This document shows positions 1 through 64,000 of a DNA stretch of 64,000 nt, piece after piece (positions within the stretch are counted from its first letter, which is position 1; every line of letters starts with the position of its first letter). The stretch spans positions 124,001 through 188,000 of the forward strand of contig NZ_PTIX01000012.1 of the NCBI RefSeq assembly GCF_002934265.1. Direction: 5' to 3'. Source of the DNA: Actinokineospora auranticolor (GTDB lineage Bacteria > Actinomycetota > Actinomycetes > Mycobacteriales > Pseudonocardiaceae). The translations under genes and the position numbers were made by a program. Below the pieces are notes generated by a model. That model ran no database searches. It saw only the letters and a list, made by a program, of their open reading frames with translations, and was not told the origin of the DNA.

Positions 1-314
1 CGCACCTTGTCCGGGTGCAGGCCGACCAGGTTCTGGCCGTCCAGCAGGATCTCGCCGGTGATCTTGGCGGTACCCGCCTTGTGCAGCCCCATGACCGACA
101 GGCTGGTCACGCTCTTGCCGGAGCCGGACTCGCCGACGATGCCCAGGGTGCGGCCGCGGTCGACGTCGAAGCTGAGGTTGTCGACCGACCGGACGACGCC
201 GTCGTCGGTCGGGAAGTGCACCCGCAGCTCGCGCACCTGGAGGAACGGTCCGCCCGCCGAGGCGGGTCGGGTCTCGACGCCGCCTTCGAGGCTGTTCTCG
301 GAAATCTGGCTCAC
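1..314 (-). CDS. Peptide ABC transporter ATP-binding protein (DppD/OppD type), N-terminal part only
   Basis: ATPase subunit expected to power uptake of di- or oligopeptides through the adjacent permeases. Only the first ~104 residues are in the window; the gene runs off the left edge. The Walker A motif GESGSGKS is at residues 61-68, followed by VTSLSVMGL, which is typical of the DppD/OppD branch. The GTG start overlaps the stop of the upstream permease gene (GTGA), indicating translational coupling. It is the fourth cistron of the operon read from 4255 leftward. The family call is firm; the transported substrate is inferred from the operon. Confidence 0.9.
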   Translation of the reverse strand, partial: MSQISENSLEGGVETRPASAGGPFLQVRELRVHFPTDDGVVRSVDNLSFDVDRGRTLGIVGESGSGKSVTSLSVMGLHKAGTAKITGEILLDGQNLVGLHPDKV

Positions 315-1336
315 TTTGCGCGCACCCTCGGGTCGACGACGGCGTAGAGGAGGTCAACGACCAGGTTGGCGATGACGACGAAGAACGCGGCGAGGATCGT
401 CACGCCCATGACCTTCGGCAGGTCGTAGTTGGTGATGCCCTCGATGGCGTACTTGCCCAGGCCCGGCAGGCCGAACGCGCTCTCGGTGAGCACCGCGCCG
501 CCGAGCAGCAGTCCGACGTCGAGGCCGAAGATGGTCAGGATCGGGGTGAGCGCGCCGCGCAGGCCGTGCCGGACCACCACCGTGCGCTCGGGCAGGCCCT
601 TGGCCCGCGCCGTGCGGATGAAGTCCTCGTTCATCGTCTCCAGCATCCCGGCCCGGGTGAGGCGGGCGTACTGGGCGGAGAACAGCAGGGCCAGGGTGAT
701 CCACGGCAGCAGCAGGTTGTACGCCCACTCCCCCGGGTCCTCGCCGAGCGGGACGAACCGACCGCCGGGGGCGGTCCAGCCCAGCGAGTAGCTGAAGATC
801 GACAGCGCCAGCACGCCGGTGAAGTAGATCGGCAGCGACACGCCCGCGAGCGAGACGCCCATCGCGAAGCGGTCGAAGATGGTGCCCTTGCGCAGCGCGG
901 ACAGGGTGCCGACGGCGATGCCGCCGAGCAGCCACAGGACCGCCGCGCCGACGGCCAGCGACAGCGTCACCGGCATCCGGTCGAGCAGGTCCGGCCACAC
1001 GGGCTGGTAGTTGCGGAACGAGTACCCCAGGCAGGGCGCCGGGCAGTGCTCGACGCCGGTGCCGTAGTTGAACTCGGCACCCGCGAAGATGCCCTTGAGC
1101 CAGTGCCAGTACTGCACCGGGATCGGGTCGTAGAACCCGAGGTTGTGCGCCGTCTCCCGGACGGTTTCCGCGGTGGCGGCCCGACCGACGTAGCGGGTGG
1201 CCAGCGTCTCCGGGGTGGCGCCGATCCACTTGGGCAGCACGAAGAAGATCGAGAACGTGACCGCGCTGACGATGATCAGCAGGACCAGCGCCGCGAAGAG
1301 CCGCCGGATGATGTATGTGATCACAGTGGCCGGCAC
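311..1336 (-). CDS. Peptide ABC transporter permease, DppB/OppB type
   Basis: Inner-membrane permease of 341 aa, the usual DppB length. The N-terminal helix (IIRRLFAALVLLIIVSAV) is typical of the family. The BPD_transp_1 region carries an EAA-like loop around TARAKGLPERTVVVRHGLRG, which docks the ATPase. The GTG at 1336 was chosen as start; an in-frame GTG at 1324 is possible. Neither has an obvious ribosome-binding site because a 15-bp hairpin (1338-1374) lies directly in front. The stop overlaps the start of the ATPase gene by 4 nt. It belongs to the same operon as the binding protein upstream. Confidence 0.9.
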   Translation of the reverse strand: MPATVITYIIRRLFAALVLLIIVSAVTFSIFFVLPKWIGATPETLATRYVGRAATAETVRETAHNLGFYDPIPVQYWHWLKGIFAGAEFNYGTGVEHCPAPCLGYSFRNYQPVWPDLLDRMPVTLSLAVGAAVLWLLGGIAVGTLSALRKGTIFDRFAMGVSLAGVSLPIYFTGVLALSIFSYSLGWTAPGGRFVPLGEDPGEWAYNLLLPWITLALLFSAQYARLTRAGMLETMNEDFIRTARAKGLPERTVVVRHGLRGALTPILTIFGLDVGLLLGGAVLTESAFGLPGLGKYAIEGITNYDLPKVMGVTILAAFFVVIANLVVDLLYAVVDPRVRAK

Positions 1337-1337
1337 C

Positions 1338-1374
1338 GGCGGCGGGCCGGGGAGGTCGTCCCCGGCCCGCCGCC
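1338..1374 (-). promoter_or_regulatory. Intercistronic hairpin between binding-protein and permease genes
   Basis: Perfect 15-bp inverted repeat, arms 1338-1352 and 1360-1374, loop 7 nt, no T tract. It lies 80 nt before the permease start in the transcript at its 5' arm and ends one base before the GTG at 1336. Such hairpins between abundant binding proteins and their permeases are known to protect the upstream mRNA or lower downstream expression. Here it should also hide the ribosome-binding region. Function is inferred. Confidence 0.6.
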
Positions 1375-1416
1375 TATCGCCTTCACCTGCCTAAATCCGA
1401 TGGGGTTTGCCGACGC

Positions 1417-3192
1417 CTACTGCACGCCGAGGGACAGGTAGTCGTACTGGCCGAAGGCCTCGCTGACGAACACGTTCGTCAGGCCCTTGCCGCGCAGCAG
1501 CAGGCTCTTGCCGTGCACGCCGGGCAGGATGACCGCCTCTTCCATGACGCGCTTGTCGATGGCGCCCCAGTCGGCCTCGCGCTTGGCCTTGTCGGTCTCG
1601 CCGATGGCCGCGTCGAGCATGGTGTCGACCTCGGGGACGCGCACCGAGAAGTTGGTGGAGCCACCGGTCTCCCGGATCACCCGGCTGTCGACGATCTCGG
1701 CGAGGAAGCCGTAGCCGTCCGCCCAGTCGGCCTGCCAGCCGTTCTGCGCGAGGCCGAGCTTGTTCGCCACGGTGTAGGGCGGGTTGCCCGCGAACTGCGC
1801 GAAGTAGTCGCCGCCGGGGTACGCCTTCAGGGTCAGCTTGATGCCGACCCGGCCCAGCGCCTGCTGCAGCGCCTCAGCGGTGGCCTTCTCGCGCGGCCGC
1901 TCCGAGCGGTAGGCGATGTTGGTCTCGAAGCCGTCGGGCTGGCCGCACTCGGCCAGCTTCTCCTTGGCCTTGGCCACGTCGCCCTTGTTGTCCGCGCCCG
2001 CCGGGTACAGGTCGAACTTCTGCGAGCCCGGGATCGACGGCGGGATCATCTGGGTGGCGATGTCACCGCCGGAGAACTGGCCGCCGAACGCGGTCTGGTA
2101 CGCGGTGCGGTCGGTGGCGTAGAGGACGGCCTCGCGGCACGCCTTCTTGTCCAGCGGCGCGACGGTCGGGTTGATGCTGGTGTACCACAGGCGCGTGGTC
2201 GACGGGTTGTCCGCGGTGGCCTTGAGCGCCGGGTCGCCGAGCACGCGGCTCAGCGAGGCCGCCTGCACACCGGTGCCCTGCACGTCCAGGTGCAGGTCGC
2301 CCTGGATGAGGCGGTTGTCGATGTCGTCGGCGTTGACATTCATCGAGACCTCGTAACCGTCCGGCAGCGCCTTGCGGTTCGGGTCGGTCGACGCGTCCCA
2401 CTGGTCGTTGCGGACCAGGGTGAAGCCCTTGTCGATCTCGTTCTTGTCGAACTTGTACGGGCCCGTGGAGACCACGTGCTCCTTGTACTTCTTGCCGGTG
2501 TCCTTGGCCTCGGGGACCGGGACGGTCTGCGGCAGCATGGCGAAGTAGTCGAACCCGCCGAACGGCTTCTTCAGGTGGAAGACGATCGTCTGGTCGTCCG
2601 GGGTCTCGATCGCCGAGTCGACGTTGACGCCCTTGTCCTTGTACGGGCCCTTGTAGCCCTCGGGGAACGCCAGGTTGCTCTTCAGGTAGGACGGTCCGTT
2701 GGGCAGGACCTCCTTGTCCGTGGACCGCAGCACCGCGTACTTGACGTCCTTCGAGGTGACGGCGCTGCCGTCCTCGTACTTGACGCCCTTGCGCAGCTTG
2801 TAGGTCCAGGTCTTGCCGCCGTCGCTCGGCACGCCGAGGCTCTCGGCCAGGTCGGGAACCAGTTCCTGGCTCGCCTTGCCGGGGCCGGGCTTGAACATCA
2901 CCAGCGCGCGGCCGTAGAGGCGGGCGAAGTTCCAGCTGTAGCCGTAGTAGGTGTCACCCGGGTCGACCGAGTCCCACTTGTCGGCGTTGGCCAGCTTGAT
3001 CACGCCCCCCTTCTTCTCGGAGGCGTTGAAGACACTGGTGAGTGCCGCGTTGAAGGCCGGGGTGCTGGTGCTGCCACCACCACCGCTACCGGGGTTGCTG
3101 CCGCCGCCGGTGCTCGTTCCGCCACAGGCGGAGAGCCCCATCACGACAGCCGCGCCCGCGGCGACCGCGGTGACCACGCGCTTGCTGTTCAT
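1417..3192 (-). CDS. Peptide ABC transporter substrate-binding lipoprotein (SBP family 5)
   Basis: Extracytoplasmic binding protein of 591 aa that would capture peptides or similar solutes for the permease pair. The start ATG at 3192 gives a classic lipoprotein signal: basic N-terminus, hydrophobic stretch and lipobox LSAC with the lipidated Cys at residue 23. A Gly/Ser-rich spacer follows. The segment with DLAESLGVPSDGGKTWTYKL is the hallmark of family 5 binding proteins (DppA/OppA). An in-frame extension up to 3261 has no signal-like start and was rejected. It lies between two permease genes, an unusual order, with 58 nt upstream and a strong hairpin downstream. Confidence 0.92.
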   Translation of the reverse strand: MNSKRVVTAVAAGAAVVMGLSACGGTSTGGGSNPGSGGGGSTSTPAFNAALTSVFNASEKKGGVIKLANADKWDSVDPGDTYYGYSWNFARLYGRALVMFKPGPGKASQELVPDLAESLGVPSDGGKTWTYKLRKGVKYEDGSAVTSKDVKYAVLRSTDKEVLPNGPSYLKSNLAFPEGYKGPYKDKGVNVDSAIETPDDQTIVFHLKKPFGGFDYFAMLPQTVPVPEAKDTGKKYKEHVVSTGPYKFDKNEIDKGFTLVRNDQWDASTDPNRKALPDGYEVSMNVNADDIDNRLIQGDLHLDVQGTGVQAASLSRVLGDPALKATADNPSTTRLWYTSINPTVAPLDKKACREAVLYATDRTAYQTAFGGQFSGGDIATQMIPPSIPGSQKFDLYPAGADNKGDVAKAKEKLAECGQPDGFETNIAYRSERPREKATAEALQQALGRVGIKLTLKAYPGGDYFAQFAGNPPYTVANKLGLAQNGWQADWADGYGFLAEIVDSRVIRETGGSTNFSVRVPEVDTMLDAAIGETDKAKREADWGAIDKRVMEEAVILPGVHGKSLLLRGKGLTNVFVSEAFGQYDYLSLGVQ

Positions 3193-3250
3193 AGTGCTGT
3201 TGCACCCTTTCTTTCCGAAGCGAATCGAGACACCGGTTGAGTGCGATTCC

Positions 3251-4255
3251 CTAGCGGGCACGAGGATCGAGGGCGTCGCGCAGTCCGTCGCCGAACAGGT
3301 TGAACGCGAGCACGGTGATGAAGATGGCGAGACCGGGCCAGAGCGCGAAGTGCGGCATCGTGTAGAAGCGCGAGGCCTCCGACAGCATGCCGCCCCAGGT
3401 GGCGGTCGGGGCGTTGATGCCGACCCCGAGGAAGGAGAGCGCGGACTCGAACAGGATGTTGGTCGGCACCAGCAGCGTGGCGTACACCAGGATCGGGGCG
3501 ACCAGGTTCGGCAGCAGCTCGCGGAAGAGGATGTACGGTCCGCGCGCGCCCAGGCTGCGGGCGGCGTCGACGAACTCCCGTTCGCGCAGCGACAGCGTCT
3601 GCCCGCGGACGATCCGGCCGATGTAGGGCCAGTTGAAGAAGCCGATGATGAAGATCAGCATCCCGATGCGCACCATCTCCGGCGAGAGGCCGAAGACCGA
3701 GTCGGGCAGCACGCCGACCAGCGCCATGGCGAACACCAGCAGCGGGAACGCCAGGAAGATGTCCATCGCGCGGCTGATGAGCGTGTCGACCCAGCCGCCG
3801 AAGAACCCGGCGATGACGCCGAGCGTGGTGCCGATGGCGACCGAGACCACGGTGGCCAGCAGCGCGATCAGCAGCGAGATCCAGGCGCCCGAGAAGATCC
3901 GGGCCAGCAGGTCGCGGCCGTTGACCGGCTCGATGCCCAGCGGGTGGTCGGGGCCCATGCCGCCGAAGAAGCCGATCGGCGCCAGGGTGCCGTTCTGGGT
4001 GTCGATGAGGTCCTGGTGGAACTCGTTGGGGTGTACCCAACCGAACACCCGGTCGGCGAGCAGGCCCGCGACGGCGAACAGGACCAGCAGGACGATGACG
4101 ATCGCGCCCGCGATGGCGACCTTGTCGCGCTTGAGCCGCAGCCACGCGATCTGACCGAGCGACCGGCCCTGGATGGCCTTGGCGCTCACGCCCTTGAGCG
4201 CGGCCTCCGGGTCCGCTTCGGCGGCCGATCCGGTGACCTCGGGAGGAGCCGTCAT
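3251..4255 (-). CDS. Peptide ABC transporter permease, DppC/OppC type
   Basis: Second permease (334 aa from the ATG at 4255; upstream in-frame starts to 4360 are less likely). It has the OppC_N-like segment (IAWLRLKRDKVAIAGAIVIV), the long periplasmic loop containing HPLGIEPVNGRDLLARI, and an EAA-like loop (EFVDAARSLGARG), in the order expected for DppC. It is the first cistron of the leftward operon, so its own upstream region (4256-4564) should hold the operon promoter. Gene order C-binding protein-B-ATPase differs from the common A-B-C-D arrangement. Confidence 0.9.
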   Translation of the reverse strand: MTAPPEVTGSAAEADPEAALKGVSAKAIQGRSLGQIAWLRLKRDKVAIAGAIVIVLLVLFAVAGLLADRVFGWVHPNEFHQDLIDTQNGTLAPIGFFGGMGPDHPLGIEPVNGRDLLARIFSGAWISLLIALLATVVSVAIGTTLGVIAGFFGGWVDTLISRAMDIFLAFPLLVFAMALVGVLPDSVFGLSPEMVRIGMLIFIIGFFNWPYIGRIVRGQTLSLREREFVDAARSLGARGPYILFRELLPNLVAPILVYATLLVPTNILFESALSFLGVGINAPTATWGGMLSEASRFYTMPHFALWPGLAIFITVLAFNLFGDGLRDALDPRAR

Positions 4256-4564
4256 GCCGCCGACCGTCCCCGTCCGGGCGTCTGCGCGACAAGTCGAGAG
4301 CGGCGCGATTCGCCGTTCTGTCGACCAAGTCGCGCGGATCGCTGGTAAGCCATCACGCACTCCTCGTGTCCGGTCTCACTGTCTCCGGGATCTCACCGTG
4401 TGGTGGCAGACCCTAGCCGCTCAGCTGTGCATCCCTCAGACACATGAGGTCACGATCCGGCCAACTGCCATACACAGAATCACCGAATCGCCACGGTGAC
4501 GACACGGCGCGTGACATTCGGGCGAGTTTTGTCCGCTGAACGGACGGACGACGACAGTGAGCGG
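4256..4564. other. Intergenic region upstream of the peptide importer operon
   Basis: 309 bases between the kinase stop (4565) and the importer start (4255), both on the minus strand. No protein-like reading frame is convincing. It should hold the importer promoter. A minus-strand TAGGGT near 4415 could serve as a -10 hexamer, but I see no matching -35 or clear operator. Confidence 0.4.
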
Positions 4565-5101
4565 TCACACAGTCACGCGGATCGACGCTCGGTGACGGGT
4601 CCGATCGACCGCGAACCACCCCTCCTCGAACCGCTGCCACCGCAGCAGCTCCGCCCGGGACGCCTCGCCGTCACGCGCGACGGCACGCGCCAACCGGGCC
4701 CGCGGATCAGCCAATTCGCACCAGAGCAGTGCGGACAGCTTGTCCGCTATGGACAGACGACCGGACGAGACACCTTCCAGCACCAGGGTGTCCACGAGGG
4801 GGATTTCCACCCAATCGCCCGGTTCGGGAATCCCGTTCCGCCAACGAACCCTTTGGTAGCGGCCGGGGTCGCCCGCGGCGAACGGATCCAGGACGCCGCG
4901 GGCCAGTCGCGGCCACCACGAGACGGGGTCGTCCCAGGTGGCGAACTCGTCGGTGGAGACGACGTGGGCGCCCGGGATCCGCGCGGCGAGGGTGCTCTTG
5001 CCCGAGCCGGAATGGCCGTCGACCGCGATGAGCCGCACGCCGCCCAGCCGGGGCGGGGCGCGGAGCAGGTCGAGCACCTCGGTGGGGCACTCCGTCCCCA
5101 C
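4565..5101 (-). CDS. P-loop kinase-like protein (uridine kinase-like fold)
   Basis: 178-aa soluble protein with Walker A GHSGSGKS at about residues 29-36 (VDGHSGSGKSTLAARI), a following DEF acidic motif and an ADPRARLARAVARD stretch resembling the lid of small-molecule kinases. The best resemblance is to uridine kinase/AAA-type short P-loop proteins; the phosphate acceptor cannot be told. The GTG start is 5 nt after the recR stop, so it is probably the last gene of the ybaB-recR operon. That pairing need not mean a DNA-repair role. Confidence 0.7.
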   Translation of the reverse strand: MGTECPTEVLDLLRAPPRLGGVRLIAVDGHSGSGKSTLAARIPGAHVVSTDEFATWDDPVSWWPRLARGVLDPFAAGDPGRYQRVRWRNGIPEPGDWVEIPLVDTLVLEGVSSGRLSIADKLSALLWCELADPRARLARAVARDGEASRAELLRWQRFEEGWFAVDRTRHRASIRVTV

Positions 5102-5106
5102 GGTGG

Positions 5107-5703
5107 TCAGACCGTGCGGCGGCCGGACAGCGCGCGGCCGAGGGTCAGCTCGTCGGCGAACTCCAGGTCACCGCCCATGGGCAGGCCGGAGGCCAGGCGG
5201 GTGACCGTCAGACCGGGGAAGTCGCGCAGCATCCGGACCAGGTAGGTCGCGGTGGCCTCGCCCTCGGTGTTCGGGTCCATGGCCAGGATGACCTCGGTGA
5301 TCTCCTGCGCGGAGATGCGGGAGAGCAGCTGGCGGATGCGCAGCTGCTCCGGGCCGACGCCGGAGAGCGGGTCGAGCGCGCCGCCGAGCACGTGGTAGCG
5401 GCCCTTGAACTCGCGGGTGCGCTCGATGGCCAGGACGTCCTTGGGCTCCTCCACCACGCAGACCGCGGTGGGGTCGCGCCGGGCGTCGCGGCAGATGCGG
5501 CAGGTGGTCTCCTCGGAGACGTTGCCGCAGACGTCGCAGAAGACCACGCCCTCCTTGACCTTCTGCAGCGCGTCCTGCAACCGGGACACGTCAGCCGGTT
5601 CGGCGGCGAGCAGGTGGAAGGCGATCCGCTGAGCGCTCTTCGGGCCGACGCCGGGCAGCCTGCCCAACTCGTCGATCAGGTCTTGGACCGGGCCCTCGTA
5701 CAA
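5107..5703 (-). CDS. recR: Recombination protein RecR
   Basis: 198 aa, the normal RecR length. The N-terminal helix-hairpin-helix is [20 protein letters not shown], followed by a four-Cys zinc motif ([19 protein letters not shown], residues ~55-73) and a Toprim domain starting at [14 protein letters not shown]. RecR acts with RecF and RecO to load RecA at gapped DNA. It lies directly after ybaB, the standard bacterial arrangement. The start leaves 7 nt to the ybaB stop. Confidence 0.97.
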
Positions 5704-5710
5704 CGCGCCC

Positions 5711-6064
5711 TCACAGCCCCGGCAGGCCGAGGCCGCTGCCGAGCCCGCCCGCGAGCGGACCCATCTTCTCCTCGGCCAGGCGCTGCGCGTTGCCGCCCGC
5801 GTCGCGGACCGCGGCCACGACCAGGTCGGCGAGGGTCTCGGTGTCCTCGGGGTCGACCACCTTCGGGTCGATGACCAGGCCCCTGAGCTCGCCCGCCCCG
5901 GACACGGTCGCGGTCACCAGACCGCCGCCCGCGGTGCCGATGACCTCGGCGTCGGCCAGCTCCTGCTGCGCGGAGAGCAGCTGTTCCTGCATCTTCTGCG
6001 CCTGGGCCAGGATCGCCTGCATGTCGGGTGCGCCGCCTCCGGGAAACACCGCGGCCCCTCTCAT
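5711..6064 (-). CDS. ybaB: YbaB/EbfC family nucleoid-associated protein
   Basis: 117 aa, a small DNA-binding protein of the YbaB/EbfC family. It has the typical coiled N-terminal helix ([20 protein letters not shown]), then [18 protein letters not shown] and the signature [20 protein letters not shown]. The ATG at 6064 is used; an ATG at 6022 (MQAIL) is an alternative. First gene of the ybaB-recR-kinase operon, with a divergent amidase upstream. In most bacteria dnaX precedes it directly; here dnaX is 3.3 kb away. Confidence 0.93.
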
Positions 6065-6139
6065 CTCGTCGATGGTGCCGACACCAGCTTAGAGGTCGCT
6101 CGACCGTGGCAGGCGGGGGCGGTGTGCCAGAGTTTACCG

Positions 6140-7030
6140 GTGCTGACACGACGTGCGGCGGGTCTGGTCTTCGCCTGCGCCATCGCGGTGTCCGCGTGTG
6201 GCGCGGAACCGACGGCGACCCCCGGATCACCGGCAACCGTTCCGACGACGAGCACCACCGTCGCTCCTACGACAACAACGGCTGTGGCGCCGACGAGCAC
6301 AACCACGGTCACGACTACTACTACGACCACCACCGCTGCCGCCAAGCCCAAGACAGCGACCACGCAACCACCGGTGTTCAACGGTGACAAGGTCGTCGTG
6401 CTCGACCCGGGCCACAACGGCGGCAACGCGAGCCACGCCGCGGAGATCAACCGACTGGTGCCCGCGGGCCGCGGCAAGTCGAAGCCGTGCAACACGACCG
6501 GCACCGCGACCGGGTCGGGCTACGCCGAGCACGCCTTCACCTGGGACCTGGCCGGGCGGGTGCGGGACGTCCTCGTCGCGCACGGCGTCAAGGTGCTGCT
6601 GACCCGGCAGGACGACCGCGGCGTCGGCCCGTGCGTGGACAAGCGCGCCGCGTTCGGCAACGACTCGGGCGCGACCGCCGTGGTGTCGCTGCACGCCGAC
6701 GGCTCGACCGCGGCGGGCGCGCACGGCTTCCACATCGCCTACTCGGCGCCACCGCTCAACGCCGCCCAGGGCGAGCCCGCGCTGCGGCTGGCCCGGCAGC
6801 TGCGCGACAGCATGGTCGGGGCGGGCCTGGCGACCTCCACCTACATCGGGTCCGGGGGCCTCTCGCCGCGCGACGACCTCGGCGGGCTGAACCTGTCGAC
6901 GCGCCCCGCGGCGCTGGTGGAGTGCGGCAACATGCGCGACCAGGCGGAGGCCGCGGTGCTGGCCAGTCCGGCGGGCAGGCAGCGGTACGCGGAGGCGATC
7001 GCGAACGGGATCCTCGAATACCTCGGATGA
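6140..7030 (+). CDS. N-acetylmuramoyl-L-alanine amidase, lipoprotein-like (Amidase_3, Ami1/Rv3717-like)
   Basis: Cleaves the amide between muramic acid and the stem peptide. Start GTG 6140 gives a signal ending in VSAC, a lipobox, then a ~45-residue Thr-rich linker that would reach from the membrane to the wall. The catalytic domain has the zinc ligands of Amidase_3: His in VVLDPGHNGG, Glu in GYAEHAFTWDLA, His in VSLHADG, and the catalytic Glu in ALVECGNM. Its place beside ybaB-recR matches the mycobacterial amidase gene Rv3717. The Thr-rich linker is longer than in that relative (inference from memory). Confidence 0.88.
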   Translation: MLTRRAAGLVFACAIAVSACGAEPTATPGSPATVPTTSTTVAPTTTTAVAPTSTTTVTTTTTTTTAAAKPKTATTQPPVFNGDKVVVLDPGHNGGNASHAAEINRLVPAGRGKSKPCNTTGTATGSGYAEHAFTWDLAGRVRDVLVAHGVKVLLTRQDDRGVGPCVDKRAAFGNDSGATAVVSLHADGSTAAGAHGFHIAYSAPPLNAAQGEPALRLARQLRDSMVGAGLATSTYIGSGGLSPRDDLGGLNLSTRPAALVECGNMRDQAEAAVLASPAGRQRYAEAIANGILEYLG

Positions 7031-7054
7031 GCTCGCTGTGACAGGCTGGAGATC

Positions 7055-7954
7055 ATGTCCGGGATGCGGGTGCTCGACATCGACGACCAGGGTCGGCTGC
7101 TGATCGCGGTGACCGACGGTGACCGGCGCAGGCTGGTCGAGGCCGGTGGCAAGGGCGCGGCGGGTGAGCTGACCGCCGCCACCGACCTGACCGCGGCCCG
7201 CTACCTCCCGGGCGAGCGCAAGGTCGTCGTCCAGCACGGCGACCCGGGGCAGCTGTCCCTGCTGAAGATCGGCGGCAGGCTCAGGCCGCTGGTCGGCTCC
7301 CCCACCCACGCGACGGAGCTGCTGGCCGTCCTGCCGGGTCGGATCGTCTACCGCACCAACCGCAAGCACCGGCTGCTGTACACGGTGGCCATCCGCAACG
7401 TGCTGGTCGGCGAGGAGGTCGCGGTGTACGACCGCGGCGGCGCGGTGCTGGAGGCGGCGGTGAGCCCCAACAGCCGCTACATCGCGATCCGCCTGCCCCG
7501 CAAACTCGTCCTCGTCGACACCATGCCGGTGACCGAGGACGACCACGTCCGGCTGATCTCCCCGGAACCCGCCGAACGCGGCAGGCGCAACCTCCGCTGG
7601 CTCCCCGACTCGACCCGGCTGGTGGCCACCGAGTACGAGGCGGACACCGCCCGCGTCGTGCGGTACGACGTGGCGAGCGAGAGCTGGCACCCGGTGGTCG
7701 TCTCCCTCGCCGCGGACACGACCGGGTGGGTGGCCCCCGACGGCCGCCGCGTGGCGGTCGCGTCGGCCAACCGCTTGGCGTTCCACCAGACCGAGAACGG
7801 CCGCTTCCTGCGCGCGGCGGAGCTGCCGGCGGAGATCACCGAGGACGGGTTCCTGTGGTCACCGGACTCGCGCGCGGTGGCCGCCACCACGGCGACCGGC
7901 GAGATCGTGCGGGTGACGGCCGACTCGGCGGGCGTGGAAACGGTGAGTGCCTGA
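7055..7954 (+). CDS. Beta-propeller-like protein of unknown function
   Basis: 299 aa, no signal peptide or membrane segment. Repeated short strands with motifs such as LDIDDQGRLLIAV, AAVSPNSRYIAIRLP, LRWLPDSTRLVATEY and FLWSPDSRAVAATT resemble TolB/WD40-type blades (SPDSR at blade starts). It probably scaffolds an interaction; no enzyme motif is seen. The ATG at 7055 has GGAG just upstream. It lies 24 nt after the amidase gene on the same strand, so co-transcription is likely. Confidence 0.6.
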   Translation: MSGMRVLDIDDQGRLLIAVTDGDRRRLVEAGGKGAAGELTAATDLTAARYLPGERKVVVQHGDPGQLSLLKIGGRLRPLVGSPTHATELLAVLPGRIVYRTNRKHRLLYTVAIRNVLVGEEVAVYDRGGAVLEAAVSPNSRYIAIRLPRKLVLVDTMPVTEDDHVRLISPEPAERGRRNLRWLPDSTRLVATEYEADTARVVRYDVASESWHPVVVSLAADTTGWVAPDGRRVAVASANRLAFHQTENGRFLRAAELPAEITEDGFLWSPDSRAVAATTATGEIVRVTADSAGVETVSA

Positions 7955-7997
7955 ATTTTGTCGCACAGAGCGCCCGAACGGGTGGACACTGACGCCC

Positions 7998-8564
7998 ATG
8001 GTGGACAACGGCCCACGGGACCTCGACGAGCTGACCGCGTGGCTGGACCAGGGCAAGGCGGTCAAGTACCTGCACTTCTGGGGCCACCGCCCGAACCCGG
8101 ACGGCAGCGTCGGCAAGGGTTGCCTCAGCCAGTGGTGGCCCACCCCGTTCACCCTGGACGGCCGCCGCTTCGCGTCGGCGGAGCACTACATGATGTGGCG
8201 CAAGGCAGAACTGTTCAACGACCCCGAAATCGCCACACGCGTCCTGACCGCCCGAACCCCAGCCGAAGCCAAAGACCTGGGCCGCCGAGTCCGTGGCTTC
8301 GACGACGAGCGGTGGACGGCCGCGCGGTATGAGGTGGTGCTGACGGCGAGCATCGCGAAGTTCGGCCAAAACCCGGAACTCCGCCGGTTCTTGCTGAGCA
8401 CGCGGGGGCGGGTGCTGGTCGAGGCCAGCCCGCTGGACCGGATCTGGGGAATCGGCCTGGCCGCGGACGACGCGCGAGCGGCGGACCCGAAGACTTGGCT
8501 GGGCCTGAACTTGCTGGGCTTCGCACTGGGTGAGGCCCGCGCGGTCCTCTCGTCGACGGTGTGA
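7998..8564 (+). CDS. NADAR (YbiA-like) family protein
   Basis: 188 aa. Motifs YLHFWGHRPNPDG, LSQWWPTPFTLDGRRFASAEHYMM and RYEVVLTASIAKFGQNPELRRFLL fit the NADAR/YbiA family, members of which act as N-glycosidases on riboflavin precursors or remove ADP-ribose adducts. The family is also found in NAD/ADP-ribose and phage-conflict contexts, but nothing of that kind is next to it here. Start ATG 7998 chosen because upstream residues lack similarity to the family. Confidence 0.85.
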   Translation: MVDNGPRDLDELTAWLDQGKAVKYLHFWGHRPNPDGSVGKGCLSQWWPTPFTLDGRRFASAEHYMMWRKAELFNDPEIATRVLTARTPAEAKDLGRRVRGFDDERWTAARYEVVLTASIAKFGQNPELRRFLLSTRGRVLVEASPLDRIWGIGLAADDARAADPKTWLGLNLLGFALGEARAVLSSTV

Positions 8565-9341
8565 TCTCCACCAGCAGCACGCCATTCGACGAGCCCGGCG
8601 CGAGCAACGACTGCAAGTGATCGTCCACCGCGAGCCCCAAAGGACGGCCCCCGCCTTTCCGCGGGTGTGTTCAGGTCGGTGTGCTCACGTTGACAGTGGC
8701 CCGCCGGAACATGAGTCACACGGTCGTGGCCGATCTTGTCGGCGTGAGTCAACCCACGGTCTCACGGGTCTTCCGTCGGTTCCTCCCACTGATCGGCCAA
8801 GCGTCATGCCTTCACGTCCCATCTTTTCCTGGGGTGTTGACCGGCCGCGTGGGGATCATCGACGGCACCCTGCTTCCCACGGGCGACCGCGCGGATCACA
8901 GGGACGACCACTCCGGAAAACGGCGCCGATCCGGGCCGAACGTCCAGGTCATGTCCGACCTCGACGGCCAACTCCTCGCGGTCTCCATGCCGACCAAGGG
9001 ATCCACCCCCGACCGGCGAGCATGCACAATCACCGGATGCGAGGATACGCTCGCCGAGTACGACATACTCGGCGACAAAGCCTATCGCGGCACGAGCGTG
9101 ATCGCGACCATTCAAAAACCGTACCGAGGCGACTTCTCACCCGGCCACATCGACCACAACCATCAACACTCGGCCAGACGAGCAGCGGTTGAACGATGCA
9201 TCGCCCATCTCAAACACCGGAAAATGACCTCAACCCGATATAGAGGCCCTTACAAGGAGTTCCCCGCGGTCATCCGGATCATCACAACACTCGAGTTCTA
9301 CCGACTCGGCTGGTAAGCCAGATGAATAGCGCTCTGAGTCA
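8565..9341 (+). mobile_element. Insertion-sequence remnant between NADAR gene and dnaX
   Basis: Span from the end of the NADAR gene to just past the transposase stop. The right end may be near 9341, where GAGCGCTATTCATCTGGCTT (minus strand, 9317-9336) looks like an IS terminus. No matching left inverted repeat is visible, in agreement with loss of the 5' part. Boundaries are estimates. Confidence 0.5.
8681..9316 (+). pseudogene. 5'-truncated IS5-like DDE transposase
   Basis: Remnant of an insertion-sequence transposase (about 211 aa open). It opens directly in the helix-turn-helix (VVADLVGVSQPTVSRVFRRF), without the ~50-80 residues that normally precede it. It then has the DDE pieces: GIIDGT, the STPDRRACT region, LGDKAYRG, and the AAVERCIAHLK block with the last acidic residue. 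The GTG at 8681 has no convincing ribosome-binding site. Local base use is less GC-rich than the neighbours. It sits between the NADAR gene and dnaX. Probably inactive. Confidence 0.75.
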
Positions 9342-9371
9342 GCGGGGCGTGCTTGCCGGGGGTTCGCGCGG

Positions 9372-11351
9372 TCAGGACTCGACCGGGCGGGCGCCGAGGG
9401 TGTCGGCCAGGAGTTTGAGCATGACCGCCTCCGGATCCGCTTGGCGGGCGCCCGGTTCCGGCTTCTGCGCCGCCTGCGCCATCATCTCTTCCTCGTCTTC
9501 CGGTTCCGGGGGCAGATCCGGTTCCGGTGGGGGTGGGATTTCCTCCACCGGCGGGCGCGAGGGCTGGGTCGGGGCCGCGACGCGGCTCGGGGGTTCGAAG
9601 GTGCGCGCGGGGGGTTCCGGGGCCGGGCGCGCGGGTTTGGCCGCCGCCGCGGGGGCGCTGCCCGGTTCGGCGTGGATCACCCGGACCTGCCACCGGCCAC
9701 CCAGGACGGAGCTCAGGGCGGTGGCGATGGCGTCGGTGTTGCGGGGTTCCGCGAGGCGGCGGGCCAGAGGGGCGGCGGGGTGCCCGATGACGACCGTGTC
9801 GGCTTCCACCGAGTGGACGGTCGCGTTCGTCAGCATGGCTTCGGTGCTGCGGCTGGACTTGCGGACCGCGGCCAGCAGCTCCGACCACACCCGACGGACA
9901 CCCGCCGCGTCCATGCCGCCCGCGCCGACCGGTTCGGCGGCGGGCTCCGGCTGGGCGGGGGTGGCGGGCGCGGGGGGCGGCGGTTCGGCGGCGCGGGGTG
10001 GCGCCTGCTCGACGCGCGGCGCGGGCTCCGCGGCGCGCTGCGACGGGCGGGTGATCACCGGGCGGTTCGACGCGGCGGGCGCGGATGCGGCAGGCGCGGG
10101 CGGTGGGGTAGCCGCGACCGGCGCGGGCGGTCGGGCCTCCGCCGCCGCGGCGACCACCGGGGCGACCGCTCCCGCGCCGGTGACCAGGCGGCGCTCCACC
10201 TGTTCCAGGCGCTGCAGCAGGGCCGAGTCGGCGGCGGCGTCCGTGGGCACGGCGGCGGGCAGCAGCATGCGGGCGCACAGCAGCTCCAGCAGCAGCCGCG
10301 GCGCCGTCGCGCCGCGCATCTCCACCAGGCCGGTGTGGACGATCTCCGCGTAGCGGGCGAGGGTGGCGGCGCCCAGGCGCTCGGCCTGGCCGACCATGCG
10401 GGCCAGTTCGTCGTCCGGGGCGTTGACCAGCCCCTTGCTGGCGGCGTCCGGGACGGCGCGCAGCAGGACCAGGTCGCGCAGGCGGTCGAGCAGGTCCGAG
10501 GCGAACCGGCGCGGGTCGTGGCCCGCTTCGACCAGGCGGTCGACCGTGCCGTAGACCGCCGCCGAGTCGCCCGCGCCGAGGCCGTCGACCATGTCGTCGA
10601 TGAGGGCGACGTCGGTGACCCCCAGCAGCGACACCGCGCGGTCGTAGGTGACGCCCTCGGGGCCCGCGCCCGCCAGCAGCTGGTCCAGCACCGACTGGGT
10701 GTCCCGGGCCGAGCCGCCGCCCGCGCGGATGACCAGGGGGAAGACCGCCTGCTCCACCTTCGCGCCCTCGGCCGCGCAGTTGCGCTCCAGCAGGTCGCGC
10801 ATGGCGCTGGGCGGGATCAGCCGGAACGGGTAGTGGTGGGTGCGGGAGCGGATGGTCGCCAGCACCTTGTCCGGCTCGGTGGTGGCGAAGATGAAGACCA
10901 GGTGCTCCGGCGGCTCCTCCACGATCTTCAGCAGGGCGTTGAAGCCCTGCGTGGTGACCATGTGCGCCTCGTCCACGATGAACACCCGGTAGCGGGAGTG
11001 GGCGGGCGCGTAGAAGGCGCGGTCGCGCAGCTCGCGGGCGTCGTCGACACCACCGTGGCTGGCCGCGTCGAGCTCCACGACGTCGACCGTGCCCGGCCCG
11101 TTGGGCGCCAGGCCGATGCAGGACTCGCACACCCCGCACGGCTCGTCCGTCGGCCCCTGCTCGCAGTTGAGCGAGCGGGCCAGGATGCGCGCGCTGGACG
11201 TCTTGCCGCAGCCGCGCGGGCCGGAGAAGAGGTACGCGTGGTTGACCCGTCGGGCCGCGAGCGCGGTGCGCAGCGGGACGGTGACGTGTTCCTGCCCGAC
11301 GACCTCGGCGAAGGTCGCCGGCCGGTACTTGCGGTAAAGGGCGAGCGCCAC
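9372..11351 (-). CDS. dnaX: DNA polymerase III subunits gamma and tau
   Basis: Clamp-loader ATPase, 659 aa. It starts MALALYRKYRPATFAEVVGQ, then Walker A GPRGCGKTSSARI, the four-Cys zinc module (CEQGPTDEPCGVCESC), Walker B/DEAH (VFIVDEAHMV) and the sensor region (IFATTEPDKVL). After ~residue 380 comes a long Pro/Ala-rich, low-complexity linker and a C-terminal domain that would bind the polymerase alpha subunit. The GTG start at 11351 follows from alignment of the N-terminus. The SRP RNA gene is upstream on the same strand, as in mycobacteria, with a flavin monooxygenase gene inserted on the other strand. Confidence 0.97.
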   Translation of the reverse strand: MALALYRKYRPATFAEVVGQEHVTVPLRTALAARRVNHAYLFSGPRGCGKTSSARILARSLNCEQGPTDEPCGVCESCIGLAPNGPGTVDVVELDAASHGGVDDARELRDRAFYAPAHSRYRVFIVDEAHMVTTQGFNALLKIVEEPPEHLVFIFATTEPDKVLATIRSRTHHYPFRLIPPSAMRDLLERNCAAEGAKVEQAVFPLVIRAGGGSARDTQSVLDQLLAGAGPEGVTYDRAVSLLGVTDVALIDDMVDGLGAGDSAAVYGTVDRLVEAGHDPRRFASDLLDRLRDLVLLRAVPDAASKGLVNAPDDELARMVGQAERLGAATLARYAEIVHTGLVEMRGATAPRLLLELLCARMLLPAAVPTDAAADSALLQRLEQVERRLVTGAGAVAPVVAAAAEARPPAPVAATPPPAPAASAPAASNRPVITRPSQRAAEPAPRVEQAPPRAAEPPPPAPATPAQPEPAAEPVGAGGMDAAGVRRVWSELLAAVRKSSRSTEAMLTNATVHSVEADTVVIGHPAAPLARRLAEPRNTDAIATALSSVLGGRWQVRVIHAEPGSAPAAAAKPARPAPEPPARTFEPPSRVAAPTQPSRPPVEEIPPPPEPDLPPEPEDEEEMMAQAAQKPEPGARQADPEAVMLKLLADTLGARPVES

Positions 11352-11441
11352 GCTCTGACACTACCGGTCACCGCCGACACTCCCCGTCGGGGGAATCGGA
11401 CTGCCGGGAATCCCCCGCGCGCGCACCGCGTTGCCCGGTAG

Positions 11442-12461
<1,020 letters not shown>

Positions 12462-12462
12462 G

Positions 12463-12552
12463 GCGGACCCCGCGCACCTGCCAGAGCCCGCTTATCCTTG
12501 CTGCCTTCCGGCCCTGGGGAGGTTCGCGAGATGAACACCGCACGGGGTCCGC
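12463..12552 (-). ncRNA. ffs: Signal recognition particle RNA, small bacterial (4.5S) type
   Basis: About 90 nt on the minus strand. It contains the conserved domain IV with the asymmetric loop and apical tetraloop region (CAGGGCCGGAAGGCAGCAAG read on the minus strand). The ends pair as a terminal stem (GCGGACCCC with GGGGTCCGC). It binds Ffh in co-translational protein targeting. Location upstream of dnaX matches other Mycobacteriales-like genomes. Confidence 0.95.
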
Positions 12553-12604
12553 GTCCAGTGTAGCGGGAAGGCTTCCCGGCACCGGTCGCGGACCCCCGGC
12601 GGGG

Positions 12605-13165
12605 TCAGTACGACGGCCGCAGCCACGCGGACGTGTTCGAGCCCGCGGCCTGGGCCAGGCTGATGGCCGGGATCGCGGTGAGCAGCAGCGCGCCGATGAT
12701 CGCCACAGCCTTGACCTGCTCGAACAGGTCGAAGTTGAACGTCGGGATGATGCTGAAGATGGCCAGGTAGACCAGGCCGATGACGATCTCGACGATGTTG
12801 CCGCCGATGAGCAGGCCCCTGCCGGTGCCCTTGAGCACCTGGGCACCGCCCACCGCCAGCAGGCCGACGCCCGCGAACTGGACCAGCACGATGAGCACGG
12901 CGACCGCGATGCCGTCGGACTTGCCGTCGAAGGCGCTGATCGCGATCAGCAGGGTCAGGATGCCGGTGATGGAGGCCTGCACGAAGGCCAGCACGGCGGC
13001 CGAGGTCGCCGAGCCGGGCCGCGACCGGGGACCGACCGCGCCGACCGGGTACTGACCGGGCGGTGGCGGCGCGGGGAAACCGCCAGTCTGCGGGTAGGCG
13101 GGGGGCTGCTGGGGGTATTGGGGCGGTTGCGGGTTGAAGTTTCCGCCGCTGTAGTCCTGCGTCAT
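12605..13165 (-). CDS. Small integral membrane protein with Pro/Gln-rich N-terminus
   Basis: 186 aa. The first ~50 residues are rich in Pro, Gln, Tyr and Gly (NPQPPQYPQQPPAYPQ), followed by about four hydrophobic segments: SAAVLAFVQASITGILTLLIA, IAVAVLIVLVQFAGVGLLAV, GLLIGGNIVEIVIGLVYLAI and AVAIIGALLLTAIPAISLAQ. This layout is common among actinobacterial membrane proteins of unknown function, some linked to growth-pole complexes. Divergent from the cyclase/VWA gene, with 203 bp between. Confidence 0.75.
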   Translation of the reverse strand: MTQDYSGGNFNPQPPQYPQQPPAYPQTGGFPAPPPPGQYPVGAVGPRSRPGSATSAAVLAFVQASITGILTLLIAISAFDGKSDGIAVAVLIVLVQFAGVGLLAVGGAQVLKGTGRGLLIGGNIVEIVIGLVYLAIFSIIPTFNFDLFEQVKAVAIIGALLLTAIPAISLAQAAGSNTSAWLRPSY

Positions 13166-13368
13166 GACGTTTTCCTCGACTGGTCGCCAGGGCCGATCCG
13201 GTTAACCATGAGCATCGCTGCGGCACGGAGTTTGTGACGGTTCGCGGCCGGATTGGCTCCGGACAACTAGTGGACAATCCGGCCACCGGGGTGTGATCGG
13301 GACCACGCGGCGGGCCACACCGGTTGTACTCTGTACGCCGTCAATCCGGCTTTCGGGGAGCGGAGCGG

Positions 13369-15699
13369 ATGAGACGACCACAGGACCTGCACACGACCAT
13401 CCTCGCCGTCGACGTGGAGCGCTTCGGCGACCCGCGGCGCACCGACCGGGACCGGTCGATCGTGCGCGCGGGCCTGCACGACGCGCTGCGCCGGGCGATG
13501 GACCGCGCCCGGATCCCGTGGGGCGAGCACGAGAACACCGGCGACGGCCTGTTGATGCTGCTCTCCGGGGTGGCCAAGGGCGAGCTTGTCTCGTCGCTGC
13601 CGCACGAGCTGGCCGCCGCGCTGCGCGAGCACAACGCCGACCACAACCCCGAGGCGCGCATCCGGCTGCGGGTGGTGGTGCACGCGGGCGAGGTCGGCAC
13701 GGACGCCGAGGGGCGGGTCGGTAACGACCTCAACCACGCCTTCCGGCTGCTGGACTCGGCGGCCCTGCGCAAGGCGCTGGCCGACTCCCCCGGCGTGCTG
13801 GCGGTGGCGGTTTCGGACTGGTTCCACGAGCACGTGCTAAAGCACCAACCGGCCGCGAATCCGGCCATTTACCACCCGAGCACGGTGCGGAAGAAGGAAA
13901 CCCGGACCACCGCTTGGATCGCCACGCCGGACTACCCCACGATCCGCAGCACGCGACCAAAAGTGCATTTTCCTCACCTTAGAGTCCCGGCTTTGCCGAA
14001 GATTTCGTTGCCCAGGCCGAAATGGGAGCCGGTGGGGCTGGCGCTGCTGCTGTGCCTGGCGCTCACCACGAACGTGCTCGCCAGCGCCACCGCCCCCGTG
14101 GCCGCGTGCGCGAACCCGGTGCAGCTCAACGTGTTGACCTCCACCGAGCTGGCGCCGACGCTGCGGCAACTGGCGCTGGAGTTCGAGCGCGTCGCCAACC
14201 GCGCCGACGACGACGGCTGCCGCAAGGCGCGGGTGCTCGTCGTGGCCGACACCTACAGCGGCGCGGTGGACGCCCTGGGCCGCGGCTGGGCCGGGATCAA
14301 CGACGCGCGCGACCACGGTCCCGAGCCGCACGTGTGGATACCGGACTCCAGCACGGACGTCGCCCACGTCACGGCCCGCCTGGCGGCCGCGGCCGGGATC
14401 GGCGCCGTGCCGCAGCCGCGCCCGGGGATCGCCCGGTCGCCGCTGGTGCTGGCCGTGCCCCCGGACGTGGTCGGCGACCTGCGCCCCGACCGGCAGCGGT
14501 TCGACTGGGCGAGCGTCGACCGGGCGCGCGACACCATCGCCTTCGCCCGACCGGACCCGGACGCCTCCAGCGCGGGCATGCTGGCCACCATCGCGCTGTA
14601 CCGGCACCGGCTCGGGCGCGGCGTGCTGGACACCGCCGCCATGTCCGACGCCGACGTGCCCCGCCGGGCGCACGACGTCGAGCTGACCGTGCCCGCGACG
14701 GAGCAGGCGGACAGCGGCGCGCTGCTGTGCGCGTTGCGCTCCTCCCCCGGCCGGATGGCGGTGCTGGTGTCGGAGAAGGCCGCGCTGGACTACAACCGCG
14801 GCGCGCTGGTGAACACCCCGTGCGCGGGCACGAAGCCGGACCGGCCGCTGACGCTGCTGTACCCGAGGGACGGCACGCCGGTGCTGGACCACCCGTACGT
14901 GGTGATGCGGTGGACGGACCGGCCGGAGAACCCGCGCCGCGCCCAGGTCATCGACCAGTTCCACGGCTACCTGCTGGCGCGGGCGGCCCAGGAGACGCTG
15001 CGCAACGACGGATTCCGCAACGTCAACGGTCGTCCCGGCCCGTACGAGGGACCCGTGCAGGAGTGGCCCGCGGCGTTGGAGGTCGGCGCGGACACCGACG
15101 ACGAGGCCGTGCTGCGAACGGCGCGGAAGGCCCGCGTGCCCGCTCGTGTCCTCTTCGCGGTGGACACCGCGGCGTCGATGTCCCAACCGTCCGGCGACGG
15201 CACCCGCGGGCAGGCGGCGGCGAACGCGATCCGCGACCTGCTGCCGCTCTTCGGCGCGCGCGACGAGGTCGGTCTGGCCACGTCGTCCGGTGTGGTCGTC
15301 GAGCTCGGCAGGGGCAACTCGACGGCGGTGCGGTCCACACTGCGACCCACGCCGCCACCGTCCCCCGGCGCGACCGACGTCTACGGACTGCTCAACGCGG
15401 GTGTCGACCACCTTCGGGCCAAATCCGAACAGACGGACAACGACCTGCTCATCCTGTTCACCGACGGCGCCACCGCTAACCAGGCGCTGGTCGACCTGAC
15501 CGAGCTGAAAAGGCGGGTGTCCGCGCCGAGCCCGAGCACCGAGGTGCTGGTGGTGTCGCTGTCCACCGACCGCTGTTTCCTGACCGGGCTGCGCGAGGTG
15601 GCGGACGCGACCGGCGGCTGGTGCCTCGACGCCGCGGGCGCGGCCGCGCTCGCCGACCTCCCGTCCCGGGTGGCGGCCGGTCTCTGGAGGAGGGACTGA
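13369..15699 (+). CDS. Membrane protein: class III cyclase-homology domain + binding-protein-like domain + VWA domain
   Basis: 776 aa in three modules. Residues 1-~170 match a class III nucleotidyl cyclase domain: metal Asp15 in ILAVDVERFG, metal Asp59 in ENTGDGLLML, and Asn122/Arg126 in LNHAFRL, the transition-state pair. At the position of the purine-selecting Lys there is Glu55, as in guanylate cyclases. A membrane helix follows (~222-241, GLALLLCLALTTNVLASA). Then comes an extracellular domain like a solute-binding protein (~248-590) and a C-terminal VWA domain whose MIDAS reads D599-T-A-A-S603 (middle Ser lost) with TDGAT later. Start ATG 13369 has GGGAG upstream. The stop overlaps the next start by one base. 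No family with all parts is known to me. Confidence 0.75.
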   Translation: MRRPQDLHTTILAVDVERFGDPRRTDRDRSIVRAGLHDALRRAMDRARIPWGEHENTGDGLLMLLSGVAKGELVSSLPHELAAALREHNADHNPEARIRLRVVVHAGEVGTDAEGRVGNDLNHAFRLLDSAALRKALADSPGVLAVAVSDWFHEHVLKHQPAANPAIYHPSTVRKKETRTTAWIATPDYPTIRSTRPKVHFPHLRVPALPKISLPRPKWEPVGLALLLCLALTTNVLASATAPVAACANPVQLNVLTSTELAPTLRQLALEFERVANRADDDGCRKARVLVVADTYSGAVDALGRGWAGINDARDHGPEPHVWIPDSSTDVAHVTARLAAAAGIGAVPQPRPGIARSPLVLAVPPDVVGDLRPDRQRFDWASVDRARDTIAFARPDPDASSAGMLATIALYRHRLGRGVLDTAAMSDADVPRRAHDVELTVPATEQADSGALLCALRSSPGRMAVLVSEKAALDYNRGALVNTPCAGTKPDRPLTLLYPRDGTPVLDHPYVVMRWTDRPENPRRAQVIDQFHGYLLARAAQETLRNDGFRNVNGRPGPYEGPVQEWPAALEVGADTDDEAVLRTARKARVPARVLFAVDTAASMSQPSGDGTRGQAAANAIRDLLPLFGARDEVGLATSSGVVVELGRGNSTAVRSTLRPTPPPSPGATDVYGLLNAGVDHLRAKSEQTDNDLLILFTDGATANQALVDLTELKRRVSAPSPSTEVLVVSLSTDRCFLTGLREVADATGGWCLDAAGAAALADLPSRVAAGLWRRD

Positions 15700-16976
15700 T
15701 GATCAGGCTGCGCTACGCGGTGCTCGCGCTGGCGGCCACCGCCGGGCTGGTGGCGAGTTGCCTGGACTCGACCGGGCAGACCGACGACCGGGTGGACGCG
15801 CGCGGTCCGATCACGTTCGTCGACGGGCGGGACAACACCCGGGGCTCGCAGATCAAGCAGATGGTCGAGCGGTGGAACAACGGCCGCGGGTTCAAGGAGC
15901 AGGTGACGTTCGTCGAGCAGTCCCCGGCCTCCGACGCCCACCGCGCGTCGCTGGTGGCCGCGGCGGAGGACGTGGCGCTGCCGGGTTCGCGGAGCCGGTG
16001 CAACGACGTGATCATGGTGGACACGGTGTGGACGGCCGAGTTCGCCCGCGCCGGGTACCTGCGCCCGCTCAACGGCGCGGAGTTCGGCATCAACCGGTTC
16101 ATCGAGTCCGCGGTGGTCAACGCGACCGTGGACGGCACCCTGTACGCGATCCCCGCCCGCTCCGACGGCGGACTCATCTACTACCGCAAGGACATCCTCG
16201 ACGCGGAGCACCTGCCGCCGCCGAACACCTGGGCCGAACTGGCGGGGATGGCCAAGCGGCTGGGGCGCGCGCACGGCATCGGCGGCTACGTCGGCCAACT
16301 CGCCCGCTACGAGGGCCTGACGGTGAACGCGATGGAGGCGATCTGGGCGGCGGGCGGCAACCTGGTCGGCTCGGACGGTCGCATCGCGATCGACTCGCCG
16401 CAGGCCAAGGCCGGGGTGCGGACGCTGGCCGCGGGGTTGAGCGAGGGCTGGATCCCGCGCGAGACAACGGGGTTCGCCGAGGAGGAGAGCAGGCGGTACT
16501 TCCAGGAGGGGAAGGCGCTGTTCCTCCGCAACTGGTCCTACGCGTACCCGCTGCTGAACGCGCCGGGGTCGCCGGTGGCGGGCAAGGTCGGTGTCACCTG
16601 GCTGTCCAGCCCGAGCGCGCTCGGCGGGTGGAACGCGGCGATCTCGCCGTGTTCGCGCCACCAGCGCACGGCCCGCGACTTCATCCGGTTCCTGACCAGT
16701 GAGGACGAGCAGCGCGCGCTGTTCACCGAAGGCGGTTTCGCGCCGTCGGTGAAGAGCCTATACCAGGACCCGATGCTGCTCAGCCAGTACCCGCACCTGG
16801 GCGTGCTGTACGGCAGCATCCGCGGCGCGCTCGACCGGGTGCGGACCCCGGACTACGACCGCGTCTCGGACATGATGCAGGAAAGCCTCCACCGGGCGCT
16901 GGACCGCGTGGTAGCGGTCGACCCGACAATGGACGGCCTGGCCGAGGAGATGCGTTCCACGCTGCACAGCGGATAG
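15699..16976 (+). CDS. Extracellular solute-binding lipoprotein (family 1-like), without permease genes
   Basis: 425 aa. Lipoprotein signal with VASC lipobox (Cys21) right after the ATG at 15699, which shares a base with the stop of the upstream cyclase/VWA gene (TGATG). The mature part resembles sugar-type binding proteins: ITFVDGRDNTRGSQIKQMVE near the start, GLIYYRKDILDAEHLPPPNT, and TARDFIRFLTSEDEQRALF in the hinge/C-lobe. No ABC permease or ATPase lies nearby, so it is more likely a partner of the upstream membrane protein (ligand presentation or sensing) than part of an importer. Confidence 0.8.
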   Translation: MIRLRYAVLALAATAGLVASCLDSTGQTDDRVDARGPITFVDGRDNTRGSQIKQMVERWNNGRGFKEQVTFVEQSPASDAHRASLVAAAEDVALPGSRSRCNDVIMVDTVWTAEFARAGYLRPLNGAEFGINRFIESAVVNATVDGTLYAIPARSDGGLIYYRKDILDAEHLPPPNTWAELAGMAKRLGRAHGIGGYVGQLARYEGLTVNAMEAIWAAGGNLVGSDGRIAIDSPQAKAGVRTLAAGLSEGWIPRETTGFAEEESRRYFQEGKALFLRNWSYAYPLLNAPGSPVAGKVGVTWLSSPSALGGWNAAISPCSRHQRTARDFIRFLTSEDEQRALFTEGGFAPSVKSLYQDPMLLSQYPHLGVLYGSIRGALDRVRTPDYDRVSDMMQESLHRALDRVVAVDPTMDGLAEEMRSTLHSG

Positions 16977-17229
16977 TTCCCGGAATAGCGGAACGAGTCC
17001 GAAGACCGCCGAGTTAGCAAAGTGCTAATAAATTCAGCACATCTTTAGCGCGCCCGCCGGCAGCGCGGATACCCTGGGACACAAGGGGAGACAGGACAGG
17101 CCACCGCGGTTCTTTGGGGGATCCGCGCATTCTCGACCGCGTCCCGGTCGACATTTCCGCACGCCTATCCCGTCACCCCTCGCACGCAGAGCGATCCCCT
17201 GCGTGACGCTTCATGGAATGAGGGGATGA

Positions 17230-17382
17230 ATGACCACCACAGAGTTTTCCGAGAACTTCGACGTCGGTGACGTGGCCAATCCGGACGCACCGGACCCCAC
17301 CCCGGAGGAGATCACCGACCCGACCCACCCCGACCACGTCGAGCCGTTCACCGCGGCCACCCCGGTGCCGGAGGGGGTCTGA
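17230..17382 (+). CDS. Small acidic protein (50 aa), coupled to downstream lysin-like gene
   Basis: ATG at 17230 preceded by GAGGGGATGA gives a 50-aa protein rich in Asp, Glu, Pro and Thr (EFSENFDVGDVANPDAPDP; ending TAATPVPEGV). No membrane segment or signal. Its TGA is one base from the ATG of the next gene (TGACATG), so the two are almost surely translated together. Function unknown. It could be a small precursor-like peptide or a chaperone for the next product; neither is supported beyond context. Confidence 0.65.
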   Translation: MTTTEFSENFDVGDVANPDAPDPTPEEITDPTHPDHVEPFTAATPVPEGV

Positions 17383-17383
17383 C

Positions 17384-18088
17384 ATGAGCCTGCTCAGCGG
17401 CTACGAGCCCGCGCGGTCCTGCACCGGGTCGCCCACCACGGGCGCCCGCGCGCTGATGTCCTGGTACCTCGGCGCCTACGCGGGCCGCGGCGGCCGGAAC
17501 CTGGGTATCTACAACTGCCGCAGCGTCGCGGGGACCAGCACCACCAGCCTGCACGGCGAGGGCCGCGCGGACGACCTCGGCGTGCCGGTCGGCGCGTCGT
17601 GGGCGCAGGGGCTGGCCGACCAGTTGCGGCTCAACTCGGCGGAACTGGGCGTCCAGTGCGTGATCTACAACCGCCGCATCTGGTCCGGCGCGCACGCCGC
17701 GGCCGGGTGGCGCCCGTACACCGGCGCGAACCCGCACGTGGACCACCTGCACGTCGAACTGTCCTGGAACTCGGCCCGCGGCCTGACCCCGGAACGCGTG
17801 CAGCAGGTGCTGGGCGGCCAACCGGCACCGCCGTCCACACCCCCGACCACGCCCCCGCCCTCGGCACCCCCCGGCCACCCCACCATCCGCCGCGGCGCCA
17901 AGGGCGACCCCGTCCGAGAACTCCAGCGCATCCTGAACGCCTGGTACCCGACCCTCCCGCAGCTCGCGGTGGACGGCGACTTCGGTCCGGCCACCGAGGC
18001 GAGGGTCAAGCACATGCAGGAACGCGCGGGCCTGACCGTCGACGGCATCGTCGGCCCCAAGACCTGGGCCCGCCTCCTGGGCGGGTGA
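17384..18088 (+). CDS. Lysin-like protein: M15-type peptidase-like domain + peptidoglycan-binding domain
   Basis: 234 aa. The N-terminal ~140 residues carry LHGEGRADDLGVPV and PHVDHLHVELSW, which resemble the metal-site motifs (H-x6-D, then H-x2-H) of M15-like D-Ala-D-Ala peptidases/endolysins. A Pro/Thr-rich linker follows, then a C-terminal PG_binding_1 repeat (IRRGAKGDPVRELQRIL, VDGDFGPATEARVKHMQ, VDGIVGPKTWARLL). There is no signal peptide, as in phage endolysins that need a holin. No phage structural genes are near. Start ATG 17384 follows the 50-aa cistron. Confidence 0.75.
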   Translation: MSLLSGYEPARSCTGSPTTGARALMSWYLGAYAGRGGRNLGIYNCRSVAGTSTTSLHGEGRADDLGVPVGASWAQGLADQLRLNSAELGVQCVIYNRRIWSGAHAAAGWRPYTGANPHVDHLHVELSWNSARGLTPERVQQVLGGQPAPPSTPPTTPPPSAPPGHPTIRRGAKGDPVRELQRILNAWYPTLPQLAVDGDFGPATEARVKHMQERAGLTVDGIVGPKTWARLLGG

Positions 18089-18092
18089 CAGG

Positions 18093-18135
18093 TCCCGGTG
18101 GGCACCACCCAGACCGCGGGTGGCGCCCACCGGGA
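18093..18135 (+). terminator. Nested inverted repeat after the lysin-like gene
   Basis: Outer 11-bp arms 18093-18103 and 18125-18135 enclose an inner CCACCC/GGGTGG stem. It starts 5 nt after the stop at 18088. GC-rich and without a T tract, as usual for actinobacterial terminators. Confidence 0.6.
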
Positions 18136-18345
18136 TCCACCTGGTCGGGGGACGCGCAACCCACCGGAGTCGACGGGGTGAAATCCCGCCCCCACGAGCG
18201 AAGCGCGCCGTGGCGCTGCGCAGAACCGTTGGTAGCGCGCCGGTCGCGCCCACCCCGCGGTCGAGGCCGGGGCGTTCACGCTGGTGGTAACCATGCCAGG
18301 GCCCCGTTTTGGCCGGTCAGTCCACCATCCGGTACCCTCTCCCAC

Positions 18346-18432
18346 GGAGGATTCGCATAGTGGCCTAGTGCGCACGATTGGAAATCGTGTTGGGTGTTAA
18401 AACCCTCGGGGGTTCAAATCCCCCATCCTCCG
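18346..18432 (+). tRNA. tRNA-Ser (anticodon GGA)
   Basis: 87 nt with long variable arm. Acceptor GGAGGAT pairs with ATCCTCC, the anticodon loop is TTGGAAA, and the T-loop is GGTTCAAATCC. CCA is not encoded. Reads UCC/UCU. Confidence 0.95.
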
Positions 18433-18488
18433 CTCCGACGGAACACCGGTCGCCCATTGTGGTGGCCGGTGTTTCTCGTTTCCGGGGG

Positions 18489-19607
18489 TCAGCCCGCCAC
18501 TCGGGGGTGGGGGTGCAGGTCGGCCAGGTCGGCGGCGGTCAGGCCCGCGGTCCAGCCGGAGGTGTTGGTGATGGTGGCGCGGCGGGTCCGGATACCTGGG
18601 TAGAGGGTGTCGAAGCGGGTGTCGACGGCTCGGCGGCGGGCGGTGAGGACCGGGACCAGGGCGGTCGTGGCCAGGCGGGTGTGGTCGCCCGCTTCGGTGA
18701 GGCGCTGGTGGACCCGGTGGGCGTAGGCGACCAGGAAGGCGTGGCGGTACGCGCGGCCGGTGTCGGGGGCGTGGGACATCGCGCGGGTGGACTGGACGTG
18801 CAGGGACGTCGCGAGGAGTTCGGTGATCTCGAGGTCGGTTTCGTGGCCGACCAGGCCGACGCAGCCGAGCCGGGGGTAGAACACCGAGCGGCAGCGGTTC
18901 GCCTCGGCGACGGCGTCCACAAGCTGTGCCTTCGGCGCCAGGTACGGGCCGCGCAGCCACAACCGCCGAGCCGCCGCCTCCTGCGGTTCGGCGGCGGTGA
19001 CCACCGCCTGCTCGAACGCGTACCGGGCCATCAGCTCCTGCGCCTTGGCCGAGAGCGCCTCCGCCTCGGCCGCGTACGGTGTGGACTCCGCCTTGGCCAG
19101 CAGGCCGCGGACCCGGGCGAGGACCCGCTGGTCCACCCCCGGTGCCGCGACCTCGGTGGCCGGGTCGAGCGGACCGGGCACCAACCGGGGCAGCTGCGGC
19201 AGGCCCATCAGCGCGCCCAGCAGTTCCACGACCCGCCGCAACGCGGACTCCAGGGGACCCGTCAGCCGGACCGGTCCCGCGCCCGCCAGGGACGCCAGCT
19301 GGCGCCGCCACACGGGGTGCAGGTCGCGGTAACGCGCGCACTCGGCGACCACCGCCGAGCTGGCCAGCGGCACAGCCGACCGGGGCACCGCCGCGACGAC
19401 CTCGGCGGGCTGCCAACCGCGCCGCCACAGCAGCTCCAGCGCCCGGTCCAGCGCGGACGCCGCCGCCGCCGTCGCCACCTCGCCCCCCGCCGCGGCGACC
19501 ACGCGCACTTGGTCGAGCCCGCCGCTGAGCGCGGCCTCGGTCAACCGGGCCGCGAGCACCGCGGGCACGGCTCGCTCTCGACCATATGTTCGCACGGACC
19601 ACATCAT
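18489..19607 (-). CDS. DUF2786 domain-containing protein
   Basis: About 372 aa, cytoplasmic. The middle contains RVLARVRGLLAKAESTPYAAEAEALSAKAQELMARYAFEQA, the DUF2786 core (given here in description only: a helix with LLAKAEST and an AEALSAKAQELM stretch). The rest is Ala/Arg-rich helices. DUF2786 proteins are widespread in actinobacteria and of unknown role. The in-frame ATG at 19637 lies inside a strong inverted repeat (19623-19659), so the ATG at 19607 or 19604 is the likely start. Convergent with the tRNA-Ser gene. Confidence 0.75.
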   Translation of the reverse strand: MMWSVRTYGRERAVPAVLAARLTEAALSGGLDQVRVVAAAGGEVATAAAASALDRALELLWRRGWQPAEVVAAVPRSAVPLASSAVVAECARYRDLHPVWRRQLASLAGAGPVRLTGPLESALRRVVELLGALMGLPQLPRLVPGPLDPATEVAAPGVDQRVLARVRGLLAKAESTPYAAEAEALSAKAQELMARYAFEQAVVTAAEPQEAAARRLWLRGPYLAPKAQLVDAVAEANRCRSVFYPRLGCVGLVGHETDLEITELLATSLHVQSTRAMSHAPDTGRAYRHAFLVAYAHRVHQRLTEAGDHTRLATTALVPVLTARRRAVDTRFDTLYPGIRTRRATITNTSGWTAGLTAADLADLHPHPRVAG

Positions 19608-19622
19608 GCACCCCGGACACGC

Positions 19623-19659
19623 CAAGGCGCCGACCACCCCGGGGGTGGTCGGCGCCTTG
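19623..19659 (-). terminator. Strong bidirectional inverted repeat
   Basis: Near-perfect palindrome, arms 19623-19637+ and 19645-19659, stem at least 15 bp with a CCCGGGG-centred loop. It lies 14 nt after the stop of the 45-aa gene at 19673 and just before the DUF2786 start. It most likely ends transcription of the small gene. Confidence 0.75.
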
Positions 19660-19672
19660 TCCAGGTCGGACG

Positions 19673-19810
19673 CTACTCGTCGTCCTCGGCGGCGTGGTCC
19701 GGCTTGCCGGGGTTCGGGTCACGCGAGAGGTCGATCAGCGGGTGCCGCTCCGCCCCCTCCGGTGCCGCGTGCCTGCCGGTCCCCTCCGGACGCTCGACGC
19801 GTTCGGTCAC
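19673..19810 (-). CDS. Small hydrophilic protein (45 aa)
   Basis: GTG start at 19810 with a strong GGAGG seven bases upstream; this ribosome-binding site is the main reason for the call. The product is 45 aa, charged and Pro/Glu/Arg-rich (TERVERPEGTGRHAAPEGAE ... DHAAEDDE), with no membrane segment. A strong terminator follows. It lies 43 nt after the aminopeptidase P stop on the same strand, so it may be in that operon. Not recognised as a named family. Confidence 0.6.
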   Translation of the reverse strand: MTERVERPEGTGRHAAPEGAERHPLIDLSRDPNPGKPDHAAEDDE

Positions 19811-19853
19811 GACGTTCCCTCCTTCAGCTCCGCTGTCTACAGAGGAACCGAGG

Positions 19854-21269
19854 CTACCCCCGGTGGGCACGAACCCACTCGGAGATGCCGTCGGCAGTGA
19901 TCGGCAACGCATCGGAGATGACCCGGGCACCGGTGTCGGTGACCACCAGGTCGTCCTCGATGCGCACCCCGATGCCGCGCAGCTCCGGCGGCACCGTCAG
20001 GTCGTTCGGGTGGAAGTACAGGCCGGGTTCCACGGTCAGCGCCATGCCCGCTTCCAGGGTGCCCTCGTGGTAGGCCGACGCGCGGGCCCGGGCGCAGTCG
20101 TGCACGTCCATGCCGAGGAAGTGGCCGACGCCGCAGACGATGTAGCGGCGGTGGTGCTGGCCGTTGACCTCAAGGGACTTGTCGACCGAGCCGGGCAGCA
20201 GGCCCCAGTCGTGCAGGCCCTCGGCGAGGACCCGCATGGCGGCGTTGTGGAAGGCGCTGTACTCCGCGCCCGGCTTCACCTCGGCCATGGCGGCGAGGTG
20301 CGCGTCGTGGACCAGGTCGTACACCTGGCGCTGGGCGGCGGAGAACTCGCCGGAGACCGGGAACGTCCGGGTCACGTCGGCGGTGTAGAGGGTGGTGACC
20401 TCGACACCGGCGTCGAGCAGCAGCACGCCGTCCTCGGGCACGGTGCCGTCGCAGCGGGTCCAGTGCAGCACCGGGGCGTGTTCGCCCGCGGCGACGATCG
20501 AGGCGTAGCCGGGGCCGTTGCCCGCGGTCCGCGCGCGCCGGTCGAAGGTGCCCTGCAACCAGCGCTCACCGCCGCCGCGCACGGCCTCGCCCAGCTCGCG
20601 GGCCACATCGGCGAAACCGAGCACGGTCGCGTCGACAGCGGCCTGGAGCTGGCCGATCTCCCAGTCGTCCTTGATCCGGCGCAGCTCGGCCAGGGTCGTG
20701 CGCAGCTCCGGGCTGTGCGCGCCGACCAGGGCGTCCAGCAGCGGGTCGGCGCCCTTGGCGACGTGCACCTCGGGCAGCTGACCGCGCAGCGCGCGGGGCA
20801 GGTCCTCCAGCGGCCGGACGTCGACGCCGAGCGCCGCGGACCACTCGGCCAGGCCGGGCACGGCGCCGTTCCACAGCTCGCCGTCGCGGGCGTTGGCGAA
20901 GAAGTCGGCCTCGCTCGGGCCCGCGGGCTCGCGCAGGTGCAGCACCGCGTCGTGGCCGCCGCCGGAGGGGGTCATTACGAGCACGGCGCCCTCGGCGTAG
21001 CAGCCGGTCAGCCAGGCGAAGTCGCTGTCGGCGCGGAAGACGTAGTCGGTGTCGTTGGACCGGGTCGGCGCCAGCCCGGCGGCCAAGGCGATCCGTTTGC
21101 CGGGGAAGGCCGCGGAGAGCCGGTCGCGGTGCGCCTCGGCGGCTTCGGCCGCACCCGCGACGCCGCGCACCCGGCGGTCGGCCGGGCCCCAGTCGTCGCG
21201 CACGAACTCGCGGAACCCCTCGGCTTCCACCAACCTCGACGGATCGCGTCGAGCCGGACGGTCGCTCAT
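19854..21269 (-). CDS. pepP: Xaa-Pro aminopeptidase (aminopeptidase P, M24B)
   Basis: 471 aa, removes N-terminal residues preceding proline. The N-terminal AMP_N domain contains YVFRADSDFAWLTGCYAEGAVLV. The C-terminal pita-bread domain has the metal ligands: Asp in LLLDAGVE, Asp in YTADVTRTFPV, His in CGVGHFLGMDVHD, Glu in LTVEPGLYF and Glu in GIGVRIEDDLVV. Start ATG 21269 with AAGGTGTCCTG-type upstream sequence. Cytoplasmic, no signal. A well-conserved housekeeping gene. Confidence 0.95.
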   Translation of the reverse strand: MSDRPARRDPSRLVEAEGFREFVRDDWGPADRRVRGVAGAAEAAEAHRDRLSAAFPGKRIALAAGLAPTRSNDTDYVFRADSDFAWLTGCYAEGAVLVMTPSGGGHDAVLHLREPAGPSEADFFANARDGELWNGAVPGLAEWSAALGVDVRPLEDLPRALRGQLPEVHVAKGADPLLDALVGAHSPELRTTLAELRRIKDDWEIGQLQAAVDATVLGFADVARELGEAVRGGGERWLQGTFDRRARTAGNGPGYASIVAAGEHAPVLHWTRCDGTVPEDGVLLLDAGVEVTTLYTADVTRTFPVSGEFSAAQRQVYDLVHDAHLAAMAEVKPGAEYSAFHNAAMRVLAEGLHDWGLLPGSVDKSLEVNGQHHRRYIVCGVGHFLGMDVHDCARARASAYHEGTLEAGMALTVEPGLYFHPNDLTVPPELRGIGVRIEDDLVVTDTGARVISDALPITADGISEWVRAHRG

Positions 21270-21366
21270 CAGGACACCTTCCTTCTTCCTCGTCTCCCTC
21301 GCGGCGGCACAGCACCACCCAGCCGAGGGTATAGAAGCAGGCCACCGGCGCAGCCCGGAGAAGCGG

Positions 21367-21399
21367 AGAGCGCCGGCTCCCCCTGGGAACCGGCGCTCT
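21367..21399 (-). terminator. Terminator of tRNA-Ser(CGA)
   Basis: 10-bp inverted repeat, arms 21367-21376 and 21390-21399 (AGAGCGCCGG / CCGGCGCTCT), 19 nt beyond the 3' end of the minus-strand tRNA gene. Confidence 0.65.
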
Positions 21400-21417
21400 G
21401 CGTACTGCGAAGTTTGG

Positions 21418-21502
21418 CGGTGGCGGTGGGATTTGAACCCACGGAGGCTTTCACCTCACACGCTTTCGAGGCGTGCTCCTTCGGCCGCTCGGACACGCCA
21501 CC
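21418..21502 (-). tRNA. tRNA-Ser (anticodon CGA)
   Basis: 85 nt on the minus strand, class II with long variable arm. Acceptor GGTGGCG/CGCCACC, anticodon loop CTCGAAA, T-loop GGTTCAAATCC. CCA not encoded. Confidence 0.95.
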
Positions 21503-21561
21503 GCAGAAGAGATTACAGATCTCCACCGCCCAGGCCCAACCCGACCCCCTGGAGCGGGGAA

Positions 21562-21592
21562 AGCCCGCCTCCCGGGGGATAGGAGGCGGGCT
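21562..21592 (-). terminator. Terminator of the CsbD-like gene
   Basis: 11-bp perfect arms 21562-21572 and 21582-21592, 9-nt loop, 29 nt past the stop at 21621. Confidence 0.75.
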
Positions 21593-21620
21593 CTCTGCGG
21601 CAAGGAGACCGCGGCGCCGT

Positions 21621-21833
21621 TCAGTGCCGGTTACGCAGGTGATCCTTGGCGTCGTGCACGGCCCCGGCTGCCTTGTCCCGCAGGTCGTGGCCTGTTTCCT
21701 TGGCCTCGCCGCTGACCTGGTCCGCCTTGCCGGAGTTCTCCAGGTCGCGGTTGCCGGTGGCCTGGCCGAGCTTCTCCTTGGCCTCGCCGACCACCTGCTC
21801 GGCCTTGTCCTTGACCTTGTCGAACACGCCCAT
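21621..21833 (-). CDS. CsbD family stress protein
   Basis: 70 aa. It starts MGVFDKVKDKAEQVVGEAKEKLGQATGN, the CsbD signature (described up to VVGEAKEKLG), and the motif is partly repeated (KADQVSGEAKETGHDLRDKA). Members are small, highly charged, LEA-like and often induced by general stress. Start ATG 21833 preceded by AAGGAGGACCGGCT, a strong ribosome-binding site. Its own terminator follows. Single-gene unit. Confidence 0.9.
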   Translation of the reverse strand: MGVFDKVKDKAEQVVGEAKEKLGQATGNRDLENSGKADQVSGEAKETGHDLRDKAAGAVHDAKDHLRNRH

Positions 21834-21911
21834 AGCCGGTCCTCCTTCGTTCGCTCTCGCCCCCATGGGGTGTCCAGCCGGGCCGAACAACCCACTCGTT
21901 TGTGACTCAAG

Positions 21912-22391
21912 TCACAAATTGCGTCGAGCGGCGAAGAACCCCTCCAGCAGGGCGGCGCACTCGGCCTCCAGCACGCCGCCGATGACCTCGGGGCGGTGGG
22001 TGAGCCTGCGGTCGCGGACCACGTCCCACAACGACCCCACCGCACCTGTCTTGGGCTCCCAGGCACCGAAGACCACACGGTCCACTCGGGCCAAGACGAG
22101 CGCTCCGGCGCACATGGTGCACGGTTCGACCGTCACCGCCAGGGTGCAGCCGGTCAGGCGCCAGCCGTCGTTGTGTCGTTTGGCGGCTTCCCGCAGCGCG
22201 AGGACTTCCGCGTGCGCGGTGGGGTCGGCGAGGGCTTCCCGCGCGTTGCACGCCGAAGCGAGCTCCGTCCCGTCGGGACCGAAGACGACGGCGCCGATGG
22301 GGACGTCACCGGTGGCCTCGGCGCGGCGGGCGGCGGTGATGGCCGCGCGCACGAGCCCGTCGAGGTCCACCGGTGGCCCGCTCGGGCTCAC
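21912..22391 (-). CDS. tadA: tRNA-specific adenosine-34 deaminase
   Basis: 159 aa; converts A34 to inosine in tRNA-Arg(ACG), a tRNA encoded in this same window at 43621-43693. Zinc/deaminase motifs: HAEVLAL (His-Ala-Glu) and PCTMCAGALVLARV (PCxxC). Length is normal. The start overlaps the stop of the upstream tRNA-deaminase-associated gene by 4 nt (ATGA). The order matches Rv3753c-Rv3752c of M. tuberculosis. Confidence 0.95.
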   Translation of the reverse strand: MSPSGPPVDLDGLVRAAITAARRAEATGDVPIGAVVFGPDGTELASACNAREALADPTAHAEVLALREAAKRHNDGWRLTGCTLAVTVEPCTMCAGALVLARVDRVVFGAWEPKTGAVGSLWDVVRDRRLTHRPEVIGGVLEAECAALLEGFFAARRNL

Positions 22392-22873
22392 TGGAGGATC
22401 GTGTCCAGGTGCTTGGTGAACTCGGAGGCGAAGCCGAGCCGCTGGGCGATCATCTGCAGCTGCTCGTCCGGGTACAGGTCGATCTCGTCGATGATCACCT
22501 GCAGCTCCGGCGCGGGCAGCCCCAGGTCGGCCAGGATGTCCAGGGACCCCTCCGGCCAGACCTCCTCGTCGTCCTCCGGCGGGTCGACCCGCAGGACGTC
22601 GAGCGCGTCGGCGGCGATGTCGTAGTCCAGCGCGGCCGCGGCGTCCGAGAGCAGCAGCGACACCCCGCCCGGACTCGGTCGCAGCAGCAGGAAGAACTCG
22701 TCATCGATGGCCAACAACCCGAACACGGCACCCGTGGTGCGTGTCTTGCGCAGCTCGGTGATCGCCGCGTCGAGTTCGCGCAGGGCGGTGGCGTCCATCG
22801 GATCGCACCGCCATTTGCCGTCCTCGCGGACGACCGCAACCCCGAAGCCCGGTACCGGCTCCTCTCCCGACAT
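22388..22873 (-). CDS. tRNA adenosine deaminase-associated protein
   Basis: 161 aa, acidic, no membrane segment. It contains GFGVAVVREDGKWRCDPMD, an ELRKTRTTGAVFGLLAIDDEFF block and DPPEDDEEVWPEGSLDILAD. It belongs to the conserved actinobacterial family that always precedes tadA (orthologue of Rv3753c). The biochemical role is not established. ATG 22873 is the start; the extension to 22978 crosses the promoter of the divergent M20 gene. Confidence 0.85.
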   Translation of the reverse strand: MSGEEPVPGFGVAVVREDGKWRCDPMDATALRELDAAITELRKTRTTGAVFGLLAIDDEFFLLLRPSPGGVSLLLSDAAAALDYDIAADALDVLRVDPPEDDEEVWPEGSLDILADLGLPAPELQVIIDEIDLYPDEQLQMIAQRLGFASEFTKHLDTILQ

Positions 22874-22950
22874 GCACACACCGTATTCCGCGCGGAGGTC
22901 ACCCGGAAGAAGCAGTCCCCCATACCGACGCGCGATGACACTATCGAGAA

Positions 22951-24186
22951 ATGACGACCCAGGCCGTATCCACCTCACCGCGGGCGGGCGATCCCCGTTT
23001 CGGCGGGCTGTTCGACGCCGCGCACGCGCTGCAGCCCAAGACCGTCGCCCTGCGCAGGCAGCTGCACACCCACCCTGAGCTGGGGCTTGACCTCCCCCGC
23101 ACGCAAGCTGCCGTAGTGGCGGCTTTGCAGGGGACAGGGCTGCGGCTGCACACCGGCAAGAACGTCAGCTCGGTCGTTGGGGTGCTGGAGGGTGAACGGC
23201 CCGGTCCGACCGTCCTGCTGCGGGGAGACATGGACGCGCTCCCACTGCAAGAGGACACCGGTTTGGCCTATGCGTCGGAAGTCGACGGGGCGATGCACTC
23301 GTGCGGCCACGACACGCACGTGGCCATGCTCGCCTCCGCCGCGCGGCTGCTGTCCGAGCGGCGAGCGGACCTGGCCGGTCAGGTCGTGTTCATGTTCCAG
23401 CCCGGCGAAGAGGGTTTCTACGGCGCCCGGTACATGATCGAGGAGGGCGTGCTGGAGGCCGCTGGTCGACCGGTGGAGCGGGCGTTGGCGCTGCACATCA
23501 CGTCGAAGGAGACCTCCGGGATGCTGCGCTGCCGACCGGGGCCGATGATGGCCAGCGCCAACTCGTTCACGGTGATCGTCACCGGCAAGGGCGGGCACGC
23601 GTCGAACCCGTCCGACGCGATCGACCCGGTGCCCGCGGCGGCGGCCATGGTCGGGGCGCTGCAGACGCTGGTGACTCGGCGGATCAGCGTGTTCGAGCCG
23701 ACCGTGGTGACCATCGCCAAGATCGCCGCGGGGACCACGTCGAACATCATCCCGGAGACCGCGGAGCTGCAGGGCACGCTGCGGACGCTGTCGGAGGCGG
23801 CGCGGGCGACGATGCTCGCGGAGATCCCCAAGGTGTGCACGCAGATCGGCGCCGCCCACGGTTGCACCGTCGAGTTCACCGTGGACGCCGGGTATCCCGT
23901 GACCATCAACGACGACGCGGTGGCCGCACAGCTGCAAGAGATCGCTGCGGCGGCTGTTGGCCCCAACCACGTCGGTCTTATGCCGAACCCGCTCATGGGC
24001 GCCGAGGACTTCTCTTACGTCCTGCAACGCGTCCCGGGCGCGATGGCGTTCCTCGGCGCGTGCCCCCCGGGTGTCGATCCGGCGGAGGCCGCGCCGAACC
24101 ACTCGAACCGGGTGCACTTCGACGAGGCGGCGCTGCCGTACGGGGTGGCCACCTACGCGGCCTTCGCGCTGGACGCGCTGCGCTGA
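22951..24186 (+). CDS. M20 family amidohydrolase (IAA-amino-acid/hippurate hydrolase type)
   Basis: 411 aa. Two-metal hydrolase acting on N-acyl amino acids. The metal site is visible as RGDMDALPL, HSCGHDTHVAMLASAARLL and QPGEEGFYGARYMIEEG, with the dimerisation insert VIVTGKGGHAS and the C-terminal NPLMGAEDFSYVL. ATG at 22951, divergent from the tadA-associated gene. Substrate cannot be decided from sequence. Confidence 0.92.
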   Translation: MTTQAVSTSPRAGDPRFGGLFDAAHALQPKTVALRRQLHTHPELGLDLPRTQAAVVAALQGTGLRLHTGKNVSSVVGVLEGERPGPTVLLRGDMDALPLQEDTGLAYASEVDGAMHSCGHDTHVAMLASAARLLSERRADLAGQVVFMFQPGEEGFYGARYMIEEGVLEAAGRPVERALALHITSKETSGMLRCRPGPMMASANSFTVIVTGKGGHASNPSDAIDPVPAAAAMVGALQTLVTRRISVFEPTVVTIAKIAAGTTSNIIPETAELQGTLRTLSEAARATMLAEIPKVCTQIGAAHGCTVEFTVDAGYPVTINDDAVAAQLQEIAAAAVGPNHVGLMPNPLMGAEDFSYVLQRVPGAMAFLGACPPGVDPAEAAPNHSNRVHFDEAALPYGVATYAAFALDALR

Positions 24187-24217
24187 TCGGGTGATCGATA
24201 GGGCACTATCTTTGCCC

Positions 24218-25195
24218 ATGCGATCGGTGTGCGTTGTCGGCCTCGGGCTCATCGGCGGTTCGGTCCTGCGGGCGGCCTCGGCCGCCGGTCGGGCGGTGTG
24301 GGGCACGGCGGGCTCGGCGGAGGACGTCCAAGGCGCGATCGGCGAGGAGTTCACCGTCACCGACGTGGACTCCGCGCTGCGCCGGGCCGCCGAGGAGGAC
24401 GCGCTGGTGGTGGTCGCGGTGCCGCTGCCCAACGTCGACGCGGTGCTGCGCAAGGTCGGCGACCTGGCGCCGAACTGCCTGCTCACGGACGTGGTGAGCG
24501 TCAAGGGGCCGGTCGCTGCCGCGGTCGCCCGGTACGCGCCGGACACCCGGTTCGCGGGCGGCCACCCGATGGCGGGCAAGTCCGCGTCCGGCTGGTCGGC
24601 GAGTTTGGCGGCCCTGTTCAGCGGCGCGGCCTGGGTCGTCACCGCCGACGAGGAAACCACCCTCGAGGCCTGGCGCGAGGCCGCGCAACTGGCCCTGGAC
24701 TGCGGCGCGGGCGTGGTCCCCACGACGACCACCGAGCACGACGCGGCGGTCGCCCGGATCTCGCACCTGCCGCACGTCATGGCCGCTGTCCTGGCCGCCT
24801 GCGGCGCCGACGGCGGTCCCCTGGCCATGGCCCTGGGCGCGGGTTCGTTCGCCGACGGCACCCGGGTCGCGAGCAGCAGGCCGGAGCTGGTGCTGGCCAT
24901 GTGCGAGGGCAACCGCGACGCGCTCCTGGGCGCCGTGGACGACGCACTCGGCAGGCTCGGCGCCGCCCGCGGCGCCCTGGCCTCCACCGGCGCCCTCGGC
25001 GCCACCATCCGGTCCGGCCACGCGGGCCGCGAGGTCTTCGAGGGCCAGCGCGACGCGGCCAAGGCCCAGGCGATGGTCGACCTGGCGGGCCAGGACCCCC
25101 TGGCCGAACTCCGGCTGATCGGCGCCCAAGGCGGCCGCGTCACCGGCTTCGACGGCGACCTGGCCATCGCCGCCCTGCCGGTACTCGCCGACTGA
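24218..25195 (+). CDS. tyrA: Prephenate dehydrogenase
   Basis: 325 aa; oxidative decarboxylation of prephenate to 4-hydroxyphenylpyruvate for tyrosine synthesis. N-terminal Rossmann motif VVGLGLIGGSV, then DVVSVKGPV, FAGGHPMAGK (substrate His-Pro) and ATTEHDAAVARISHLPHV-like helix (TTTEHDAAVARISHLPHVM). ATG at 24218 directly begins the Rossmann strand. Divergent position next to tadA matches Rv3754 of M. tuberculosis. No ACT domain is seen. Confidence 0.93.
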   Translation: MRSVCVVGLGLIGGSVLRAASAAGRAVWGTAGSAEDVQGAIGEEFTVTDVDSALRRAAEEDALVVVAVPLPNVDAVLRKVGDLAPNCLLTDVVSVKGPVAAAVARYAPDTRFAGGHPMAGKSASGWSASLAALFSGAAWVVTADEETTLEAWREAAQLALDCGAGVVPTTTTEHDAAVARISHLPHVMAAVLAACGADGGPLAMALGAGSFADGTRVASSRPELVLAMCEGNRDALLGAVDDALGRLGAARGALASTGALGATIRSGHAGREVFEGQRDAAKAQAMVDLAGQDPLAELRLIGAQGGRVTGFDGDLAIAALPVLAD

Positions 25196-25255
25196 CAGGT
25201 ATCGGGTAGCTAACGAAGCGGTGACCGGCGTCACCGCGCGCCCTACGTTTGGCGG

Positions 25256-27256
25256 GTGGATCTCCCAGCGCCGTTACCACCGCCGCCGCCCAACCGGGTG
25301 CGGCGGTTGGCGGGTATCGCCGGGGGTCTGGTGCTGCTCGGGGCCGCGATCGTGGTGCTGCGGACCCCGCCCGAGGCCGGTGAGGAAGGGCCCGCGCCGC
25401 CGCCGCCCGCGCAGACCGTGGTGCGGCAGTACGCGGCCGATGGCGTGGTGGTCCCGCAGCCGGGCTCGCGCCCCGACCCGCCCGCCAAGGTGGTGGCCGT
25501 AGTGGGGTTGCGGCGGCTACAGCTGTGGTGGGGCCCGAACGTAGCCAGTGTGCCGGAGCCCAAGGGCGCGGCGGGCTACGAGGTGACCTGGGGCCGCATG
25601 GGTACGGCCGAGTACACCCGGCTCGTGGCGGAACCGTCCGTCCAACTCGACGCACTCGACAACAACACGCCCTACGACGTCGAGATCCGCACCATCGACT
25701 CTTACGGCCAGCGGTCGCAGCCCGCCAAGACGTCCGCGACACCGCAAGACCCCGCAGACAACCCGCCTTGGTCGTTCAACGACCGGTTCATGACGCGGGT
25801 GGTTCCGGACCCGCTGAACTGGCGGTTCGCGAGCACCGACGACTGCGGGCGGGCGACCCGGGGCGACGGCGACGACGGCAGCAGGCTGGTGATCAGCGCC
25901 CAGTGCGGCATCGAGCCGGTCGCGTTGCGGGCCAGGCCGCCGCTGCGGCTGCGGGACGCGCCGGTGAACGGCGAGCTGGGCCGGTTCGTCGTGGAGACCG
26001 ACCACCCCGGTCAGCGCGGTGAGCTGCTGCTCGACCTGGTGCCCGGTCCCGCCGACCTGATCGCGGGCTCGCCCAACGGCGCCCCGCCGCGTGGACCGGC
26101 CGGTCTGGCGGTGGAGGACGCGTCGCTGCCGCCGGGCGCCATCCGGGTGCGGGTGGCCGGTAGCGAGGCGACCACCGAGGTGCAGGTCGTAGTGGCTCCG
26201 GGCACGCCCCGGCTCGGCAAGGCGGTCTCGACCTCCCCCGCTCCCCGGGCGGAGCTGGGGATGGCCGTGCGGTGGGAGGTCGTGCTGCGCACCGATGGCG
26301 TGCAGGTGCTGCGCAACGGGGTTGTAGTAGGTGGCGGTGACGTCGTACCCGCGTGGCGGGAGGCCACCGCGCTGGTTGGGTTCATCGGCGGCACCGGCGG
26401 TCTCTACGCGGGGGTGAGCCTTGTCGGCTTCATCGGTGCGCCTACAGCCGCTCCGGTGTTGGTGGTGCCACCGTCGATCGATAGCGGTCGTGTGGTGGTG
26501 GCGCCGGATTCGCTGTTGACGACGTTCGGCCCCGGGGAGCGCGTACCGGGCACGCGCGGCGGTCAGATCCGCCTGACGCTCGTCCCGCAGAACGGCCCGG
26601 ACGAGCCCGCCACCGACACGTTCAGCGTCGAGGTGGGCGGATCCCTCTTCCCGGCCCGGCCCGCGGTGGCCGGGCAACCGATGGTGCGCAACGTGCGGTA
26701 CCCGATCGTCGCCGATGTGCCGCCGGAAGCGCTCGTCTACGGCCCCGACGGCAAGACCCTCGTCATCCGCGTGCGCGGCCCCCAATACCGGCAACGCGCG
26801 GCGACAAGGGTGATCAGCGCGTCGGTCGAGTTGATCGCGCTGGAAGGCGCCGTCTCACCCGCGGCGGGCAGCGGCACCGACGTCCCCCTGCCGCGCGGGG
26901 CGTCGAGCCTGCCCCGCCCCGGAGCGGTGCTGCTCGACGCGGCGGGCAACCCCGTGCCGGAGGACGCGGTACTGCCCAGCGGCCGGACCGTCGTCGAGGT
27001 CTTCACCGACGGCCGCGCCGGTCAGCTGCGCACCGGGCGCCTGGCGAGCACGGCGGGCGTGGAGGTGTCGCTGGACGGGCGGCGGGTCGCGGGCATACCG
27101 ACGGTCGTGGACGGCCCCGGGCTCGGCGGGCGCTGGCGGCTGGCGCTGACCACGGCCGACCTGCCGCCGGGCAGGCACAGCGTCGAGGTGAAGGTGCTCG
27201 GCACCGACCCGACCACGCCGTTCGCGGTCGCGTCCGTGCCGTTCCGGATCGCCTAG
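25256..27256 (+). CDS. Membrane-anchored protein with fibronectin type III domain
   Basis: 666 aa. Short Pro-rich cytoplasmic tail, a membrane helix at ~18-38 (LAGIAGGLVLLGAAIVVL), then an extracytoplasmic region. Residues ~80-165 look like an FN3 domain (GYEVTWGRMGTAEYTRL, LDALDNNTPYDVEIRTIDSYG). The next ~230 residues are beta-rich with WSFNDRF and FIGGTGGLYAGVSLVGFIGA, suggesting a lectin/LamG-like fold. The C-terminal region has Ig-like strands. No catalytic motif. Probably a wall-facing binding protein. GTG start 25256. It overlaps the convergent gene by 4 nt. Confidence 0.6.
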   Translation: MDLPAPLPPPPPNRVRRLAGIAGGLVLLGAAIVVLRTPPEAGEEGPAPPPPAQTVVRQYAADGVVVPQPGSRPDPPAKVVAVVGLRRLQLWWGPNVASVPEPKGAAGYEVTWGRMGTAEYTRLVAEPSVQLDALDNNTPYDVEIRTIDSYGQRSQPAKTSATPQDPADNPPWSFNDRFMTRVVPDPLNWRFASTDDCGRATRGDGDDGSRLVISAQCGIEPVALRARPPLRLRDAPVNGELGRFVVETDHPGQRGELLLDLVPGPADLIAGSPNGAPPRGPAGLAVEDASLPPGAIRVRVAGSEATTEVQVVVAPGTPRLGKAVSTSPAPRAELGMAVRWEVVLRTDGVQVLRNGVVVGGGDVVPAWREATALVGFIGGTGGLYAGVSLVGFIGAPTAAPVLVVPPSIDSGRVVVAPDSLLTTFGPGERVPGTRGGQIRLTLVPQNGPDEPATDTFSVEVGGSLFPARPAVAGQPMVRNVRYPIVADVPPEALVYGPDGKTLVIRVRGPQYRQRAATRVISASVELIALEGAVSPAAGSGTDVPLPRGASSLPRPGAVLLDAAGNPVPEDAVLPSGRTVVEVFTDGRAGQLRTGRLASTAGVEVSLDGRRVAGIPTVVDGPGLGGRWRLALTTADLPPGRHSVEVKVLGTDPTTPFAVASVPFRIA

Positions 27257-27894
27257 ACGCGGCTGGCGACGCCCGGGTACTCGACGACCACGCCGTCGGC
27301 GTCGACGGTCAGCTCGGTGGTCACCTCGCCCTGGGTGAACTCGATGACCGCGCCGCGCTCGTCGACCGAGACCGTGCGGTAGCGCTGCCGGACCACCTGG
27401 ACCTCCAGCTCGGGCATGCTCACGTAGACCACGGGCAGCTCGTGCTCGCCGGTCTGCCGGTGCAGGCCGAGGCGCCGGATCGGCAGCGCGGACAGGGTGA
27501 CCATGCCCGCGACGTCGATGGTCAGCGCGCCGTCGAACTCCTCCCGCCGGGAGGCGTCGCCGTGGTCGACCAGCCAGGTGCCGTCCTCGGTCCGGTTGAC
27601 CGAGACCTGCCGCTCCTGCGCCGCGGTCGTGCGCAGCAGCAGCCTGCCCGCCTCGGCGCCGCGCGCGGCGTCGTTGAAGGAGGCGTCGAACGAGGCGCTG
27701 AACGCCTCCCTGCCGGTGTCGGGGTGCGCCGCGGCGATGAGCCTGCCGGAGGCCCGCAGCCTGCCCTCGGTGAGCAGCAGGCGCACCGACTCGAGGGTCG
27801 CGGGTCGGCTGCCCTGCCAGGTGAACACGGACGGGTTGCGCGGTCTGCCGCCACCCTCGGCGAGCACGCGGTCGGTCGTGGCGTCGGTGCTCAC
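27253..27894 (-). CDS. Putative glycolipid-binding (DUF1089-like) protein
   Basis: 213 aa from the GTG at 27894. Motifs FTWQGSRPATLESVRLLL, a GLHRQTGEHELPVVYVSMPEL core and WLVDHGD resemble the DUF1089/glycolipid-binding family, but similarity is judged by eye. No signal peptide or membrane segment. The GTG overlaps the stop of a 13-codon reading frame with a good ribosome-binding site (27891-27932), so translation is probably coupled to that leader. An alternative is that the leader belongs to the protein and a frame change has occurred. Confidence 0.55.
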   Translation of the reverse strand: MSTDATTDRVLAEGGGRPRNPSVFTWQGSRPATLESVRLLLTEGRLRASGRLIAAAHPDTGREAFSASFDASFNDAARGAEAGRLLLRTTAAQERQVSVNRTEDGTWLVDHGDASRREEFDGALTIDVAGMVTLSALPIRRLGLHRQTGEHELPVVYVSMPELEVQVVRQRYRTVSVDERGAVIEFTQGEVTTELTVDADGVVVEYPGVASRV

Positions 27895-27932
27895 GCCTGT
27901 TCGCCCGTCCGCTGGTTGCCGTCGATGCTCAT
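27891..27932 (-). promoter_or_regulatory. 13-codon leader reading frame with strong ribosome-binding site
   Basis: ATG at 27932 preceded by GAGGAGCACC encodes MSIDGNQRTGEQA and stops at 27891-27893 within a GTGA overlap with the next start. The main gene has no good site of its own, so this leader probably delivers ribosomes to it. Confidence 0.5.
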
Positions 27933-27991
27933 GGTGCTCCTCACGCGCGACGCCACACTGCCGAGAAATCAACATACCGACCGTGGCGCAC

Positions 27992-29896
27992 TTAGTGCGA
28001 CCAGCGAGCGGCGGTCCGCGACCGTTGTTGCACCAGTCCTGGGCCACGCAAAGTGGCGTTTACCGCCGTCAACTCGGCTACTACGGGCTCAAGGCGTTCG
28101 TCTTCCGGCAGTTGGACACGCACAGGCGCACGCTCGCCTCTCACCGCCTCGGCCGCCTCCCGCACCGCCGCCACGAGGGTCCTGGTGTCGGCCTCGCTGA
28201 CGGGCTCCCCACCACGGTCGATGGCGAGCGCGACTGCCGTGACCGCGTCGGTGAGCCGTTCCAGACCCACGATCACCGGCCACCACGCCGCCGCCTGCCG
28301 ACCGGCCGCGAACGGCTCCACCAGGGACTGCTGGAACGCGGTCCGCACGTCCGACAGCGCCCGGTAGGACTCCCGGCGCAGCGGTGAACGCTCGTCACGG
28401 TGTCCGGACAGGGCGTGTTCCAGGTAGGCGGCGACGGTGTCGAGCGCGCCCGCCAGGTCCTCGCCGACGCGTGGGCGGCGGGCGCCCGGCCAGAGCAGGT
28501 AGCCGATGACCAGCACGATGGCACAGCCGATGCCGGTGTCGAGCAGCCGCGCGCCCACGAGCGACCAGTCGCCCGCCTCGGCCACGTCGAGCTGCACGAG
28601 CACCAATGGCGTCACGAACGTGCTGAACATGCCGTAGTTGCGCACTTGACCGATCGGCAGCGCAGCGGCGGCGATTGCCATCAACGGCACCAGGACCCAC
28701 CCGGGCGGGTCTACCGCGAGCACGCCAGCACCTATGAGCACGCCGACTGCGGTGCCGACACCTCTTAGGACCGCGCGTCCGAACACGGACCCAAAGTCCG
28801 GCTTCAGCACGATCGCCACGGTCAGCGCGACCCAGTACGAGTGCTCCAGCGCGGCGAACCGCCCCACGGCCACCGCCACCCCGACGCAGACCACCAAGCG
28901 CAGCACGAGCATCCAGGTGCGGCGGCCCACGACCTCGCGGAGCCGTTCCCGCACGCCCACGGGCTCCTCGTCGGGCCGCAGGTCGGTATCGCGATCACCG
29001 CGCCGGAACTCGGCGACCGCGCGCAGCCCGGCGTGCAACTGGGCCAGGGCGCGCGCTCCTTCCGGTGGTTCGGGCGGTTCCGACAGGGGTTCGCGGACGC
29101 GGATGCGGTACGCGGCCTCGAACAGGTAGGTGACGAACTCGGGCGGTATCTGCTTCTTCGCATTGACCAGCGCTACCGACGCTTCGATTACCGGTGTCGT
29201 CTCGGTGAGCAAGACAAACAGTCGACGGTAAGAGCGGTCCCGGCCCGCAAGACGTGACCGTGCGTCCAAGAGCGCGTCATAGGCGGCGTTGATCGCTTTG
29301 GTGAGTTCCCGGCGCGCGTGGCGAGCTTCTGCGGTACCAGCCGCAGCGAGCATGACCGCGATGTGGTCGTACACCGTTGCCACCGCCGCCCGTTCCAGCG
29401 CGGCACCGCGCACCGGCCACGCGGCGATGGACAACACCAGCGCGAACGCGGCCCCAGCCGCGAAGCAGCCCGTGGCCAGCCAGGGATCGGCGGTCTGCCC
29501 GGAACCGAGGATGGCGAACACCAGCAACTGCAACCCGGCCAGCGACGCGGTGCTGCTGACCGCACTGACCACTGCGGACACACCGGCCACCAGCACGAGC
29601 GCCCAGGTCCAGGGTCCTTCGAGCAGCATGCCGACCCAATACCCGCCGACTCCGGCTATCGCGGCCCACACCGTCCTCTGTGCGCGGTAGCGGTATGGGC
29701 CGTCGGAATCGGCGAAGACGACGCACAAGGCGCCGATGGAGACCAGGACACCCAGGTCGATCCGCCCCACCAGCATCCCGATCGCGACGGGCGCGGCGAT
29801 GGCCGTCGCGGCGCGCAGTGCCCGCTTCCACGGGATCGGGACCGGGCGCTGGCTCAGCAGCTCACGCAGCCAGTGGGGGGCCGAAAGATCGCTCAC
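27992..29896 (-). CDS. FUSC family membrane protein (aromatic acid exporter-like)
   Basis: 634 aa. Two repeated halves of about five to six membrane helices each (first ~25-175, second ~340-480), separated by a soluble helical domain. This is the FUSC/YccS layout. Helices include GVLVSIGALCVVFADSDGPY, a typical FUSC motif, and FAALEHSYWVALTVAIVLKP in the second half. Likely efflux of aromatic or other organic acids, by family. No membrane-fusion partner nearby, in agreement with a Gram-positive envelope. A terminator for the next gene lies just upstream. Confidence 0.85.
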   Translation of the reverse strand: MSDLSAPHWLRELLSQRPVPIPWKRALRAATAIAAPVAIGMLVGRIDLGVLVSIGALCVVFADSDGPYRYRAQRTVWAAIAGVGGYWVGMLLEGPWTWALVLVAGVSAVVSAVSSTASLAGLQLLVFAILGSGQTADPWLATGCFAAGAAFALVLSIAAWPVRGAALERAAVATVYDHIAVMLAAAGTAEARHARRELTKAINAAYDALLDARSRLAGRDRSYRRLFVLLTETTPVIEASVALVNAKKQIPPEFVTYLFEAAYRIRVREPLSEPPEPPEGARALAQLHAGLRAVAEFRRGDRDTDLRPDEEPVGVRERLREVVGRRTWMLVLRLVVCVGVAVAVGRFAALEHSYWVALTVAIVLKPDFGSVFGRAVLRGVGTAVGVLIGAGVLAVDPPGWVLVPLMAIAAAALPIGQVRNYGMFSTFVTPLVLVQLDVAEAGDWSLVGARLLDTGIGCAIVLVIGYLLWPGARRPRVGEDLAGALDTVAAYLEHALSGHRDERSPLRRESYRALSDVRTAFQQSLVEPFAAGRQAAAWWPVIVGLERLTDAVTAVALAIDRGGEPVSEADTRTLVAAVREAAEAVRGERAPVRVQLPEDERLEPVVAELTAVNATLRGPGLVQQRSRTAARWSH

Positions 29897-29913
29897 GGCA
29901 CGACCGTAAACGC

Positions 29914-29951
29914 AGATCGCCTCCCGGGCCGCGTGGCCCGGGAGGCGATCT
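29914..29951 (-). terminator. Intrinsic terminator of the thioester adhesin gene
   Basis: Perfect 17-bp arms 29914-29930 and 29935-29951 with GCGT loop, 18 nt past the stop at 29969. One of the strongest hairpins in the window. Confidence 0.85.
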
Positions 29952-29968
29952 GGAGTGCTATCGGCTGA

Positions 29969-31177
29969 CTACGCGGCGTTGCGGCGGTGACGCACGTAGA
30001 GGAGCGCACCGGCACCCGCTCCCAGCAGGCCGACGCCCACCAGGACCGGGACCAGGATGTTGGCACCGGTGTCGGGCAGGTTGTTGCTCGGCTGCGGCGC
30101 CGGGGCGACCGTGGTCGTGGTCGGCGGCACGGTGGTGGTCGGCGCGGTGGTGGTCGGCGCCGTCGTGGTGGTGGTCGGCGTGGTGCCCTTGGCCCAGTCG
30201 GCCTCGCCGACGGCCTTGAGCGGGACGGTCTCGGTGCCCGCCACGATCAGCGGCTGGGCTTCCTCGCCCTCGCGGTTCTTGCCGACGAAGAGGCGGCCGA
30301 CCTCGATGGCCGGACCCTCACCGGTGACGCTGAAGGAGCCCTTGCCGTCCTTGGCGTCCGCCGGGATCTGGAGGTAGATCTCGGTGCCGTCCTTGACGGT
30401 CGTGATCGCCTTGCCGTCCTTGTCGACGACCTTGACGCCCTCGGGCAGGTTGACGTCCAAGCCCTTGATCGTGCCGTTGGAGGAGACCTTGAACGGCCCG
30501 ATCTTGTCGCCCGGCTTGCCGGACCGCTTCGACGGGGCGACCTTCAGCTCGCCCTTCTCGGGCTCGCCGATGTCCTTCGCGTTGTCGATCAGGTACTTGT
30601 AGACCGCGTAGACGTCCTTGTCGTCGTCGGTCTTCGCGGTTTCGCCGGGGACGCCGCCGGAGGAGTTTTCCTCGTCGAGGTCGAGGCCGTCGCTGAAGTG
30701 CCAGATCGCGGCCTGCGTGGCGGCGATGACCTCAGCCCGCTCGATCGTCTCGCCCGCGGCGCGGTTCGGGAGGTTCTTAGCGTTGAAGTAGGCTTCGTCG
30801 TTCACCGGGTAGCCGTTGTGCAGCACCCAGTTGATCTTTCCGGCGTACTGCTTGAACAGCGAGTCGTCCGCACCGGGGTAGGAGTCCCACGGGACCTCCT
30901 TCATGATGTTCGTCTCGTGGCTCCAGGCGATCTCGGCGCCGACGCAGTACACCTGCAGGAACTTGCCGTCGCTCAGCTCGAACTTGAGCAGGTTGGCGCG
31001 CAGGTCGAACTTCTTGCCCCCGTGCGTCAAGTGGACGAAGAGACCCTGCTCCGCGGCTTCCTCGTGCAAGGTGCCCTTGGCGGCCTCGGCCGATGCCGGA
31101 ATTGCGGCAATCGCGCCGAAGACGGCGGCAGCGGCCACCGCGGCGCCCACACGGGCCAAGTTCCTACGACTCGCCAT
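29969..31177 (-). CDS. Sortase-anchored thioester-domain surface protein
   Basis: 402 aa. Signal peptide (RRNLARVGAAVAAAAVFGAI ... ASA), then a thioester domain with the reactive Cys78 in VYCVG and the partner Gln155 in the TQAA motif followed by IWHF. Cys-Gln thioester domains are known to bind host or surface amines covalently. A stalk region (~190-340) with Ig-like strands and a Thr/Pro linker leads to LPDTG (367-371), a hydrophobic helix and RHRRNAA, a full cell-wall sorting signal. ATG 31177 has GAGGGAGAG upstream. Own terminator follows. Confidence 0.9.
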   Translation of the reverse strand: MASRRNLARVGAAVAAAAVFGAIAAIPASAEAAKGTLHEEAAEQGLFVHLTHGGKKFDLRANLLKFELSDGKFLQVYCVGAEIAWSHETNIMKEVPWDSYPGADDSLFKQYAGKINWVLHNGYPVNDEAYFNAKNLPNRAAGETIERAEVIAATQAAIWHFSDGLDLDEENSSGGVPGETAKTDDDKDVYAVYKYLIDNAKDIGEPEKGELKVAPSKRSGKPGDKIGPFKVSSNGTIKGLDVNLPEGVKVVDKDGKAITTVKDGTEIYLQIPADAKDGKGSFSVTGEGPAIEVGRLFVGKNREGEEAQPLIVAGTETVPLKAVGEADWAKGTTPTTTTTAPTTTAPTTTVPPTTTTVAPAPQPSNNLPDTGANILVPVLVGVGLLGAGAGALLYVRHRRNAA

Positions 31178-31718
31178 GACTCTCCCTCTGCGGATCCGAA
31201 CGTCGATCGCGGTTGTGCGGACGCGGCCGGAAACCCCAGAGCCCGCCCCCACTGACCGGCGAAGATCCACTCCCCCCAAAGAGTGGTCACCCACCATGTC
31301 AGCGTGCGCGGACTCTACTAAGCGCTGATTTTGAGTCACCCACCGGGGTGACGCCGAAACACATCCGAGTCCTAAGCGTTGTGTTTCGTTCACGCATCGC
31401 GCGGATCTACTGCGGACAGTGACCACCTGAAAAGACGATCAGCGCCGCCCGAATGGCGCTATCGAGGCGCGCGGGACCGACTCGCCGGCGGCGAATCGAC
31501 ACGCCGGTCGGGCGTCCACCGCGCGGAGATCACCGCAGGTCAGCGGGCGCGGACGACGATCAGCGGTCCACAGGGGACCGCGCGCGTCCACCACGGTCCG
31601 AATCGCGTTCGGATTCGCTTTGGTGAACAGCAAAAGAACTCGCGGGTGGCTACTCGATCTTGAAACGCGAGCCCGCGTGGTTTGTCGCTTTCACATTCGG
31701 CGAAAGCGGCGGCTCTTC
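31178..31718. other. 541-base gap: promoter region of the adhesin gene, otherwise no gene seen
   Basis: No convincing reading frame on either strand. It holds an inverted repeat GTCACCC-4 nt-GGGTGAC at 31335-31352, with a related GGTCACCCACC copy near 31285, which could be an operator or attenuator of the minus-strand adhesin gene. Near 31690-31710 a CGCTTTC/GAAAGCG hairpin may end the DUF885 transcript. Confidence 0.35.
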
Positions 31719-33389
31719 CTAACCGCGCCACTCGGCGACAACCTCGCCGAGCACCTTCAACGGCAGCGGCCCGCCGCCGAGCACGAGGTCGTGGAACGCG
31801 CGGATGTCGAAGTCGGCGCCCAACCGCACCTCGGCGGCGGCGCGGGCGCGCTGGATCTCCAGCCGACCGACCATGTAGGACAGCGCCTGCCCCGGGTACG
31901 CGATGTACCGGTCGACCTCGTTGCCGATCTCCAGCAGCGACAGCGGGGTGTTCTCCCGCAGGTAGGACACCGCCCGCTCGCGCGACCACCCCTTGGCGTG
32001 CAGGCCGGTGTCGACCACGAGCCTGCCCGCGCGCATGGAGTCCATGGCGAGCATGCCGAAGCGGGCGACGTCGTCGGAGTACAGGCCCATCTCCTCGGCC
32101 AGCCGCTCCGTGTAGAGGCCCCAGCCCTCGGCGTAGGCGTTGACGTCGGCCAGCCTGCGCAGCAGCGGCAGCTCGGTCAGCTCCATGGCCAGCGCCAGCT
32201 GGAAGTGGTGACCGGGCACCGCCTCGTGGAACGCGGTGACCTCGGCGAGGAAGCGGTCGCGCTCGTGCGCGCGGTCGGTGTTGGCGTAGTAGACGCCCGC
32301 GCGCAGACCGTCCAGCGACGGCGGCATGTAGTACGCGGCGGGCGCGCCCGGCGCCTCGGCCGCCGGGACCGGCTCGACCCGGCAGGCCTGCGCGGGCATC
32401 CGACCGAACCAGCGCGGCGCGGCCTCCTCGGCGCGGGCGATGGCGTCGCGGGCGTGCTCGAGCAGCTCGTCGGCGTCGCGCCAGCGCATGGCCGGGTCGG
32501 TGGTCAGCCGGTGGAAGACCTCGGCCTGGTCGGCCGTGCCGAACACGCGCTGCCCCAGCTCGGCGTACTCGGCGCGCAGCCCGGCGATGATGTCGAGGCC
32601 GGTCTGGTGCAGCTCGTCCGGGCTCAGGTCGGTGGTGGTGTGCACGCGGGAGAGCGCGGCGTAGGCGGCCTCGCCGTCGGGCAGCGCGCACAGGCCGGGG
32701 CGGTCGTCCGGCCTGCCGACGGCGGCGATCTCGTCGACCAGCAGCTGCCGGTACGCGGCGAAGGCGGGCCGCACGACCTCGGCGACCACGCGCTCCCGCT
32801 CGTCGAGGAACGCCTGGTCCTCGACCGCGGGCCGCTGGGCCAGCAGCGGGTCCGCGGCGAGGTCGGTGGCCAGGTAGCGGTCGAGGTGGGCGATCGAGGA
32901 GTCGACGAGCCTGCGCACCGGCAGCCGCCCGGCGGCCACGCCCGCGCGGTGCCGCGCGCCGACCTGGGCCAGGTGCGCGGGCACGGCACGGAGCCTGGTC
33001 AGGTACGCGGCGGCGCGGTCGGCGTCGGGCAGCACGACCATGGGCAGGAAGGTCAGCAGCGAGGCGGCGGGGCCGACGAAGATGTCGGTGACCGTGTACT
33101 CGACCATCCGCGCGTCGATCCGGTCGACGACGGCGCCCGCCTGCTGGGCGATGACCTTGGCGGTGACGTCGCCACCCAGCCGCTCGTCCAGCGCGTCGGC
33201 GCGGCTGGCGATGTCGACGGCGGCGGCGCGGGTGGCCTGCTCGGCGTCGGCGGACACGTCGGCCAGGCGGTCGTCGTGCCCGGGCAGCCCGAGCAGCGTC
33301 GCGGACAACGGCTCGGCGTCGAACTGCAGGGCCAGCAACTCCTCGGCCAGCGCCAGCACGTCGCCGTTCACCTGGTCCGCTGTGGTCAT
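31719..33389 (-). CDS. DUF885 family protein (putative metallo-carboxypeptidase-like hydrolase)
   Basis: 556 aa, cytoplasmic, mostly helical. It has the DUF885 hallmark EVTAFHEAVPGHHFQLA (HEAxPGHH, an HExxH-like zinc site) and YAEGWGLYTERLAEEMG with the downstream Glu. YIAYPGQALSYMVGRLEI near the C-terminus is also typical. Predicted metallopeptidase fold; substrate unknown. The ATG start at 33389 is preceded by GGGGATG. Monocistronic as far as can be seen. Confidence 0.9.
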   Translation of the reverse strand: MTTADQVNGDVLALAEELLALQFDAEPLSATLLGLPGHDDRLADVSADAEQATRAAAVDIASRADALDERLGGDVTAKVIAQQAGAVVDRIDARMVEYTVTDIFVGPAASLLTFLPMVVLPDADRAAAYLTRLRAVPAHLAQVGARHRAGVAAGRLPVRRLVDSSIAHLDRYLATDLAADPLLAQRPAVEDQAFLDERERVVAEVVRPAFAAYRQLLVDEIAAVGRPDDRPGLCALPDGEAAYAALSRVHTTTDLSPDELHQTGLDIIAGLRAEYAELGQRVFGTADQAEVFHRLTTDPAMRWRDADELLEHARDAIARAEEAAPRWFGRMPAQACRVEPVPAAEAPGAPAAYYMPPSLDGLRAGVYYANTDRAHERDRFLAEVTAFHEAVPGHHFQLALAMELTELPLLRRLADVNAYAEGWGLYTERLAEEMGLYSDDVARFGMLAMDSMRAGRLVVDTGLHAKGWSRERAVSYLRENTPLSLLEIGNEVDRYIAYPGQALSYMVGRLEIQRARAAAEVRLGADFDIRAFHDLVLGGGPLPLKVLGEVVAEWRG

Positions 33390-33514
33390 CCCCGGCCCCT
33401 ATCCCCGTCGCGGTACCCGGCCCCGGTGTGTGTGGCCGGACTCTGGGGAGGCTACGCCCATCCGGGGGTGGAACGATTTGCGAGAACGCAATCGCCGGAC
33501 CCGGGAGCCAGCCG

Positions 33515-33967
33515 ATGGTCGAACGCCAGCGCACCTTCGCCTTCGAGATCGCCGTGAGCAGCAGCGCGGACGCGCCGGAGCTGTTCGCGATGGTCAGCGA
33601 CGGCAGGCGGTGGGCGGAGTGGGCGCGGCCGGTGGTCACCGAGGCGTACCTGGAGCGGGAGGGCGACCCGGCACCGGGCGGGATGGGTGCCGTGCGGGTG
33701 GTGGGGCGCAAGCCGCTGCTGTTCCGCGAGGAGACGGTCGAGTACGAGCAGGACCGCAGGCACGCGTACCGGTTGCTGTCGGCCGCCCCGTTCCGCGACT
33801 ACCGCGGCGAGATCACCCTCATCCCGCTCGACGGCGGCGGCACGGACCTGGTGTGGCGGTGCAGCTTCGTGGAGCGCGTCCCCGGCACCGGTCCCGCCCT
33901 GCGCGCGGGCCTGCGCTCGTTCATCAACGACCTCACCAAGCGCCTGCTGCGCGCTGCCGAGCACTAG
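33515..33967 (+). CDS. SRPBCC (START-like) family protein
   Basis: 150 aa. FEIAVSSSADAPELFAMVSD, GRRWAEWARPVV and DLVWRCSFVERVPGTGPALR follow the pattern of polyketide-cyclase/START-like proteins with a hydrophobic ligand cavity. No catalytic residues can be assigned. ATG 33515, GGGAG six to ten bases upstream. The stop overlaps the stop of the convergent MarR gene by four bases. Confidence 0.82.
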   Translation: MVERQRTFAFEIAVSSSADAPELFAMVSDGRRWAEWARPVVTEAYLEREGDPAPGGMGAVRVVGRKPLLFREETVEYEQDRRHAYRLLSAAPFRDYRGEITLIPLDGGGTDLVWRCSFVERVPGTGPALRAGLRSFINDLTKRLLRAAEH

Positions 33968-34434
33968 CCGAGCCCCTTCGCCGCCAGCTCCGCCCGCCAG
34001 CGGTCGCCCAGCGTCTCCATCTCCCGGCGCATGAACTCGAAGAACAGCTGGGTCATGGCCAGGCGCTTGCCCGCGCGCGTGTCCCGACCGAGCAGGTCCG
34101 CGCCGTCGGCCATGGCCACGGCCCAGGCGGCGAGCAGCTTGTCGCGGTGGGCCATCAGCTCGAACCAGGACTCGTCGGCGAGGGCGTAGTGGTCGCGCCG
34201 CTCGCCGGGCTCGCGGCCCCTCCTGATCATGTTCACCTGCTCCAGGTAGCGCACCGCGCCGGAGATGGCGGCGGGGCTGACCTGCAGGGACTCCGCGAGC
34301 TCGGTGGCGCTGAGCCTGCCCGCCTCCGTGGTGAGCAGGCAGGTGAACACCCGGGCGGGCATCCGCTGCATGCCCGCGTCCGACAGGAGCAGGGCGAAGC
34401 GCTCCACGAACCGCGCCACGGGGTCTTCCTTCAC
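33964..34434 (-). CDS. MarR/GbsR-like transcriptional regulator
   Basis: 156 aa. Winged helix-turn-helix with LTTEAGRLSATELAESLQVSPAAISGAV and a YLEQVNMIRRGREPGERRDHY wing, as in the GbsR/MarR group that often controls adjacent ABC exporters. It is divergent from such an exporter with 84 bp between. A 16-bp palindrome in that gap (34483-34498) is the probable operator for both promoters. Ligand unknown. Confidence 0.88.
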   Translation of the reverse strand: MKEDPVARFVERFALLLSDAGMQRMPARVFTCLLTTEAGRLSATELAESLQVSPAAISGAVRYLEQVNMIRRGREPGERRDHYALADESWFELMAHRDKLLAAWAVAMADGADLLGRDTRAGKRLAMTQLFFEFMRREMETLGDRWRAELAAKGLG

Positions 34435-34482
34435 GACTTCACCCTATTCGGTCGACGAGCGGACGTTAACGCTTTCCTAACG

Positions 34483-34498
34483 TTCACAAAGTTGTGAA
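34483..34498. promoter_or_regulatory. Palindromic operator candidate for the MarR/GbsR-like regulator
   Basis: TTCACAA-AG-TTGTGAA, perfect 7-bp arms, centred in the 84-bp gap between the divergent regulator and exporter genes. A second looser pair (GTTA ... TAAC, ~34464-34481) is adjacent. Typical size for a MarR-type dimer site. Confidence 0.6.
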
Positions 34499-34518
34499 GC
34501 AAGAGTACGTTCTGAAGC

Positions 34519-35406
34519 ATGACAACGGCAATCTCGGTGTCCGGCCTGGTCAAGACCTTCGGCCGGACCCGCGCGCTCGACGGTCTCGACCTGACGGTGC
34601 GGACCGGGGAGGTCCACGGCTTCCTCGGGCCCAACGGGGCGGGCAAGTCCACCACCATCCGGGTGCTGCTCGGCCTGATGCGCGCCGACTCCGGCGACGC
34701 GTCCCTGCTCGGCGGCGACCCGTGGCGCGACGCCACGGCGCTGCACCGCCGCCTCGCCTACGTGCCCGGCGACGTCTCGCTGTGGCCGAACCTCTCCGGC
34801 GGCGAGGTCATCGACCTGCTCGGCAGGCTGCGCGGCGGGCTGGACCAGCGCCGCCGCGCCGACCTGCTGGAGCGCTTCGACCTCGACCCGCGCAAGAAGG
34901 GCCGCACCTACTCCAAGGGCAACCGGCAGAAGGTGGCCCTGGTCGCCGCGCTGTCCTCCGACGTCGAACTGCTGATCATGGACGAGCCCACCTCGGGGCT
35001 GGACCCGCTGATGGAGGCGGTGTTCCAGGAGTGCGTGCGGGAGGAGCGGCAGCGCGGGCGCACCGTCCTGCTGTCCAGCCACATCCTGGCCGAGGTCGAA
35101 ACCCTCTGCGACCGGGTGAGCATCATCCGCGCGGGCCGCGCGGTGGAGACCGGCACGCTGGCCGACCTGCGCCACCTGACCCGGACCAGCATCACCGCCG
35201 AACTGGCCGGTCCGCCCAACGGCATCGGCGACCTGGCGGGCGTGCACGACCTGGTGGTCGAGGGCAACCGGGTGCGCTTCGACGTGGACACGCGTGAGTT
35301 GGACTCGGCGCTGCGCGCGCTGAGCCAGTCCGGGGTGCGCTCGCTGACCAGCCAGCCGCCGACCCTGGAAGAGCTGTTCCTGCGGCACTACCAGGACGCG
35401 TCGTGA
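34519..35406 (+). CDS. ABC-2 type exporter ATP-binding protein
   Basis: 295 aa. Walker [11 protein letters not shown], the signature region [15 protein letters not shown] (KGNRQK replaces the usual SGGQ, as in the antibiotic-exporter group), Walker [15 protein letters not shown] and the H-loop LSSHIL. The C-terminal extension [10 protein letters not shown] is typical of DrrA-like subunits. Coupled to the permease gene by a GTGA overlap. Likely controlled by the divergent MarR-like protein. Confidence 0.93.
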
Positions 35407-37007
35407 TGACCGGGCTCACCGGCACCGGACCGCTCATCCGGCTCGCCCTGCGTCGCGACCGCGTGATCCTGCCGATCTGGATCCTGCTGCTCAGCGTCAT
35501 CCCGGCGTCGACGGTCAAGGCGTACGAGCAGCTGTACCCGACGCTGGCCGACCGGATGTCGCTCAACAACGGCACCGCGACCAACCCGTCCGTCGCGGTC
35601 CTCTACGGGCCCGCCTACGACCTGACGACCCCCGGTGGCTGGATCGCGTGGCGGTACGGGTTGTTCATCGCCCTGTTTGTGGCGTTGATGGCGGTCTTCA
35701 CCGTCACGCGGCACACGCGCGCGGAAGAGGACACCGGACGGTTGGAGTTGCTGGGGTCTGCCGTAGTGGGGCGGTTCGCGGCTCTTACCGCCGGGGTCGT
35801 GGTGGCAGGTGGCGCGAGTGTGCTGATCGGCGTCATCACGTCTGCCGGGTTGGTGGGTGCCGGGCTGCCCGCCGCCGGGGCGTTCACGCTGGGGCTGGGC
35901 ATCGCGGGCGCCGGGCTGGTGTTCACCGCCATCGCCGGGGTGACCGCGCAACTCACCGAGTACTCGCGCTCGGCCAACGGCTTGGCCATCTGCGGCATCG
36001 GCGTGGCGTTCCTGGTGCGCGCGTTCGGCGACTCCACGGCGTCGGCGCACTGGGTGTCGTGGCTGTCGCCGCTGGCGTGGCCGCAGCAGGCGAAGCCGTT
36101 CATCGACGACAAGGGATGGGTCGCGCCGTTGGCGGTCGTTGTCGCCGTAGTGGTGGCCGCGGTTGCCTACGCCCTCGTGCCTCGTCGTGACATCGGTGCC
36201 GGTCTGTTCGCGGGACGGCCGGGTCCGGCAAACGCACCGCGCTCGCTGTCGAGCCCGTTCGGGCTGGCGTGGCGGTTGCAGCGCGGGTCGCTGCTCGGCT
36301 GGGCGATCGGGTTCGTGGTCATGGGGGTGATCTTCGGGTCGTTGGCCGACGGCATCACCGGGTTGATCGGCAACAGCGAGCAGGTCCGGGAGATCTTCGC
36401 GCGCATGGGCGGGACCCAGGGGCTGGTGGACGCCTACCTGTCGGCCATCGTGGGGCTGTTCGGGATGCTCGGCGCGGTGTACGCGGTCCTGGCGACCCTG
36501 CGCATGCGCACGGAGGAGACCGCGGGGCACGCGGAGCCGGTGTTGGCGGCTGGGGTGAGCCGGTACGGCTGGGCGGCTAGTCACTTGGTGTTCGCCGTAG
36601 TGGGACCGGCGGTGCTGTTGGTCATCGCGGGCGTCAGCGCCGGGTTGGGCCATGGGGTGCACGCGGGCGACCTCGGTCACCAGATCTCGCACACGCTGTC
36701 GGCGTCTCTGGTGCAACTTCCGGCGGTGTGGGCTGTCGCCGCTGTTGCGGCGCTCTTGGCCGGGTTCTTGCCGCAGGTGTCCACACCGGCCTCTTGGGCC
36801 GTAGTGGGTGTCGCGGTCGTGATCGCCCTCTATGGACCCGCGGTGGGTCTTGCGCAGGCAGTGCTGGATGTATCGCCGTTCGTGCACGTGCCGAAGCTGC
36901 AACCGGGCACGGACTTCAACGCCACACCGCTGTTGTGGCTCACCGGTGTCACCGTGGTGGCGGCCGCTACGGGGCTGTTCGGCTTCCGCAGGCGCGACAT
37001 CGGGTGA
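35403..37007 (+). CDS. ABC-2 type exporter permease (polyketide-antibiotic-exporter type)
   Basis: 534 aa with about 12 membrane helices in two halves, e.g. [20 protein letters not shown] and [40 protein letters not shown] recurs in both halves in similar form ([15 protein letters not shown]), a feature of the large actinobacterial polyketide exporter permeases. Start is GTG 35403 or ATG 35406. No biosynthetic cluster is beside it, so a self-defence or lipid export role is as likely as secondary-metabolite export. Confidence 0.87.
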
Positions 37008-37017
37008 GGTGGGGGGA

Positions 37018-37052
37018 CGGAGGCCGGGCACGGTACGCGCGCCCGGCCTCCG
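37018..37052. terminator. Bidirectional terminator between exporter permease and 63-aa gene
   Basis: Perfect 12-bp arms 37018-37029 and 37041-37052, loop 11 nt, between convergent genes ending at 37007 and 37058. Confidence 0.8.
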
Positions 37053-37057
37053 CGCCG

Positions 37058-37249
37058 TCAGACGCGACCGGAGTCCGCCTCCACGGGCAGACCCGCGGCC
37101 TCGCGGACGATGCGCTGGGCGAGTTCGAGCCCGGCGGCCTGGCCCTCGCGGTAGGACTCGTCGGCGGTGAGCGCGCGGGCGTCGCGCTCGGCCTCGGCGA
37201 GCTTGGCCAAGAGCGGTACGACCTCGACGGTGTCGAGCGGTTGTGACAT
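37058..37249 (-). CDS. Small helical protein (63 aa)
   Basis: ATG at 37249 preceded by AAGGACCGCCC gives 63 aa with one long amphipathic helix (EVVPLLAKLAEAERDARALT) and LELAQRIVREAAGLP. No membrane segment. Not recognised; a conserved hypothetical is likely because codon use is normal and a terminator follows. Confidence 0.6.
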   Translation of the reverse strand: MSQPLDTVEVVPLLAKLAEAERDARALTADESYREGQAAGLELAQRIVREAAGLPVEADSGRV

Positions 37250-37342
37250 GGGCGGTCCTTCTGCAGCGGGCACGGTCGGAACGGGGTTCGCGTCCCTCTT
37301 GGCCCCCACGTACCCCGTGGTGACCGCACCTTGTCGGGGTTA

Positions 37343-37370
37343 ACCCATTTGGGTGGTGTGCACCTATACT
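37343..37370 (+). promoter_or_regulatory. Promoter/operator candidate of the MFS gene
   Basis: A 12-bp palindrome ACCCATTTGGGT at 37343-37354 lies 10 nt before a good -10 hexamer TATACT (37365-37370). No repressor gene is adjacent. Confidence 0.35.
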
Positions 37371-37407
37371 TCGCAGGGCTAAGTAGTGGCACTGGGGAGG
37401 CTGGGCG

Positions 37408-38655
37408 ATGTCGGGTACGCGTGCGCCCAGCGGCGGTCTCCCGCGCGAGGTGTGGGTCATCGCGTCCGCGAACTTCGTGATCGCGCTGGGGTTCGGCCTG
37501 GTCGCGCCCGCGCTGCCGACCTTCGCCCGCAGCTTCGACGTGAGCGTGACCGCGGCGTCGGCGGTGGTGAGCGCGTTCGCCTTCGCCCGGTTGGCGTTCG
37601 CCCCGATCGGCGGGCGGCTGGCCACCCGGCTCGGGGAGAAGCGGGTCTACCTGACCGGCATGCTGATCGTCGGGGTGACGACCGGCGCCTGCGCGTTCGT
37701 CGGGAGCTACTGGCAGCTGGTCGCACTACGTGCACTCGGCGGCACCGGCTCGACGATGTTCACCGTCTCGGGTGTCGCCCTGTTGATGAACCTGACGCCC
37801 GCGCACCTGCGCGGCCGCGCTTCCGGCCTGTGGAGCACGAGTTTCCTGCTCGGCACCGTCGCGGGTCCCCTGGTGGGCGGTGGCCTGATCGGGATCTCGC
37901 TGCGCGCGCCGTTCCTCGTCTACGCGGGTGCGCTGGTGGTGGCGGTGCTCCTCGCGTGGCTGCTGTTGCGCAAGTCGACGCGCATCGCGGCACCGGGTAG
38001 CGACACGACGCCCGCTTTCCCGCTGCGGAAGGCGTTGCGCGACAGCGGTTATCGGGCATCGCTGGCGTCCAATTTCGCCACCGGGTGGATCGTCTTCGGC
38101 GTCCGCGTGTCGCTGGTCCCGCTGTTCGTCGTCGAGGTGCTGCACAAGGACGGCGCGTTCGCGGGCACGGCGCTGGCCGCCTTCGCGGTCGGGAACGTGC
38201 TCGTGCTGATGGTGTCCGGTCGGATCGCGGACCGCTGGGGCCGCAAACCACCCGCGCTGCTGGGGCTCGTGGTGTCGGCGACGGGCACCGTCTGGTTCGG
38301 TCTGACCGACGCGGTCCCGGAGTTTCTGATCGCGACAGTCGTGGCCGGAATGGGCACCGGGCTGCTCAGCCCGCCGCAGCAGGCCGTGGTGGCCGACGTC
38401 ATCGGCACGGCGCGCGGCGGACCGGTGCTGGCCGTGTTCCAGATGGCCGCGGACGTGGGGGCCATCGTGGGACCGGTGGTCGCGGGTGCGCTGGCCGACC
38501 GGCTGTCGTACGGCTGGGCCTTCGCGGTCACGGGCGGCCTCGCCGCGCTGGCGGTGCTGGTGTGGTTGCCCGCCCGCGAAACGCTGCCAAGCAGAGCTCG
38601 GGTCGTGCCCGTCGAGGTAGCAGAGGTCGACCAGGGACAACAAGCCACCAAGTAA
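37408..38655 (+). CDS. MFS transporter (drug/multidrug efflux-like)
   Basis: 415 aa, 12 predicted helices. Motif A-like segments are LAFAPIGGRLATRLGEKRVY (loop 2-3) and VSGRIADRWGRKPPALLG (loop 8-9). MNLTPAHLRGRASGLWSTSF and GPLVGGGL (motif C position) favour a drug:H+ antiporter. ATG 37408 has GGGGAGG upstream. Substrate unknown. Confidence 0.9.
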   Translation: MSGTRAPSGGLPREVWVIASANFVIALGFGLVAPALPTFARSFDVSVTAASAVVSAFAFARLAFAPIGGRLATRLGEKRVYLTGMLIVGVTTGACAFVGSYWQLVALRALGGTGSTMFTVSGVALLMNLTPAHLRGRASGLWSTSFLLGTVAGPLVGGGLIGISLRAPFLVYAGALVVAVLLAWLLLRKSTRIAAPGSDTTPAFPLRKALRDSGYRASLASNFATGWIVFGVRVSLVPLFVVEVLHKDGAFAGTALAAFAVGNVLVLMVSGRIADRWGRKPPALLGLVVSATGTVWFGLTDAVPEFLIATVVAGMGTGLLSPPQQAVVADVIGTARGGPVLAVFQMAADVGAIVGPVVAGALADRLSYGWAFAVTGGLAALAVLVWLPARETLPSRARVVPVEVAEVDQGQQATK

Positions 38656-38831
38656 CCGATTGGGGGATTGTTTTGGTCACACTGCGTGGATTCATTGCTC
38701 CGTTGGGGCGGATTCCACTCGGCCAGGTGGCCAAAGTAGGGCCCACGGCTGCGCTCGTGTGAATGAGGTGGGAGCCTTTGGGGTACCTACCCCGCCATGC
38801 GGGTTGGCAACGGCTGATGCGGAGTGATCCG

Positions 38832-39032
38832 ATGGCTACCGCACTGTGGATCGTGGCCGCGGCTTCGGCCGCGGCGTTCATCATCTGGCGGCTCAAACAC
38901 GCGGGCGCACGGTTGGAGACGATTTTTCGCGAGGAGCGCGAACGCACGGAGGCGGAGTCCGGCCCTGCGGAAGAGTTCTACGACGAACTCGACCAACCCC
39001 ACCGCGTGGGCTGGAACCGCCGCTCCCGCTAG
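38832..39032 (+). CDS. Small single-helix membrane protein (66 aa)
   Basis: ATG 38832 with GGAG seven bases upstream gives 66 aa: one membrane helix at the N-terminus (ATALWIVAAASAAAFIIW) and a charged tail (LKHAGARLETIFREERERTE ...). Longer in-frame starts exist to 38763 but lack a ribosome-binding site. Function unknown. Confidence 0.6.
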   Translation: MATALWIVAAASAAAFIIWRLKHAGARLETIFREERERTEAESGPAEEFYDELDQPHRVGWNRRSR

Positions 39033-39104
39033 CCGCAAGTCCCCCGATCGGGGCTGTGGATAACTTTCGGCACGCCCACCGCTCGACCACCTAGATTCTG
39101 CCGC

Positions 39105-39590
39105 ATGACATTCAACCTGGAATACCAGAGCAAGCGGCAGGACGTCCTCTACACGCTCACTGTCACCACGGACGACAGCGGCGAACTCGGCATCGGCCTC
39201 ACCGGCGCCGACCCCGACGGCACCGTCGTGGCCGAGGGCATCCTGCGCCTACCGCCGGGCGGCGCCACCGAAACCGCCAAGCTCCTCCGCGAATCCCTCG
39301 ACGCCATCTCCGGCTTCGAAGGCAGGCGCACCCGCCGCAAAACCGGCAACTCGCACCAACCGTGGACCATCGAACAGGACACCACCCTCCGCGAGGCCTG
39401 GCTATCTCACCCCCCAAGCACCCAGGCCCCGGAACTGATCCGCGAACTGGCCGAAGACCGCGCCCGCACCCCCGCCGCCATCCGCGCCCGCCTCCCCCGC
39501 GTCGGCTGCGATCCCGATGTACCGGGCCGACTGCTCACCAAGGAATCCGCCGCCCTAGTAGGCCGAGACGCCATAGCCACGACCGCCTAG
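39105..39590 (+). CDS. Hypothetical protein with C-terminal Myb/SANT-like DNA-binding segment
   Basis: 161 aa. The N-terminal ~70 residues form beta strands (VLYTLTVTTDDSGELGIGLT). The C-terminal part (~85-145) reads QPWTIEQDTTLREAWLS, then a helix and RTPAAIRARLPRVGCDP. This matches the small Myb-like module (WTxEED...R..GAIRARL) found at the end of some bacterial helicases and nucleases. So DNA binding is plausible. The gene borders the C-rich tract, and the C-over-G skew already begins inside it. Confidence 0.6.
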   Translation: MTFNLEYQSKRQDVLYTLTVTTDDSGELGIGLTGADPDGTVVAEGILRLPPGGATETAKLLRESLDAISGFEGRRTRRKTGNSHQPWTIEQDTTLREAWLSHPPSTQAPELIRELAEDRARTPAAIRARLPRVGCDPDVPGRLLTKESAALVGRDAIATTA

Positions 39591-39643
39591 CCCACACCCG
39601 TCACCTCACCCACCTCCCAAGTGGAGCATCACTCCTCACCCCA

Positions 39644-39699
39644 CCGCCCAACCGCCCAACCGCCCAACCGCCCAACCGCCCAACCGCCCAACCGCCCAA
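39644..39699 (+). repeat. 8-bp tandem repeat CCGCCCAA, seven copies
   Basis: Seven uninterrupted copies at the left edge of the C-rich tract. Likely a slippage product. Confidence 0.9.
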
Positions 39700-40985
39700 C
39701 CGGAATTCGACCCCCACCCACCAACCCCTTCACCCCCCAATCAACCCCAACCCTCGCCCGCACACCTCCACACCCACACTCCGCATGTCTCCCCTGCACC
39801 TCTCAGTCCGCCCACACCTCCGCTCTCTCATCGCCACACATCTCGCTTCCACCTTCCCCCCAGGCACCCCGGCGCCAACACCACACATCGCCAGTCCTCA
39901 CCCGGATCGCCACACCGCCACCACGCCCACACCTCGCTTCCACCCTTCAGTTCTCGCCCCTCCACCGCCCACCTTCGCCCCACACCCACACTCCTGCCCG
40001 CCACGCATCCCTCCCTGCGCCTGTTCTCCCATCGCCTCGCACCTTGCCGCCCTCCTGCACCCAGCGAACCCCGCGCGCCACCACCGCACCTCGCACCCGC
40101 TTGGCCACACCGACCCACGCTCGCACTTCCGGCCCTCACACTCACGCCTCCGCCCTTACGCCCACACCCGATCCACACTTCGGCCCCTCATCACCCGCGC
40201 CCCACCTCCATGCTTCACGCCTGCACCTCCACGCCCTCGCACCCGCCCCTATCCACCCTTTGCGCCCACTTCCGCCCTTACCAAGTGGAAACCCGACGCG
40301 ATTCCTGACCCTCGACACGCGACAGGTCCCCCTCACGCCATCGCCCGCACTCTCGCGCCTCGCCCCTGCACACCCTCCACACCTCACATACCAAGAAGGC
40401 CAATCCCCATCGGGACTTCCCAACCAACTCCGCATCCACCGGCCGCTCACCCCGCTTGTCCAACACACCGACCAACCCAGGCCATCACTCAAACCGCCAA
40501 AGCCCAGCCAGTGCCGACATTCGACGTACAACTCGAACAGTCGGCCCCGGCCAACCGACACGGCCGAACCCAATCCACGCGCGTCCACCCAACGAAGGCC
40601 AACAACCCATGTCCCACCACAAACCACACACAACCACTCGCCACCGTCACGCGGGCACGCAGCGATTACCAGCGAGTCGACCGCCATCGAATGACCCCGA
40701 CCCGACACGCAATCGGTCAACTGAACGGAGCACATCAGCGCAATTCCCACGAGATCACGCCGCACGCCCGGCGGCCCCTTGAGACCAAGAGCCGCCTAGG
40801 GCTTGATCGCCGAACTGTTCACCGGGGCCAAATCCTCGCTTGTGGACAACGGGACGCCGGAGGTTGAGCGGATCATCCTCTTGCCCCGTCGGCGACCAAC
40901 CCGAGAAATCGTGTGCCGGTCGACCACATTCCGTTGCGGGGCGACTGGGCTGTCCGAGTGATTGACGAGGCGCGATGGGGGTTCC

Positions 40986-41001
40986 TATGGTCTAGACCAT
41001 A
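40986..41001. promoter_or_regulatory. DasR-responsive element (dre) upstream of hexosaminidase
   Basis: TATGGTCTAGACCATA, a perfect 16-bp palindrome 25 nt before the hexosaminidase ATG. It matches the core TGGTCTAGACCA of the dre site bound by DasR, the GntR-family repressor of chitin/N-acetylglucosamine genes in Streptomyces. Release by glucosamine-6-phosphate would be expected by analogy. Confidence 0.85.
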
Positions 41002-41026
41002 TTGTCCGACTTGTCGGGGAGGGCGT

Positions 41027-42952
41027 ATGCGGAAGTCGTGGCGGACCGCGGTGATCGCGGTGGCCGTGTTGCTCAGCATCCCGGCCGCGGCGGCACCCGC
41101 GTCGCCGGTAGCCACGGTGGTGCCCGGTGTCGAGCGGTTGTTGCCGAAGCCGGTCGAGGCCAAGGCCAGTGGGCGGGCGCCCTTCACCATCACCGAGGAC
41201 ACGCGCGTGGTGGCTCGGGGTGGGGCCCGGCCGGTGGGCGACTACCTGGCCGCGCTGTTGCGGCCCGCCACGGGCTACCGGTTGCCGGTGACCTCGGGAC
41301 ACCCGGGACGCGGGGACATCGTCCTCGACCTCGGGCGGGGCAAGGCACCCGAGGGGCATGGGGGTGAGGGGTACCGGCTGGTGACCGACGAGCGGTCGGC
41401 GACCATCTCCGCCGAGACGCCCGCCGGGTTGTTCCTCGGGGTGCAGACGCTGCGCCAGTTGCTGCCCGCGTGGGTGGAGAGCCGGGTGCGGGTCGACGGG
41501 CCGTGGCGGGTGCAGGCCGCGACGGTCAGCGACTACCCCCGGTTCGCCTACCGCGGGGTGATGCTCGACGTCGCGCGCAGCTACCTCAGCGTCGCCGAGG
41601 TCAAGCGGTACATCGACAACGCGGTGCGGTTCAAGATCAATACGCTGCACCTGCACCTGACCGACGACCAGGCGTGGCGCATCGCGATCAGCACGCCGCA
41701 GGACAACCCATCGGGGCTGGACTACGAGGCGTTGACGCGGGTCGGGTCGCAGGGTGGCAGCGACCGGTTGGGCAACGGCACGCCGCTGGGCACCGGGCCC
41801 GCGATCCGCGGCTCCTACACCCAGCGCGACTACGCCGAGATCGTCGCGCACGCCAAGTCCCGCTTCGTCACGGTCGTGCCCGAGATCGACGGTCCGGGGC
41901 ACACCAACGCCGCGCTGGCCGCCCTCCCGCGGCTGAACCCGGACGGCGTGGCCAAGCCGATGAACAACACCGCCGACGTCGGCTACTCCACGCTGGACGC
42001 CAACTCGGAGATCACCTACGAGTTCACCCGCACCGTCTACAGCCAGATCGCCGCGCTGACCCCCGGCCCGTACCTGCACATCGGCGGCGACGAAGCGCAC
42101 GTCACCGGGCACGAGAACTACCTGACCTACATCCGCCGCCTGCTCCCGCAGGTGGCCGCCCTGGGCAAGACCCCGGTCGGCTGGAACGAGTACGCCGACG
42201 CCGACCTGCCCCCCGGCGCGGTGATCCAGGTGTGGCGGGCCGCGTCGATGGAGAAGGTCCTGCGCCAGGTCGCGCGCGGCGCGAAGGTCGTGATGTCCCC
42301 GGCGCCGACCACCTACCTCGACCAGAAGTACGAGCCGTCGAGCCCCATCGGCCTGAGCTGGGCGTGCCGCAACGCCTGCGACTTCGACACCTACTACAAC
42401 TGGGAACCCGTCCGCGACGGCCTGACCGAGTCCGACGTCCTGGGCGTCACCGCTCCCCTGTGGTCGGAAACCATCCGCGGCCTCCCCCAGGCCGAGTGGC
42501 TGACCTACCCCCGCCTGGTCTCCGCCGCCGAGATCGCCTGGTCCCCCCGGTCGGCCCGCGACCTGACGGACTTCACCGCCCGACTCGCCACCCTGGGCAG
42601 CAGGCTGACCATCGCGGGTGTCAACTTCCGCCCCAGCCCCGCCATCGCCTGGACCACCGACATCACCACCCCCGACCGCCACACCCGCGGCCCCCTCCGC
42701 GGCGAGATCGGCCACTTCACCGCCCCGGCCACCACCCCACCCACCGCCACCCTCACCTACGGCGACGGCACCTCATCCCCCGCCACGGTGTCCCCGGCGA
42801 CCCCGGCAGGCCCACTAGCCGCCCCAGGCCTGTGGACGGTCACCACCCCCGACCACCGCTACCCCCATCCCGGCAGCTACCGGGCAACCCTCACCGTCAC
42901 CACCCCCACAGGCACCGCAACCACCCACTTCACCGTCACAGTCCGCCGCTAA
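41027..42952 (+). CDS. Secreted beta-N-acetylhexosaminidase (GH20) with C-terminal PKD-like domain
   Basis: 641 aa. Releases terminal N-acetylglucosamine from chitin oligomers or wall fragments. Signal peptide (KSWRTAVIAVAVLLSIPAAA). GH20 N-terminal domain to ~150, then the catalytic barrel: RGVMLDVARSYLSVAEVK, LHLHLTDDQAWRI, VVPEIDGPGHTNAAL and the catalytic Asp-Glu in HIGGDEAH. The last ~80 residues form a PKD/Ig-like domain (TLTYGDGTSS ... HPGSYRATLTVTT). ATG 41027 with GGGGAGGG upstream. Probably DasR-controlled; a terminator follows. Confidence 0.95.
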   Translation: MRKSWRTAVIAVAVLLSIPAAAAPASPVATVVPGVERLLPKPVEAKASGRAPFTITEDTRVVARGGARPVGDYLAALLRPATGYRLPVTSGHPGRGDIVLDLGRGKAPEGHGGEGYRLVTDERSATISAETPAGLFLGVQTLRQLLPAWVESRVRVDGPWRVQAATVSDYPRFAYRGVMLDVARSYLSVAEVKRYIDNAVRFKINTLHLHLTDDQAWRIAISTPQDNPSGLDYEALTRVGSQGGSDRLGNGTPLGTGPAIRGSYTQRDYAEIVAHAKSRFVTVVPEIDGPGHTNAALAALPRLNPDGVAKPMNNTADVGYSTLDANSEITYEFTRTVYSQIAALTPGPYLHIGGDEAHVTGHENYLTYIRRLLPQVAALGKTPVGWNEYADADLPPGAVIQVWRAASMEKVLRQVARGAKVVMSPAPTTYLDQKYEPSSPIGLSWACRNACDFDTYYNWEPVRDGLTESDVLGVTAPLWSETIRGLPQAEWLTYPRLVSAAEIAWSPRSARDLTDFTARLATLGSRLTIAGVNFRPSPAIAWTTDITTPDRHTRGPLRGEIGHFTAPATTPPTATLTYGDGTSSPATVSPATPAGPLAAPGLWTVTTPDHRYPHPGSYRATLTVTTPTGTATTHFTVTVRR

Positions 42953-42965
42953 CCCAGCTCACCCC

Positions 42966-43010
42966 CGTGGCCGCGCAGGCCCTCTCCACCGCCCCGCCTG
43001 CGCGGCCACG
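42966..43010 (+). terminator. Terminator of the hexosaminidase gene
   Basis: Perfect 15-bp arms 42966-42980 and 42996-43010, 15-nt loop, then CCCTTTCCTT. 13 nt after the stop. Confidence 0.8.
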
Positions 43011-43230
43011 CCCTTTCCTTAGGCACTACCGAGTCCCCACTGCCGGGAGCGCGTTGCGTTGGAGTGGGTAGGAGGGGACAAACCTTGGCTGGGTGGGGGC
43101 CCACGCAAAGCAAGTTCGCCCAAGCGAGGCCGCCCCTCTTTTCCGCGAACAGCAGGACAAACCCAACGCGCCCAGCCCACCCAGGCCCGCCTGACGCCCA
43201 GCAGCCCACCGCACGTCCAGCAGCCACACC

Positions 43231-43530
43231 TCAGAAGTCGACGAGCTCCAAGCTCACCGCGACCACGTCACCGACCGCCAACTCCTCCGCCACCCGCACC
43301 GCCTTCTTCACCGGCAGCACGTAGCACCCGCTCCCCTTGTCCGGGAAGATCGACGTCCGCCACGCGGTGGCCCCCACCCGCACCCGAACCCGCACCGACC
43401 CGAACCCCCGCCGCGGCTCGGCGGACACCTCCCGGATCTCCTCCGACGCGTCCTCCGGCACCGTCACGAAGGTCCAGCTCTCCTCCCGCGCCTCCCACAA
43501 CCACAACGCGGACTCAAAGTCGACAACCAC
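43231..43530 (-). CDS. DUF1905 domain-containing protein
   Basis: 99 aa. Strands ESALWLWEAREESWTFVTVP, RVRVRVGATAWRTSIFPDKG and CYVLPVKKAVRVAEELAVGD follow the DUF1905 pattern, a small beta-barrel of unknown function. Start taken at 43530 (MVVDFESA). It sits downstream of the tRNA-Arg terminator and is independent of it. Confidence 0.8.
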   Translation of the reverse strand: MVVDFESALWLWEAREESWTFVTVPEDASEEIREVSAEPRRGFGSVRVRVRVGATAWRTSIFPDKGSGCYVLPVKKAVRVAEELAVGDVVAVSLELVDF

Positions 43531-43579
43531 ACCCGAAGCCTCGCACGGGCACCCGACAACCGCGCCGCCCCGGAATGCC

Positions 43580-43615
43580 GAAACCGCCGCCGGGTGGGTA
43601 CCCGGCGGCGGTTTC
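43580..43615 (-). terminator. Terminator of the tRNA-Ser/tRNA-Arg transcript
   Basis: Perfect 15-bp arms 43580-43594 and 43601-43615, loop TGGGTA, 5 nt past the tRNA-Arg 3' end. Confidence 0.85.
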
Positions 43616-43620
43616 AGTGG

Positions 43621-43693
43621 CGCGCCCGAAGGGATTCGAACCCCTAACCTTCTGATCCGTAGTCAGATGCTCTATCCATTGAGCTACGGGCGC
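43621..43693 (-). tRNA. tRNA-Arg (anticodon ACG)
   Basis: 73 nt, acceptor GCGCCCG/CGGGCGC, anticodon loop CTACGGA in a TCTGA/TCAGA stem, T-loop GGTTCGAATCC. A34 is the expected target of TadA encoded at 21912-22391. Confidence 0.95.
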
Positions 43694-43729
43694 TTGTTCA
43701 GTTGTCCACCCGGCGAACCGGGTGTACAG

Positions 43730-43818
43730 CGGAGGCTCCGGGATTTGAACCCGGGAGGGCTTTTACACCCAACCGCATTAGCAGTGCGGCGCCATAGACC
43801 AGACTAGGCGAAGCCTCC
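43730..43818 (-). tRNA. tRNA-Ser (anticodon GCT)
   Basis: 89 nt with long variable arm. Acceptor GGAGGCT/AGCCTCC, anticodon loop CTGCTAA. 36 nt upstream of tRNA-Arg on the same strand; likely co-transcribed. Confidence 0.94.
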
Positions 43819-44103
43819 CGGGGCCCCTGGCCGCTCGGGAGGTAAGACTACACAGGGGTGGGTGCGGGGAGCAAAACACCCCCCTCCTAACTGCGCAAGA
43901 CGGGTAAAAACGCTGGTGGGTGGCCCCATGGCGGTCGGCGGCCGAGGGCGTGGGCCTGGTCGGCGCGGGCCGGCGGGTGGGGCCGGGGCGACGGGGTGGC
44001 CGCGACCATGTCGGGCGGCCGGTTTGTGGCGATTTCGAACACAACGATCACCCGGTCCGCCCCGCTAGAGTCGCCCTTGCCACACCCAGAAGGAGGGGCA
44101 CAC

Positions 44104-44874
44104 ATGGACAAAGTCGTCCCCAGCGCTGCTGACGCGGTAGCCGACATCCCCGATGGCGCGAGCCTGGCCGTAGGCGGGTTCGGGCTCTGCGGCATCCCGA
44201 GCGTCCTCATCCAGGCGCTGCTGGCCAAGGGCGTGACCGGGCTGGAGGTGACGTCCAACAACTGCGGCGTCGACGACTGGGGGCTGGGCCTGCTGCTCCG
44301 CGAGAAGCGGATAGCCAGGATGACCAGCTCGTACGTCGGCGAGAACAAGGAGTTCGCCCGCCAGTACCTCGCGGGCGAGCTGGAGGTCGAGCTGACCCCG
44401 CAGGGCACCCTCGCCGAGCGGCTGCGCGCGGGCGGCTCCGGCATCCCCGCCTTCTACACCCGCACCGGTGTCGGCACCCAGGTCGCCGACGGCGGCGTGC
44501 CGTGGCGCTACGACGACGCGGGCAACGTCGCGGTCGCCTCCCCGGCCAAGGAGGTTCGCCAGTTCGGCGGCCTCGACTACGTCATGGAGACCGCGATCGT
44601 GGCGGACTTCGGGCTGGTCCGCGCGTGGAAGGGCGACCGGCACGGCAACCTCGTGTTCCGCGACTCCGCGCAGAACTTCAACCCGCTGTGCGCGATGGCG
44701 GGCAAGGTCAGCGTCGCCGAGGTGGAGGAGCTGGTCGAGCCGGGCGAGCTGGCCCCGGGTGAGATCCACCTGCCGGGCATCTTCGTGCAGCGCGTGGTCC
44801 CGCTGACCCCCGAGCAGGCCGCCGAGAAGCGCATCGAGCGCCGCACCGTCCGCACCGCCGCGAAGGAGGCCTGA
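44104..44874 (+). CDS. scoA: 3-oxoacid CoA-transferase subunit A
   Basis: 256 aa. Transfers CoA from succinyl-CoA to acetoacetate or a related 3-oxoacid. Family I CoA-transferase alpha features: [19 protein letters not shown] near the N-terminus, [17 protein letters not shown], and [19 protein letters not shown] 44104 with AAGGAGGGG upstream. Its stop is one base before the scoB start, so the subunits are made together. Confidence 0.93.
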
Positions 44875-44875
44875 C

Positions 44876-45538
44876 ATGGCACTGACCCGTGAGCAGATGG
44901 CCGCCCGCGCCGCCGCGGAGCTGTCCGACGGCTCGTACGTCAACCTGGGCATCGGCCTGCCCACCCTGGTGCCCAACTACGTGCCGGACGACGTGGAGAT
45001 CGTGCTCCAGTCCGAGAACGGCATCCTCGGCGTCGGCGCGTACCCCTTCGACGGCGAGGAGGACGCCGACCTGATCAACGCGGGCAAGGAGACCGTCACG
45101 ATCCGCCGGGGCGCGTCCTTCTTCGACTCCGCGCTGTCCTTCGGCATGATCCGCGGCGGCAAGGTGGACGCGGCGATCCTGGGCGCGATGCAGGTCTCGA
45201 GGGTCGGCGACATCGCCAACTGGATGATCCCCGGCAAGATGGTCAAGGGCATGGGCGGTGCCATGGACCTGGTGCACGGCGCCAAGCACGTGGTCGTGCT
45301 GATGGAGCACGTGGCCAAGGACGGCTCGTACAAGATCGTCAACGAGTGCAGCCTGCCCTACACGGGTCTGCGGGTCGCGCAGCGGATCATCACCGACCTC
45401 GCGGTCATCGACGTCACCGACTCCGGCCTGGTGCTGCGGGAGCTGGCGCCGGGCGTGAGCGTGGACGAGGTGCGCGAGAAGACCGAGCCGGAGCTGACCG
45501 TCGCCGACGAGCTGACCGAGATGCCCGCCGCGGTCTGA
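44876..45538 (+). CDS. scoB: 3-oxoacid CoA-transferase subunit B
   Basis: 220 aa beta subunit. The catalytic Glu that forms the CoA thioester lies in [23 protein letters not shown] and [16 protein letters not shown] are family features. Partner of the upstream subunit; the pair forms the whole enzyme. A bidirectional terminator follows. No PHB or ketone gene is adjacent, so the physiological substrate is open. Confidence 0.94.
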
Positions 45539-45548
45539 GGTCGGAGCG

Positions 45549-45584
45549 CCGTCCACTGGGCACCCCGCGGTGCTCAGTGGACGG
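45549..45584. terminator. Bidirectional terminator between scoB and espG-like gene
   Basis: 16-bp stem with one G-T pair, arms 45549-45564 and 45569-45584, loop CCGC. The right arm includes the stop codon of the convergent espG-like gene (45574-45576). Confidence 0.8.
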
Positions 45585-46341
45585 ACGCGACCAGGTCCCG
45601 CAGCCGCTGCGCGAGCCGGGGGGTGTCGGCGGGGGCCAGGGTCAGCCAGTCGACGCCGTCGCGCCGGGTCGGCAGGGCCAGGTAGCGGCCCGCGGTGGTG
45701 TCGAACCAGTTCACGACGTCCGTGCGGTTCTTCCGGCCCACCTGGTCGACGCTGTTCGCCGCGACCTGCCCCCCGCCGTGCCGGGAGTTCTCCACCAGCG
45801 TGGCGATGGTGCGCATGTCGCGGCCGCTGATCCCGCCCTGGTTGAGCGCCGTCTCCAGGCCCGCGAAGCCGGTCTCGACGTAGGCGTCTATCGCGTTGTT
45901 GAACACCGACTTGGGCAGCGTGACCGAGGTACCGGGCCCCGGGTCGGCGTCGGGGACCAGCCCGACGATCTCCCCGACGATCGCCACCGCCCCGGTCAGC
46001 TGCCCGATCTTGATCCGCTCGCCGGTCTGCACGGCCAGCGCCGCGCGGGCGGGCCGACCCGCGCCGAGCAGCCGCACGTGGCGGCCGACGGAGAGCAGCC
46101 CGTCGACGCTGTAGCTGTGGCGGGCGAGCAGGGTGAGGTCGTCCTCCAGGTGCCGGTCCAGGTCACGGCCGTCGTGCAGGCCGCGCGCGGCGAGACCGTC
46201 CACCACTTCCTTGCGCAGCCGGTCGCGGTCGTCGGTGGTCTCCCCGAACGAGGGGATCTCCAGCGGGTACGGGCGGTCGGTGAACCCCAGTGACTCCCAC
46301 ACAAGGTCGAACTCGACCAGGGTGAGCGATATCGGCCTCAC
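45574..46341 (-). CDS. ESX secretion-associated protein EspG-like
   Basis: 255 aa, the normal EspG length. It begins with SLTLVEFDLVWESLGFTDRP, matches EspG in having one alpha/beta layout with LPKSVFNNAIDAYVETGFAG in the second half, and ends in a short strand-rich part. EspG proteins are cytosolic chaperones for PE/PPE-type ESX substrates. The GTG start 46341 overlaps the stop of the upstream hydrolase-like gene (GTGA). No ESX core or PE/PPE gene is in the window. Confidence 0.82.
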   Translation of the reverse strand: MRPISLTLVEFDLVWESLGFTDRPYPLEIPSFGETTDDRDRLRKEVVDGLAARGLHDGRDLDRHLEDDLTLLARHSYSVDGLLSVGRHVRLLGAGRPARAALAVQTGERIKIGQLTGAVAIVGEIVGLVPDADPGPGTSVTLPKSVFNNAIDAYVETGFAGLETALNQGGISGRDMRTIATLVENSRHGGGQVAANSVDQVGRKNRTDVVNWFDTTAGRYLALPTRRDGVDWLTLAPADTPRLAQRLRDLVASVH

Positions 46342-47012
46342 CGCAGGTGGGCGTCGAACCAGTTGAGGGCGCGCGCCCAGGCCTCGGCCGCGCCCGAGTC
46401 GAACCGGTAGCGGACCACGTCGGTGGCGATCTTGGCGGTGCTCGCCGCCTCGCGCAGCTTCTCCACCTGCTCGGCGCTGATGTCGTCGTCGCCGTCCTCG
46501 CGGTAGAGGCCCAGCCACGGCACCCGCAGGTCGCCCGCGACCTCGATCAGCGCGGGCAGGCCGTCGGACAGCGGTTCCAGGATGCCGCCGCCGGAGACCG
46601 AGACGGCGGCGCCGATGTCCCGGCTCGCGCCGACCACCAGGGCGACCGCGCCGCCGAGTTCGAAACCGATGACGCCGATCCGGTCGGCGGTGAGGCCGTG
46701 GCCCGCGAGCCAGGCGAAGGCGATGTCGGTGGCGGCCAGCACGGACTCGCCGGACAGGCCGCTGACCTTGTCGCGGGCTTCGTCGTGGCCGACCTCGGCG
46801 GAACCCGACTCGCCCGGGTACAGGTGCGGGACGACGACCAGCCAGCCCTCGGCGGCGAGGCCGTCGGCGATGCCGGTGACCGTCCCGGTGATGCCGCGCG
46901 CCTCGTGCAGGACCACGAGCCCGCCGCGGGTGACGCCGTCGGGTTCGGCGTAGGTGAGGCGCAGCGCACGACCGTCGTCGAGCCGGAAATCCTCTGTGCG
47001 TGTCTGGGCCAT
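46338..47012 (-). CDS. Dienelactone hydrolase-fold protein lacking the nucleophile
   Basis: 224 aa alpha/beta-hydrolase: GGLVVLHEARGITGTVTGIA, DIAFAWLAGHGL, then GVIGFELGGAVALV. In true dienelactone hydrolases that elbow reads GFCxGG; here Cys is replaced by Glu. The C-terminal catalytic His is also missing (VRYRFDSGAAEAW where HGF is expected). So the protein is probably not a normal hydrolase. ATG 47012. It is translationally coupled to the EspG-like gene, which suggests a joint role. Confidence 0.8.
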   Translation of the reverse strand: MAQTRTEDFRLDDGRALRLTYAEPDGVTRGGLVVLHEARGITGTVTGIADGLAAEGWLVVVPHLYPGESGSAEVGHDEARDKVSGLSGESVLAATDIAFAWLAGHGLTADRIGVIGFELGGAVALVVGASRDIGAAVSVSGGGILEPLSDGLPALIEVAGDLRVPWLGLYREDGDDDISAEQVEKLREAASTAKIATDVVRYRFDSGAAEAWARALNWFDAHLR

Positions 47013-47175
47013 GACATACCCAACCATGCGGGGGTTAATAGCAGTCAACGTGATCACACGCTCACCCATCCGCAGGAAAAAGGCCATTTTCGGCGGATCG
47101 AGCACGGGGAACGAACACTTGTGTCCGGTGGGTAGCATCATGGGTGCCGCTGACTTGGATCGATGAGGAGCCCCG

Positions 47176-48243
47176 ATGACCGTGCGTACCCGCGCCGACC
47201 TGGAATCGCTGCCCGGCTACGTCCCCGGCCGCAGCGTCCCCGGGGCCATCAAGCTGGCCAGCAACGAGGACTCCCTCGACCCGCTGCCCAGCGTGGTGAC
47301 CGCCATCGCGGAGGCGGCCTCCCGGATCAACCGCTACCCGGACAGCGGCGCGGGCGAGCTGACCGCGCGGCTGGCCCGCAAGCTCGGCGTGACCGAGGAG
47401 CAGGTCTCCCTGGGCTGCGGCTCGGTGACCCTGTGCCAGCAGCTCATCCAGGCGACCTGCACCGAGGCCGACGCGGTGCTGTTCCCGTGGCGCTCGTTCG
47501 AGGCGTACCCGCTGGTCACCCAGGTGGTGGGGGCCGGTCAGGTCAAGGTCGGGCTGACCCCGGGGCACGCGCTCGACATCGACGCGATGATCGCCGCGCT
47601 GACCCCCGAGGTCCGGATCGCGTTCGTGTGCACGCCGAACAACCCGACCGGCACGGCGCTCACCCGCGCCGAGCTGGAGCGGTTCATCGAGGCGGTGCCG
47701 TCGGACGTGCTGGTGGTCGTCGACGAGGCGTACCGCGAGTTCGTGTCCGACCCCGAGGTGCCGGACGGCGTCGAGGTGGCCAAGGAGCAGTGGGCGCGCG
47801 GGCGGGACAACGTGGCGGTGCTGCGCACGTTCTCCAAGGCGTACGGCCTGGCCGGGCTGCGCGTCGGCTACCTGGTGGCGCCGGAAGCGGTGACCGCGGC
47901 GGTGCGCAAGGTTTTCGTGCCGTTCGGTGTGAACGCGCTGGCGCAGGTCGCGGCGCTGGCGTCGCTGGACGCCGAGGACGAGCTGCTGGAGCGCTGCCGC
48001 GGCGTGGTCGCCGAGCGGAGCCGGGTGCACGCGGCGCTGGTCGAGGCCGGGTACGAGGTGCCTGCGAGCCAGGCCAACTTCGTGTGGCTGCCGCTGGGCG
48101 AGCGCACGGCGGAGTTCAACGAGCACTGCCTGGCGAACAAGGTCGTGGTCCGCGCGTTCGTCGGCGACGGCGCGCGCGTGACGATCGGTACGCCGGAGGA
48201 GAACGACACCTTCCTCGCGGTGGCCCGCTCGTTCCCGCGGTGA
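47176..48243 (+). CDS. pat: Aromatic/histidinol-phosphate aminotransferase (Pat/HisC-like)
   Basis: 355 aa PLP enzyme. LASNEDSLDPLPSVVTAI at the N-terminus, PNNPTGTALTRAEL, the VVDEAYREFV block and the PLP Lys in TFSKAYGLAGLRVGY. The short N-terminus and absence of his genes nearby favour the phenylalanine aminotransferase Pat (Rv3772-like), which transaminates phenylpyruvate or prephenate-derived keto acids. HisC remains possible. Confidence 0.88.
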   Translation: MTVRTRADLESLPGYVPGRSVPGAIKLASNEDSLDPLPSVVTAIAEAASRINRYPDSGAGELTARLARKLGVTEEQVSLGCGSVTLCQQLIQATCTEADAVLFPWRSFEAYPLVTQVVGAGQVKVGLTPGHALDIDAMIAALTPEVRIAFVCTPNNPTGTALTRAELERFIEAVPSDVLVVVDEAYREFVSDPEVPDGVEVAKEQWARGRDNVAVLRTFSKAYGLAGLRVGYLVAPEAVTAAVRKVFVPFGVNALAQVAALASLDAEDELLERCRGVVAERSRVHAALVEAGYEVPASQANFVWLPLGERTAEFNEHCLANKVVVRAFVGDGARVTIGTPEENDTFLAVARSFPR

Positions 48244-48244
48244 T

Positions 48245-49009
48245 CTAGCGGGTCAGCAGGATGACGACGGCCGTGAGGCCGACGACGACGATGACCCCGC
48301 GCAGCACCACCGGCGACAGCCTGCGCCCGACCTTGGCCCCGACCACGCCGCCGACCACGGACCCGGCGGCGAGCAGGGCCACGGCGGGCCAGGCCACGTC
48401 GGCGACGAAGATGAAGATGACGCCGGAGACGAGGTTGACCAACGCCGCGAGGACGTTCTTCGCGGCGTTGAGCCGCTGCATGGACTCGTCCATCAGGATG
48501 CCCATAAAGGCGAGCAGCAGGATGCCTTGCGCGGCACCGAAGTAGCCGCCGTAGACACCGGTGGCGAAAACGGCGACGAGGAGCCCGACACCGCCGTGCG
48601 GGTGGCGTTCGCCTTGGCGCGCGGCGAGCCAGCGGGCGATGCGGGGTTGCAGGACGACCAGGACCAGGGCGAGGACGATCAGAACCGGGACGATCGCCTC
48701 GAACGCGCCGGGGGGCAGGACGAGCAGGAGGACGGCGCCCGCGACACCGCCGAGCGCGGAGGCGGTGCCGAAGCGGAGCAGACGGCCGCGCTGGCCCGCG
48801 AGCTCGCGGCGGTAGCCGATCGCACCGGACACCGACCCGGGCACCAGCCCGAGCGAGTTGGACACGTTCGCCACGACGGGCGGGTAGCCGACGGCGAGGA
48901 GGACGGGGAAGGTCACGAGGGTCCCGGACCCGACGACGGTGTTGATGCCACCGGCGAAGACCCCGGCGAAGAGCACGGCCACGCCTTCCCAGAAGGTCAC
49001 CGCGGACAT
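48245..49009 (-). CDS. TauE/SafE family permease
   Basis: 254 aa with about eight helices. The start FWEGVAVLFAGVFAGGINTV, then GSGTLVTFPVLLAVGYPPVV and NVSNSLGLVPGSVSG are the first TauE/SafE repeat; GVYGGYFGAAQGILLLAFMG is the second. Putative exporter or importer of sulfonates, sulfite or other anions. Convergent with pat (one base between stops). Confidence 0.9.
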   Translation of the reverse strand: MSAVTFWEGVAVLFAGVFAGGINTVVGSGTLVTFPVLLAVGYPPVVANVSNSLGLVPGSVSGAIGYRRELAGQRGRLLRFGTASALGGVAGAVLLLVLPPGAFEAIVPVLIVLALVLVVLQPRIARWLAARQGERHPHGGVGLLVAVFATGVYGGYFGAAQGILLLAFMGILMDESMQRLNAAKNVLAALVNLVSGVIFIFVADVAWPAVALLAAGSVVGGVVGAKVGRRLSPVVLRGVIVVVGLTAVVILLTR

Positions 49010-49110
49010 CCGATCATCGGCGTGGACATGGCCAGACCCTAGCCCGCACAGGTGGGTGGCGCGTGGCGGAGGAGTCGCCGATCACCTCGTGGGCGGGCTC
49101 GGGAGGTGGC

Positions 49111-49204
49111 GTCGATGATCATGGCGCGCCTCCGGCCCCCGAGATCCAGTTTACCGGCGGGGACCGACAGTTCCCGGCAAAGATGATCAAGCCTGTGCAC
49201 AACC
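49111..49204 (+). repeat. Diverged ~94-bp repeat, copy A
   Basis: Aligned without gaps over its last 77 bases, it agrees with copy B at 60 positions. The first 15 (GCCTCCGGCCCCCGA) are identical and the last 24 (AGATGATCAAGCCTGTG then ACAACC) differ at one base. Confidence 0.75.
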
Positions 49205-49486
49205 GGCGGGCTGGGGTGTGGGCTGGAGTGGCGAGCCGACCTGGTGCTTGACGCAGGCCCGGGCGAACGCGCCGTGCGCATGGCAAATCCGCTGCCGGCA
49301 AGGCCGGTTCAGGCTCTTGGCCGCCCGCGCGGGCACTTCGTTCGCGGCCGGGGCACGGGTGGAGCCAGCGGGTGCCGGACCCGGCTCGGTGCCTGGAGTG
49401 GAGTCGGGGCCGGACACACCGCTGCTCGTCACGCCATCGGCTTGGCGGGTCCGCCGCAGGCAAGGCTCGCTGGCGGCGGCTCGGCG

Positions 49487-49666
49487 CTGGCACTGGGACT
49501 GGGGCTGGCGCTAGGACTGAGGCTGGCACTGGGACTGGGGCTGACACTGGGACTGGGGCTGGCGCTAGGACTGAGGCTGACACTGGGACTGGGGCTGACA
49601 CTGGGACTGGGGCTGACACTGGGACTGGGGCTGGCGCTAGGACTGAGGCTGACACTGGGACTGGCG
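49487..49666 (+). repeat. 18-bp tandem repeat, ten copies in two sequence types
   Basis: Ten 18-bp units. Type A is CTGACACTGGGACTGGGG (or CTGGCAC...), type B is CTGGCGCTAGGACTGAGG. Units 2, 5 and 9 are type B. Encodes LGLTLG or PVPVSA repeats depending on strand; no signal peptide or gene start supports translation. Confidence 0.9.
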
Positions 49667-49696
49667 CCGGGGCTGGGGCTGGCGCTGAGGTTGGGG

Positions 49697-49744
49697 CTGG
49701 GGCTGGGGCTGGGGCTGGGGCTGGGGCTGGGGCTGGGGCTGGGG
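49697..49744 (+). repeat. 6-bp repeat CTGGGG, eight copies, G-quadruplex-prone
   Basis: Eight exact copies give eight runs of four G separated by CT, an ideal G-quadruplex pattern on the plus strand. Confidence 0.9.
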
Positions 49745-49799
49745 CTGGGAAAAGGCGACCACAGGTCGGTTGGCCGTGGCGCGCGAACGGGGGCGTGGC

Positions 49800-49890
49800 G
49801 TTGATCTTTGTGTGCCTCCGGCCCCCGATGACCATTCTACCGAGGTGGGGCGACGGTTTCGGGTGGAGATGATCAAGCCTGTGGACAACC
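49800..49890 (+). repeat. Diverged ~91-bp repeat, copy B
   Basis: Second copy of the element at 49111-49204 in the same orientation. It overlaps the last codons of the GntR gene, whose stop (49873) is inside the repeat, so the repeat now supplies the gene's C-terminal codons. Confidence 0.75.
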
Positions 49891-50568
49891 TCGGCCCGCG
49901 GCGCGGAAGGCGGTGGTCATCTCCCGCTCGGCGTCGTCCAGGTAGGTGGTCAGGAGGGTGGTGGCCCGCGCCAGGTCGCCGTTCGCGGTGAGGGTGGCGA
50001 TCTCGTTGTTGCGGTGCAGGTAGCTCTCGTGGAAGGTGCGGGGGTCGCCCATGCCGTGGAAGGCGAGGCGGAGTTCCGCCGTCAGTTGGCACATCAGCTC
50101 GTCGAGCCTTCGGCTGCCTGCGGCGGCCACTATGGCTTGGTGGAAGCGGATGTTGGCGGTGCCGACCTCCGTCCACTCGCCGCGGGTGGCGGCTGTTAGG
50201 CCGGTTTGGACGGCTTCGGTCATGGTCGACCAGTCTTCGGTGGTCGAGTTCGCGAGGGCTGGGACCTCGATGAGCCTGCGGACCCGGAACAGGTCCTCCA
50301 CGTCGTTGGCGTCCACGGTGCGGACGAAGACGCCTCGGTTGAACTGGTGTTCCAGGAGTTTTTCGTGGGCCAGGAGGCGGAAGGCCTCGCGGAGGGTGTT
50401 GCGGGAGATGCCGAGGGGGCGCAGGAGGTCTTCCTCCGCGACCCGCTCGCCCGGTAGCAGTTCGCCGAGCATGATCGCCTCGCGGAGCGAGGCCGCGGCC
50501 AGTTCCGCAGCGCTGCGCTGGGGTTGAACCAAGCCCGCCAGCCGCTCGCCTAGCCTACCAGCACGCAC
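49873..50568 (-). CDS. GntR family regulator with FCD domain
   Basis: 231 aa. Winged helix: [40 protein letters not shown] and [13 protein letters not shown]. The all-helical FCD ligand domain follows, with metal-type positions in [18 protein letters not shown] and [20 protein letters not shown] 50568 has GGAGG at ideal spacing; longer in-frame starts run into the promoter. Divergent from an MFS/DUF1445 unit, which it probably represses. C-terminal codons lie in a repeat. Confidence 0.9.
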
Positions 50569-50611
50569 CGGCGCCTCCGTGTCCAGTTTTTGTCCAACGA
50601 ATCGACAGCTT

Positions 50612-50663
50612 AATCGTCCGATTGGGCTCTTGTCGTATTGTTGAACGATCCCCACACTGAACA
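50612..50663. promoter_or_regulatory. Inverted repeats between the GntR and MFS genes
   Basis: AATCG-TC-CGATT at 50612-50623 and a looser TCGT-8 nt-ACGA nearby (to ~50649) in the 144-bp divergent gap. Candidate operator of the GntR regulator; not a recognised consensus. Confidence 0.35.
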
Positions 50664-50712
50664 TCACTACATGTGAACCACACTACAACTCAACCCTAGT
50701 GTGAGGTGAGTC

Positions 50713-51963
50713 ATGGCGAACTCTGTCAAGCGGCGTAGTCCCGGAGGTCTCGCGTGGTTCCGCGAGCTGCCGGGCAAGGGGCGACGGGCCTTCGTCGGCG
50801 CGTTCCTCGGGTACGGGCTCGACTCCTACGACTTCTGGGTGCTGCCCCTCGGACTGACCGCCATCGCGGCCACCTTCGGGCTCGACACCGGCCAGACCGG
50901 CCTGCTCTCCACCACGACCCTCGTGTTCTCCGCGGTCGGCGGTGTGGCCGCGGGCGTGCTCGCCGACCGGATCGGCCGCGTCCGCACGCTGATGATCACT
51001 GTCGCCACCTACGCGCTGTTCACCGCGCTGTGCGGGCTCGCGCCCAACTACGACACGCTGCTCGCCTTCCGGGCCCTTCAGGGCCTTGGCTTCGGTGGTG
51101 AGTGGGCCACCGGGGCGATCCTGGTCGCCGAGTACACCGCCGCCAAGCACCGGGGGCGGGTGGTCGCGGTGGTGCAGAGCTCGTGGGCCGTCGGGTGGGG
51201 CGCGGCGGCGCTGGTCTACGCGCTCGTGTTCAGCCTCGCCGCCCAGGACCTGGCCTGGCGGTTGCTGTTCCTCACCGGCGCCCTCCCCGCGGTCCTGCTG
51301 GTCTACCTGCGCCGGGGCATCGAGGACGCACCGGTGTTCACCGAGCAGCGGGAGCGGGCGCGCGGGTCGCTCAAGGCGATCTTCAAGCCGGACCTGCTGC
51401 GGCACACCGTCTTCGCGTCGCTGCTGGCCACCGGCTGCCAGGGCGGTTACTACACGCTGGCCACCTGGCTGCCCACCTACCTGAGCAAGCAGCGCGGCCT
51501 CACCGTCATCGGCACCGGCGGCTACCTCGCCTTCCTCATCGTCGGCGCCTTCCTCGGCTACCTGACCGGCGGCCACTTCGCCGACCGGTTGGGGCGCAAG
51601 AACACCTTCCGGATCTTCGCCGTGCTCAGCGCGGCCCTGCTGCTGCTCTACACCCAGCTGCCCGCCTCGGCCGACGCCTACGTGCTGTACCTGGGCTTCC
51701 CGCTCGGCTTCTGCTCGTCGGCCATCTTCAGCGGCTTCGGCGCCTACCTCGCCGAGCTGTACCCGAGTCGGGCCCGCGGCGCGGGCCCCGGCTTCACCTA
51801 CAACTTCGGCCGCGCGGTCGGCGCGTTCTTCCCCGCCGCCATCGGCTTCCTCGCCGTGGAGTACGGCATCGGCGGCGCCATGGCCTTCGGCGCGCTCGCC
51901 TACGCCCTGGCGTTCGTCTCCCTGTTCTGGCTACCGGAAACCCGCGACCGCGAGCTGTCCTGA
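50713..51963 (+). CDS. MFS transporter (AAHS/sugar-acid type)
   Basis: 416 aa, 12 helices. [20 protein letters not shown]-like opening ([16 protein letters not shown]), loop 2-3 [32 protein letters not shown] and loop 8-9 [14 protein letters not shown] place it with the AAHS/metabolite:H+ symporters that import organic acids. GAGGTGAG precedes the ATG. First gene of a three-gene unit with DUF1445 and a small membrane protein. Confidence 0.9.
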
Positions 51964-51974
51964 AAGGACCAAAC

Positions 51975-52742
51975 ATGCTCGACGACCCGAGAGCCGCCCG
52001 TGCCGCGTTCCGCGCGGGCACCGCCGCGAGCACCTCCGGCTGGGCCGACGGCTACGCGCAGGCCAACCTCGTCGCACTCCCGCGCGAGCACGCCTACGAC
52101 ATGCTGCTCTTCGCCCAGCGCAACCCGAAGCCGTGCCCCCTGCTCGAGGTCACCGACGCGGGCGCGTGGCACACCAGGACCGCCGACGCCGACCTGCGCA
52201 CCGACCTGCCCCGCTACCGCGTGTGGCGCGGCGGAGAGCTGGTCGACGAGCCGACCGACGTCCGCGCGCACTGGCGCCCCGACCTGGTGACCTTCCTCAT
52301 CGGGTGCAGCTTCTCCTTCGAGGCCGCGCTCGTCGAGGCGGGGATCGGTCTGCGGCACGTGGAGGAGGGGGTCACGGTGCCGATGTACCGGACCAACCGG
52401 CCGTGCGCGCCCGCGGGCGCGTTCAGCGGACCGCTGGTGGTCACCATGCGGCCGGTCCGCGCCGACCTGGTCGCCGCCGCGGTGACCGCGACCGCCCGGG
52501 TACCGCAGGTGCACGGCGCCCCGGTCCACATCGGATCGCCGGAATCCCTCGGCGTGGTACTGGAAAAACCCGACTACGGCGACCCGGTGACGGTCCGGGA
52601 CGGCGAGGTCCCGGTGTTCTGGGCCTGCGGCGTGACACCCCAGGCCGCGCTGGCGGCGAGCGGCGTCCCGTTCGCCATCACGCACGCGCCGGGCCACATG
52701 TTCATCACGGATATCCGGGAATCAGCGCTCCGGACGGGGTGA
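51975..52742 (+). CDS. Putative hydro-lyase / D-glutamate cyclase-like (DUF1445)
   Basis: 255 aa. [20 protein letters not shown] at the start, then [36 protein letters not shown] and [13 protein letters not shown] are DUF1445 signatures. A relative acts as D-glutamate cyclase (to 5-oxo-D-proline). With the upstream MFS importer and GntR repressor it probably handles an imported organic acid or amino-acid derivative. ATG 51975, 11 nt after the MFS stop, AAAGGACC upstream. Confidence 0.9.
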
Positions 52743-52765
52743 CCGGGGCAGGCAAGGGGGAAGAC

Positions 52766-52921
52766 ATGGACAACCTGGGACTGATCGCCTTCGGCGTGCT
52801 CGTCTCCTGCCTCGGCGTGCTGTGGCTGATCGGCCGCGCGGAGCTGTTCGGCAGGCTCGCGGTGACCGGCTTCGTGCTCGGCTCGCTCTCGACGCTGTCG
52901 GTGTTCCTGATGATGTCCTGA
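52766..52921 (+). CDS. Small two-helix membrane protein (51 aa)
   Basis: ATG 52766 after GGGGGAAGAC, 23 nt beyond the DUF1445 stop. 51 aa, almost all hydrophobic: LGLIAFGVLVSCLGVLWLIG, a short RAELFGR loop, and LAVTGFVLGSLSTLSVFLMM. Last gene of the MFS unit; a terminator follows at once. Not recognised. It may assist the transporter. Confidence 0.7.
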   Translation: MDNLGLIAFGVLVSCLGVLWLIGRAELFGRLAVTGFVLGSLSTLSVFLMMS

Positions 52922-52942
52922 CAACGCCGCTTCCACAGGCGA

Positions 52943-52977
52943 AAGCGGGGCGGTGCCGACCAGGCACCGCCCCGCTT
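52943..52977. terminator. Terminator after the MFS/DUF1445 unit
   Basis: Perfect 15-bp arms 52943-52957 and 52963-52977, loop GACCA. Lies between convergent genes. Confidence 0.85.
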
Positions 52978-53047
52978 CACTTACCGCTCAACAGAACCAG
53001 CTCATCCGGCGCCCGCGCGACACGACCAGCGAGCTGAGGGGTACCCG

Positions 53048-53947
53048 TCAGCCCAGGTTCCGGGTGCCGAAGGTGTCGCAGGTGGTGGGGTTGCCGCCGT
53101 TGATCCCCGCCAGGAACCACTTCTCGCGCTGCGCGGAGGAGCCGTGGGAGAACTGCGACTCGTCGACCTGGCCGCTGCCGAGGTTCTTCTGGATGAAGTC
53201 GTCGCCGATGCGGGCGGCCACGTCGAGGGCCTGGTCGACATCCTGCTGCGTGATGGATTTGATCAGTGGCCTGCCGTTGGACGCGGGCGTGTTCACCGCG
53301 TTGTTGGCCCACACCCCCGCGTAGCAGTCGGCCTGCAGTTCCAGGCGCACGCCGTCGGAGGTCGGGCCGGTTCCCGGGCGGACCTTGTCGGAGGTGCCGA
53401 GCAGGTTCTGCACGTGGTGGCCGTATTCGTGGGCGAGCACGTACGCCTCGGCGAAGGTGCCGCCCTGGGCGCCGAACTTGGTGCGCAATTCCTTGTAGAA
53501 GGTCAGGTCGATGTACACGCGGCCGTCGGCCGGGCAGTAGAACGGGCCGACGTCCGCGGTGGCGCCGCCGCAGCCGGTGTTGACCGAGCCGCTGAAGAAC
53601 GTGGTGGTCGCCTGCCGGTAGGTGCGGCCGGAACGGGCGAACTCGTCGGACCAGTAGCCCTGGATCGAGTTGATGATGGCGACCAGCGCGCAGTCGTCCT
53701 TGGTGTTGGCGTCCTTGCCGGTGCGGCACTCCTTGGCCAGGTCGCCGCTGTTGAGCGTTTGACCGCTGCCGACGCCGTCGATGCCCAGCGGCACGCTCGC
53801 GGGCAACCCGCCGAGCTGGTTGAGCACGAAGTACACGATGAGCCCGATGATGCCCAGCCCGCCGCCACCGAGGGCGACCCGGCCGCCGACGCCACGGGCG
53901 TCCTGCACCTGGGAGGTGTCCAGCGCAACGTCGTCGTCGAACTCCAC
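53048..53947 (-). CDS. Neutral zinc metallopeptidase, YpfJ type
   Basis: 299 aa. One membrane helix (~28-50, LGGGGLGIIGLIVYFVLNQL) anchors an outside domain with the zinc motif HEYGHH in LAHEYGHHVQNLLG, and the third ligand region ELQADCYAGVWANN. VYIDLTFYKELRTKFGA is typical of the family. Cys pairs in the outer domain (ECRT...DDC, NTGCGG...FYC) probably form disulfides. GTG 53947 with GGAGAG upstream; an in-frame extension through tandem repeats to 54313 was rejected. Confidence 0.92.
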   Translation of the reverse strand: MEFDDDVALDTSQVQDARGVGGRVALGGGGLGIIGLIVYFVLNQLGGLPASVPLGIDGVGSGQTLNSGDLAKECRTGKDANTKDDCALVAIINSIQGYWSDEFARSGRTYRQATTTFFSGSVNTGCGGATADVGPFYCPADGRVYIDLTFYKELRTKFGAQGGTFAEAYVLAHEYGHHVQNLLGTSDKVRPGTGPTSDGVRLELQADCYAGVWANNAVNTPASNGRPLIKSITQQDVDQALDVAARIGDDFIQKNLGSGQVDESQFSHGSSAQREKWFLAGINGGNPTTCDTFGTRNLG

Positions 53948-54054
53948 GGCAACTCTCCGCGTCCGGGGCCGGTGACTGCTGTCCCCGGAGACGATAGTGC
54001 GCCCGGCGGCGCCGCGCGTAACGCGGGCCGGGCGCGGTGCCGCGAACGCGGCAT

Positions 54055-54270
54055 GGGGGCGGCGTTGCCGTGACGCGGCCCGGGGGCGGCGTTGCCGTGA
54101 CGCGGCCCGGGGGCGGCGTTGCCGTGACGCGGCCCGGGGGCGGCGTTGCCGTGACGCGGCCCGGGGGCGGCGTTGCCGTGACGCGGCCCGGGGGCGGCGT
54201 TGCCGTGACGCGGCCCGGGGGCGGCGTTGCCGTGACGCGGCCCGGGGGCGGCGTTGCCGTGACGCGGCCT
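54055..54270 (+). repeat. 27-bp tandem repeat, eight copies
   Basis: Eight head-to-tail copies of a 27-bp unit (begins GGGGGCGGCGTTGCC, ends GTGACGCGGCCC), seven identical and the last with C-to-T at its final base. It starts 108 bp upstream of the metallopeptidase start. No unique spacers, so not CRISPR. In frame it would encode GGGVAVTRP repeats, without gene context. Confidence 0.95.
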
Positions 54271-54762
54271 GGGTGCGGCGCCTTCGTCGGCTGCCGCACC
54301 CAGGGTCCGTCACGTCGTGGTGGCCTACCGTTTCGGCGGTTGGCGTGGAGCCCGGCCGAGTGGATCAGGAGACGCACTCGATGCGGGGTTCAACATCGTC
54401 GATGTGCTTGACCCGACGCGTGTCGCGCGTCGCGCACTCGAAGAACCCGTCGAGCTGCCGCCCTCGTCCACGGCTGGTCCGCGGTATCGGCTCAGCCGCG
54501 GGGTCGCGGCAGGCGGTAGACGACCACGGATGGTCTCTGCTTCGCCACGGCACCACCTAACCCCTTCCCGACGGGCACGGTGACCATTTCTGGTTCGGCG
54601 TTCCTCGGCGTATCGCGTCGTCCCGGGCCGGTCGTCCCCTCCATCGTGCGCCGCGACCGGCGTTCGGACAACCCCGAACGGCTCCCCGAACCGGTGAATC
54701 CGGCGCGGGTGCTGTCCGATCAGGACTGTGTCAACCGGAGGGTGGGGCCCGCGGAAAGCGTG
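54271..54762. other. Gap without recognised gene
   Basis: About 490 bases between the 27-bp array and the nucleotidase terminator. Short frames exist on both strands (for instance a 63-codon minus-strand frame 54365-54556), but none has a ribosome-binding site or protein-like pattern. A decayed gene cannot be excluded. Confidence 0.4.
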
Positions 54763-54794
54763 CGGGCGGCTGCCGATGAGCCGGCAGCCGCCCG
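54763..54794 (-). terminator. Terminator of the 5'-nucleotidase gene
   Basis: Perfect 12-bp arms 54763-54774 and 54783-54794, 8-nt loop, 25 nt past the stop at 54819. Confidence 0.75.
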
Positions 54795-54818
54795 AGTACC
54801 CCGGTGCTCAGGTGGGGG

Positions 54819-56525
54819 TTACGGCACCACGGTGACGCGGTCGGCGGGCGGCGGGGCCAGGTCCGGCTTGGTCGCCAGGTACGCGGTCAGCGCGTCGAGG
54901 TCGACGGGCCCACCGGCGAGGTCACTGCCCTTGGCCAGCTCGGCGAACCCGTCGCCACCGGCGGCGAGGAAGTTGTTCACCGATACCCGGTACTTGCCGT
55001 TCGGGTCGACCGGCACACCCGCGACGGTGATGTCGCGGACCCGGTTGCCCTGCGGCGCGGACTGCGACCACGAGTAGTGCAGCGTCGACGAGACCTGGAG
55101 GAAGCGGATGAGCGTGGTGCCGTTGGGCTGCGGCTGCCACTGCTGCTCCAGCACCGTCTTGAGCTGGCTGCCCGAGAGCGTGATGGTCTGCATGACGTTG
55201 CTGAACGGCTGCACGGCGAACGCCTCGCCGTAGGTGACCACGCCGTTGCCCTCGCCCGCGGGCGAGGACGCGTAGCTGAGGTCGGTGCGGATGCCGCCCG
55301 GGTTGGTCATCGCGATCTGCGCCTGGTTGCCCTGCGTCGCGGCGAGCTGCGCGTCGGCGATGACGTCACCGAGCGGGCTCTCCCCCGACGGCGCCGCCGC
55401 GCGGACCAGGTCGGCGGTGATGCTGCCGATGCGCCGGTTGGCGATCGGACCGGACTTGGCGACCGCCTCGTCCACCAGCGCCTGCACCGCCGGGTCCGGG
55501 GTGACGGTGCGGGTGACGACCTCGTTGTGCGCCACGGTCGCGGACCGGACCACGTCGCGGGTGCGCTTGTCGATCTTGAGGTCGACGACCGAGAGCAGCC
55601 TGCCGAAGGAGGCGCCCTGGATCAGCGGGCGGGGGTTGCCCGCCGGGTCGGTGACCACGCAGTTGTACTGCTGGTGGCTGTGGCCGGTGAACACCGCGTC
55701 CACCGACGGCGAGGCGGCGGTGGCGATGTCGCGCGCGGGGCCCGCGGCGGTGCGGCAGTCGTCCGGGCCGCCACCCTCGGTGCTGTCGCCCTGGTGCAGC
55801 AGCACGACCTGGGTCTGCACGCCCGCCAGGTCCAGCAGCCGCGACGCCTGGTTGATGGCGCGGACCTCGTCGGTGAACTTGAAGCCCTTGATCGCCTCGG
55901 GGGTGACCACCGAAGGCAGGTCCTTGAGCGTGGCGCCGATGATGCCGACCGGGATGCCGTCGACGAACCGCACGGTCAGCGGCAGCACCGCGGGCCAGCC
56001 GTTGTCGCGGGTGATGTTCGCGCCGAGGAAGGGGAACTTCGCGCCGCGGAAGGGCGTGTGGAACTGGCAGCCGTCGGTCGGGTGGCAGCCGCCGAACTGG
56101 ATCCGCAGCAGCTCGGCGAAGCCCTCGTCGAACTCGTGGTTGCCGATCACCGAGGCGGCCACGTCGAGCTTGTTCAGCAGCTCGATGGTCGGCTCGTCGT
56201 GGAACAGCGCCGAGGTGAGCGGGGAGGCGCCGATGTTGTCGCCCGAGGCCAGCACCAGCGAGTTGGGCGCGGCGGCGCGCAACTGCGCGACGTGCGTGGC
56301 CAGGTAGGCGGCACCGCCCGCGTCGACGGTGGAACCGTTGGGCAGGGTCACCCGGCCCGACGAGCCCGCGGGCGGCTGCAGGTTGCCGTGGAAGTCGTTG
56401 AAGGCGATCAGCCGCAGGTCGGTGGTGGCGGGCGGCTTGGGGGCCGCCGCGGCCGTACCCGCGAGCCCGCCGAGCGCCACTCCGACCGCGGCGACCACGG
56501 CCGCGACGCGCTTGGTAAGGATCAT
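54819..56525 (-). CDS. Secreted bifunctional metallophosphatase/5'-nucleotidase
   Basis: 568 aa with signal peptide (KRVAAVVAAVGVALGGLAGT AAAA region). Metallophosphoesterase motifs: IAFNDFHGNLQ, LASGDNIGASPL, SVIGNHEFDEG and GHSHQQYNC. The C-terminal 5'-nucleotidase domain begins near GSITADLVRAAAPSGESPLG and has MTNPGGIRTDL and NNFLAAGGDGF. Dephosphorylates extracellular nucleotides for uptake and phosphate supply. Possible disulfides by paired Cys (CHPTDGC). Start ATG 56525 with GGAGGAGCAG upstream. Confidence 0.95.
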   Translation of the reverse strand: MILTKRVAAVVAAVGVALGGLAGTAAAAPKPPATTDLRLIAFNDFHGNLQPPAGSSGRVTLPNGSTVDAGGAAYLATHVAQLRAAAPNSLVLASGDNIGASPLTSALFHDEPTIELLNKLDVAASVIGNHEFDEGFAELLRIQFGGCHPTDGCQFHTPFRGAKFPFLGANITRDNGWPAVLPLTVRFVDGIPVGIIGATLKDLPSVVTPEAIKGFKFTDEVRAINQASRLLDLAGVQTQVVLLHQGDSTEGGGPDDCRTAAGPARDIATAASPSVDAVFTGHSHQQYNCVVTDPAGNPRPLIQGASFGRLLSVVDLKIDKRTRDVVRSATVAHNEVVTRTVTPDPAVQALVDEAVAKSGPIANRRIGSITADLVRAAAPSGESPLGDVIADAQLAATQGNQAQIAMTNPGGIRTDLSYASSPAGEGNGVVTYGEAFAVQPFSNVMQTITLSGSQLKTVLEQQWQPQPNGTTLIRFLQVSSTLHYSWSQSAPQGNRVRDITVAGVPVDPNGKYRVSVNNFLAAGGDGFAELAKGSDLAGGPVDLDALTAYLATKPDLAPPPADRVTVVP

Positions 56526-56641
56526 CTGCTCCTCCGTCCGTGCGCCGGGGACCGGGTCGGCCCCGGCGCGAGCGGACAGCAGTGTGCCCGCTGGAGATGG
56601 CTAGGACCAGGGCCGGGAGGTGAACGCCGTAACCTGGACGC

Positions 56642-57112
56642 GTGACATCAGTGCGGGCCGAACCCCGGTGGCTTGAACCGGACGAGATGCGGGCTTGGCG
56701 CGCATACGTCATCGGCAGTGAACTGCTGCGCCAGCAGCTGAACCGGGAACTCCAGGACAAGCACAACCTCGCCCTGCCGGACTACGAGGTGCTGGTCCGG
56801 CTCTCCGAGCGCGAGGGCGGCCAGATGCGCATGAGCCAGCTGGCGGGCCAGCTGGCGTCGTCCAAGAGCAGACTCTCGCACCAGATCTCCCGCCTGGAGA
56901 AGGCGGGCCTGGTCCGCCGCGCGGGCTGCGCCGAGGACGCCCGGGGGGTGATCGCCGAGCTGACCCCGAAGGGCATGGAGGTCCTGCGCACCGCGGCGCC
57001 GGTCCACGTCCAGGGCGTGCGCGAGCACCTGGTCGACCTGATGACCCCGGAGGAGCAGCAGGTCATGGCGGGTCTGTTCGAGCGCGTCATCGAACGGCTG
57101 GACCTGGCCTGA
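56642..57112 (+). CDS. MarR family transcriptional regulator
   Basis: 156 aa. Dimer helix (WRAYVIGSELLRQQLNREL), then winged helix MRMSQLAGQLASSKSRLSHQISRLEKAGL with the wing RRAGCAEDARGVIAELTPKG. A Cys in the wing could be redox-sensitive. Divergent from the nucleotidase gene and convergent with the next small gene, so its target is not clear. GTG start at 56642. Confidence 0.9.
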   Translation: MTSVRAEPRWLEPDEMRAWRAYVIGSELLRQQLNRELQDKHNLALPDYEVLVRLSEREGGQMRMSQLAGQLASSKSRLSHQISRLEKAGLVRRAGCAEDARGVIAELTPKGMEVLRTAAPVHVQGVREHLVDLMTPEEQQVMAGLFERVIERLDLA

Positions 57113-57113
57113 G

Positions 57114-57467
57114 TCAGCGGGGCCGGACGCGGTGCAGCGGGGTGGCCAGCGGGTCGACCCAGTGGCCGTGCGCGGGCTGCTCCGCCATCGGGTCCGCCCA
57201 CCGGACGCGCACCCGGTCGGGCCGGGCCTCCTGGATGCGCACCTCCCGCCAGTCGCCCGGGGTGCCCTCGAGCCACCACGGGTCACTCAGCGAGGTCATC
57301 CCGTCACGGCGGAGCACGTCCTCCGCCGCGTCCCGCTCCGACGGCTCAGCCAGGACGGCGTGGAAGACGGTGGTCGGCTGCCACCGGTCGGCCACGGGGC
57401 GCAGGTACCCCAGGATCTCGTCATCGTCGTCGTCGCGGCGGACCACGACGGGCTGGTCGGTCGTCAT
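57114..57467 (-). CDS. Conserved hypothetical protein (117 aa)
   Basis: ATG 57467. Starts TTDQPVVVRRDDDDDEILGY and continues LRPVADRWQPTTVFHAVLAE and WWLEGTPGDWREVRIQEARP; acidic, Trp-rich, soluble. Such proteins are common in actinobacteria with no known role. One base separates its stop from the MarR stop. Confidence 0.65.
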   Translation of the reverse strand: MTTDQPVVVRRDDDDDEILGYLRPVADRWQPTTVFHAVLAEPSERDAAEDVLRRDGMTSLSDPWWLEGTPGDWREVRIQEARPDRVRVRWADPMAEQPAHGHWVDPLATPLHRVRPR

Positions 57468-57605
57468 CCGACCAAGGTAGGGACGCGATCGCGTTGTGGC
57501 ACCCGGTTTTCCGGCTGCCCGCCCGCGCGATCCGCGGCGGCGGGCACCGGCGCGGACGGCCGATCTCCCGCCCGCCGATGACCACGGTCGGCTAGGCTCG
57601 TCGGC

Positions 57606-57690
57606 GGTAGCGTGCCCGAGCGGCCTAAGGGACACGTCTTGAAAACGTGCGAGGGTAAAACCTCCGTGGGTTCAAATCCCACCGCTACCG
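57606..57690 (+). tRNA. tRNA-Ser (anticodon TGA)
   Basis: 85 nt, acceptor GGTAGCG/CGCTACC, anticodon loop CTTGAAA, long variable arm, T-loop GGTTCAAATCC. CCA not encoded. Confidence 0.95.
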
Positions 57691-57864
57691 CGTACCGGAA
57701 ACGCCCCGCACCCACCCGGGTGCGGGGCTTTTCCGCTTCCGGGAAAGGCGCGCACCGGCCAAGGGGCGCCCGGACCCCGACGTGCGGGCTCCCCTACTGT
57801 GAGTCGGTCTATCGGTTGCCCGAACAGGCGGCCGGTAACCGAAAGCCTGAGTCTGGGGGGTCAC

Positions 57865-59661
57865 ATGGTCGACGTCGCCACCGACGTCACCACCGCACCC
57901 GCACCCGGCCCGGCCACCGAGTGGTGGCGGCGACCGCGGGTGTGGACGGGGGTCGTGTTCGCGGCCGTGCTGCTCGTCTTCCTGTTCCTTGCCTGGCAGC
58001 GCCGGTGGATGAGCGACGACGGGCTCATCGTGCTGCGGACGGTGCGCAACATCTTCGAGGGCAACGGCCCGGTCTACAACGCGGGTGAGCGCGTCGAGGC
58101 GAACACGAGCACCCTCTGGACCGTGCTGGTCACCCTCGGCGGGCTGCTGCCCGGGGTCCGGCTCGAGTGGGTCGCGGTCATCGAGGGCCTGCTCTGCGCG
58201 GTCGCGGGTCTCGGCTTCGCCATGGACGGCGCGCGGCGCCTGCACCCCGGTGACGGCCGCGCGGTGTTCCTGCCCGCGGGCGCGGTGCTGGTCGTGGTCC
58301 TGCCCCCGTTCCGCGACTTCGCCACCTCCGGTCTGGAAACCGGCCTGATCTCGCTGTGGCTCGGGTTGTCGTGGTGGGTGGTGGTGCGGCTCGCCGTCAG
58401 CCGCGGCGTCACCGCGGCCACCGGCCCGGCGGTGGCCGACGACGCGCCGCCGCGTGCGGTGCGGACCTGGCCGGTGGCACTGGTCCTCGGTCTCGGACCG
58501 CTGGTGCGCCCGGACCTCGCGCTGTTCAGCGCCGTCGGGTTCGCCGCGGTGCTGTTCATCGCCTGGCAGGGCTGGCGGCGCGCGCTGGCCTGGGTGGGCG
58601 CCGCGGCGGCGATTCCGCTGGCGTACCAGGTCTTCCGCATGGGCTACTACGGCGTCCTCACGCCGAACACGGCCATCGCCAAGGAAGCGGGTACGGCGCA
58701 CTGGCTCCGCGGCTTGGGCTACCTGCACGACTTCGCCAAGCCCTACCTGGTGTGGGTACCGGTGCTGCTGCTCGCCGCTGGCGCGCGCCTACTGGTACGC
58801 CGCCTGCCGCGCACCCGGCCGATGACCGTGCTGCTGGCGTTCCCGCTGGTGGCCGGGCTGGCGCTGGCCCTGTACGTCATCCGCATCGGCGGCGACTTCA
58901 TGCACGGCCGCATGCTGCTGCCCGCGCTGTTCACCCTGCTGCTGCCGGTCATGGTGCTGCCCGTGGCGAAGTGGCACTCCGCGGTGGTCGCCGGGGTCGG
59001 GGCGTGGGGCGTGGTCGCGCTCGGCTGGTTCCACGTGCCCCACGACGGCGACGGCTACATCAACGGCGGCGGCATCGCCGACGAGCGCGGCTACTGGGCG
59101 GACTTCACCGGCCACGACTACCCGATCACCGCGGACGACTACCGCGGCCTGCCCGCGCCGGTGCTGTCCGAGAACGTGGCGCTGATCGAGCGGCTGCCCG
59201 GCTCGCGGGTGGTGCTGCGCACGTCGACCGGCTGGCACGAGTTCCCCTCCGACCGGCCGTACTCCTCCTACGCCACGACCAGCATCGGCGCCGCGGGCAT
59301 GCTGATCGACGTCGACGTCCGCATCCAGGACGTGTACGGGCTGGTCAACCCGCTCGCCGCGCACACCGAGATGGTCAAGGCGACCCGGCCCGGGCACGAG
59401 AAGCAGCCGACCATGGCGTGGACGGTCGGCGAGGCGGGCACCGGTGAGCTCGCCGCGACCGGTCCGGTCCCCGAGGTGGCGGCGGCCGACATCCAGGCGG
59501 CCCAGCGGGCGGTCGCGTGCCCGGAGATCGCCGAGCTGATCGCGTCCTACCGCGAACCGCTGACCGCGGGCCGGTTCTGGGACAACCTGACCGGCGCCTT
59601 CCACCGCACCGGGGTCCGCTACCCGGCCGACCCGAAGCTCGCCGCCAACTGCGGCGGCTGA
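57865..59661 (+). CDS. AftB-like terminal beta-(1->2)-arabinofuranosyltransferase (membrane GT-C)
   Basis: 598 aa, about nine to ten membrane helices followed by a soluble extracytoplasmic domain from ~410. After the first helix comes the GT-C acidic motif (RRWMSDDGLIVLRTVRNIFE), then GNGPVYNAGERVEANTSTLW, and later IRIGGDFMHGRMLLPALF. These blocks are those of AftB (Rv3805c), which caps arabinan in the wall using decaprenyl-phosphoarabinose. So this gene implies an arabinogalactan envelope. ATG 57865 after GGGGGG. Terminator follows. Confidence 0.85.
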   Translation: MVDVATDVTTAPAPGPATEWWRRPRVWTGVVFAAVLLVFLFLAWQRRWMSDDGLIVLRTVRNIFEGNGPVYNAGERVEANTSTLWTVLVTLGGLLPGVRLEWVAVIEGLLCAVAGLGFAMDGARRLHPGDGRAVFLPAGAVLVVVLPPFRDFATSGLETGLISLWLGLSWWVVVRLAVSRGVTAATGPAVADDAPPRAVRTWPVALVLGLGPLVRPDLALFSAVGFAAVLFIAWQGWRRALAWVGAAAAIPLAYQVFRMGYYGVLTPNTAIAKEAGTAHWLRGLGYLHDFAKPYLVWVPVLLLAAGARLLVRRLPRTRPMTVLLAFPLVAGLALALYVIRIGGDFMHGRMLLPALFTLLLPVMVLPVAKWHSAVVAGVGAWGVVALGWFHVPHDGDGYINGGGIADERGYWADFTGHDYPITADDYRGLPAPVLSENVALIERLPGSRVVLRTSTGWHEFPSDRPYSSYATTSIGAAGMLIDVDVRIQDVYGLVNPLAAHTEMVKATRPGHEKQPTMAWTVGEAGTGELAATGPVPEVAAADIQAAQRAVACPEIAELIASYREPLTAGRFWDNLTGAFHRTGVRYPADPKLAANCGG

Positions 59662-59679
59662 GGCGATCCGACAAAGGAG

Positions 59680-59707
59680 AAGGGCCCCGCCGGTCGGCGG
59701 GGCCCTT
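59680..59707. terminator. Bidirectional terminator between AftB-like and M28 genes
   Basis: Arms 59680-59691 and 59696-59707 (12 bp) with a 4-nt loop, then CCTTTCG. Convergent genes end on both sides. Confidence 0.85.
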
Positions 59708-59736
59708 CCTTTCGTTCCGGCTCAGCCGAACACCGC

Positions 59737-61314
59737 TCAGACGGCGACCTCGGCGTCGTGCGAGCAGCCCGCGCCGTGCAGACCCTCGTGGGTGTCGACG
59801 ACGGCGAGCGAGCGGGCCTTGGCCTTGGCCGCGACGCGGGCCTTGGCGCGCAGGTCGCGCGGGGGCACGCCGTTGATCTCCTCGGTGCTGATCGCGTAGG
59901 ACGCGGTCACCCAGGCGATGGCGTCGGAGTTGCGGTCCAGGGCGACGCGGTCGATGTTGCCCAGGTTGTCACCCTTGGCGTGGTAGTTCTTGTCGTAGGC
60001 GACACCGGCCTGGCCACCCCACTTGTCGGCCTGCGCCTGGGTCTTGACGCCCTCGGCGCCGGTGAACAGGCCACCGGCCGGGATGCCGTTGGCGATGAAC
60101 TCGCCGTAGTCCGAGCGGCCGGTGAAGTCGGTGCCCTCGGTCGGGGTGCCGGTCGTGTTGAGGAAGTTGGCGAACGCCGCCTCGATCTGCGCCGAGCCGT
60201 ACGGGCCCTCACCGGCGCCGACGCCGTCGGAGTTGTCGCCGTCGTAGATGAAGTAGCCGGTGTTCGGCGAGGCGATCATGTCGAAGTTCAGGTACAGCGC
60301 GATGTCGAGCTGCTGCTCGAAGCTCAGCGACTGCACGTAGTTCTTCGAGCCGACCAGGCCCAGCTCCTCGGCGCTCCACCAGGCGAAGCGGACCGCGTTG
60401 TTCACCTTCGGCGAGCCGCCGAGCTGGATCGCGGTCTCCAGCAGACCCGCGCTGCCCGAGCCGTTGTCGTTGATGCCGGGGCCCTGCACCACGCTGTCGA
60501 GGTGCGCGCCCGCCATGACGACGTTGTTCTTGCGACCGGTCTTGGTCTGCGCGATGACGTTGTAGGTCTTGCGCTCCTCGCGCAGCGCGCGCAGCTCCAG
60601 GGTCACCGTGGCGCCGTTGGACGACGCGGCCAGCGCCTCGCCGTCGGCCTTGGTGATGCCGCCGGTGGGCAGCTTGGCCGCGGCCGGGTCGCTGAGCGTG
60701 CCCGCCAGCGGTCCGTCGACGTTGTTGTAGATGATCGCGCCGACCGCACCGGCCTCGAAGGCGGCCTGCTGCTTCTGCGCGAACGGGCAGGCGCCGCGCT
60801 GCACCAGCACGATCTTGCCGGTGACCGCGGTGTAGTCGGCGGCCTCGCAACCGGGGGTCGCGTCCCCCGCGCTCGGGATCACTGCGAGCGGCGCGGTGAC
60901 GCCACCGGTCGGCGTGGAGAGGCTGTAGGTCATGATCGTGATCGGCACCGCGCGGCCACCGGCGGTCAGCTTCTCCGCGAGGGTCTGCACGAAGGTGAAC
61001 GGGAACTCGTGCCGGGTCACGTCGAAGCCCGCCTCGACCAGCTTGGCCTCGACGTACTCCGCGGACTGGTTGAAGCCGGGGGTGCCCGCGGCGCGCGTGC
61101 CGCCGTTCTTGTCGGCGATGCGCTGCAGGGCGATCAGGTGCCGGTTGACGCCCGCGCCGGTGACCTTCTTGGTCAGGTTCTTCGCCAGGGCGGGGCCGTC
61201 CGGCAGCTCGGCGGACGCGGTCGGCGCGGCCGAGGACGGGATGGTGGTGAACGCCAGTGCGCCGGTCGCCGCGAGGATGGCGGCCCCGACGCGCAACGTC
61301 TGACTTCTCGACAT
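59737..61314 (-). CDS. Secreted M28 aminopeptidase with PA domain (copy 1)
   Basis: 525 aa. Signal peptide (TLRVGAAILAATGALAFTTI). PA (protease-associated) insert with GKIVLVQRGACPFAQKQ and AGAVGAIIYNNVDG. Two-zinc M28 core: GAHLDSV, GINDNGSGSAGLLE, WWSAEELGLVGS, YLNFDMIASPN and the last His in NYHAKGDN. A tail with several Arg/Ala and HEGLHGAGCSHDAEV may bind metal or be cleaved. ATG 61314 after GAGGGGACCTGC. Tandem paralogue of the next gene. Confidence 0.93.
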   Translation of the reverse strand: MSRSQTLRVGAAILAATGALAFTTIPSSAAPTASAELPDGPALAKNLTKKVTGAGVNRHLIALQRIADKNGGTRAAGTPGFNQSAEYVEAKLVEAGFDVTRHEFPFTFVQTLAEKLTAGGRAVPITIMTYSLSTPTGGVTAPLAVIPSAGDATPGCEAADYTAVTGKIVLVQRGACPFAQKQQAAFEAGAVGAIIYNNVDGPLAGTLSDPAAAKLPTGGITKADGEALAASSNGATVTLELRALREERKTYNVIAQTKTGRKNNVVMAGAHLDSVVQGPGINDNGSGSAGLLETAIQLGGSPKVNNAVRFAWWSAEELGLVGSKNYVQSLSFEQQLDIALYLNFDMIASPNTGYFIYDGDNSDGVGAGEGPYGSAQIEAAFANFLNTTGTPTEGTDFTGRSDYGEFIANGIPAGGLFTGAEGVKTQAQADKWGGQAGVAYDKNYHAKGDNLGNIDRVALDRNSDAIAWVTASYAISTEEINGVPPRDLRAKARVAAKAKARSLAVVDTHEGLHGAGCSHDAEVAV

Positions 61315-61466
61315 GCAGGTCCCCTCATTGACCAGTGGTGACAACCGCGAACCGTGACCTCCCCGACGCGGACCGTGTCGCGGCGTGAGTGCCACCCTCA
61401 CCTGCTCGGACGGCCTGGTCAAGAGCCGTTGTTTGCCAACTTGGACGGTCGCGGTCGAGATAGTGC

Positions 61467-61504
61467 GGAAAGGCCCCGTGGCGTGGTCGCCACGGGGCCT
61501 TTCC
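61467..61504 (-). terminator. Terminator of M28 copy 2
   Basis: Perfect 17-bp arms 61467-61483 and 61488-61504, loop TGGT, 52 nt past the stop at 61556. It separates transcription of the two paralogues. Confidence 0.85.
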
Positions 61505-61555
61505 TTAGGCTGAATGCCGCAACAGCGGCGGATAACGATTTGTCAGCCGGTCACT

Positions 61556-63103
61556 TCAGAGGGAAAGACCGTGCGTGTGCTTACCGGCCTTGGCCTTCTT
61601 CGCCACGTTCGTCTTGGCCGCCTTGCGGGCCGCGGCCTTGGCCGCCTTGGCCGCGGCGTTCTTCGGCGGCACGCCGTTGATCTCCTCGGTGCTGATCGCG
61701 TAGGACGCGGTCACCCAGGCCAGCGCGTCGGCGTTGCGGTCGAGCGCGACCCGGTCGAGGTTGCCAAGGTTGTCGCACTTGGAGTGGTAGCACTTGTCGA
61801 AAGCGACACCCGCCTGACCACCCCACTTGTCGGCCTGCGCGGCGGTCTTGATGCCCTCCGCGCCGGTGAAGATGCCACCGGCCGGGATGCCGTTGGCGAT
61901 GAACTCGCCGTAGTCCGAGCGGCCGTCGAAGTCCGTGCCCTCGGTCGGGGTGCCGGTGGCGTTGAGGAAGCCCGCCAGCGCGGACTCGATCTGCGCCGAG
62001 CCGTACGGGCCCTCACCCGCGCCGACACCGTCGGAGTTGTCGCCGTCGTAGACGAAGTAGGCCGCGTTCGGCGACGCGATCATGTCGAAGTTCAGGTACA
62101 GCGCGATGTCGAGCTGCTGCTCGAAGGTCAGCGACTGCACGTACTTGGTCGAGCCGACCAGGCCCAGCTCCTCGGCACCCCACCAGGCGAAGCGCACGGA
62201 GTTGCTGACCTTGGGCGACGCGCCGAGCTGCAGCGCGGTCTCCAGCAGCGCGGCGCTGCCCGAGCCGTTGTCGTTGATGCCCGGGCCCGCCTCGACGCTG
62301 TCGAGGTGCGAGCCGACCATGACCACGTTGTTCTTCCGACCGGTCTTGGTCTCGGCGATGATGTTGCGCGCGGGCTTCTCGACCACGTGGAACCGCATGT
62401 CCACGGTGGTGGACGCGCCGTTCTTGCCGAACAGGGTGTCGCCGTCGGCCTTGCTGACGCCGCCGGTCGGCAGCACGCCGCCCTCGCCGAGGGTGACGCC
62501 CTGGAGCGGGCCGTCGACGTTGTTGGCGACCAGCACCGCGACCGCGCCCGCGGCGGCGGCGTTGGCCTGCTTCTGGTTGAAGGTGCAGGCACCGCGGCGG
62601 ATCAGCACGACCGCGCCCTTGGTGGGCAGGCCCGCGAAGTCACTGGCCTCGCAGCCGGGGGTGGCGTCCTGCGGGATGGTCACCAGCGGACCGGTGATGC
62701 CGCCGACCGGGGTCTGCGGGGACTCCTCGAGGGGGAACGCGTCGACCTTGGTGCCACCCGCGTTGGCGAAGGCCGCGTCGGTGATCTGCACGGGGTAGGT
62801 GAACTCAGGGGTGCTCACCTCGTACCCGGCGTCCCGCAGCAGGCCCGCGACGTAGTCGACGCTCTGGTCGTAGCCCTTGGTGCCGACCGCGCGGTTGCCG
62901 CCGTTCTTGTCGGCGATGCGCTGCAAGGCGATCAGGTGCCGGTTGATCCCGCTCGCGGTGACCTTCTTGGTCAGGTTCTTGGCCAGCGCGGGCCCGTCGG
63001 GCAACTGGACCTGGGCGGTGGCCGGTACCGCGGCGAACGCGAGACCGGCACAGGCGGCGAGCGCGATGGCGCCCGCGCGAACCGGTGTCCTGGGGGACGA
63101 CAT
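61556..63103 (-). CDS. Secreted M28 aminopeptidase with PA domain (copy 2)
   Basis: 515 aa, same layout as copy 1: signal peptide ending near ATA, LPDGPALAKNLTKKVT, PA domain, GSHLDSV, GINDNGSGSAALLE, WWGAEELGLVGS, YLNFDMIASPN. The final zinc-loop reads DKCYHSKCDN, adding two Cys that copy 1 lacks (DKNYHAKGDN), so a disulfide around the active site is likely. The tail is Lys/Ala-rich (KAAKAAARKAAK) and would bind acidic polymers. ATG 63103 after GAAGGGAAG. Confidence 0.93.
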   Translation of the reverse strand: MSSPRTPVRAGAIALAACAGLAFAAVPATAQVQLPDGPALAKNLTKKVTASGINRHLIALQRIADKNGGNRAVGTKGYDQSVDYVAGLLRDAGYEVSTPEFTYPVQITDAAFANAGGTKVDAFPLEESPQTPVGGITGPLVTIPQDATPGCEASDFAGLPTKGAVVLIRRGACTFNQKQANAAAAGAVAVLVANNVDGPLQGVTLGEGGVLPTGGVSKADGDTLFGKNGASTTVDMRFHVVEKPARNIIAETKTGRKNNVVMVGSHLDSVEAGPGINDNGSGSAALLETALQLGASPKVSNSVRFAWWGAEELGLVGSTKYVQSLTFEQQLDIALYLNFDMIASPNAAYFVYDGDNSDGVGAGEGPYGSAQIESALAGFLNATGTPTEGTDFDGRSDYGEFIANGIPAGGIFTGAEGIKTAAQADKWGGQAGVAFDKCYHSKCDNLGNLDRVALDRNADALAWVTASYAISTEEINGVPPKNAAAKAAKAAARKAAKTNVAKKAKAGKHTHGLSL

Positions 63104-63347
63104 GGGCAACTTCCCTTCGTGGGGGTGAAAAGTGCCGGTGCGCCGAACCCCCGACCGGCATATCCGGCGTGCGTGACTCTTGCTCGCAATTCGGCGCTGG
63201 TCAAGAGTTCATTTCGGACTGTGACCATCCGACCGTGCCTGCCCGCCCATTCCCCCGATCCGAAACGCATTCCGTGACCGCCGGTCACCCCCATCGGGCA
63301 GCACCTCCTGCCCGGTGGGGATCTCCGGGCAGCGTTACCTTTGGCCC

Positions 63348-64000
63348 ATGCGCGCCATCACGATCAGCGAACCCGGCGGTCCCGAGGTGTTGCGGTGGGC
63401 CGAGGCCCCCGATCCGGTCCCCGGTCCGGGCGAGGTGCTGCTGCGGGTCGCGGCGACCGCGGTCAACCGGGCCGACCTGTTGCAGCGCAAGGGCTTCTAC
63501 CCACCGCCCGCGGGAGCCAGCGACATCCTGGGGCTGGAGTGCTCCGGCACGGTCGAGGAACTGGGCGACGGGGTCACCGGCTGGTCGGCCGGCGACCGGG
63601 TGTGCGCGCTGCTCGCGGGCGGCGGGTACGCGGAGAAAGTCGTTGTGCCGGTGGGACAACTGCTCCCGGTTCCGTCCGGAGTGGACCTGGTGATCGCCGC
63701 CGGACTGCCCGAGGTGGCGTGCACGGTGTGGTCGAACGTGGTGCAGACGGCGGGACTCACCGACGGTGAGACCCTGCTGGTCCACGGTGGCGCGGGCGGT
63801 ATCGGCACGCACGCCATCCAGGTGGCCAAGGCGCTCGGCGCGACCGTCGCGGTGACCGCCGGTTCGGCCGAACGGCTGAGCCGGTGCGCCGAACTGGGCG
63901 CCGACATCACGCTGAACTACCGCGAAACCGCGTTCGAGGACGAGGTGGCCGCGGACGTCATCCTGGACAACATGGGCGCGAAGTACCTGTCGCGCAATGT
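63348..64000 (+). CDS. NAD(P)H-quinone oxidoreductase / zinc-free MDR protein, partial
   Basis: First ~217 residues; runs off the right edge. Opens MRAITISEPGGPEVLRWAEA, with TAVNRADLLQRKGFYPPP, LGLECSGTVEELGDG and the cofactor-binding LVHGGAGGIGTHAIQVAKAL. These are features of the quinone oxidoreductase (QOR/PIG3-like) branch of medium-chain reductases without catalytic zinc. ATG 63348. Divergent from the M28 genes with 244 bp between. Confidence 0.93.
   Translation, partial: MRAITISEPGGPEVLRWAEAPDPVPGPGEVLLRVAATAVNRADLLQRKGFYPPPAGASDILGLECSGTVEELGDGVTGWSAGDRVCALLAGGGYAEKVVVPVGQLLPVPSGVDLVIAAGLPEVACTVWSNVVQTAGLTDGETLLVHGGAGGIGTHAIQVAKALGATVAVTAGSAERLSRCAELGADITLNYRETAFEDEVAADVILDNMGAKYLSRN

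Follow-up and report, generated by a model that had tools for sequence, protein, structure and literature searches.

Two adjacent genes in a stretch of 64,000 nucleotides from the soil bacterium Actinokineospora auranticolor (the window) raise the question of whether a bacterium can couple ligand capture outside the cell to nucleotide chemistry inside it through a single protein chain. The first gene encodes a 776-residue protein that combines a cyclase domain with a binding-protein (SBP) domain on the other side of one membrane helix, and the second encodes a separate SBP lipoprotein. The original prediction of a multi-domain fusion next to an SBP gene was confirmed, and the features in window coordinates are as follows.

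13369..15699, + strand: 776-aa fusion, class III cyclase domain, single transmembrane (TM) helix, SBP domain, VWA-like domain
13369..13938, + strand: class III nucleotidyl cyclase domain, cytosolic, residues 1-190
13411..13413, + strand: Asp15, first metal-binding Asp (53/53 cyclase-like domains, 13/13 SBP fusions)
13531..13533, + strand: Glu55, substrate-base position (33/53 domains, 13/13 fusions)
13543..13545, + strand: Asp59, second metal-binding Asp (52/53 domains, 13/13 fusions)
13711..13713, + strand: Gly115, second substrate-base position (50/53 domains, 13/13 fusions)
13732..13734, + strand: Asn122, transition-state Asn position (25/53 domains, 6/13 fusions)
13744..13746, + strand: Arg126, transition-state Arg (52/53 domains, 13/13 fusions)
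14032..14088, + strand: TM helix, residues 222-240, N-terminus inside (hydropathy 2.03, flank charge, Cys distribution)
14125..15018, + strand: SBP_bac_11-type domain, extracytoplasmic, residues 253-550 (Pfam PF13531, E 4.6e-12)
15148..15468, + strand: VWA-like domain, extracytoplasmic, HMM span 594-700, C-terminal part to 776 (Pfam PF13519, E 6.5e-6, 0.2 bits above cut-off; metal motif degenerate, DTAAS)
15699..16976, + strand: partner SBP lipoprotein, 425 aa (PF01547, E 9.3e-26; start overlaps the fusion stop)

The 53 cyclase-like domains were read from fetched loci and are a subset of the profile matches; one is the degenerate second domain of a single protein (L067).

A class III cyclase domain on a membrane-spanning fusion

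The best PDB profile match of the cyclase domain is of the natriuretic peptide receptor type (E 1.1e-6). A structural-match search with residues 1-170, named beforehand as the test that could overturn the cyclase fold, left it standing. Alignment supports Asp15, Asp59, Asn122 and Arg126 as the catalytic residues that had been proposed, and it places Glu55, as predicted, at the guanylate cyclase Glu position, opposite the Glu found in natriuretic peptide receptor 1 and in chain 5d0g, a mutant of Ma1120. Guanylyl cyclases carry Glu at this substrate-base position, where adenylyl cyclases carry Lys. The window protein has the cyclase fold, the two metal Asp and, by alignment, the transition-state Asn and Arg that define class III, together with E55 and G115 at the base positions where the guanylyl subtype has Glu and Gly or Cys. 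Gly115 is equivalent to Asp157 of Ma1120 (Gly in GTP-leaning mutants), Asn122 to Ala164 and Arg126 to Arg168 (numbering of PMC4215837), and a triple mutant of Ma1120 with Glu/Gly/Tyr uses ATP and GTP about equally (PMC4215837). The window domain differs from the class III cyclases Ma1120 and Cya2 at the third base position, which is Phe instead of Tyr, and the matched chains of both lack SBP and VWA parts. The cyclase part of the 776-aa fusion went unmatched in Pfam, NCBIfam and PADLOC; because profile and fold searches do find the cyclase, we attribute this to low sensitivity. Judged from its sequence, the domain is a class III cyclase with guanylyl-type base residues and is predicted to be catalytic.

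The helix that follows is flanked by a net charge of +6 in the preceding 30 residues and 0 in those following, with no Cys before it and six after. A positive N-side flank and six Cys past the helix recur in 12/12 cyclase fusions tested (the 13 known less L129). Hydropathy, charge and Cys distribution agree on a single membrane helix with the cyclase inside and the binding part outside, as the original prediction had it, and the Pfam match to residues 253-550 bears out the binding-protein-like domain. The proposed VWA domain fared less evenly: the Pfam match stands barely over the cut-off, and its DxSxS (MIDAS) motif is replaced by DTAAS, a MIDAS-type motif being present at the equivalent place in 0/13 cyclase fusions versus 18/19 other forms. 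Identity within the genus is highest in the cyclase part (68–71%), followed by the SBP (56–62%) and VWA (42–44%) parts. The full-protein structure prediction that had been suggested was run on the fusion, and the resulting model (pTM 0.32) is too weak for use and uninformative on domain packing.

A conserved gene pair with exchangeable inner domains

Inspection of the partner SBP reveals a lipobox, VASC, with Cys21. The predicted TGATG coupling to a stand-alone binding lipoprotein is seen in the start/stop overlap, and in the survey of gene pairs, run on samples of genomes, the partner gene adjoins all 13 cyclase fusions found. Conversely, in a partner-profile search, an SBP-VWA ORF lies next to the SBP gene at 24/24 top-scoring loci, eight of which had served as profile rows, and at 0/6 of the next fetched loci and 0/6 Streptomyces-type loci. 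Bit score is insufficient to tell partners from ABC SBPs, because an ordinary ABC SBP with a permease-like ORF next door (G344:C1:2152608, L144) scores 393.0 bits and the weakest partner (G097) 393.5 bits; in the partner tree, the partners form a clade separate from three ABC SBPs, whose loci read as having permease-like ORFs alongside. By reading of the neighbouring ORFs, no permease or ATPase partner lies beside the pair within the window, and no cyclic-nucleotide receptor was noticed there. We take the neighbours to be dnaX, an LLM oxidoreductase, pepP, a DUF2786 gene and aceE. An oligopeptide-type ABC cluster, also assigned by reading, lies ∼10 kb upstream on the opposite strand (window 3-3261).

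The unit is patchily distributed, 10 of 16 genus members being without it. When 396 genomes of the phylum were searched with the partner-SBP profile (E ≤ 1e-115), the matches were the unit of the window itself and, in a single further genus (f18/g109, presumably Streptomyces-like), six SBPs that stand alone, with no SBP-VWA neighbour. Among the sampled genomes, the unit was found only in the window's order, in searches that scored few candidates per genome (7 in the genus/cyclase search, 4 in the partner-SBP search).

The SBP-VWA ectodomain occurs with at least three types of inner domain, namely the cyclase and caspase-like and trypsin-like peptidase domains. Pfam identifies a caspase in two of three caspase forms tested (E 5.5e-18 and 4.3e-17) and Trypsin_2 in two of four trypsin forms tested (E 6.1e-11 and 8.2e-12); the caspase His/Cys motifs are present in 3/3 and the trypsin His/Asp/Ser motifs, by reading, in 4/4. 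Upstream of the caspase forms are EACC1-like ORFs (E 8.3e-6, above the cut-off, and 8.7e-4, below it), and Trypco1 accompanies the Trypsin_2 forms (E 3.3e-29 and 1.4e-28). At 9 of 24 loci, judged by length and reading with a Pfam scan of one (L128), the ectodomain pair has no inner enzyme. The ectodomain behind the caspase and trypsin domains matches profile A4 at 300–382 bits. Pfam is weak in the outer parts of the relatives, with no SBP or VWA match in a cyclase fusion of genus g22 (L078), SBP matches below the cut-off in L130 and the caspase form L132, and none in L133 and L135; the case for a single shared ectodomain is built on profile A4 and the partner gene.

On the partner-SBP tree, the four inner-domain states require three changes, the minimum possible; when the single row left unread (L139) is given a fifth label of its own, four are needed versus a mean of 15.8 after shuffling. 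Because L139 falls within the helix-only group, that group requires two changes. The 13 cyclase-type partners group with support of 100/100 against the other types, and of 89/84 as a clade when the three ABC SBPs serve as outgroup, a grouping that would still be compatible with separate fusions. In the cyclase-domain tree, the Actinokineospora fusions form one clade and the g22 fusions another, which neither supports nor refutes a shared origin. Because the ectodomain pair occurs with different inner enzymes or with none, the inner domain can be viewed as an exchangeable output, suggesting a bacterial receptor whose inner enzyme can be swapped.

A receptor model weighed against other readings

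We consider it probable that the two genes encode a single-pass receptor cyclase in which the outer proteins sense and the cyclase is the output. Outside, the SBP-VWA ectodomain and the separately encoded lipoprotein would form a ligand-sensing complex, and the input event would be that the two binding proteins close or associate in response to ligand. The signal would cross the membrane through the single helix and reach the class III cyclase domain, which would act as a homodimer and convert GTP and/or ATP into a cyclic nucleotide. By analogy, the unit may be proposed to take part in stress or defence signalling, because of the company kept by this cyclase family and the peptidase counterparts.

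Animal receptor guanylyl cyclases of the natriuretic peptide receptor type likewise have a single TM helix, a guanylyl-type class III cyclase inside and a binding-protein-like ectodomain. The window fusion differs in its reversed order (cyclase N-terminal), in its second SBP as partner and in lacking the kinase homology domain, with ∼30 residues from cyclase to helix and no Pfam kinase match. The likeness considered here is one of domain layout and does not imply common descent of the whole architecture. A close bacterial precedent is System 4 of Kaur, Burroughs, Iyer and Aravind (2020), an actinobacterial, membrane-associated system of EACC1 with a cytosolic caspase or, less often, a cNMP cyclase; in some versions the caspase is followed by TM helices and an extracellular PBP domain (PMC7159879, available part). 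The idea of a cyclase fusion of this kind, originally thought undescribed, is not wholly so, since that text reports cNMP cyclases displacing caspases as well as TM-PBP tails, and the window unit shares the N-terminal caspase/cyclase, TM and extracellular PBP arrangement. The same text, as available, describes neither an SBP partner nor an ectodomain common to cyclase, caspase and trypsin forms. The window unit adds a VWA-like domain and the lipoprotein gene to that arrangement and has no 5′ EACC1 gene, only 203 bases separating the divergent ORF 12605-13165 from the start at 13369; nor did a crude gene caller find a small same-strand ORF directly upstream of the other cyclase fusions examined. 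In GlnH-GlnX-PknG, as far as the excerpted source goes, an actinobacterial SBP lipoprotein is also proposed to signal via a membrane protein and not to feed a permease, although that system comprises three proteins, four-helix sensor bundles in the membrane protein and a kinase output (PMC6069109). DUF2652 proteins, too, are uncharacterised bacterial class III relatives, many of them actinobacterial, but nearly all are single-domain and soluble (PMC4886424, available part), and no DUF2652-type Pfam match was returned for the window protein.

The available text of Kaur et al. takes the opposite direction, in which the N-terminal enzyme deploys C-terminal parts of this kind as its effectors (PMC7159879). 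Applied here, the enzyme would be the switch and the SBP-VWA/SBP ectodomain a variable effector on the cell envelope or an invader, with no sensor. The systems in that text have the same inner domains (cyclase; caspase with EACC1; trypsin with Trypco1), and 7 of 10 cyclase relatives in a Pfam scan are fused to NB-ARC/TPR, a weak NACHT/nSTAND match, nSTAND1/WD40, VMAP, EAD2 or a ricin-B-type lectin. We nevertheless regard an effector role as unlikely: the constant part here is the outer SBP-VWA with its partner and the variable part the inner enzyme, the pair stands without an inner enzyme at the 9 of 24 loci described above, and we know of no binding proteins with toxic action. It is distinctly unlikely that the cyclase domain makes no product and binds nucleotide only, regulating an envelope adhesion or nutrient-capture complex. 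Inactive cyclases do occur among vWA-linked versions (PMC7159879, available part), and Asn122 is lost in 7 of 13 fusions, yet none of the 13 has lost either metal Asp, the Arg, Glu55 or Gly115, and Ma1120 (PMC4215837) and, from the portion of PMC4886424 at hand, Rv1900c are active without the transition-state Asn.

A pyrimidine cyclase making cUMP or cCMP, as a membrane relative of Pycsar, is very unlikely given the guanylyl-type Glu/Gly pair, which differs from the Y50/D94/R97, F60/K104/F109 and F100/R142/Q144 of the PycC enzymes described in the accessible part of PMC11224242; PADLOC did not match the 776-aa fusion, and no PycTM or PycTIR partner was noticed on reading the neighbours. Plain nutrient uptake, with the lipoprotein an orphan ABC binding protein serving a distant permease and the fusion an accessory, is barely plausible: SBP_bac_1 is typical of ABC systems and the oligopeptide-type cluster lies upstream, but the pair reads as having no adjoining permease and the partners separate in the tree from the three ABC SBPs with permease-like neighbours.

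Implications of a possible shared sensor

If the receptor reading holds, the unit may belong to a previously unrecognised, modular class of actinobacterial receptors, a generalisation that we advance tentatively. Its members would combine an extracellular two-SBP/VWA sensor with any one of three cytosolic enzymes on a single chain. With the class III cyclase, the protein would be the bacterial equivalent of a receptor guanylyl cyclase; with a caspase or a trypsin-like protease, it would be a death or defence receptor gated by its ligand. One outer sensor would then be naturally wired to each of these enzymes and, the sensor being common, the ligand and logic of one form would inform the others. 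Such a class would open a direct route to asking which signals are sensed by the outer portions of Kaur-type conflict systems. It would also provide a compact bacterial system for studying receptor cyclases, with a dimeric cyclase in the cell gated by ligand bound outside it.

Architecture and predicted topology of the gene pair

The fusion protein and its partner, a binding-protein (SBP) lipoprotein, are encoded by adjacent genes whose ORFs overlap as TGATG:

13369–15699, + strand: fusion ORF, 776 aa (ORF reading)
15699–16976, + strand: partner SBP ORF, 425 aa (ORF reading)
Fusion residues 253–550, + strand: SBP_bac_11 domain (Pfam)
Fusion residues 594–700, + strand: VWA_2 domain, borderline match (Pfam)
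Partner protein, + strand: SBP_bac_1 domain (Pfam)

The partner N-terminus reads as a signal segment followed by the lipobox VASC and, together with the overlap and the SBP_bac_1 match, bears out the coupling to a binding lipoprotein made in the original prediction. The proposed one-helix join of cyclase-like, binding-protein and VWA parts also holds, with a hydrophobic maximum at residues 222–240 (hydropathy 2.03) between the two halves and the SBP_bac_11 and borderline VWA_2 matches beyond it; residues 1–200 have no Pfam match. The 30-residue flanks of this helix carry net charges of +6 (N-side) and 0 (C-side), and Cys is absent before the helix and occurs six times after it. Both the positive N-side flank and the six Cys beyond the helix recur in 12/12 cyclase fusions tested. 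Flank charge and Cys distribution suggest a cytoplasmic cyclase-like part, with the binding and VWA-like parts on the outer side of the membrane.

Catalytic residues of the cyclase domain

Of 53 cyclase-like domains extracted from the loci fetched, all 53 keep Asp15; Asp59 and Arg126 are kept in 52 each, Gly115 in 50, Glu55 in 33, and Asn122 in 25. The first three, with Glu55 and Gly115, are invariant in all 13 cyclase–SBP fusions found, with Phe125 kept in 12 and Asn122 in 6. The assignment of Asp15, Asp59, and Arg126 to class III sites is thus upheld, while that of Asn122 stands for the window protein and does not extend to most relatives. Glu55, placed earlier at the guanylate cyclase Glu position, indeed falls in the alignment on the corresponding Glu of both the natriuretic peptide receptor and a Ma1120 mutant chain. 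Ma1120 itself is active with Ala164 at the Asn position (PMC4215837); K101E combined with D157G raises its guanylyl cyclase activity, and addition of A167Y gives a triple mutant that uses ATP and GTP about equally. On the strength of residue conservation and this comparison, we predict that the window cyclase domain is active and able to use GTP, possibly ATP too. One frame at locus L067 encodes two cyclase-like domains (4616–5140 and 4007–4546), one of them degenerate, with Glu at the Asp59 and Arg126 places.

Distribution of the pair and exchange of the inner domain

Six genomes of the genus carry the full fusion: that of the window and five of its 15 genus-mates, with Actinokineospora enzanensis and A. 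terrae among the carriers. The lipoprotein gene follows in every carrier within the genus, and the unit sits behind what reads as a dnaX–LLM pair in 6/6. In the ten other genus-mates, the sequence inspected beside the LLM gene contains nothing that matches the unit (just 2.7 kb to the contig end in G003); all ten retain the LLM gene, and dnaX adjoins it in nine (exception G001). The slot looks like a variable site because one genus-mate without the unit (L183, 5829–9559) carries radical-SAM-like and ATPase-like ORFs there, as read from the sequence. An ORF that reads as transposase-like adjoins dnaX in the window (8681–9316). Within the genus, identity falls from the cyclase (68–71%) through the SBP (56–62%) to the VWA part (42–44%); the partner lipoprotein shows 63–65%.

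Seven of the 13 cyclase fusions lie outside the genus, each with a partner gene: six in genus g22 (G036, G073, G344, G362, G439, and G863) and one in g32 (G835). Pfam is weak on their outer parts (no match in the g22 fusion L078; a single SBP match, below threshold, in L130), which were recognized by our SBP–VWA ectodomain profile, A4. L078 and L079 are rows of A4; the remaining g22 and g32 proteins are not, and score 169–309 bits.

A partner-SBP profile search of 397 genomes of the order revealed the same ectodomain with other inner domains. An SBP–VWA ORF adjoins the partner SBP in all 24 best loci (L098–L121; 8 are rows of the search profile, 16 are not) and is absent from the next six fetched loci (0/6) and from Streptomyces-type loci (0/6). 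The inner domain is a cyclase in seven, caspase-like in three, trypsin-like in four, membrane helices only in nine (called by length and sequence reading, with Pfam run on one), and unread in one, where the contig begins within it.

L131–L133, L135–L138, outside window coordinates: protease forms, caspase-like or trypsin-like domain with TM–SBP–VWA ectodomain and SBP partner gene

Pfam confirmed Peptidase_C14 in both caspase forms tested (of three) and Trypsin_2 in both trypsin forms tested (of four), and catalytic motifs are present for both peptidases. Both tested caspase forms are preceded by an EACC1-like ORF (one match above the Pfam cut-off, one below), and both tested trypsin forms by a Trypco1 ORF; ORF reading of the loci revealed no small ORF of either type ahead of the cyclase forms.

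Three ABC SBPs served as outgroup for a tree of the 32 partner SBPs. Mapped onto it, the inner domain with its four states requires three changes, the minimum possible; the count becomes four, versus a shuffled mean of 15.8, when the unread row is given a label of its own. Partner SBP and inner-domain type have therefore travelled together. The partner tree is compatible with one origin per type without requiring it, and the cyclase-domain tree does not decide the point. The DxSxS VWA metal motif is intact in 18/19 non-cyclase forms versus 0/13 cyclase forms, and the stretch is shortened in the six g22 proteins. The non-cyclase exception, L128 (DTSER), is a helix-only SBP–VWA and SBP pair at another genomic place in G001, of the window's genus; its motif is altered without an attached cyclase.

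Relation to known systems and proposed direction of signaling

Among ten cyclase relatives scanned with Pfam, seven carry a partner domain (NB-ARC/TPR, weak NACHT/nSTAND, nSTAND1/WD40, VMAP, EAD2 in two, and a ricin-B-type lectin) and three have none detected. Kaur et al., 2020 (PMC7159879) describe this company of domains. The window genome has cyclase paralogues, one with what reads as an NB-ARC-like part. In the lectin case (L069, 3044–4579; Pfam E 1.4e-7), the cyclase is fused to the lectin domain through a single hydrophobic helix, which makes it another cyclase with a possible extracellular binding part.

In Kaur et al., System 4 comprises EACC1 and a caspase, sometimes replaced by a cNMP cyclase, with instances that have TM helices and an extracellular PBP domain. 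The main ingredients of the fusion are thus already named there. The original suggestion of an undescribed three-part fusion survives in narrower form: searches of open-access full text yielded no account of a cyclase–TM–SBP–VWA protein with an SBP partner, nor of a cyclase/caspase/trypsin swap on one ectodomain.

Kaur et al. argue for their systems that the inner enzyme triggers an outer effector. We rate this reverse direction, the main rival, lower for the fusion family because the outer part is constant while the inner part varies. The data show homology, topology signals, gene pairing and exchange of the inner domain; the ligand, the contact, enzyme activity and the direction of signaling are inferred. 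The simplest reading of fusion and partner is a one-chain receptor, in which the SBP ectodomain and the SBP lipoprotein, presumably in contact, would jointly sense a solute outside, the change would be relayed through the TM helix to the cyclase part, and a cyclase dimer inside would produce cyclic nucleotide.
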